NCBI GenBank assembly: GCA_003553185.1
Contig: PUPC01000328.1
Location: 1-33,657 of the forward strand
Direction of reading: 5' to 3'
DNA length: 33,657 nt
Source: Planctomycetota bacterium
GTDB lineage: Bacteria; Planctomycetota; PUPC01
The notes under the pieces were generated by a model. That model saw only the letters and a program-made list of their open reading frames with translations. It was not told the DNA's origin and searched no databases. Both the position numbers and the translations under genes were made by a program. Shown here piece by piece: positions 1 through 33,657 of the stretch. Within the stretch, counting starts at the first letter, position 1; each line of letters opens with the position of its first letter.

Positions 1-561
1 GACAGCGATCAGGCCCGCGCGTACAGCGAGGAGCCGCCGCGCAAACTCATCGAGCGATTGGCCGAGAGCAGGGCATTTTCCTTCGAAGTGTGGCTGGCAC
101 CGGACGGCCTCGAACAGGGTGGACCCGCCCGGATCGTTACCATTTCGGACGGAGTCCGACGCCGAAATATTACCATCGGGCAAGGGGAACACGAACAACC
201 GGGTCCCGACCTGTGTCTCCGATTGCGCACGACCCAAACCAATGCAAACGGGATGCCCCATATCGTGCTCCCCGACACGATCATCGAGCAGCCGGCCCAA
301 TATGTCGTGACCTATGGCGAGAACCGGACCGTGACGATCTATCGGGACGGCAAGCAGATTTATCGGGGTGAACGTGAAGGCGACCTGAATTGGGACACGG
401 GATATCGGTTGGCGTTCGGCGACGAACCAAACGGTGAACGGAACTGGCGGGGACAGCTGTATCGAGTCGGAATCTATGACCGGGAATTGACCGCAGAGGA
501 AGTTGAACAGAACCACAAACACTGGACGGCCGACGAGGAACCCGAAGAGGACGACGAATGA
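1..561 (+). CDS. LamG/concanavalin A-like domain protein, C-terminal fragment truncated by window start
   Basis: Frame open from base 1. Pattern AFSFEVWLAP...IVTISDG...YVVTYGENRTVTIYRDGKQIYRGE...YRVGIYDRELTAEEVEQNH is typical of a LamG-like jelly roll; acidic C-terminus. Confidence 0.8.
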   Translation, partial: DSDQARAYSEEPPRKLIERLAESRAFSFEVWLAPDGLEQGGPARIVTISDGVRRRNITIGQGEHEQPGPDLCLRLRTTQTNANGMPHIVLPDTIIEQPAQYVVTYGENRTVTIYRDGKQIYRGEREGDLNWDTGYRLAFGDEPNGERNWRGQLYRVGIYDRELTAEEVEQNHKHWTADEEPEEDDE

Positions 562-638
562 TTCGACATCGTCCGGCTCTATTGCGGCACCCAAAGGTTG
601 CGGGAATCTCTGCGATCTGGTAATATCTGGATATATCA

Positions 639-715
639 GCGCCTGTGGCTCAATTGGATAGAGCACCGGCCTCCGGAGCCGGGGGTTGCAGGTTCGAATC
701 CTGCCAGGCGTACCA
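639..715 (+). tRNA. tRNA-Arg (anticodon CCG), CCA encoded
   Basis: Acceptor GCGCCTG/CAGGCGT, anticodon arm CCGGC-CTCCGGA-GCCGG (anticodon CCG), T arm GCAGG-TTCGAAT-CCTGC, discriminator A then CCA. Confidence 0.95.
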
Positions 716-807
716 CTGCCTTTCCAGCCGGCCCTGCCGCCAATCCCTGCCCCTCACGCGGCTCCTGATTTCTCGGTACAGTACTGCGGGGTAAGTGCGG
801 AAGGAAT

Positions 808-1647
808 TCAGCCGGCGGCGGGCAGGGGTTCGGCGAATGTGCGGCGCTGAGAGAAGCGGTTCACGGCTGACCATCCGACACGGCGGGCCAGACTGATCGC
901 CCGGTCGAAATCGCGCCCGACTTGCCCGGGGGCGTGTGCGTCCGAACCCAGGCATATCGGGACGTCGAGGTCGTACATCAAGCGCAGGATCTGCTCGGAT
1001 GGGTATTGCTCGCCGACTGGTTTGTGCCATCCGGCGGAGTTGATCTCCACCGTCATACCGGCATCGGCCACCGCCCGAGCGGCTTCGGCGACGGCGTCCG
1101 AGATGTCGCGGTCGGGGCGAAACCCGAACTTTTTGACCAGATCAAAATGGCCGACGATGTCGAATAGACCTGTTTCGGCCATCTCGGTCATCAGGCGGTA
1201 GTAACGGCGGTACACCGCTTCCACGTCCGCAGTCTCCCAGCGGTCCAGGTAGCCCGGGTTATCGAAATTCCAATCGTCGATGAAATGGACCGACCCCATC
1301 CGGAAGTCATATTCGTAAGCGTTGGCAAGACGCTCGATCTCGGGCAGTTGATCGGGCATGAAGTCGAATTCGCCGCCTATGAGTATGCCGATCCGCCCTT
1401 CGTATTTCTGCCGCAGGCGTCGGGCCTCCTCGATGTACCTGCGGAACTCGCCCTCATCCAGGTTGATTTTCTCGGCGATGGGGATGGGGACCGGCATGTG
1501 GACGGCGAAGCCCACCTCGGACAGTTCAGCGGCGATACCGGCCTCCACGCAGGCGCTCATCTCGCCCTCGGCATGGCCGCACCATTTTGTATGGAGATGA
1601 TAGTCCGCCAGGTAGGACAGAGGACACTCCTTTAGAAAACGTTTCAA
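808..1647 (-). CDS. PHP-domain phosphoesterase, histidinol-phosphatase (HisJ/HisK)-like
   Basis: DYHLHTKWCGHAEG, GEFDF, GSVHFIDDW, IVGHFDLVKKFG, GSDAHAPGQVG: PHP metal-binding motifs. Start codon uncertain (TTG at 1647). Confidence 0.88.
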   Translation of the reverse strand: MKRFLKECPLSYLADYHLHTKWCGHAEGEMSACVEAGIAAELSEVGFAVHMPVPIPIAEKINLDEGEFRRYIEEARRLRQKYEGRIGILIGGEFDFMPDQLPEIERLANAYEYDFRMGSVHFIDDWNFDNPGYLDRWETADVEAVYRRYYRLMTEMAETGLFDIVGHFDLVKKFGFRPDRDISDAVAEAARAVADAGMTVEINSAGWHKPVGEQYPSEQILRLMYDLDVPICLGSDAHAPGQVGRDFDRAISLARRVGWSAVNRFSQRRTFAEPLPAAG

Positions 1648-1660
1648 CGGGCGACGGCAG

Positions 1661-2002
1661 CTACAGGATGTCCTCGAACTCGTCTTCGAGTTCGTCCTCG
1701 CCGATCATGTCGTCCAGTTCCTCTTCCTCGGCTTCTTCCTCGATATCCAGCGGGACATCGTAGCCCTCGGGCTCGTCTTCGTGAACGAGGTGGTCGAGCT
1801 CCATCAGCAGTTCGATGAACTGCTGGTTGTTGATCATTGTCTCTTCGAGCATGATCAGCCCGAGCATCGTTCGGGGCTCGCCCGACGCTTCCAACGCCCG
1901 CTGGATTTCGAGCGCCCGGTCTACGTCTTCCTTGGTGCAATAGCCCTTCTGGACGGCCATTTCGCCAAACAACTTTCTGGCAGTTCGGACATCGTCTTCC
2001 AT
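1661..2002 (-). CDS. Small hypothetical protein with a GspE-N/MshEN-like helical region and a highly acidic tail
   Basis: MEDDVRTARKLFGEMAVQKGYCTKEDVDRALEIQRALE...LGLIMLEE, then IEEEAEEEELDDMIGEDELEDEFEDIL. Lies between proB and the PHP gene with short gaps. Confidence 0.75.
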   Translation of the reverse strand: MEDDVRTARKLFGEMAVQKGYCTKEDVDRALEIQRALEASGEPRTMLGLIMLEETMINNQQFIELLMELDHLVHEDEPEGYDVPLDIEEEAEEEELDDMIGEDELEDEFEDIL

Positions 2003-2018
2003 TTTGTCCACCTCCGGA

Positions 2019-3122
2019 TCATTTCCGGACCAGCAGGTTGTCCCGGTGGACCGCTTCCGTATAAGCGGCGTCACCCAGTATGTTGCGCACCTGCCAGCTC
2101 CGCATGCCCTTGATTCGCTCGAGATCGGCCGACGACAGATTGGTCAGGCCCCGTGCGAACGGTTTGCCGTCGGGGCCGACGACCTCGACCGTATCGCCCT
2201 GCTCGAAAGAACCGGTCACGGCCACAATGCCCGACGGGAGCAAGCTGTTGCCACCTTCCACCAGCGCCTTCCTGGCACCGGCGTCTACGTGGATTGTACC
2301 ACGCAAAGTACGCGCCGCAAACCATCGCTTCCAACTGCGGGTACGACGGGCGCCCGACACGAAGAAGGTGCCCAGCTTTTCGCCCGCCATCAGGCGCGGC
2401 AGTACATTTTGCTGAGTGCCGTTCGCTATGATCGCCGCCTGGCCCGAGCCGGCCACCATCCGGACGGCTTCGAGCTTCGAACGCATCCCGCCCGTGCCGC
2501 GCAGTGATTTGCCCCCATTGTCCAGGGCCAATGTCTCTTCGGTAATACGATCGACGAGGGATACCACCTGCTTGCCGTCGAGTAGACCGTCCACCGTGGT
2601 GAGCAGAACGAGGAGTTGAGTATCGAGCAGAGACGCCACGAGTGCGGACAACAGGTCGTTATCGCCGAACCGTATCTCGTCCACGCTGACCGTATCGTTT
2701 TCGTTGACCACGGGGATCGCCCCGAGTTCGAACAGGGCATTGAGGGCGTTTCGGACGTTGAGGTATCGGGTGCGATCGTCAAAGTCGTCGCGGGTAACGA
2801 GGATTTGTGCGGCATGATGGCCGTGTCGTTTGAAGCACCGGTTGTACGCCTCGATGAGGTGGCTCTGCCCCACGGCGGCTGTGGCCTGAAGCCCGGGCAG
2901 TTCTTTCGGCCGCTCTTTCAATCCGAGTTCGCCGATACCGGCCCCGATGGCGCCCGACGTGACCAGGACCACCTGCCGACCGGCCGATACGAGAGAATCA
3001 ACCTGTTCGGCCAGGGCCGACACCCGCTCGACGTTCAAACTCCCGTCGGTGTTGGTGACTACGGCGGTCCCCACTTTGACCACCATGCGCCGGACATCAG
3101 CCAGATATGCAGTTCGGTCCAT
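2019..3122 (-). CDS. proB: Glutamate 5-kinase with C-terminal PUA domain
   Basis: MVVKVGTAVVTNTDGSLN, VTSGAIGAGIGEL, VNENDTVSVDEIRFGDNDLLSA, GTGGMRSKLEAVRM; PUA-like tail (HVDAGARKALVEGGNSLLPSGIVAVTGSFEQGDTVEV). Confidence 0.97.
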   Translation of the reverse strand: MDRTAYLADVRRMVVKVGTAVVTNTDGSLNVERVSALAEQVDSLVSAGRQVVLVTSGAIGAGIGELGLKERPKELPGLQATAAVGQSHLIEAYNRCFKRHGHHAAQILVTRDDFDDRTRYLNVRNALNALFELGAIPVVNENDTVSVDEIRFGDNDLLSALVASLLDTQLLVLLTTVDGLLDGKQVVSLVDRITEETLALDNGGKSLRGTGGMRSKLEAVRMVAGSGQAAIIANGTQQNVLPRLMAGEKLGTFFVSGARRTRSWKRWFAARTLRGTIHVDAGARKALVEGGNSLLPSGIVAVTGSFEQGDTVEVVGPDGKPFARGLTNLSSADLERIKGMRSWQVRNILGDAAYTEAVHRDNLLVRK

Positions 3123-3449
3123 TGGATTTTCCTTCGCTCGGCGAGCAGACGAATCGTATCACCTCGCGCACCGATGTGTCAAGAAGATGCATCGCAGCAA
3201 CGGGCGGTATGGACAGCCGCGTCCCGCCTGCAATCCATAAGCCTTTTGGATTTGAGTTTGAACGATGCTACGAACTACATCCTGGCCCGGATTGTCCTGA
3301 ACACACTCAGCAGGAACCAATACGATTCGGGAAAAAGCTTGTCAAACCGGCCTCGGTCACGTATACCTGAATATGGTACGGCTTAGAAGTTAACAGTCCC
3401 CGCCGACCGCAATATCTCGGGGACGACAACTATCAAAAGGAGGGCAGCT

Positions 3450-4508
3450 TTGCATACAATTCTCGTTACCGGCGGGGCTGGCTTCATCGGCTCGAACTTT
3501 GTGAGATGGGCGCTAGGCCGGCCGGAGGCCAACTGCAAGCTGGTAGTCCTCGACAAGCTGACCTACGCCGGCAATCTGGAGAACCTGGCCGGACTGGAGG
3601 AGACATATCCCGACCATTATTTTTTCGTTCGGGGCGACATCTGCGATGGCGACACCGTAGCGGAGCTATTCGAGAAACACGCCCCGAACGCCGTGCTCAA
3701 CTTCGCCGCCGAATCCCACGTTGACCGCTCCATCCTCGACCCGATGGAGTTCGTGCGAACCAACGTACTGGGCACAGCGACGCTGTTGGCTGCGGCCCGC
3801 CGACACTGGCCGGAGGAGAGTTGGGACCGGGCCCGCTTCCTGCAAATCTCGACCGACGAGGTCTACGGGAGTCTGCCGGAGGACCGCCCCGACATCAAAT
3901 TCACCGAGGACACCCCGCTCGCCCCGCACAGCCCCTATTCGGCATCGAAGGCGTCGGCCGACCTGCTTACACAGGCATATCACGATACATACGGCTTCCC
4001 GACCCTGATCACCCGATGCTCCAACAACTACGGGCCGTACCAGTTCCCGGAGAAGCTGATCCCGCTGGTCATCCGGAACGCAATGAACGACGAGAGCGTG
4101 CCGGTGTACGGCGACGGGAAGAACGTTCGCGACTGGCTGTACGTAAGCGACCACTGCACGGCATTGTGGGACGTGCTATCCACGGGCGAGCCGGGCTCTG
4201 TCTATAACATCGGAGGAGACCGGGAACTCCGCAACATCGATTTGATCCGGATGCTGCTCGACATCCTCGACAAACCCCACTCGCTCATCGAATTCGTCAA
4301 CGACCGGCCGGGGCACGACCGCCGCTATGCCATCGACGCGGGCAAGCTGAAAAGCGAACTGGGCTGGGAGCCGAGCAGTGACTTCCGCGAGAAACTGGCC
4401 GAAACAGTCAACTGGTACCGGGAACATACCGAATGGCTCGAGCGGGTGATCTCCGGCGAATATCTCGCGACATACGACAGAATCTACCGGCGCGGTTGGA
4501 AAGAATAG
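3450..4508 (+). CDS. rfbB: dTDP-glucose 4,6-dehydratase
   Basis: TGGAGFIGSNFVRW, NFAAESHVDRSI, STDEVYGSL, YSASKASADLL, TRCSNNYGPYQFPEKLIPL. TTG start preceded by AAGGAGGG. Confidence 0.95.
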   Translation: MHTILVTGGAGFIGSNFVRWALGRPEANCKLVVLDKLTYAGNLENLAGLEETYPDHYFFVRGDICDGDTVAELFEKHAPNAVLNFAAESHVDRSILDPMEFVRTNVLGTATLLAAARRHWPEESWDRARFLQISTDEVYGSLPEDRPDIKFTEDTPLAPHSPYSASKASADLLTQAYHDTYGFPTLITRCSNNYGPYQFPEKLIPLVIRNAMNDESVPVYGDGKNVRDWLYVSDHCTALWDVLSTGEPGSVYNIGGDRELRNIDLIRMLLDILDKPHSLIEFVNDRPGHDRRYAIDAGKLKSELGWEPSSDFREKLAETVNWYREHTEWLERVISGEYLATYDRIYRRGWKE

Positions 4509-4731
4509 CCCAAGGCGGGCCAGCTTATGCGGACTCCGCTCAATCGCCCGGTCAATCGCAGCCCCTGCCACGGGCACACCACGCAAATGGTGTGTCCTGT
4601 GCGATCCGCCCAGGGCACTCGCCGAGCGGCGTAACCCGCAACATCCTTGTAAAAAGACTAAACTATAAACTTTTTTTTCCGAAGGTAATATTCGGAGTAG
4701 AAATTGAGGCAAGTATTCTTGTGGTTGCGTG

Positions 4732-4776
4732 CCTCCGCCAGGAGGTCCGGCAACGAATGCTCCTTTTGGAAAGGAG
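4732..4776 (+). promoter_or_regulatory. Two hairpins in the 5' UTR; the second includes the Shine-Dalgarno of the first operon gene
   Basis: CCTCC-GCCA-GGAGG (4732-4745) and CTCCTTT-TGG-AAAGGAG (4760-4776). AAGGAG is the apparent SD for ATG 4784. Confidence 0.5.
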
Positions 4777-4783
4777 ATGTAGA

Positions 4784-5320
4784 ATGTTGAAAAAGGTTAC
4801 GAGGTACGGATTCGCGCTTGCTGTGGTCGTATGCCTGTTGGCTCCTTCGATGACGTCGGCGGATAGCACCGTCTCCACCGTCACAATCACGGCGACGGTT
4901 GACTCGTTTGCCGAATGGGATGTCACCACTCCGGCTATTGAGGCGGAGGAGTTCGACGGCAATATCGCGAGCGTGGGCCAGGCAATTACCGCATCGCAGA
5001 CGTTGACGCTGTATGCCAACGTTAACACCACGATCACCCCCACAGGCGGCGTCAACAACGGCATATTGAGCAGCGATACCGACACGTTGACCACGAGCTA
5101 TAAAATGTCCGGCGACGAGATCGATGACGACACTGAATGGATTGTTGCCGGGACAGGCACCGGTGAGTTTTTTGCCGGCAATACGTATTTGGTCACCCAT
5201 GCGGATGGTGTGGGCGCCTATGAGGTGACTCTACATGTCCAAGCCGAAAGCCCGGGCAACCGGGCTCCTGACGCCGGCAGCTACACCTGCGGAGTCGTCT
5301 TGACCGCAACTTGGGACTAG
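4784..5320 (+). CDS. Small secreted beta-rich protein, putative fibre/surface subunit A
   Basis: Signal peptide MLKKVTRYGFALAVVVCLLAPSMTSA; Thr/Val-rich beta pattern; C-term AGSYTCGVVLTATWD; SD AAGGAG. Shares TLTTSYKMSG with the next gene product. Confidence 0.75.
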   Translation: MLKKVTRYGFALAVVVCLLAPSMTSADSTVSTVTITATVDSFAEWDVTTPAIEAEEFDGNIASVGQAITASQTLTLYANVNTTITPTGGVNNGILSSDTDTLTTSYKMSGDEIDDDTEWIVAGTGTGEFFAGNTYLVTHADGVGAYEVTLHVQAESPGNRAPDAGSYTCGVVLTATWD

Positions 5321-5341
5321 TAGCTTGGGCGGCTCGCTGTC

Positions 5342-5361
5342 AAGGTCCCGGGCGGGGCCTT
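5342..5361 (+). promoter_or_regulatory. Intercistronic hairpin between subunit A and subunit B
   Basis: AAGGTCCC-GGGC-GGGGCCTT, 8 bp including one G-U pair, about 43 bp before the next ATG. Confidence 0.5.
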
Positions 5362-5404
5362 GGAGCGGTTTTTCGCCGGAACCCCAGGCCGAGAGGGCGG
5401 AACT

Positions 5405-5869
5405 ATGGTCCTGCGGAAGAACATCATCCAGGCATTGGGCTGTCTTCTGGCAGTCTGCTCCGGTCACAGTACGACATTGGCCGACGCTTCCTGGCAGGAC
5501 GCCCCCTATTCGTTCGAGACGGACGGGCACATCACCTTCCCCGGGCAGGTCCGGGACGGCACATTGGAGATGACCCTGGCGCACGACCAGCCCTGTCGGG
5601 TTTCGGTATCCGTCGCTCAGGCCGGCGACGAGGTGCTGAGTATCGATGGGGATGCCCTGACCACCAGTTATAAGTTGACCGGCCCTTCCGTGCTCAACCC
5701 GGATGAACACTGGGTCGGCTCGCAGACGTTCATCAGCCGAACTTACGACGTAGACGGTCACGGCCCCACGTCGGACATCACCCTTTCGGTCCGTGTGGCA
5801 GCCGCCGGCGATCGAGCCAACAATGCCGGCGAATATTCCGCTTCCATCGTGTTGACGGTCTCATGGTGA
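5405..5869 (+). CDS. Small secreted beta-rich protein, putative subunit B (paralogue of A)
   Basis: Signal-like N-terminus MVLRKNIIQALGCLLAVCSGHSTTLA; ALTTSYKLTG and GDRANNAGEYSASIVLTVSW parallel the upstream gene. Confidence 0.72.
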   Translation: MVLRKNIIQALGCLLAVCSGHSTTLADASWQDAPYSFETDGHITFPGQVRDGTLEMTLAHDQPCRVSVSVAQAGDEVLSIDGDALTTSYKLTGPSVLNPDEHWVGSQTFISRTYDVDGHGPTSDITLSVRVAAAGDRANNAGEYSASIVLTVSW

Positions 5870-5877
5870 GGAAATAT

Positions 5878-7140
5878 ATGAAGGTGAACAGGCCTATCGT
5901 TGCCCTGACATTCGCAGTAGTGGCGGTCTGTTCCGTTCGAGTGGCGAGGGCCGGCGTGGCGGTGGCCCCGCTCAGGCAGGAGATATCGGTCCGGCCCGGT
6001 CGGACCGAACGTTTCAGGATCACGATTACCAACCGGGTTCGAGAGCGGGCTCGTGCCAGGCCGGAGAGTGTACATCTGATGCTGGCCGACGTGGCGGTTT
6101 CGGAGACGGGCCATCTGTCTTTTCCGGAGCCCGGGAGCATGTCGCGATCCGCCAGTGATTGGATAACGCTGAGCGCGACCGAGGTTGTTCTCGAACCGGG
6201 CGAATCAAAACGGCTCGAGGGGACCATCGCAGCCCCTCACAACGCGGCGGGGGAATACTATAGCGCAGTTCTTGTGACACTCGGTTCCCGGGGGAAGACA
6301 GCGGGAGGGGTGACGCTGACATATCGAGTCGCGTCGGGATTGTTCGTCAACGTGACGGGACGCTCATTTCCAAGGCGGGCGAACATCACCAGATGCGAGA
6401 TCGTCTGGCCTCACCTGGACGGCGAACAAGACGACGGGTCGAAAGCCCGGTCGACACTGTCACGCCCCCCAGAGATTGTGGTCGCTTTGGAGAACACAGG
6501 GCAGGCACGATTCCAGGCCACCGGTCAGGTCCGAATTCTGGATGAAAATTTGAGGACTGTCTTCCTGACTCCCTTGCGCAGCAATCGGTCGAGAGTGTTC
6601 GGCGGGGACAGCCGGATATTCAGGACATTGTTGGATAAGCCGCTGCCGGCCGGGCAGTACCAGCTTCATGTAGAGATGGACTACGAATCGCAATGGGGCA
6701 AGGCACGTCACCGGGAACCGTTGGAGATAACGCCAGAGCTTGCCCGCCTTCTGGAACAGGCGGCCGCCGAATCGGACGAACGACAGGCAGGCGATATTCT
6801 GAAGGCAGAGCCCGAGTCGCTTCATTGTAATATGTTGCCGGGCGCTTTCAGATCGTTCGGTATCGTGGTGAAAAATACGTCCGGGTATACCGTGCCCATC
6901 TCGGCCGCTGTTACCGGACAAGACGAAGGCCCGGCTCCGGAAAAATGGTGGTCGATTGAACCGGGCACCTTCGAACTTACGGCCGGCTCGCGCAGGTCGC
7001 TCGTACTGCTGTTGAGGGTCCCCCGGGATATCGATCCGCAGGAACAAGAGTTCTTGCTGGTGCTGAGAGCGATGCAGCCGGATGGGGCGGTGTCGGAGCT
7101 GCGTGTTCCGGTAAACGTTGCCATAAGGGCGAGGAGATGA
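5878..7140 (+). CDS. Secreted multi-Ig-like, chaperone/DUF916-like protein
   Basis: Signal peptide; VAVAPLRQEISVRPGRTERFRITITNR..., LEPGESKRLEGTIAAPHNAAGEYYSAVLV, then two further Ig-like segments. Upstream in-frame ATG 5863 overlaps the stop of the preceding gene. Confidence 0.65.
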   Translation: MKVNRPIVALTFAVVAVCSVRVARAGVAVAPLRQEISVRPGRTERFRITITNRVRERARARPESVHLMLADVAVSETGHLSFPEPGSMSRSASDWITLSATEVVLEPGESKRLEGTIAAPHNAAGEYYSAVLVTLGSRGKTAGGVTLTYRVASGLFVNVTGRSFPRRANITRCEIVWPHLDGEQDDGSKARSTLSRPPEIVVALENTGQARFQATGQVRILDENLRTVFLTPLRSNRSRVFGGDSRIFRTLLDKPLPAGQYQLHVEMDYESQWGKARHREPLEITPELARLLEQAAAESDERQAGDILKAEPESLHCNMLPGAFRSFGIVVKNTSGYTVPISAAVTGQDEGPAPEKWWSIEPGTFELTAGSRRSLVLLLRVPRDIDPQEQEFLLVLRAMQPDGAVSELRVPVNVAIRARR

Positions 7141-7162
7141 CAATCCAATGGGAGGGACAACA

Positions 7163-8506
7163 GTGAAGAACCAGACCCAACCACATTGGTGTCGAGTTTT
7201 AGCCGCCTGTTTCTGCATGCTGGTCGTTGTCGGGATCGGTCCGGAACTCTCGGGAGACGAGTCGCTGGCCGAGGAACCGGCAGAACCAGTCGTAACCAAC
7301 GTCTGGGTGGAAACAGAAGTCCGGCAGGTCATCCAGGACATTTCGTTGCAGACGGGCGTGCCCATCATCTGTGATCACACCGTGCAGGGCGTCGTAACGA
7401 TCGCCGTTCAGGAGATGCCATTGGAGGACGTGCTTGAGCGTGTCTGTGCCGTGGGCGGCTATGAATTTCTTAATGTTGATAACTATTATGTGGTTGGAAA
7501 GCCCGATCCGGGGGGCTTGATGTTCGCCCGGACCGCGTCCTCGAAGCGGGTCAGCTTGACCTATGTGAACAGCGACCAGGTCAGGGCGGCGCTGCATCCT
7601 TCGCTGGCTCAATTCGTGACCTACGACAAGCCCAGCGGGACGGTAATCATCACCGCCCCCGAAGCTGCACGGAATAAAGTTATCGAGGCCATTCGCGAAA
7701 TCGATCACCCACATCGGCAGGTGATTATCGAGGCAGTCGTTTTCGAATTGACCGAAGAGGGGGCAAAGCAACTGGGACTGGACTGGCAATACGGCCACAA
7801 GCGATTGCAAACGGGGATGAGCGATCTCGTGGGCACTGTCACTTACGACGCCGCATCCGACATCGCAAGGTATATAGAGGTGACCTTGCGGGCAATCATC
7901 CAGGAGCGTAAGGGACGTGTCCTGGCCAGCCCCCGGATTGCGGTGATGAACGGCGAGGAGGCAGATATTTTCGTCGGGCTCGAACGATACTTCTCGCTGC
8001 TGAGCGGTCCCGCATCCAACCCGTATTATCGCCTGGAATCGATCAAGGCCGGGGTGAACCTCACGGTCGGGGCCCAAATCGGGGCGAATGGACAGATGGT
8101 TCTGAAGCTGGCTCCCGAGGTCTCTGATGTGGCGACCGAGACCGCCAGAGACAACAACAATAACTCCGGCGCAGCGGCGAATTCCACCTTGCCGGTTGTA
8201 ACCAGGCGACGCGCCAACACGACCATCAGTGTCCGCGACGGACAGACGATCGTGCTGGGGGGGCTGTTGCGCGAGCAGCACCGCTCGCTGGTCGAGAAGG
8301 TGCCGGTGCTGGGCGACATCCCTCTGCTCGGGGCGGCCTTTCGCAAGGTAACCGAGCGAAAGGAGCAACAAGAGGTGATCATCGTGATGACCGCCCACTT
8401 GGTGGACGGCAATGACTCTCGCGCGGCCGAGCTTCCCAGCCGCCTGGAGCAACGGTATATAAGCCCGCTCGATTCCATCGCACCGTCAGCCCAGGGAGAA
8501 CCGTAA
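7163..8506 (+). CDS. Secretin-family outer-membrane protein (STN/N0, N1 and secretin domain)
   Basis: VWVETEVRQVIQDISLQTGVPIICDHTVQGVVTIAVQEMPLEDVLERV (N0-like); secretin core ending TTISVRDGQTIVLGGLLREQ...KVPVLGDIPLLGAAFR...VIIVMTAHLV. GTG 7163 is preceded by GGGAGGG; alternative ATG at 7148. Confidence 0.9.
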   Translation: MKNQTQPHWCRVLAACFCMLVVVGIGPELSGDESLAEEPAEPVVTNVWVETEVRQVIQDISLQTGVPIICDHTVQGVVTIAVQEMPLEDVLERVCAVGGYEFLNVDNYYVVGKPDPGGLMFARTASSKRVSLTYVNSDQVRAALHPSLAQFVTYDKPSGTVIITAPEAARNKVIEAIREIDHPHRQVIIEAVVFELTEEGAKQLGLDWQYGHKRLQTGMSDLVGTVTYDAASDIARYIEVTLRAIIQERKGRVLASPRIAVMNGEEADIFVGLERYFSLLSGPASNPYYRLESIKAGVNLTVGAQIGANGQMVLKLAPEVSDVATETARDNNNNSGAAANSTLPVVTRRRANTTISVRDGQTIVLGGLLREQHRSLVEKVPVLGDIPLLGAAFRKVTERKEQQEVIIVMTAHLVDGNDSRAAELPSRLEQRYISPLDSIAPSAQGEP

Positions 8507-9522
8507 TGTGGAAAACCAGGGCTATCATACCCATTCTGATCCTGGCATCCGGGTGTCGGATCGCCCCTGACTCTGCAATCCAGACCGATCTGACGTTCCA
8601 GAGGGGTTCACAACTGTTGGCCACCGGAAGCCCCAAGACCGCTATTCCCCTGCTTACCCAGGTCGTCGCGTCTGTCCCCGATGGGCCGGAACCCCACGCC
8701 ATGCTATCATTGGCATACGCCCTCGACCTGCAAAGCGAACGAGCCATCGCCCAGGCCGCGCAGGTCAAACGCAAATCCGGAGAGCCGCCCGGTTGGGAGC
8801 GAATGGCGGTTGGCATCGCAGAACTGGCGCGAGGGCGGCCCGATGAAGCGGTCCGCCAATTTGACGATATCAGGGAGCAAGTGGGACCGGAAAGCCCGAT
8901 GAGAGTCGCAATCAGTCAGTGGCTGATTATGGCCCTTCTGCTCCGAGAAGACCATCAGAGGGCCCTGGAACTGCTCGACGAACTCGCTCTCACCCCCGCA
9001 GGCACGACTGCACTGCTCTGGCGCGTACTCGTTTATTCGCGGCAAGGAGACACAGACGAAGCCGTACAAGCCCTGACGGCTGTCGCCGGGGATGTCGCCG
9101 TCTCGAGGCCGGCACCTGTGAATATTGGGCAGGAGATGGGCGACCATATGCTCTACGATGCAGCGATACGTGCCCTCGGCGACGGGGACCTCGAGGAAGC
9201 CGAAAAAATCTTCGATGACCTTCAGCAGCGCCACTCCAGGGCGTATGACGCTCCGACCTGGCTGGCACTGATTGCGGCCGCCGACGGGGATTGGACGTCG
9301 GCTCGGTCCCGGCTGGACGAAGCCCGACTGCTTGGCTCAATGCAGTCGCGGGGCATCGCACATCAACTCCATGGCGTCGTTTATGCCATGGAAAGAATGC
9401 CGGAACAGGTCGTCCGAGCGATGGTTGTTGGTCAGCGGCTGCTGGGCCGAGGCAGTTCGCCAGCCCATGCCGTAACACAACCGAAACCGGATCGAGTCTG
9501 GTTTTCTGACGCCATGAAATGA
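8506..9522 (+). CDS. TPR-repeat lipoprotein
   Basis: Lipobox-like LILASGC; repeated TPR-like helices (AMLSLAYALDLQSERAIAQAAQ, ALELLDELALTPAGTTALLWRVLVYSRQGDTDEAVQAL). Start overlaps secretin stop (TAATG). Confidence 0.78.
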   Translation: MWKTRAIIPILILASGCRIAPDSAIQTDLTFQRGSQLLATGSPKTAIPLLTQVVASVPDGPEPHAMLSLAYALDLQSERAIAQAAQVKRKSGEPPGWERMAVGIAELARGRPDEAVRQFDDIREQVGPESPMRVAISQWLIMALLLREDHQRALELLDELALTPAGTTALLWRVLVYSRQGDTDEAVQALTAVAGDVAVSRPAPVNIGQEMGDHMLYDAAIRALGDGDLEEAEKIFDDLQQRHSRAYDAPTWLALIAAADGDWTSARSRLDEARLLGSMQSRGIAHQLHGVVYAMERMPEQVVRAMVVGQRLLGRGSSPAHAVTQPKPDRVWFSDAMK

Positions 9523-9857
9523 GCGGGTAGCCAACGACCGGTAACGCGGGTGTATCCAAGCTGGTTCTTCGTCGGCATCCAACTGCTGTCTGATATCTGA
9601 TAGGCGTCCATCCCCTTCTATCTCCTGCGTACAAAGTTCCGCGCACCGAATCGGGCAGAAAGCTTCGGGCTCGACAGCGGCTCGTCTGTTGCTCTCATCG
9701 ATACGAGCAGGCTGACCCCGGCTATCGAACCCGGCAGAACGCTACGACACCTGTGGGAAGTCCCGCTTGGGGAATTGATCGCCGCAAAATGCTAATGAAC
9801 TGAGTCGAACGCCGAAAACAGTCTTGGATTTGATGGTCACTCGAAAGGAGACAAGCT

Positions 9858-10841
9858 ATGGAGCGATCTATAATGGCAAAAGTAGCGTTGATGGTTTTTT
9901 TGATGACGGGAGCCGCACATGCCGTACCGGCGCTCCAATTATACATTCCCGGTTCCACCTACGACTATGATACGGAAACGTGGGTGAGCACGGATACTTC
10001 GAGCCCGCTTCAGGTGCTGGGGGCGAGTCGGCCCAACCAATCGGTGATTGACGACCTTTATCTCCATGTCGCCATACCGCAGGATCAGTGGTCTGTCGGG
10101 GCCACCGCCACTCTCTCCGGGCCGGGTTATGAATCGGGCGTAACCATCTCGGACTGGGATTTTGGCACCCCTGACGGCATCTCCCAGCACGGCATTTACG
10201 ATACCTACTACAAGAGCTTGCAGCTCCCGACGATGGACGTCGCGGGCGGAACCGATGTCGTCATCGACCACGTGCCCGAGGGCGATGGTGGCTCTACCAC
10301 CGGAGTCATCTATGAGTATATGGTCGATTACAGTGGAACTTCCGGCCTCCATTTCGATGTAAGCGGCCTTTCCTTCAATCCGAATTCCGGGAATTGGCTT
10401 CCGAGATTCGCCCCGTACTCTCATGACGCGGAATTTTTGTCCACCACCGCTGGTATCACAGGTATCAAGTGGCATGATCTCAACCAAGACGGTGTGTTCG
10501 ACCTTGATGAGCCCACCCTTGAGGGCTGGACGATCAATCTCGAAACGCTTGACGGCGATCTGCTGATGGCCACCGAGACCGACGAGCACGGAGTATATCT
10601 CTTCGACGACCTCGAATTCGGGACCTACATCGTTACCGAAGTGCTTCAGCCGGGCTGGGAACAGACAGCTCCCGAAACCGGTTACTATACTGTGCACCTG
10701 GACAGCGAGGGCATCCTGGGCGGTTACGATTTCGGCAATTATTACATCGAAGAGCCGGGTATCCCCATTCCCGAGCCGGCTGGCCTCGCATTGGTGGGAT
10801 TCGCCGGACTTATCGCGTTGCGACGCCGGCGACGGCGCTGA
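9858..10841 (+). CDS. PEP-CTERM exported protein, choice-of-anchor-like N region plus SdrD-B-like repeat
   Basis: Signal peptide; TGIKWHDLNQDGVFDLDEPTLEGWTINL...GTYIVTEVLQPGWEQTAP; C-term PIPEPAGLALVGFAGLIALRRRRRR. SD AAAGGAGA. Confidence 0.9.
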   Translation: MERSIMAKVALMVFLMTGAAHAVPALQLYIPGSTYDYDTETWVSTDTSSPLQVLGASRPNQSVIDDLYLHVAIPQDQWSVGATATLSGPGYESGVTISDWDFGTPDGISQHGIYDTYYKSLQLPTMDVAGGTDVVIDHVPEGDGGSTTGVIYEYMVDYSGTSGLHFDVSGLSFNPNSGNWLPRFAPYSHDAEFLSTTAGITGIKWHDLNQDGVFDLDEPTLEGWTINLETLDGDLLMATETDEHGVYLFDDLEFGTYIVTEVLQPGWEQTAPETGYYTVHLDSEGILGGYDFGNYYIEEPGIPIPEPAGLALVGFAGLIALRRRRRR

Positions 10842-10993
10842 ATCTACTGTCCCCTAGTCTATACTGATCATCCCTGCCGATGGCCCGCTGAAACCGCGAC
10901 CCCGGGCCTGTCGCCACAGATCCCAGCTTGTCTGCCGTTTGGATGAAATGCCGGGAGTGCTCGCGGGCTTTATGACGTTGCAGGCGGCGGGAC

Positions 10994-13405
10994 CTACTTC
11001 CCTGCGGAACCGCCGGGGAAGGCGGCGCGAACGGCGTCCCCAATGGTTTGCACGGGGACGAAGGTGATCTCGTCCCGGATTTCCCTGGGGATGTCTTCCA
11101 AGTCCTTCTCGTTCTTTTCGGGCAATATGACGGTGCGGATGCCGGCCCGGTGCGCCGCCAGCACCTTCTCCTTGATCCCCCCGACGGGCATCACCCGCCC
11201 CCTCAGGGTAATCTCGCCGGTCATCGCCACCCGGTGTTTGATCGGGGTGTCGGTGAGCAGCGAGATGAGCGAGATGGCCATGGTGACTCCGGCCGACGGG
11301 CCGTCCTTTGGGATGGCGCCGGCGGGTACGTGGATATGCAGGTCGCTGTTCTCGAAGAAATCGGGATCGATACCCAACCGGTCGGCGCGGGAGCGGATGT
11401 AGCTGAGTGCGGCCTGGGCGGATTCCTTCATCACGTCGCCGAGTTGGCCGGTGAGCGTGAGCCCCTTTTTGCCGGGCATTCGGGTGGACTCGACGAACAG
11501 TATTTCGCCGCCGGACGCCGTCCAGGCCATACCGGTCGCCACACCGGGCTGTTCGGTGCGCTCGGCCACCTCGGGGAAGAACTTGACCGGGCCGAGGTAG
11601 TCATGGACGTTCCGGATGGTCACGGACTGCTTTTCGGTCCCTCCCTCCGCCACGTACTTAGCAACCTTGCGGCAGACGGTGCCAATCGTTCGTTCGAGGT
11701 TCCGGACGCCCGCCTCTCGGGTGTAGCTGCTTATCATCTTTTTCAGTGCGGCGTCGGTAACGTTGATGCGGTCTCCTGTCAGGCCGTTCTCGTCGATCTG
11801 CTTGGGCAGCAGGTGCCTTTTGGCGATGTGGAGCTTGTCGTCATACGTGTAGCCCGGGAGTTGAATGACCTCCATCCGGTCCTTGAGCGGCGGGGGAATG
11901 GGGTCGAGCAGGTTGGCGGTGGTGATGAACATCACATTCGACAGGTCGAACGGGACTTCAAGGTAATGGTCGGAGAACGAATCGTTCTGCTCGGGATCGA
12001 GCACTTCGAGCAGAGCGCTGGTCGGATCGCCCCGGAAGTCCCGGCCGACTTTGTCCACCTCGTCGAGCATGAACAGCGGATTTCGCGTGCCCGCCTTGCG
12101 AATGCCCTGGATGATCCGGCCGGGGAGTGCCCCAACGTAGGTGCGTCGATGGCCCCGAATCTCGGCCTCGTCGCGTATCCCGCCCAGGGACATACGCAGA
12201 AATTCTCGGCCGAGTGCGCGGGCGATTGACCGCCCGAGACTCGTCTTACCTACACCGGGTGGGCCGACGAAGCAGAGGATCGGCCCTTTCCCGGCGGGTT
12301 TGAGCCGACGGACGGCGAGATATTCGAGGATGCGCTGTTTGATCTTTTCCAGACCGTAGTGGTCTTCATCGAGGACTCGTTTGGCCTGTTGTACATCCAG
12401 CTTGTCCTCGCTCTCCTGCTTCCACGGGAGGATGATGAGCCAATCGAGGTAGGTGCGAATGACCGAATATTCCGGTGAGTTCGGAGACATCCGGGACAGG
12501 CGGTCGAGCTCCTTGTCCGCGACCTCCCGGGCCTCCTCGGTCATGTCGGCCTCCTCAATCTGCTGCCGGAGTTCCTCGACCTCCTGCCCCTGGTCACCGG
12601 CCTCGCCCAGTTCTTCGCGGATCGCTTTCAACTGCTGGCGCAGATAGTATTCACGCTGACGCTTGCCGACCTCCGACTGGACCTCCTGCTGGATTCGGCT
12701 GCCCAGCTCGAGCACTTCCATCTCTCTGGCGATTAAACTGGTGACCGCCTGCAGCCGTGTTTCGATGTCGAATTCTTCGAGTATCTGCTGCTTGGTGGGC
12801 GTCTTGATGTTGAGGTTGGACGCGACAAAGTCGGCCAGTTTGCCCGGCTCATCGATATTGAGGGCGGCGATCTTGACCTCGTCCGACACGCTGGGCATCA
12901 GTTCGACCAGTTTCTGGAACTGGGTCGTGAGGTTCGAGACCAGGGCCCGGACGCGCGGCGTCTGCTCGTGTGTCTCATCGACCGATTCAACGCTCGCGAC
13001 CATGTAGGGATCGGTTCGGGTGTACGCGCCCACTCGCACTCGCCCCACCCCCTGTGCGAGGATGCGAGTGGTATCGTCGGGGAATTTCAACATCTTGAGG
13101 ATGGCGGCGGCGCAGCCGAACTCGTACAGATCGTTCGGCTGCGGGTCCTCCAGATCGGTGTCTCGCTGGGCGACCAGCACCACCAGGCGGTCGTCGACCA
13201 CGGTCTCGTCGATGCACCGTATGGAGCGCTCGCTGGAGAAGATGAGCGGGACCATCATACCGGGGAAGATGACGTTCGCCCCGGTGGGCAGTACGGGGAG
13301 CGTATCGGGCAGCTTGGGCTCTTCTGCAATCTGTATCCCGTCCAGCTCGGAAAGTCCTTCCTGCTGGTTCGTGGTGATGATTTTCGGGCCTTTATCGTCG
13401 GTCAT
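10994..13405 (-). CDS. lon: ATP-dependent Lon protease
   Basis: LPVLPTGANVIFPGMMVPL, Walker A GPPGVGKTS, MLDEVDKVG, catalytic PKDGPSAGVTMAISLISLLT and TGEITLRGRVMPVGGIKEKVLAAHRAG. Confidence 0.98.
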   Translation of the reverse strand: MTDDKGPKIITTNQQEGLSELDGIQIAEEPKLPDTLPVLPTGANVIFPGMMVPLIFSSERSIRCIDETVVDDRLVVLVAQRDTDLEDPQPNDLYEFGCAAAILKMLKFPDDTTRILAQGVGRVRVGAYTRTDPYMVASVESVDETHEQTPRVRALVSNLTTQFQKLVELMPSVSDEVKIAALNIDEPGKLADFVASNLNIKTPTKQQILEEFDIETRLQAVTSLIAREMEVLELGSRIQQEVQSEVGKRQREYYLRQQLKAIREELGEAGDQGQEVEELRQQIEEADMTEEAREVADKELDRLSRMSPNSPEYSVIRTYLDWLIILPWKQESEDKLDVQQAKRVLDEDHYGLEKIKQRILEYLAVRRLKPAGKGPILCFVGPPGVGKTSLGRSIARALGREFLRMSLGGIRDEAEIRGHRRTYVGALPGRIIQGIRKAGTRNPLFMLDEVDKVGRDFRGDPTSALLEVLDPEQNDSFSDHYLEVPFDLSNVMFITTANLLDPIPPPLKDRMEVIQLPGYTYDDKLHIAKRHLLPKQIDENGLTGDRINVTDAALKKMISSYTREAGVRNLERTIGTVCRKVAKYVAEGGTEKQSVTIRNVHDYLGPVKFFPEVAERTEQPGVATGMAWTASGGEILFVESTRMPGKKGLTLTGQLGDVMKESAQAALSYIRSRADRLGIDPDFFENSDLHIHVPAGAIPKDGPSAGVTMAISLISLLTDTPIKHRVAMTGEITLRGRVMPVGGIKEKVLAAHRAGIRTVILPEKNEKDLEDIPREIRDEITFVPVQTIGDAVRAAFPGGSAGK

Positions 13406-13406
13406 G

Positions 13407-13865
13407 TCAGGACTCGATGGGGATGTTCCGTCGTTTCGATTCCGGCCTGGCCTTCCCGATGGATATGCGGAGAAATCCGTCGCTGTACTTGGCCGATCTG
13501 CGGTCGGGGTCGATGGCATGGGGCAGGGTCACCACCTTCTCGAAGTATCCGTAATGGATTTCCATCTGGGCGTAGCTGATCTTCGAGTCGGGGCAGTTAT
13601 CCCGCCGGCATCCCTGGATGGTGAGGACATTGTGATTGAGCTCCATCGAGACGTCCTCTTCCTTGATGCCCGGTATCTCCACCTTGATCACGTACGCGTC
13701 CTGTGTCTGATATACGTCGGTGGGCGGGCTCCAGACATGGTGCGGGATGGAGCTGAACAGGTTCCGCTGTGAGAAGAAATGCTGGAATATCCGTTCGACG
13801 TTCCCTTCGTCGGATGAACTCGTGCGCTGCTCGATCCCGGACCTCGATTCTTCTAACCTGGCCAT
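13407..13865 (-). CDS. Hsp20/alpha-crystallin small heat shock protein
   Basis: PPTDVYQTQDAYVIKVEIPGIKEEDVSMELNHNVLTIQG...YGYFEKVVTLPHAIDPDRRSAKYSDGFLRISI; SD GGAGG before ATG 13865. Confidence 0.92.
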   Translation of the reverse strand: MARLEESRSGIEQRTSSSDEGNVERIFQHFFSQRNLFSSIPHHVWSPPTDVYQTQDAYVIKVEIPGIKEEDVSMELNHNVLTIQGCRRDNCPDSKISYAQMEIHYGYFEKVVTLPHAIDPDRRSAKYSDGFLRISIGKARPESKRRNIPIES

Positions 13866-13887
13866 CAGGTGCCTCCTTACATGCTCG

Positions 13888-15348
13888 CTAGACAAGCGGC
13901 TCTTCCGCTTCGACTCGGTAGTTGGGGGCTTCCCGGGTGATGGTGATATCGTGTGGGTGGCTTTCGACGGCGGCTGCGGGAGTGGTACGGATAAACACCG
14001 CCTTCTGCCGAACCTCGGCGATCTTGGCGGCCCCGATATAGCCCATCCCGGCCCGAATCCCACCGACCAGTTGATAGACATAGTCGGCGAGCGGACCGGC
14101 GTGCGGCACCCGCCCCTCGACTCCCTCGGGCACCAGTTTCGACGCTTTTCTCACCCCCCGCTGGCCGTACCGGGTCTTGCTGCCCTTGACCATTGCTCCC
14201 AGCGATCCCATTCCCCGGTACACCTTGAAACTGCGGCCGTGGTAATAGATGAGTTCGCCGGGGCTCTCGGTCAGTCCGGCGAATAAGCTTCCCAGCATCA
14301 CCGAGCTGGCTCCGGCGCCCAGGGCCTTGATGATGTCGCCCGAGTACCGGATGCCGCCGTCGGCGATGACCGGCACATCACCGACCTCCTCCGCCACACT
14401 CTGGATCGCGCTGATCTGGGGCACGCCAACGCCGGCGACGACCCGCGTGGTGCAGATGGAGCCGGGGCCGATGCCCACTTTGACCGCGTCGGCGCCCGCG
14501 TCGATCAGGTCACGGGCCCCCTCGCCGGTGGCGATGTTGCCTGCGATCAGTTCAATGTCGTAGTTGGACCGATATCGACTCACCGCCTCCAACACGTTCT
14601 CCGAATGGCCGTGCGCCGTATCGAGGCAGACCACATCCACGTCGTGGGCGATGAGCTCCTCGAGCCGTTCATCGTCATCGGGCCCCACGGCCGCCCCCAC
14701 ACGAAGCCGCCCTCTGTCGTCCCGGCATGCCTGCGGGAACTGCTGCAGCTTGTCGATATCCTTGATCGTGATCAGCCCGCGCAGCCGCATCTTGTCGTCC
14801 ACCAGGAGCAGCTTCTCCACCTTGTTGTTCTGGAGAATCTCCTCGGCCTCCTCCAGGGTCGTCCCCTCGGGCGCGGTAACCAGATCCTCCTGGGTCATCA
14901 CCTCTCGGATCTTGACGGATGTATCGGACTGGAACCGGAGGTCTCGTCGGGTGAGAATACCCGCTACTCGGCCGTCCTCGACGATGGGCAGGCCCGAGAT
15001 GCTCTTCCGCTCCATCAGTTCGATCGCCCGGACCACGGGGACATCCGGCGGGAGGGTGACGGGATCGATGATGATGCCGTTCGCCGACCGCTTGACCTTC
15101 TCGACCTCCCGGCACTGCTCGTCTATGGTCAGGTTGCGATGTATGAACCCCATCCCGCCTTCCTGGGCCAGGGCGATGGCCAGGGCGGACTCGGTCACCG
15201 TGTCCATCGGGGCCGAAAGCAGCGGGATGTTCAGGTCGATGGTCGGGGTCAGGTGGGTCGCCGTGCTTACCTCGGTGGGCAACACCCCGGATCGCTGCGG
15301 CACCAACAGGACGTCGCTAAAAGTAATGCCACCTTCAATCATTCGCAT
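13888..15348 (-). CDS. guaB: IMP dehydrogenase
   Basis: [18 protein letters not shown], two CBS domains, [50 protein letters not shown]. Confidence 0.98.
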
Positions 15349-15443
15349 TCTTCAGATCATCCCTTCGACCGATAGAAAGAGCGTGTTGTCCCACCCCGAC
15401 CAGCGGATGTCGGGGGCGCAACGGCGAGCTTCTGCCTGACGTG

Positions 15444-15472
15444 AAACTATCAAACCCGTCGGCCCAAGTCAA
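15444..15472 (-). promoter_or_regulatory. Candidate sigma70-type promoter for guaB
   Basis: Minus strand TTGACT (15472-15467), 17 nt, TAGTTT (or GATAGT at 15 nt), about 100 bp upstream of the ATG. Confidence 0.4.
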
Positions 15473-15694
15473 CCCCGAAAAGAGCGCGTTTTAAAAACGC
15501 GAACCCCATGTGGCGATACAGAGTATGTGAGTACGTCTGGGTTGAGGTGACCATAGGGAACCCGGGGACGAACGAAGTGATCTTCAAGTCGGTCGCCGTA
15601 GCCCGGGCGTTTCCTCCTCTAAAAGAACAGTTTTTCCTTCAACTGTTGGCGCCTCACATTTTTTTGCTGGAGTTATGAGAACTTTCGCGCTACA

Positions 15695-15723
15695 TTGACG
15701 TTAGATAAGCCAAAGGGTGCTAT
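15695..15723 (+). promoter_or_regulatory. Candidate sigma70-type promoter for the HEAT-vWA gene
   Basis: TTGACG-17 nt-TGCTAT, about 30 bp upstream of ATG 15755. Confidence 0.4.
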
Positions 15724-15754
15724 GGCTGGCTTCTTTATTCAGGAGGTACCGGAG

Positions 15755-17500
15755 ATGTGGAAGACTCGGGCGTTTGCTCTGAGCGCTTTGATGCTTATCA
15801 GCACGGTCGTTTCCTCGCATTCCTTTGCAGCGGATGAAGAGCAATTAATCCGCAGCATAGAACGCTCGCAGGAAGAGGCAGCTCGGGCGGCGTTGACTAC
15901 CGATTCGCCAATGCTCGCCACCGCGGCCTTCGGTGCATTTCTGAGGAACACGAGGAACCCGGAAGAAGAGTCGGCGCTCCGTGTGATCCGAGCGTTCTCG
16001 GAAAAATCGGGGATGTATCACAAGGCGGCGCTGCTCACCTCGATGCACAGCCGGAGCTCCCAGGCAGTTGAAGCTCTGATCAAGGAGGGCGATCACCGGC
16101 TCGCCGCCGCAATCGCGCTCGCCGGCGCCGAGGCCCGTTATCGCGCCCTGAACGCGGTCCGGACATTACGAATGGCGGAAGACGATGATATTGATGATGA
16201 ACGGCGAACTCGCCTGGTCACCCAGGCCGAGCGCCGCCATCAACTCGCCGATCTTCCCGAATCATTTTTTGATGAGGACAGAGATGCGGTCACGGTCCAA
16301 CTGGCGATCTTGGCGGCCGCCTACGGGGACGTGTCCGACCTCCAGGATACCATCAAAGGCGTCGACCGTGACACGCCGTCGGTAAACGCGGCGAAGCTCC
16401 TCTACCTCGCCCTTGTCGGCGCGGAACCCGACGAGGAATGGCTGGAGGAAGTGTTGCGTTCCAATGCAACCGTGCGGGACCGCGTGACTCAGCCGGAACC
16501 GTCCCTGTCACGGTATCGGCTCACCCCACCTGGCATGGTCGTCTGCGCCGAAGCGCTGGGGCATCTGTCCGAGGATGTGGCTCTGCCGCACCTGCACAAG
16601 GCGCTGTCCCATCCCGACCTCCGCGTTCGCGTGGAGGCAGCGCGGTCGATCCGGCGGATCGGTTCCCGGGAATCTGCGAGGCATCTGGCCGCGCAGGTGC
16701 GGGACTGCGAATGGCCGGTCCTGGTTGAGGTCTGTGCCGGCTTGGCAGCCATCCCGGACCACCGGGCCATCCCGGCTCTCATAAGACGCTTGGACGATGA
16801 GACCGGCCGGTTCCGGCTGGACCTCATCTATGCGCTCTCCGCCATCGCGGGAGCGCAGAGGGGCCGCTCAGCGGAAGAATGGACCGCCTGGTGGCGGCGT
16901 GTTTCCGATACTTTTGCGGTGGATCCAGGAAAGTCCGAGGTGTTCCGAAAGAACTTCCGAGTCCAAGACATGGCTCCCGAGGAATTGGGCCGTTTCTACG
17001 GCCTGCCGATCTACAGCGACCGGGTCGTCTTCGTCGTCGACACATCGACCTCGATGCGCGGTCGGCGGTTCAACTCGCTGAAGAGCAATCTAAAAGAGAC
17101 GCTGGAGGAACTGAAGCCCGATGTTTACTTCAACATCGTCGATTTCGGTGCGGTCATCACCGCGATGCATCCGCGCGGACTGTTCCGAGACAGGCGGAAG
17201 GCCATCGAATACGTTTACGAGATGCCACTGACGCGAGCAACCCGGACACTGTGTGCCATCGAGCGGGGGGCGTGGCTGCAAGAGGCCGACACCCTGATCT
17301 TCCTGTCGGATGGAGCGCCCACTTTCGGCCAGACGAGGGAGTGGGGCCATATTCTCTCGACTATCCGCCTGTTTCAACGCTTCCGCCCCATGGCGATCTA
17401 TACCGTCGATTTCGACCCGACCGCTAACAACAGATGGCATACCGACTGGCTCGCCGCCGAGAACGCTGGCTTGGGCGACGTGGTCATTATCGATAATTGA
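15755..17500 (+). CDS. Exported HEAT-repeat and von Willebrand factor A domain protein
   Basis: Signal peptide MWKTRAFALSALMLISTVVSSHSFA; HEAT-like repeats (LPHLHKALSHPDLRVRVEAARSIRRIG); vWA with MIDAS DTSTS (VVFVVDTSTSMRGRRF) and DTLIFLSDGAPTFG. Confidence 0.88.
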   Translation: MWKTRAFALSALMLISTVVSSHSFAADEEQLIRSIERSQEEAARAALTTDSPMLATAAFGAFLRNTRNPEEESALRVIRAFSEKSGMYHKAALLTSMHSRSSQAVEALIKEGDHRLAAAIALAGAEARYRALNAVRTLRMAEDDDIDDERRTRLVTQAERRHQLADLPESFFDEDRDAVTVQLAILAAAYGDVSDLQDTIKGVDRDTPSVNAAKLLYLALVGAEPDEEWLEEVLRSNATVRDRVTQPEPSLSRYRLTPPGMVVCAEALGHLSEDVALPHLHKALSHPDLRVRVEAARSIRRIGSRESARHLAAQVRDCEWPVLVEVCAGLAAIPDHRAIPALIRRLDDETGRFRLDLIYALSAIAGAQRGRSAEEWTAWWRRVSDTFAVDPGKSEVFRKNFRVQDMAPEELGRFYGLPIYSDRVVFVVDTSTSMRGRRFNSLKSNLKETLEELKPDVYFNIVDFGAVITAMHPRGLFRDRRKAIEYVYEMPLTRATRTLCAIERGAWLQEADTLIFLSDGAPTFGQTREWGHILSTIRLFQRFRPMAIYTVDFDPTANNRWHTDWLAAENAGLGDVVIIDN

Positions 17501-17675
17501 GATCCTCCGACTGCGGAACACGAGGCCAGAAGCGGAGTTAATATACACGCAGGGGATGGTGTCTGCCGCCAGAGAACGGGCAAGAAAGGCGATTGGCGTT
17601 GTACCTTTGCTGTGTCTCTCTGCCGCTCTATCCGGCGCATCACAACGTCCCAATGATGATCGAAGGAGACCCGTT

Positions 17676-17996
17676 ATGCAACGCGTGTGCTTTCTGCTCA
17701 AGGTGAGAGAAGACCGGATCGAGGAGTACAAGGAGAAGCACGAGGAAGTCTGGCCGGAGATGCTGGACGCCCTGCGAGAGACCGGATGGCACAATTACTC
17801 GCTCTTTCTCCGGGACGACGGCCTGCTCGTGGGCTATTGCGAGACGCCCGATTTCGAAGCCGCCGTCGCCGGCATGCAGGACAAGGAGGTCAACCGGCGC
17901 TGGCAGGAGATGATGGCACCGTACTTCGAGGAGTTGGGCTCCGGACAGGCGGACACAAGCATGCGGCCGCTGGAAGAGGTCTTTCACCTCGACTGA
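17676..17996 (+). CDS. rhaM: L-rhamnose mutarotase family protein
   Basis: MQRVCFLLKVREDRIEEYKEKHEEVWPEMLDALRETGWHNYSLFLRDDGLLVGYCE...RWQEMMAPYFE; SD GAAGGAGA. Confidence 0.92.
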   Translation: MQRVCFLLKVREDRIEEYKEKHEEVWPEMLDALRETGWHNYSLFLRDDGLLVGYCETPDFEAAVAGMQDKEVNRRWQEMMAPYFEELGSGQADTSMRPLEEVFHLD

Positions 17997-18027
17997 CCCG
18001 ACGCCCGCCCGCGGTTCCGCTTGCCGC

Positions 18028-19017
18028 CTACAGGGCGACGGCCTCCCCGGTCTCGATCGACCGGATGGCGGCATCGAGGACCTTCTGGGCGGCCAGGCCG
18101 TCGGCTCCGGAGCCGTCGATCTCTTCCGGGGGCACGGCGTCGGTCACCTGTTTCAGGAACCGGTGTATGCGGTCCCGGAACGTGTCGATGAACCCGGTAT
18201 AGCCGCCGAACGCCGGGTTGGTATAGACGACCTTCTTCAAGTCGCCTGCGGGGTATAAGGTCGCCTCGCGCCACATGTCGTCGAGGACGAACCGCCCCCC
18301 GGTCCCGCCCACCTCGCACCGCTCCATCGGGTGGCCCCGTTCGATATCGTAGCTGCCGGTCAGTGTGCCGACCGCCCCGCTCCGGAATTTCATGTTGAAG
18401 GTGGCGGTCGACCAGATCGTCCGACCGGGGGCCTTCGTGGCGAAGCAGTGGACGGCCTCGATGTCGCCGCAGAAATAGCGCATCACGTCAACCGTGTGTG
18501 GATGCAGCGATTTGATGTGGTAGTACGGCGAGCTTTCGTTGGGATTTCCGATCCACATGTTCATATTGATGAAAAGGATGGTCCCGAGCCGACCGTCTGT
18601 GACCCAGGATTTGGCCAGCCGCGCGGCGGGGGTGCTCCGATGGTTGAGGTCGATTGCGAAGCAGAGCCCATTCTCGCGGGCGCGGGCGACCATCTCCTCG
18701 GCGGGAGCGATCTCGTTGCAGATCGGCTTCTCGCACAGGACGTGGCAGCCGGCGTCGAGCGCCTGGATTGTCGGCTCGTAGTGGTCGCTCCCGTTCTCGA
18801 CACCGCTGGTGGCGACGCTGACCAGATCGGGCTCGAGCTGATCGAGCATCGTCTGGGCGTCGTAGAAGGCGGGAACGCCGAGCCGTTGGGCCGCGGTGTC
18901 GGCCCGATCCCTGATGATGTCGCACACACCGACCAGCTCGGCGAGCTCGTCCTCACGGTAGATGTCGGCGTGCCGATTCCCGATCGGCCCCATCCCAATG
19001 ACAGCAACTCGCAACAC
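18028..19017 (-). CDS. Gfo/Idh/MocA family oxidoreductase (paralogue 1)
   Basis: VAVIGMGPIGNRHADIYRE, CEKPICNEIAPAEEMV, FAIDLNHRSTPAARLAKSWV. Confidence 0.95.
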   Translation of the reverse strand: MLRVAVIGMGPIGNRHADIYREDELAELVGVCDIIRDRADTAAQRLGVPAFYDAQTMLDQLEPDLVSVATSGVENGSDHYEPTIQALDAGCHVLCEKPICNEIAPAEEMVARARENGLCFAIDLNHRSTPAARLAKSWVTDGRLGTILFINMNMWIGNPNESSPYYHIKSLHPHTVDVMRYFCGDIEAVHCFATKAPGRTIWSTATFNMKFRSGAVGTLTGSYDIERGHPMERCEVGGTGGRFVLDDMWREATLYPAGDLKKVVYTNPAFGGYTGFIDTFRDRIHRFLKQVTDAVPPEEIDGSGADGLAAQKVLDAAIRSIETGEAVAL

Positions 19018-19028
19018 GGTAGCCCTCC

Positions 19029-19751
19029 TTATTTGTCGATATAGCCGTATTCAATGAGCGCGGGCCGGATGAAGTCGAAATCGTGCCGGCCCTCGTCGGT
19101 CTTCCACCTACCCACGGGCTCGGTCCGCACCGGGATTCTGGCCAGCGGGAACCCGAGAAACGCCTCGAGCCGGCCGAGCGTTTCGTCCTGGCGCAGCACG
19201 AAATCTTCGAACCGAACCGTGATGGTGTGCTCGGGCTTCGGCGTGGTCCGGACGATGAGGTCCTGGTACACCCAGGAGATGGCCCGCCGTCTCCTCACGT
19301 CATCGGTCCTCGGATACTCGATCCCGAAATCCGTCAGATCATCGGTCAGGTGCTCGCCCAGGATGCTGTCCCGCGGGTCGCGCACCCAAATGACATATTT
19401 CGCATCGGGGAAGATCCGTCGTATCCAGGGATAGCACAGTGTGGTCTCGGGGATTTTCCAGCCCTTGTGCTCGGCGTTGCTGCTGAGCACGCTGTGCAGG
19501 TATCGGTGGATGAGCCGGGCGAATTCGGGATCAATCGGACCGTGGTGTAGCTCGTCGAGGTTCCATTCGAGATCGCCCATCCATCGCACGTGCCGGGCCA
19601 GCACCCGGCAGGCCTCGTACATGTCCTCGGGGGGAAGGAGGTCCCCCGATTCGTTCAGTGGTTCGCCCATATAGACACCGCTCTCGGAGAGAGTGTGGGA
19701 CATCGCCCTCGTTCCGCCGTGACCGCGTCCGATGACAGTGATCAGTGACAT
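19029..19751 (-). CDS. Sulfotransferase-like protein
   Basis: 5'-PSB-loop-like VIGRGHGGTRAMSHTL; FPDAKYVIWVRDPRDSILG (3'-PB-like); VRFEDFVLRQDETLGRLEAFLGFPL. Confidence 0.82.
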   Translation of the reverse strand: MSLITVIGRGHGGTRAMSHTLSESGVYMGEPLNESGDLLPPEDMYEACRVLARHVRWMGDLEWNLDELHHGPIDPEFARLIHRYLHSVLSSNAEHKGWKIPETTLCYPWIRRIFPDAKYVIWVRDPRDSILGEHLTDDLTDFGIEYPRTDDVRRRRAISWVYQDLIVRTTPKPEHTITVRFEDFVLRQDETLGRLEAFLGFPLARIPVRTEPVGRWKTDEGRHDFDFIRPALIEYGYIDK

Positions 19752-19805
19752 TGTGCTCCTTGTGCGGGCTCGCAGTGATTCCGTGCCCGGAGTTGCGGGG
19801 ACCAC

Positions 19806-21191
19806 TTACTCCTTGTCTTTTGCCTGCAGAGATCGGGCTTTTTTCACGTCGCCGATGTGCAAAGAGTCGTATGCTTCCTGGGACGACTTGAATGGTGCGC
19901 CGGGTGCCCAGTCGAGGTTGGTGGCCATCGGGTTGGTCTGGCCCGTCTCCTTCTCACGTCTGGCGATCCACGATTGCATCCTGCCCTCAAGCAGTTCGAC
20001 GACCTCCGGTTCCTGCTCCGCCAGGTTCTGGTTCTCCTCGGGGTCGTTGATCAGGTTGTACAGCTCGATCTCCGGCTTGAAATGGAAGTCCGGCTCCAGG
20101 GCGTGGATGAGTTTCCACTGTGGCGTTCGCCAGCCGTGTTTTCGCATCCAGGTGCACTCGGTGATGTAGAACTCGGTCGACGGTCTTCGCCGCTCGCCCC
20201 GCATCTGGGGCACGAGCGATTGCCCGTCGAACGAGGCCGTCGTCTTGATGTCCAGCAGATCGAGCACAGTGGGAGTAACGTCCTGAAGCAGACAGTTGCC
20301 GTCGAGCCGCAGGTCCGCCGGCACACGGCCGGGCAGGCGGAAGATAAGCGGGACAACCAGAGTCGTGTCGTAGATGCCGTGGTGGTCGAACCAGCAATCG
20401 TGGTCGTACAGCGTCTCGCCGTGGTCGCTGGTAAAGACGACCAATGTCTCCTCGTCCAGCCCCAGTTCGGTCAGCTCGGCGAAGAGGTTCGCGATGCAGG
20501 TGTCCATGTAGGCGATGCCCCCGTCATATTGGGCGACCACGTAATCCTTGTCGGTCACGCCCTCGGGCAGCCAGCTTTTGAAGTAGTCGGCGAACGGCTT
20601 GAATTGATATACCGGTTCGAGAGAGGTGTTGGCCGGGTCGCACTCGTCTCCGCCGTAGAACAGGCGCTCGAACGGAGCCGGCGGGAGGTACGGCGTGTGC
20701 GGGTCCATGTGGCGAAGGAACAAGAAGAACGGTTCGTCTGCGGAGGCGAGCCGCCGCAGCTCGGGCAGCGCGACATCGTTGAGTGCCTCGGCTTTGTGTG
20801 CTCGACCGTCATCTCCGATGCTCCACCCGCCGTATTGGACGTACTTGCCGAAGCCCCGGCTCGCCGGGTTGCCGTTGAACCCCACCGAGACGGTGCTGTA
20901 ACCCGCCCCGCCCAGAAGTTCGGCGAGCGTCGGTGCGTCCTCGGCCATCGGCCCCTTGTGCCGAAGGGCGACCGTATTCGTCCCGAAGCAGTCGCGCCCG
21001 GTCAGCATGCTGCCATAGCCGGATGTGGTCGGCACGTGCGGGCTGAACGCGCTCTCGAAGACAGTGCCGCCCTCGGCGAACCGATCGACATGCGGCGTTG
21101 TCAGGTGCTGATAGCCGTACAAACTCATGTGATCGCGTCGCAGGCTGTCCACACCGATCAGAAGCAGGTTGGGATGGCGGTTGGGCATCAA
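19806..21191 (-). CDS. Alkaline phosphatase superfamily / sulfatase-fold hydrolase lacking the canonical CxPxR motif
   Basis: NLLLIGVDSLRRDHMSLYGYQHLTTPHVDRFAEGGTVFESAFSPHVPTTSGYGSMLTGRD, VVFTSDHGETLYDHDCWFDHHGIYDTTLVVPLIFRLPG. Confidence 0.9.
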   Translation of the reverse strand: MMPNRHPNLLLIGVDSLRRDHMSLYGYQHLTTPHVDRFAEGGTVFESAFSPHVPTTSGYGSMLTGRDCFGTNTVALRHKGPMAEDAPTLAELLGGAGYSTVSVGFNGNPASRGFGKYVQYGGWSIGDDGRAHKAEALNDVALPELRRLASADEPFFLFLRHMDPHTPYLPPAPFERLFYGGDECDPANTSLEPVYQFKPFADYFKSWLPEGVTDKDYVVAQYDGGIAYMDTCIANLFAELTELGLDEETLVVFTSDHGETLYDHDCWFDHHGIYDTTLVVPLIFRLPGRVPADLRLDGNCLLQDVTPTVLDLLDIKTTASFDGQSLVPQMRGERRRPSTEFYITECTWMRKHGWRTPQWKLIHALEPDFHFKPEIELYNLINDPEENQNLAEQEPEVVELLEGRMQSWIARREKETGQTNPMATNLDWAPGAPFKSSQEAYDSLHIGDVKKARSLQAKDKE

Positions 21192-21243
21192 CTGGGCTCC
21201 TCATTTTTTACAGGACAAAGAACGGCTCGGGGCCGCATCGATA

Positions 21244-22050
21244 TCACCGGGCACCCAGCACTTTCAGACAAGCGTTCATATAGCCGTAGCTCTCGGCGGC
21301 GATGATGGCCCGGTGAGCGAGCGGATACTCACCGGCGCCAATCACTTCGAGGCATACGGACCCGTCGTAGCCGCCGTCGACCATCGCCCTGAAATAGCCC
21401 CAGAGGTCGATGTCTCCGCGCCCGCAGGCCTGGTCGTGCGGCTCGCCCGGCGACGGGCCGGGCCCCTTGCAGTCCCGGATATGGATGTGCCGTACTCTGT
21501 CCAGGACTTCGGGCAGGGCCGTGGCCGGGTCCTCGCCCGCCCGGTGGATGTGGCTGGGGTCCATGTCGATCCCGAACGCGGGCGACGTGACGTTCTCCAT
21601 CGCACGCAGTGTGGTCGGCGTGTTATAGACACAAGCCCCCACGTGCGCCTTGCAACAGAGGGTGACGCCGTGCTCGGCGGCGCGACCAGCCATCTTCGCC
21701 ATCAGGTCGGTCTGCCGCTCGAAGCTTTCGGCATCGTCCGAATTGCCGCCTGGGCCGATATTGATCACCGGAACTCCCAATGCATCGGCCGCGGCAAAGG
21801 CCTTGGCCAGCCGGTCCTCATCGAGCCGGGCTTCCTCCATCGAGAGTAGCTCGAGATCGTATTCCTCGGCGAGCGACAGTATCCCGTCCATCTGCTCCTC
21901 CCAGCGGTCCAGCTCGAGATGTTCGCACATGCCCTTGATGGCGGAGAGCTCGACACCGTCATAGCCCGCCCATGCGATGTGTTTCATCGCCGTCTCGAGA
22001 TCGTGTCCGCTGAACAGAACCGTGTTCACGCCCAGCTTAATCATCTTCAT
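21244..22050 (-). CDS. Sugar phosphate isomerase/epimerase (xylose isomerase-like TIM barrel)
   Basis: AWAGYDGVELSAIKGM, INIGPGGNSDDAESFERQTDLMAKMAGRAAEHGVTLCCKAHVG, FGIDMDPSHIHRAGEDP, HIRDCKG, GGYDGSVCLEVIG. Confidence 0.93.
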   Translation of the reverse strand: MKMIKLGVNTVLFSGHDLETAMKHIAWAGYDGVELSAIKGMCEHLELDRWEEQMDGILSLAEEYDLELLSMEEARLDEDRLAKAFAAADALGVPVINIGPGGNSDDAESFERQTDLMAKMAGRAAEHGVTLCCKAHVGACVYNTPTTLRAMENVTSPAFGIDMDPSHIHRAGEDPATALPEVLDRVRHIHIRDCKGPGPSPGEPHDQACGRGDIDLWGYFRAMVDGGYDGSVCLEVIGAGEYPLAHRAIIAAESYGYMNACLKVLGAR

Positions 22051-22085
22051 CTCCCATCCGGCACGTTCCCTCGAATGTCCTTCGG

Positions 22086-23084
22086 TTAGCCCGGAATATC
22101 AACCGTTTTCCCCGCTTCGAATGACTCGATCGCCGCCTCGATGATTTTCTGGGCGGTGAGAGCGTCGGCCCCGGACGCCTCGATCCGTTCCGGCGGGACA
22201 CCTTCGATAAGCTGTCGCACCCAGTACGAGATTCGGCTGTGGAACGTCTCGCCGAAGTCCCTCATCCCGCCCAGGAAATCGTACGTCTCTCGCTCGATCT
22301 TTCTGCGGTGCATGAAGGTCAGTCGTTTGCAGCACTCTTCGAGCACGAACCGTCCGTCCGAACCCACCACGTCGCAGTGTTCAAGCCCGTATTGTGGCAG
22401 CGCCCCGTCGTAGCTCCCGGTCAGGTTGCCGACCACGCCGTTTTCGAACAGCATCCCGATCTGGGCGTTCGACCAGATGGTCCGGCCCTTGCCTTTCGAG
22501 CAGAATGCGTGCACGCTCTTTACGTCGCCGCAGAAGTACCGCATCACGTCTATCGAATGCGGGTGCAGAGCCCTCAGGTGGAACCATGGCGACGACTCGT
22601 TCGGGTTCGGTATCCACATCCGCATGTTGATGATGTGGAGCTGGCCGAGGCGGCCCTCGTCGACCCACTCCCGCGCCCGAACGGCGGCCGGGGTAAAGCG
22701 GTGGTTCAGGTCGATCGCGTACGGGATGCTCTTCTCCCTGGCCAGTGCGACCATTTCTTCCGCCTCATCAATGCGGTTCGAGATCGGCTTCTCGCCGAGG
22801 ACGGGCAGGCCGGCGCCGAGCAGTTCCATCGTCGGCTCGTAGTGGTCGCCGCCGTTTTCCTCGCCCGCCGTGCACATGCTGCACGCGTCCAGGTCGATCC
22901 CGCTGTCCAGCATCTCCTGCACGCTGTAGAAGGCCCGGGCGTCATACTCCTCGGCGGCCTTGTCCGCTCGCTCCTCAATGATATCGCACACGGCGACCAC
23001 GTCTGTTTCGTCCAGTTCCCGATAGACCCTGGCGTGCCGGTTGCCGATTCCTCCCATCCCGACGATCCCGATTCTCAGCGCCAT
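22086..23084 (-). CDS. Gfo/Idh/MocA family oxidoreductase (paralogue 2)
   Basis: IGIVGMGGIGNRHARVYRELDE, GEKPISNRIDEAEEMVALA, YAIDLNHRFTPAAVRAREWV; extensive similarity to 18028-19017. Confidence 0.95.
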   Translation of the reverse strand: MALRIGIVGMGGIGNRHARVYRELDETDVVAVCDIIEERADKAAEEYDARAFYSVQEMLDSGIDLDACSMCTAGEENGGDHYEPTMELLGAGLPVLGEKPISNRIDEAEEMVALAREKSIPYAIDLNHRFTPAAVRAREWVDEGRLGQLHIINMRMWIPNPNESSPWFHLRALHPHSIDVMRYFCGDVKSVHAFCSKGKGRTIWSNAQIGMLFENGVVGNLTGSYDGALPQYGLEHCDVVGSDGRFVLEECCKRLTFMHRRKIERETYDFLGGMRDFGETFHSRISYWVRQLIEGVPPERIEASGADALTAQKIIEAAIESFEAGKTVDIPG

Positions 23085-23159
23085 TTATCTGCCTCCTGTT
23101 TTGAACGTGGCCGTGCAAGCGCAGACTTTAGCATTTCCCATGTGCGAATTCCACCCCGG

Positions 23160-25187
23160 TCATCGGTACTTTTCAATCTGCAGCCGAACCGCTTCGAGAC
23201 AGCGGGGGAGTGCGGGGCTTTGCGACCGTTCTCGGACGAACACCGGCACCCGCTCCAACGGGGCGGGATACCCGGCAATCTGTACCGGACCGTGATGCCA
23301 CGTGCCGTCGAACACATCCTGCCACCGCCCTTTGGGCAGGTACACGTCTCGCCGCTCCGTTCTGTCGAGCACGGGGGCAACCAGCAGGTCCTCGCCCAGG
23401 AAGTACTGGTCCTCGATCTCCTGGGCGACCTCGTCGTCCGGACGATGCAACAACATGTGCCGCATCAGCGGGACGCCGCGCGCGGCCCCCGCCCGGAACT
23501 GCTCTGTCAGATACGGGATGAGGGTGTAGTGCACCTTCGAGTAGGTCCGGTACAGATCAACGATCTCCGGCTCGAAGTCATACGGTCGGGTGACGGTCCC
23601 GTGGGTGGACATCACCGGCCCGAAGCAGGCGAGCTGGCAGCCGCGGGCGAACACCTCCGGCTCCGGATTCTCGTCGGGGTTGTCAGCCGGAATGTACCCG
23701 CCGAGGTCGTGCCCCATGAACGGTACGCCGGACAGGCCCAGCGAGAGGGCTGCTCTCAGGATCGCCCGGAGGAAGCGGAACTCCCGGCGCTGGTCGCCGC
23801 ACCAAACCCACGGGTACCGGGCGGCCCCGATCCCTCCTCCCCGGCTCCAGCATACCCCGCCATCGGGCCGCCGCTTTTGAAACAGGTTATACATCATCGT
23901 GTTGTATCGGACCGGATAGTAGTGGTGCATCCCGCGGGGTGTCCGGCCGGCCAGCTCGAGGTCGTGGTGTTCGGGGAACTGCTCGCAGAAGTCGATCTTC
24001 GCCCCGTCGACGCCCACATCGTCGAGCAGTCGGCCCCACACCTGTTCGGTCCACCAACGCACTGCCTCCGGGTTGGTGATATCGAGGAACCGGCTGCTCC
24101 GTCGGTTGGGCGCGTCGGCGGGGTTGTACGCCGCCGCCTCTTCCAGGTCCACAGTCCCGTCGGCCCGACTCACGCAATACGATTCGGCCTCGGGCAACTC
24201 ACTGATCAGCGGTCCTCGGACACGGCCGCAGGCGTCATAGACGAGCACCTTCTTGCCCGCTTGATGCAGCTCGTCGACCAGCTCTTTGAGGTCGTCATAC
24301 GTGCCGGTATCATACGTCGGCCAGCCCTCGATGATCACGCCCGACCACGGCAGGTCCAGTTCGGCCATCCGGGCCGCCATCGCCCGCACACCTTCAGGAG
24401 TCGAGAACTCCTTCGTCCGCCCGTGCCGGCTGACCAGCATCCCGAACGCCCAGTCCGGCGGGGTTGGTGATCTTCCTGTCAGGGTGGTAAGCGATTCGAG
24501 CACCGACCGGGGCGCCTCGTCGACAATGACATATAGGTCAAGCGGGGCGTCCAACTCGGAGACCGACCAGCGTGCGGGGTCCTCCACGCCGAGGTCGAGT
24601 GTCATGCCCTCGAACCGGTTAACGAAGATGCCGTAGCCGCCGCTGCTGAGCATGAAGGGGACGGGCAGGTAGCTGTTCCCTTCGGTCTCGCACCACCGGT
24701 CCTCGGCCCACACTTGCACAGAGCTGCCCCGTCGTTCGACCGCGTCAAATCGCTCGCCGGTCCCGTAAAGGCGCTCGTGCGATGTCAGTGTGCCGCCGAT
24801 GCGAAGGCCGGCTTCCTCCAGTTGAATCGAGTCGATTGCCGTGACCACCTCGTTGTCGACATCAAGGAACTCAATACGCATCGGCGGCCCGTACAGACGG
24901 ACGGACATCGCGATGTCCTCCCCGGATATCCGAACGCTTCCCTCGCTCTCCTCGGTCAGGGCAAGATCGCTCGAGCGAACATCCGGCTCCTCGGCCGATC
25001 CCCCCCCGGCCAGTTGAGCCGCGCCTTCATAATCGAACGTGCCGTCCGTAGCGCCCATCTGCAACCGCCAGGTATTCGGCATCGGCAGGCCGATACGGAA
25101 CGCCCGTTGCGTCCCGTTGTCTGCAATACCGTTCCACTCGACGGCGTCTCCGTTAACCGTGACATCTTCGATGCACTCGAATTCCAT
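23160..25187 (-). CDS. Glycoside hydrolase family 31 protein (alpha-glucosidase/alpha-xylosidase-like)
   Basis: ERLYGTGERFDAVERRG, GYGIFVNRFEGMTLDLG, nucleophile region DGAKIDFCEQFPEH, WVWCGDQRREFRFLRAILRAALSLGLSGVPFMGHDLGGY, acting on MRHMLLHRPDD. Confidence 0.93.
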   Translation of the reverse strand: MEFECIEDVTVNGDAVEWNGIADNGTQRAFRIGLPMPNTWRLQMGATDGTFDYEGAAQLAGGGSAEEPDVRSSDLALTEESEGSVRISGEDIAMSVRLYGPPMRIEFLDVDNEVVTAIDSIQLEEAGLRIGGTLTSHERLYGTGERFDAVERRGSSVQVWAEDRWCETEGNSYLPVPFMLSSGGYGIFVNRFEGMTLDLGVEDPARWSVSELDAPLDLYVIVDEAPRSVLESLTTLTGRSPTPPDWAFGMLVSRHGRTKEFSTPEGVRAMAARMAELDLPWSGVIIEGWPTYDTGTYDDLKELVDELHQAGKKVLVYDACGRVRGPLISELPEAESYCVSRADGTVDLEEAAAYNPADAPNRRSSRFLDITNPEAVRWWTEQVWGRLLDDVGVDGAKIDFCEQFPEHHDLELAGRTPRGMHHYYPVRYNTMMYNLFQKRRPDGGVCWSRGGGIGAARYPWVWCGDQRREFRFLRAILRAALSLGLSGVPFMGHDLGGYIPADNPDENPEPEVFARGCQLACFGPVMSTHGTVTRPYDFEPEIVDLYRTYSKVHYTLIPYLTEQFRAGAARGVPLMRHMLLHRPDDEVAQEIEDQYFLGEDLLVAPVLDRTERRDVYLPKGRWQDVFDGTWHHGPVQIAGYPAPLERVPVFVRERSQSPALPRCLEAVRLQIEKYR

Positions 25188-25438
25188 GCCTCGCTCCTAT
25201 CTGACGAGAGTGTACGCAGGGGTGATAATATGCGATGATTGCTGCGGGGGCACACGCGCTTGATGAAAACCGTATCGGGCAACGGAGGGGAGCCGCACCC
25301 TGTTGTTCTGTTCCTGCCTCAACCTCAACAACTCCGGCTTGGTTGTCGTTGTTGCGCGCCTATTATGGCACGGACTTTTTATTACGCAAGCGTACCGCCG
25401 CAGTAACTTTTTCCATCCGGTCGGGGGGCACCGCGTCC

Positions 25439-25464
25439 TTGACATAAGGGGTTTGGTTTATAAT
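25439..25464 (+). promoter_or_regulatory. Perfect -35/-10 consensus hexamers with a short spacer, upstream of dprA
   Basis: TTGACA (25439-25444), 14 nt, TATAAT (25459-25464). Confidence 0.5.
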
Positions 25465-25474
25465 GCTGTGTGGT

Positions 25475-26587
25475 ATGGATGACTCGCTGATCGGACTGGT
25501 CGCACTCAATCTCACCGAATCGATCACTTACGACGCCTATCGGGCGCTCGTCGAGCAGTTCGGCTCGGTGCGGCATGCACTCGCTGCGCCCCGGCGCGAA
25601 CTGGCCGCGGTCCCCGGCATAGGCAGGAAAACGGCGGCGAAGCTTCGGGGCCTGTCGAATGGGGATGCCGCCGTCGAGGAGATCGAGCAGGCCCGCGACA
25701 TCGACCTCGATATCATCACCTGCGAGGACGAACGATACCCCCATAACCTCCGGTTCGTGGGGGACCGCCCCATCGTCCTTTATGTCAGGGGCGAGATCAC
25801 CGACGCCGATACCCAGGCGATCTCGGTCGTTGGCTCACGACGGTGTACGCCATACGGGAGCGGCCAGGCGGAACGGTTCGCGGGCGAGTTGGCCGCGATG
25901 GGCTTCACCATTGTCAGCGGGCTCGCCCGGGGGATCGATGCCGCTGCCCACAAGGCGGCACTGGACGCCGGTGGCAGGACCCTCGCGGTCCTCGGCTCGG
26001 GCTTCGTCCATCTCTATCCCAAGCGATATGCCGGGCTGGCCGACCGGATCGCCGAACGGGGCGCGGTGATCTCGGAGTTCCCGATCGATACCCGACCCGC
26101 CCGCTGGAACTTCCCGCGCCGGAACCGGATCGTCAGCGGGCTGGGACTGGGCACGGTGGTGGTCGAGGCGGGCAGGCGGAGCGGAGCACTGATCACGGCT
26201 CGCACCGCCGCCGAGCAGGGCAAGGAAGTATTCGCCCTGCCCGGGCGGGTGACCGACCGACAGAGTTGGGGCACACTGGGCCTGATCCGCGACGGCGCCA
26301 CGCCCGTGGTCAATCCCGGCGACGTGGTCAGTGCCTTTCCCGAGGTCGCCGATGCCCTGGAGACCGAACGGCCCGGTCCGATGGCGAGGGCGGCCATCCC
26401 CGAACTGACGGAGCCGGAGAAAACGGTGTGGTCGGCCCTGGGCGACGAGCCGCGGCACGTCGATGAAGTGATCGCCGACTCGGGCTTGGGCGCGTCCCAG
26501 GTGTTGAGTACCCTGCTGGTGCTCGAGGTCAAGCACGTCGTGCGTCAGCACCCCGGAAAGCTGTTCAGCCGCGTCCAACATTCGTGA
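25475..26587 (+). CDS. dprA: DNA-processing protein DprA/Smf
   Basis: ISVVGSRRCTPYGSGQAERFAGELAAMGFTIVSGLARGIDAAAHKAAL, FPIDTRPARWNFPRRNRIVSGLGLGTVVVEAGRRSGALITARTAAEQGKEVFALPG; winged-helix-like C-term. ORF track starts at 25463, but that ATG overlaps the -10 box. Confidence 0.96.
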   Translation: MDDSLIGLVALNLTESITYDAYRALVEQFGSVRHALAAPRRELAAVPGIGRKTAAKLRGLSNGDAAVEEIEQARDIDLDIITCEDERYPHNLRFVGDRPIVLYVRGEITDADTQAISVVGSRRCTPYGSGQAERFAGELAAMGFTIVSGLARGIDAAAHKAALDAGGRTLAVLGSGFVHLYPKRYAGLADRIAERGAVISEFPIDTRPARWNFPRRNRIVSGLGLGTVVVEAGRRSGALITARTAAEQGKEVFALPGRVTDRQSWGTLGLIRDGATPVVNPGDVVSAFPEVADALETERPGPMARAAIPELTEPEKTVWSALGDEPRHVDEVIADSGLGASQVLSTLLVLEVKHVVRQHPGKLFSRVQHS

Positions 26588-26718
26588 TGATCACACGCCA
26601 GAGGTGGATACGGTGTGCCGATGCGTTTACGAGTCGCCGGAGTTGAGGTTGCGCGGTGTGGCGGCGGCTGGTATCCTTTTCTGCGTGTTTTTTGGACCCG
26701 ATTGACGAGGAGGCAGCG

Positions 26719-27228
26719 ATGCTGAAGAAGACGACCGCCGGTACGGCAATGAAGCGAAAGTATCCCGAGGCGATCGCATGGGCGACCTGTGCGGACGAGA
26801 ATGGCGCCCCGAACGCCATCGCCCTCGGCTGGTCGATGTGCACCTCGAATGAACCGCCGATGCTGGCCATCTCGATCGGCCACACCCGATACAGCCACGA
26901 ACTGATCGAAGAATCGGGCGAGTTCGTGCTGGTGTTTCCCAGCGAAAAAATGGTGGACGCAACGATGGTCGTCGGCACGAAGTCGGGCCGGCACGGTGAC
27001 AAGATGGAGGAGGCGGGGGTGACCCTGCTGCCCGGCACCGTCGTTGATGCCCCGCTGGTGGACGACGCCTGTGCCAACTTCGAGTGCAAGGTGGCGGGTG
27101 CGTTGAAGACGGGCGATCACACCATCTTCGCCGGAGAGGTCGTCGCCGCACACGTCGGCCCCGAGGATGCGCGCCGTATCTACATCCCCGGCGGCAACAG
27201 GCAATTCAGTCCCGTCGAGCCGGTGTAG
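26719..27228 (+). CDS. Flavin reductase-like FMN-binding protein
   Basis: YPEAIAWATCADENGAPNAIALGWSMCTSNEPPMLAISIGHTRYSHELIEESGEFVLVFPSEKM; SD GAGGAGG before ATG 26719. Confidence 0.88.
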   Translation: MLKKTTAGTAMKRKYPEAIAWATCADENGAPNAIALGWSMCTSNEPPMLAISIGHTRYSHELIEESGEFVLVFPSEKMVDATMVVGTKSGRHGDKMEEAGVTLLPGTVVDAPLVDDACANFECKVAGALKTGDHTIFAGEVVAAHVGPEDARRIYIPGGNRQFSPVEPV

Positions 27229-27243
27229 CGGCATCCGCCAACG

Positions 27244-28212
27244 ATGGCAGGTATGACCGGAAGTCCCGGCGGGAGGTGGGAGCGGACCGGGCGGATGGAA
27301 TGCGGCCCCGCCGGTCCCCGCGTGCTGGTAATTCGACCGGGTGCCCTGGGCGATTCCATGCTCACCGAGCCGGTGCTCGCTGCAATCCGGGACCATGAAC
27401 CGGGCGGGACAGTTCGCTTGGCCGGTCGCCCCGAGTATCTGGAACTGCTCGTCTGCGGGGCCGGGGCCGATGCCGTGCTCGATTTCGACGGCCCTGCCTT
27501 CACCTCACTGTTCTCCACCGGCCCGGTCCAACTCCCCGGTTACGAAATCATCGTCGCGTTCCTCCCCGATCCGGACGACCGATTGCGAAACCGCCTGCGG
27601 TCCGTCGCCGACCGGGTTGTCGTGCTTGACCCTCGCCCGTCCGACGGGAACCATATCATCGACCATCTGCTCTCTGCCCTCGCCCCGCTCGACATTGTGC
27701 CGGTCCGCCGCCGTCCCCGCATCAATCCAACCGCCGAATGGAGATCGGCCGCGCGGCCGCTGGTACCGGTCGGAGAGTACGCCGTCATCCACGTGGGCAG
27801 CGGCGGTGAACGGAAGCTCTGGCCGGCCGAGCGATGGGCCGAAGTGATCGAGCAGACCGAGCCGGCACCGGTGCTGCTCACCTGCGGTCCGGCCGACCGC
27901 CGGACGGTGGCCGACGTGCAAGCGCAGAGCGGATACTCGGGGCGGGTGACTGTGATATCGGGCCAGCCGCTCACCACCATCGCCGGCCTGCTTGCCGGAG
28001 CCGGGGTCTACTTGGGATGCGACTGCGGAGTGACGCACCTGGCCGCTGCGGTCGGGGCGCCGACCATTGCCCTGTTCGGGCCGACCGATCCGGCTGCCTG
28101 GGGGCCACGGGGAGAACGCGTAACGATCATCCGGGGCGACGAGGGTGCCATGGCATCGATATCGACCGAAGCCGTTCTGTCGGCGACATCGGTACTGGGC
28201 TGGCCGGGGTAA
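27244..28212 (+). CDS. Glycosyltransferase family 9 (heptosyltransferase-like)
   Basis: RVLVIRPGALGDSMLTEPVLAAIRD, HVGSGGERKLWPAERWAEV, YLGCDCGVTHLAAAVGAPTIALFGPTDPAAWGPRG. Start may be ATG 27298. Confidence 0.92.
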   Translation: MAGMTGSPGGRWERTGRMECGPAGPRVLVIRPGALGDSMLTEPVLAAIRDHEPGGTVRLAGRPEYLELLVCGAGADAVLDFDGPAFTSLFSTGPVQLPGYEIIVAFLPDPDDRLRNRLRSVADRVVVLDPRPSDGNHIIDHLLSALAPLDIVPVRRRPRINPTAEWRSAARPLVPVGEYAVIHVGSGGERKLWPAERWAEVIEQTEPAPVLLTCGPADRRTVADVQAQSGYSGRVTVISGQPLTTIAGLLAGAGVYLGCDCGVTHLAAAVGAPTIALFGPTDPAAWGPRGERVTIIRGDEGAMASISTEAVLSATSVLGWPG

Positions 28213-28244
28213 TGGTATCGCAGGGGGGGAACGTTTCGAGGCCG

Positions 28245-29489
28245 CTATCGCTCCCGCTCGCCGACGATGAGGTTGAGGGCCTGGTTCTGGTCGCCGCGTC
28301 GAACGAGAATCCGGCCGCGGGAGCCGGGGTTCATTCGCTGTAGCAGTTGGTAATAATTGCGTCTGGATCGGATTCGGACCGCTCCTGCGCCGAACTGGAA
28401 CCCGACGAGTTGGTCGCCCGGTTTCACGCCGGCCGCCTCGGCCGGGCTCCCCTCGTCCACGCTCTGGATTACGAGCGACGTTCGGCTCCTGAGTTCGAAC
28501 TCAATCCCGATGTATGCTTGACCATGAGGGGTGGTCACGATGTGTGCGGTGTGTAGTTCATCGTGTTCGCCCCGCTGCAGGGTCACCTTCACTTCCATCC
28601 CCACCGGGTAGCGGCCCAACGCAATCCGGTAGCTTCGCATATCAACGACCGGGGCATTGTCCATTGCGACGATGACATCACCCGCCTGCAGTCCGGCCTC
28701 GGCGGCGGGTGTGTTCGGGCGCACCGACTCGATCTCGGCGGGGCTGTCGAGGTCGGACGGCAGGGAGACGCCCTCGATCCTTCCGATGGGGACCTGGCCG
28801 CCCCCGGCCGCCTTGAGCATGGGCAGGAACCGCTTGACCTGGTTCGCCGAAATGGCGTACCCGACGCCGGTGTTCTGGCGCAGTCCGAACCGGGTCTGTA
28901 TCTGGGCGTTCACACCGACCATCTCGCCGCGCAGATTGATCAGCGGGCCGCCGGAGTTACCGGGGTTGATCGGGGCGTCGGTCTGGATCGCGTCGAAGGC
29001 GAACGGGCGGGGGATATTCACGCCGCTGATCACCCCAAGGGTGACCGTGGGCTGACCGTCAATGTTGCCCAGCGCGAACGGGTTGCCGATGGCGATCACC
29101 CGGTCACCGATCTCGACCTGGTCGGAATCGGCGAGCGGGAGATAAGGGAGGTCCTGGCCGCCGTCGATCTTCAGCAGGCACAGGTCGGTGGCTGGCGATA
29201 TGCCGACCACCCGGGCGGGGTGATAGGTGCCGTCGGCGGTACGGACCTGCCAGCGCCTGCTGTTGCGGGTCACGTGGGCGTTCGTTATCACATACCCGTC
29301 GGGCGAGATGATTGCCCCGGACCCGCCGCCGACGAACACGAACGCCGGCAGGCAGTCCTGGATCACATGGGCGACGCCCCGCTGGGCAATGTCCTTCGGT
29401 GTGTGGGCGGCCACGGCCCTACCGGCTCCGGAAACAGCAACCGCGGCCAGCAACGTGATGAAAAGTTGTCGAATGCAGTGGCGTTTCAT
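28245..29489 (-). CDS. HtrA/DegP-like trypsin-fold protease with PDZ domain(s)
   Basis: GSGAIISPDGYVITNAHVTRN (His), TDLCLLKI (Asp), INPGNSGGPLI (Ser); PDZ region PNTPAAEAGLQAGDVIVAMDN. Confidence 0.94.
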   Translation of the reverse strand: MKRHCIRQLFITLLAAVAVSGAGRAVAAHTPKDIAQRGVAHVIQDCLPAFVFVGGGSGAIISPDGYVITNAHVTRNSRRWQVRTADGTYHPARVVGISPATDLCLLKIDGGQDLPYLPLADSDQVEIGDRVIAIGNPFALGNIDGQPTVTLGVISGVNIPRPFAFDAIQTDAPINPGNSGGPLINLRGEMVGVNAQIQTRFGLRQNTGVGYAISANQVKRFLPMLKAAGGGQVPIGRIEGVSLPSDLDSPAEIESVRPNTPAAEAGLQAGDVIVAMDNAPVVDMRSYRIALGRYPVGMEVKVTLQRGEHDELHTAHIVTTPHGQAYIGIEFELRSRTSLVIQSVDEGSPAEAAGVKPGDQLVGFQFGAGAVRIRSRRNYYQLLQRMNPGSRGRILVRRGDQNQALNLIVGERER

Positions 29490-29490
29490 G

Positions 29491-31230
29491 TCATTCTTCC
29501 TCGCCCAGCGTAACCTCGATTTCCATTCTCCGAGCCAGCCGCCGGATGGTCAGAGTCACTCGGTCGCCCAGGTTTTTCGAGCGGATCAGGTTGGCCAGGT
29601 CGGCCTCGCCCTCGACGGGCACCCCGTCCACCTCCAGGATCGAGTCATTTCGCCTCAAGCCCGCCCGGTCGGCCGGGGAATCGTCGCGTACTCGAGCGAC
29701 AAGCACCCCCTCGAGGTCGACCGCGCCCGGAGCAACGATTACCCCCAGCATCGGTCGCGGCCGCCTGGTGATCTTTTCGCCCCGTTTCATCTGCTCAAAT
29801 GTTTCCGTCCACTTTTCTGCTCCCGTGGCAAATGCGATCCCCGAATTCTGGCCGTGACGCGATCGGGTGGATATCCCGCCGATGATGCCCACGCACCGCC
29901 CGTCGAGGCCGACCAACGCCCCGCCGGTGTTGCCCACGTTCGCTGCGGCATCGAACTGCAACATCTCGTTGGGACCGCGGCCGATGGCGCTGATGATGCC
30001 CGTCGTGAGTGTCAGGGCTTTGGGCGACGGGCTTCGCCCGATCGCGCAGACGTAATCGCCCAATGCGACATCGGGGTTCATTTCGATGGCGGGAAGCCCG
30101 TCTTCCTCGACCTTGAGCAGGGCGAGATCGTGTTCCTGGTCCCAGCCAACGACCTCCGCTTCCAGCTCCCGGCCGTCCGCGAGGACCACCCGTATCGCGT
30201 TCAGTTCGCCGGCAATATTAAAATAACTGGTCGCGACCCATCCGTCGGGGTCCACGATCACCCCGGTAACCGTCGCTTCTTCGGGCCGGCTGTGCAGCTC
30301 GGCCAGAATCCTTTGCCGTCCCGTCGGCGAGCCCGAGCCACGCCGTCGTCTCCTGGGCGCGAACCGCTGGTCGTCCTTCTCCCTGTCGATCTGAATGGCG
30401 ACGACCGAGTCCTGGACACTCCGCACCGCGTTGCGGAATGTGGTGGATCGTTCCTCCCATTCGGGGAATATGGGGGCGCCGGCCGACATAACGGTCGGCA
30501 GCAATTCTTCCGGGACCTCCTGCCCCCGCTGTTCGAGGTCGTTCCGGATCGCTGTCCGAAGGTCATCCAGCATCACCTCGATGGGTACGGCGACGCCGAG
30601 CCATCTGGCATCGGAGACGTTGAGACTGAGCACGCCGATCACGCGGCCGCTCCCGTCGAGGAGCGGTCCGCCGTCGCTTCCCGGGTTCGTCGCTGCGGTC
30701 GTCTCGACGACTTCGCCCAGATAGACGGGCTGTTCGGCGAGGGAGCGGGTCACCTCGTATCGCCCGCTCATCAGACCGACGCTGGTGGTCAGTTCGCCAG
30801 CCCGGGTGGCCGAGTGAAACGAGTTGGCCACTGTGATGACCACCTCGCCCAGTTCCACCGAAGCCGACTCGCGTATCTCGAAATGGGGGAAGGGAACGTC
30901 GGCGGGCGGTGATACCCGGATGAGCGAGAGTTCCGTCGCCTCGTCCGCCTTGACCAACTCGCCCTGAAGCTGATAGTGCCCGGGCGAGACAATATTAATT
31001 TCGTCGCAGTTCGGCGGGACGACCGTCGTTGATGTGAGCACATACCCGAGTGGCGAGATGACCGAGCCGGTCCCGTAGAACGAGGCGGCCGGAGTGTCGT
31101 CCACCTCGGGGCGGCTCGCGGTGATGGCGACCGTCGCCCGGCCGGGCAGTTCGCGGGCCGGAATCTCCTCTCCAGCCAGCAGACCGGGCAACAGCAGGCA
31201 AAATGCCAGGCAAAAGAGCGACTTTTTCAC
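29491..31230 (-). CDS. Exported tandem trypsin-fold (HtrA-like) protein with degenerate catalytic residues, plus PDZ
   Basis: GTG start gives signal peptide VKKSLFCLAFCLLLPGLLAG. Domain 1 PLGYVLTSTTVV...NPGSDGGPLL; domain 2 PDGWVATSYFNI...HDLALLKV...NVGNTGGALV; PDZ DSPADRAGLRRNDSILEVDG. Confidence 0.88.
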   Translation of the reverse strand: MKKSLFCLAFCLLLPGLLAGEEIPARELPGRATVAITASRPEVDDTPAASFYGTGSVISPLGYVLTSTTVVPPNCDEINIVSPGHYQLQGELVKADEATELSLIRVSPPADVPFPHFEIRESASVELGEVVITVANSFHSATRAGELTTSVGLMSGRYEVTRSLAEQPVYLGEVVETTAATNPGSDGGPLLDGSGRVIGVLSLNVSDARWLGVAVPIEVMLDDLRTAIRNDLEQRGQEVPEELLPTVMSAGAPIFPEWEERSTTFRNAVRSVQDSVVAIQIDREKDDQRFAPRRRRRGSGSPTGRQRILAELHSRPEEATVTGVIVDPDGWVATSYFNIAGELNAIRVVLADGRELEAEVVGWDQEHDLALLKVEEDGLPAIEMNPDVALGDYVCAIGRSPSPKALTLTTGIISAIGRGPNEMLQFDAAANVGNTGGALVGLDGRCVGIIGGISTRSRHGQNSGIAFATGAEKWTETFEQMKRGEKITRRPRPMLGVIVAPGAVDLEGVLVARVRDDSPADRAGLRRNDSILEVDGVPVEGEADLANLIRSKNLGDRVTLTIRRLARRMEIEVTLGEEE

Positions 31231-31281
31231 TGTATATTCCTTAATCCGACCAGGGAGCGGACAGGCGATATTATTGATTAT

Positions 31282-31309
31282 AGTATACCAGAAAGCCGGT
31301 TCTCGGCAA
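31282..31309 (-). promoter_or_regulatory. Candidate promoter for the pseudoprotease-protease operon
   Basis: Minus strand TTGCCG-16 nt-TATACT with extended -10 TGG, about 50 bp before the GTG start. Confidence 0.4.
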
Positions 31310-31382
31310 TCAAAAAAGGCGGCCAAAACAGGCGACCGGTCCGGGCACGCCTATGAGGTCTGATGCTTGCCGGGGGAGCCGA

Positions 31383-32195
31383 TCAATCCGGCGGGCGGGG
31401 ACAGTAATACTCGACCCAGTTGGAGTCGTCGCAGAAATCGCCGACGGGATGGTCGCCTGTGGTCACCGTACGGGCTGGTCGGATTGACTCGACGCGCCAG
31501 TCGGCGAACAGGACGTTGGCTCGCCCATTGTGCCGGAAATGGACGCTGGGGAATGCCCCCGGCACTCCCTGAGGGGTATTAAGGTAGTAGTTTTCCTCTA
31601 CATTCCCGCCCATCACCCGAGCTCCGTCAATGAACACGACCAGCCGGCTGGGGGTTCGTATCTGGGAGTAGTTGACCTGCGGCCCCAACCCCTTGTGGTA
31701 TGTCTTGCCGCCCGAGTTGATCACTTCGTAGAAATTGTAAGCGTATCCGGGGAGTTGGCCCTCGAACCGGGTGTCCGGCGAGAAACCGGGGCACAGTTCT
31801 ACCTCTCGGGTCACACCGAGGAACGGATACAGGTAACCCGTGGTCCGATCGAACACACGGCTGTGCGGTGACGAGCGAGAACCGAACCAATAGTCGGTAT
31901 GAGGGCTGTTTGCGATCGGCATGCAGTGCCCGCCGTGCTGCTCGATGTACAGCGACATCGCTATGCCGAGCTGGCGGAGGTTCGATTTGCATCGGACATA
32001 AAGTGCCTCCTCCCTGGCTGAGCTCAGCACGGGGAGGAGTATCGCACTGAGGACGCCGATAATCCCGATCACGACGAGCAGCTCGATGAGCGTGAACGCC
32101 CGAAGGCGAGACGGTTGCCCGGCGCCTGCTCGATGTGGCCGGCGCCGGGCAAACGTGTGCAGCATAGAACGGAGGATCAGCATCTCGGTCCTCAT
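31383..32195 (-). CDS. Type IV pilin-like/prepilin N-terminal methylation domain protein (Planctomycete pseudopilin type)
   Basis: [59 protein letters not shown]-term [19 protein letters not shown]. Confidence 0.9.
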
Positions 32196-32201
32196 CTCCG
32201 A

Positions 32202-32891
32202 TTACGCTATTCGCCGTCGCCTGCGCAGGATCACTGTCAGCGCCAGGCCAAGGCCGGTAAGACCGGCCGGTTCCGGTATGGGCGGGGAGCCGGAAGAGGG
32301 CACGGGGGTCGGATTTTCGGGCGCGTTTTCGGCCGGCCAAACGTTCCAATCCAACTCGAATCCCCAGCCGTCCCAGTCCCCATCGGACAGGATGCGATCT
32401 GTGGCACCTAACCCAAATCCATGCTCATCCACCGGTTCGTGCCATTCGACGCCATCCTCGCTGACCCAGTATGCCCACCAGTTTGGGGCCGTTGCCGTAT
32501 CGGGATGGCTCAGATCGTCGGACTCATATTCGAAGCCGTCGACCATTGGCCCAAAGTCAAAATGCGTCGCCCTGACGGTCAGGTTCGGATCCGCACCGTA
32601 AATGGGATCAACATCAAAATCTTGCGAATCTTCGTTCCAGGTATAGACATCAGTCTGCCCGGCGATTGCTGTGAGCATGTCCCAGCCGGTAGCTTCCCCG
32701 TCCCACCTGAATCCCCAGGCGAGAGCTTGAGGGCTCGGCCCTTCGTTCCAGTCGATAACGAGCCCGGCTCGGTTGCTGCCCGTGCCCACCCAGAACTCGA
32801 TGTCATCCAGCCCGAGGGGCCCGGCCAAGGCCGCCCCGACCCAGCCCAGACACAAAACAAGAGCAATCATTGAAACAAGCTTCCTCGTCAT
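32202..32891 (-). CDS. PEP-CTERM exported protein downstream of a cobalamin riboswitch
   Basis: Signal peptide MTRKLVSMIALVLCLGWVGAALA; LDDIEFWVGTGSNRAGLVIDWNEG...WGFRWDGEATGWDML...LGATDRILSDGDWDGWGFELDW; C-term PPIPEPAGLTGLGLALTVILRRRRRIA. Confidence 0.88.
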   Translation of the reverse strand: MTRKLVSMIALVLCLGWVGAALAGPLGLDDIEFWVGTGSNRAGLVIDWNEGPSPQALAWGFRWDGEATGWDMLTAIAGQTDVYTWNEDSQDFDVDPIYGADPNLTVRATHFDFGPMVDGFEYESDDLSHPDTATAPNWWAYWVSEDGVEWHEPVDEHGFGLGATDRILSDGDWDGWGFELDWNVWPAENAPENPTPVPSSGSPPIPEPAGLTGLGLALTVILRRRRRIA

Positions 32892-33084
32892 AACGGCATG
32901 TACCTCCATCATTCAATTCATCAGGTCGTCGTCAGTATATAACAGCTTCCGTTTCGTCGGTGTCGGCAATTGTCCGTCTGTCGGGCGCTCCTTTCCAATC
33001 GCAGGCGATTGCTTGCTGCCCATCCCGGTTGAGCCGCGCGGGCCGGGCGCGAGCCGGCGCGGCGGTCCCCGGACCGGAGGGCGC

Positions 33085-33123
33085 AAAAAAAGCCCCGTTC
33101 CCTGGACGTCAGGAGCGGGGCTT
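33085..33123 (-). terminator. Intrinsic terminator between the cobalamin riboswitch and the PEP-CTERM gene
   Basis: Minus strand AAGCCCCG...CGGGGCTT followed by TTTTT. Confidence 0.85.
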
Positions 33124-33174
33124 GATTGGAACAGCAATTCAAGTGACCGCCTGTCGCGCCAGGCCGATCCGGAG

Positions 33175-33339
33175 GTCGCAGGCAGGTCTTCTGGCTTCCG
33201 GTTCAATCTCCGCCACGCCTTCCCACCTCCGCCATACGCGGGGGCAGTGGCATCCTGCGGCGTCATCACCGGTCACAGCGGCGCGTCCGCGGCCGATTCC
33301 CACGGCCTTCCCTATTCTCCCGAAAAGGGCACCTGCGAC
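33175..33339 (-). ncRNA. Cobalamin riboswitch
   Basis: Minus strand 8-bp P1 GTCGCAGG/CCTGCGAC enclosing GGGAATCGG...GCCGCTGTGACCGG...GATGCCACTG...GTGGGAAGGCG...GGAAGCCAGAAGACCTGCC, matching the known cobalamin aptamer core. Confidence 0.92.
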
Positions 33340-33605
33340 ACGAAATCAGAATTTTTGAAAGAACAAGCCGCCGGAAAAACTAACGCACCGGCGACAGACG
33401 CTAGATTACCCCATCGAGCGGACGGGGTCAAGCAAAAAACGCGAAGAATTTCCCTTTTCCGGCGTCGATTGCACTGCGACATAAACTGTCGGTGCCTCCG
33501 TCATTTTCTTCTAAAGTCCGGTGGCCCGACATGTCGATATAGGAAAAGGTGGCCCGTCGGGCTGCCCTGAAGCCCCTGCTTGATCCCATACGGAGGTCCA
33601 GAGCG

Positions 33606-33657
33606 ATGAATCGGAACCGTTTGCTAGTCTTCTCCGCCATTATCATCGGCGGCATCC
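33606..33657 (+). CDS. Start of a CDS truncated by window end (signal peptide-like MNRNRLLVFSAIIIGGI)
   Basis: ATG 33606 preceded by ACGGAGG; hydrophobic N-terminus running off the window. Confidence 0.55.
   Translation, partial: MNRNRLLVFSAIIIGGI

Follow-up and report, generated by a model that had tools for sequence, protein, structure and literature searches.

The window, a stretch of 33,657 nucleotides on contig PUPC01000328.1, is part of a 3.2 Mb draft genome (G000) whose nearest named relatives are the MAGs Planctomycetota bacterium CSSed10_192R1 and Candidatus Brocadiia bacterium CSMAG_2295. Between positions 4784 and 9522 it carries five co-directional open reading frames, A to E, all on the forward strand. 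Gene A (4784-5320, 178 aa) encodes a small secreted beta-rich protein that is a candidate major subunit, and gene B (5405-5869, 154 aa, from an ATG at 5405) encodes its paralogue. They are followed by gene C (5863-7140, 425 aa), whose secreted product has three predicted Ig domains and a WxLIP-like fold and is a candidate periplasmic chaperone, and by gene D (7148-8506, 452 aa), a secretin with an N0 and one N1-type domain that belongs to a distinct, Ig-linked clade. The last, gene E (8506-9522, 338 aa), encodes a TPR lipoprotein, a candidate pilotin that is found only in the genus of the window genome. The genes are tightly coupled: a 7-bp overlap joins B to C, a 7-bp gap separates C from D, and the stop of D and the start of E meet in TAATG. 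This is the layout read in the original prediction, which had also recognized here a pair of small signal-peptide paralogues, a multi-Ig secreted protein, a secretin and a TPR lipoprotein, and each of these assignments was borne out.

A hairpin with a T-rich tail, a terminator-like scan match, lies in the gap between A and B (5340-5363, +), and a hairpin occurs at the same position in a sister species (G001) and in another genus of the family (G002). The hairpin is possibly an attenuator, which would favour A. As proof of attenuation we rejected it, because in the window it is not more stable than shuffled sequences (z -0.8). Downstream of E, at 9858-10841 (+), lies a gene whose product is a choice-of-anchor N protein; it carries an SdrD_B domain as well as a PEP-CTERM sorting signal, and may be a surface protein sorted by an exosortase. 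Such a gene also adjoins the operon in G001 and is outside the wider conserved core.

Both small proteins have signal peptides, as read from the sequence, and they are about 34% identical to each other. AF2 models A as a beta-sandwich, with moderate confidence (pLDDT 69). At its N-terminus, A has a strand-like extension that is absent from B; the difference would fit a repeating and a capping subunit, which we offer only as an idea. Homologues of A occur in G001 and G002, as do orthologues of B, whose position is unchanged, and a profile of A and B recognizes small proteins in family f92 with E-values down to 1.7e-23. When 15 subunit candidates were scanned, no Pfam or NCBIfam family was found for A or B, enzyme families included, and none of the candidates matched the WxL domain (dual W-x-L motif). 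PDB sequence searches with A and B returned nothing significant. The structure matches of A include CfaB, PapA and an archaeal thread, with a TM of only about 0.3, which is too low to establish pilin homology.

Three Ig-like domains are predicted in the AF2 model of C (pLDDT 78.7). The top Foldseek matches by E-value are multi-Ig ciliary proteins with low TM-scores, and the best compact match is the WxLIP of Enterococcus faecium (TMt 0.58-0.63), both alone and bound to WxL (9i1y, 9i25). Next come the pilus chaperones CfaA (0.55-0.60) and CsuC (0.50-0.55), and together these fold matches back the chaperone-like call made for C in the original prediction. In profile searches, C of the window reaches PF06030 with an E-value of only 0.21; a homologue in the genome G361 scores 31.4 bits for WxLIP_PGBD, above the Pfam gathering cut-off of 27.3, with a weak HBD, and PapD_N was seen in one member of the C family only, weakly (E 0.17). 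PDB sequence searches with C gave nothing significant, the third domain weakly matching CfaA and Caf1M. Judging from the model, C is folded like WxLIP and the pilus chaperones, two families whose members hold small beta proteins.

In Firmicutes, WxLIP is a cell-surface protein and not a transient chaperone, which counts against reading C as a chaperone. C could itself be exported and be a permanent surface partner of A and B in a WxL-like complex, with the secretin serving as the exit pore for all three. That the closest fold of C is WxLIP, including its WxL-bound form, agrees with such a complex, as do Firmicute gene clusters of the same make-up, in which two small or WxL proteins accompany one WxLIP (PMC10599100). 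However, C is without the C-terminal transmembrane helix of WxLIP, A and B show no WxL-domain match, and the second-best match of C is to pilus chaperones, whose general fold is the same. We consider a WxL-like complex quite improbable.

Gene D is a clear secretin match (PF00263, E 1e-40), with an N0 domain and one Secretin_N domain. It resembles GspD, PilQ and HofQ and scores far below their NCBIfam equivalog cut-offs (180.8 bits against 351.35 for the GspD type). By sequence, D matches the structures of GspD and PilQ, and its match to RcpA is poorer than either. Trees that also took in E. coli GspD and HofQ and the remaining secretins of these genomes group the Ig-linked secretins in a single clade (100/99 with 7 rows, 99/97 with 10 rows), separate from the T2SS, T4P and other secretins of those genomes. 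The T2SS-type secretin of the window genome, on a contig that also has GspE and GspF genes (C144), falls outside the clade, so D is not the resident T2SS or T4P secretin. The idea that D is the genome's own T2SS secretin, one of the outcomes that would have told against the original prediction, was thus rejected by the trees. Elsewhere in G000, two adjacent secretin-family genes lie beside phosphate-transport-type genes (contig C13, L011:3-3270); this pair is conserved in G001, and its members form their own lineages in the tree.

The gene set is conserved in Planctomycetota, with a core that usually comprises a multi-Ig protein, a secretin and a pair of small, secreted, beta-rich proteins. 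The sister species G001 has the full set of A to E, and G002 has A, A', B, C, D and a small lipoprotein. Within the window genome, a paralogous locus on contig C78 repeats the arrangement of subunit, Ig, secretin and lipoprotein genes: the subunit is a small secreted beta protein, the Ig protein shares 27% local identity with C, the secretin is 32% identical to D, and the lipoprotein is small. A scan of named genomes matched only the two nearest relatives. The profile of C led to more distant relatives, and a secretin adjoins the Ig gene in G361, G304 and G364.

For a reverse test, a profile of the clade secretins was searched in 392 genomes of the phylum, 150 of family f28 and 75 of the class of G361; secretins above about 260 bits, clear of the rest by score, were taken, and their flanks were searched for C-like genes. 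There are 28 clade loci (the window counted) in seven family-level groups of Planctomycetota, not all of them independent, as several f28 loci come from one genus. The Ig gene is directly adjacent to the secretin in 25 of the 28, representing six family-level groups, and it was found within the same distance at 0 of 46 control secretin loci. Of the three remaining loci, two have a contig end beside the secretin (G046 and G404), and only G187 is truly without an Ig gene. Small secreted ORFs with a common C-terminal strand motif (e.g., LxxGDYxxxVxGTI) flank 17/27 clade loci and 0/46 controls, a count that favours the clade since the control flanks were shorter. Gene order varies (A-B-C-D, A-B-D-C, D-A-B-C, A-C-D-B) while content is kept, which speaks for a functional set and against linkage by chance. 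The presence of the whole locus in the sister species, the paralogous locus in the same genome and the linkage of the Ig gene likewise indicate that the locus is more than a chance arrangement. The synteny on which the original prediction depended is present, the gene set being kept in several family-level groups.

The sole true exception, in G187 (L120:6134-7480), is a lipobox-bearing clade secretin with no Ig or small-subunit gene nearby. The secretin frame is broken in the draft assemblies G364 (L037:8673-10429, -) and G502 (L155), through either misassembly or gene decay, and there are relatives in which the gene is intact. In G535 (L162:1231-3949), the main Ig-secretin pair is preceded by additional small beta proteins and by another, short Ig protein of ~300 aa. 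G361 has such upstream genes on contig C14 (L035:3920-8620), which probably adjoins contig C137 of that genome.

Neither an ATPase nor an inner-membrane platform belongs to the constant content of the gene set. The original prediction had noted that such genes are missing from the locus, and we found no GspE/PilB- or GspF-type match on the contig of the window. There are also no PilM/N/O/P genes next to D; in G002, such genes sit with another secretin, on contig C71. No usher (PF00577) was found at the locus, where the conduit gene is the secretin. In G361 and G535, which belong to a single genus, the Ig-secretin pair is followed directly downstream by genes for a pseudopilin, an MshEN-like protein and two PilB/GspE ATPases, to which G361 adds a GspF gene. 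The other clade loci examined showed no adjoining platform gene.

The G361 and G535 arrangement bears on the main rival explanation, in which a T2SS or T4P platform with genes elsewhere in the genome would use D as an alternative secretin, and A, B and C would be cargo or an adhesive complex pushed by a pseudopilus. The window genome could supply such a platform, as small contigs of it, on which no secretin was seen, carry several ATPase and GspF genes. However, the association is limited to one genus among the loci seen, and the clade is distinct from secretins found alongside PilM/N/O or GspE/F genes. In addition, D has one N1-type domain, compared with three in GspD, which is built as N0-N1-N2-N3. 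On balance, we regard a borrowed platform as a serious possibility but a rather unlikely one.

The TPR repeats of E are well recognized (TPR_16, E 3.5e-16), and a lipobox-like LASGC is found at residues 13-17. The TPR lipoproteins TadD and PilF are secretin pilotins (PMC10499894) and, by analogy, it is plausible that E is a pilotin. E has an orthologue in G001, and a small non-TPR lipoprotein takes its place in G002 and on C78. We rejected E as a core component because it is absent outside the genus of the window genome. The five-gene unit proposed in the original prediction thus did not hold: the small proteins, the Ig protein and the secretin are conserved, and the TPR gene is genus-specific. 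Most loci share a lipid anchor, carried by the secretin or by a lipoprotein encoded beside it. The lipobox is on the secretin in G361, G304, G149, G187, G364 and the f28 loci with an intact start, and in G361 and G535 the lipobox and the secretin are separated by a segment that on visual inspection resembles TPR. No lipid anchor was identified in the loci of family f92.

We tentatively read the gene set as a dedicated chaperone-secretin surface-export system, in which a WxLIP-type chaperone would deliver small beta-sandwich subunits to a dedicated secretin, and we give this reading close to an even chance. In this scenario, A and B would enter the periplasm by Sec, as their signal peptides suggest, and are predicted to fold as small, perhaps incomplete, beta-sandwiches. 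C would bind and stabilize them, probably by beta-strand insertion, as is predicted for WxLIP with WxL. For Firmicutes, binding of WxL by WxLIP has been proposed, with a predicted insertion of a DUF916 hairpin into WxL (PMC10599100). C would then hand A and B to D, a secretin of its own clade at the outer membrane, which may be held by a lipid anchor on D or on a pilotin-like lipoprotein such as E. The subunits could exit through D and form a surface coat or fibre. Given that no ATPase or platform is constant, export might be driven by assembly, as in chaperone-usher pili, or be helped by a platform encoded elsewhere.

Several lines of evidence point to the export system. These are the linkage of the secretin to the Ig gene (25/28 against 0/46) and to small ORFs (17/27 against 0/46), gene content that is kept despite changes in order, the single clade formed by the secretins, the paralogous set in the same genome, and the lipidation of the secretin or a neighbour in most loci. 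C also shares its fold with WxLIP and the pilus chaperones, both of which bind small beta proteins (PMC10599100). The reading is weakened by the moderate model of A, the pilin TM of about 0.3, the pilin-type genes and ATPases of G361 and G535, the G187 secretin without an Ig gene, and the f92 loci without an identified anchor. A more specific form of it, which we think unlikely, is a new class of outer-membrane assembly system that has no ATPase or inner-membrane platform at all. Here, the WxLIP-type chaperone would feed beta-sandwich subunits directly to a lipid-anchored secretin acting as an usher, and a surface fibre would arise by strand exchange.

Alternatively, D may be a passive outer-membrane pore with periplasmic or surface accessories (e.g., an uptake or envelope-tubule complex), and A and B may not be exported subunits. 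Secretin-like particles whose partners are unclear occur at the tips of outer-membrane tubes in Flavobacterium johnsoniae (PMC8455137). However, a passive pore does not easily explain why a chaperone-fold protein is conserved together with several small secreted proteins, and we consider such a pore very improbable. The suggestion in the original prediction that the secretin is the conduit for a chaperone-delivered subunit is thus supported in part: the chaperone-like C, the synteny and the separate secretin clade speak for it, and the five-gene unit in which it was framed fell away. A fibre as the product, donor-strand complementation of A and B by C, and independence from any T4P or T2SS platform are conjectural parts of the reading.

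Textbooks describe secretins as components of ATP-driven machines, and PapD/WxLIP-fold chaperones as partners of ushers or of Gram-positive cell walls. A conserved operon that joins a secretin to a chaperone-like protein of this fold suggests an outer-membrane route that we did not find in the literature searched, which did not take in subscription papers or preprints. The gene set is undescribed in that literature; its parts resemble known kinds, but the combination does not. It is small and concrete, and can be tested as a source of planctomycete surface structures.

A plasmid search extended beyond Planctomycetota. On two Deinococcus plasmids (L087:4969-10571 and L088:4848-10533), and also in G006 (L019:4587-10582), a WxLIP-like Ig gene and small proteins neighbour a large protein whose regions are Ig-like, barrel-like and carboxypeptidase-regulatory-like and which has no match to the usher family. 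In neither setting does a secretin adjoin the WxLIP-like gene. If the large barrel-like protein is a pore, the same type of chaperone would be found with two different outer-membrane conduits.

From the perspective of known systems, D is like the T2SS and T4P secretins GspD, PilQ and HofQ in having N0, N1 and secretin domains. It differs from them in its separate clade, in scores below the NCBIfam equivalog cut-offs, and in a locus where ATPase and platform genes are not constant. The pairing of a secretin with a TPR lipoprotein recalls RcpA-TadD of Tad systems and PilQ-PilF of T4P (PMC10499894), whereas no Tad ATPase or TadB/C is present at the locus, E is genus-specific, and RcpA is the poorer match of D. 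Chaperone-usher pili of the CfaA and CsuC types share with the set small beta-rich subunits, an Ig-fold chaperone-like gene, C being similar in fold to CfaA and CsuC, and a gene for an outer-membrane conduit. In the planctomycete set, however, a secretin stands in place of the usher, C has three or more Ig domains, and the pilin matches of A and B are at a TM of about 0.3. The WxL/WxLIP (DUF916-DUF3324) clusters of Firmicutes likewise combine two small secreted beta proteins with one multi-Ig partner per cluster, and C has a predicted WxLIP-like fold, with one homologue passing the WxLIP_PGBD cut-off. Unlike those clusters, the set is found in a diderm host and includes a secretin, C is without a transmembrane helix, and A and B are without a WxL-domain match. 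If the export reading is true, it would link the WxL complexes of monoderms with the pilus chaperones of diderms.
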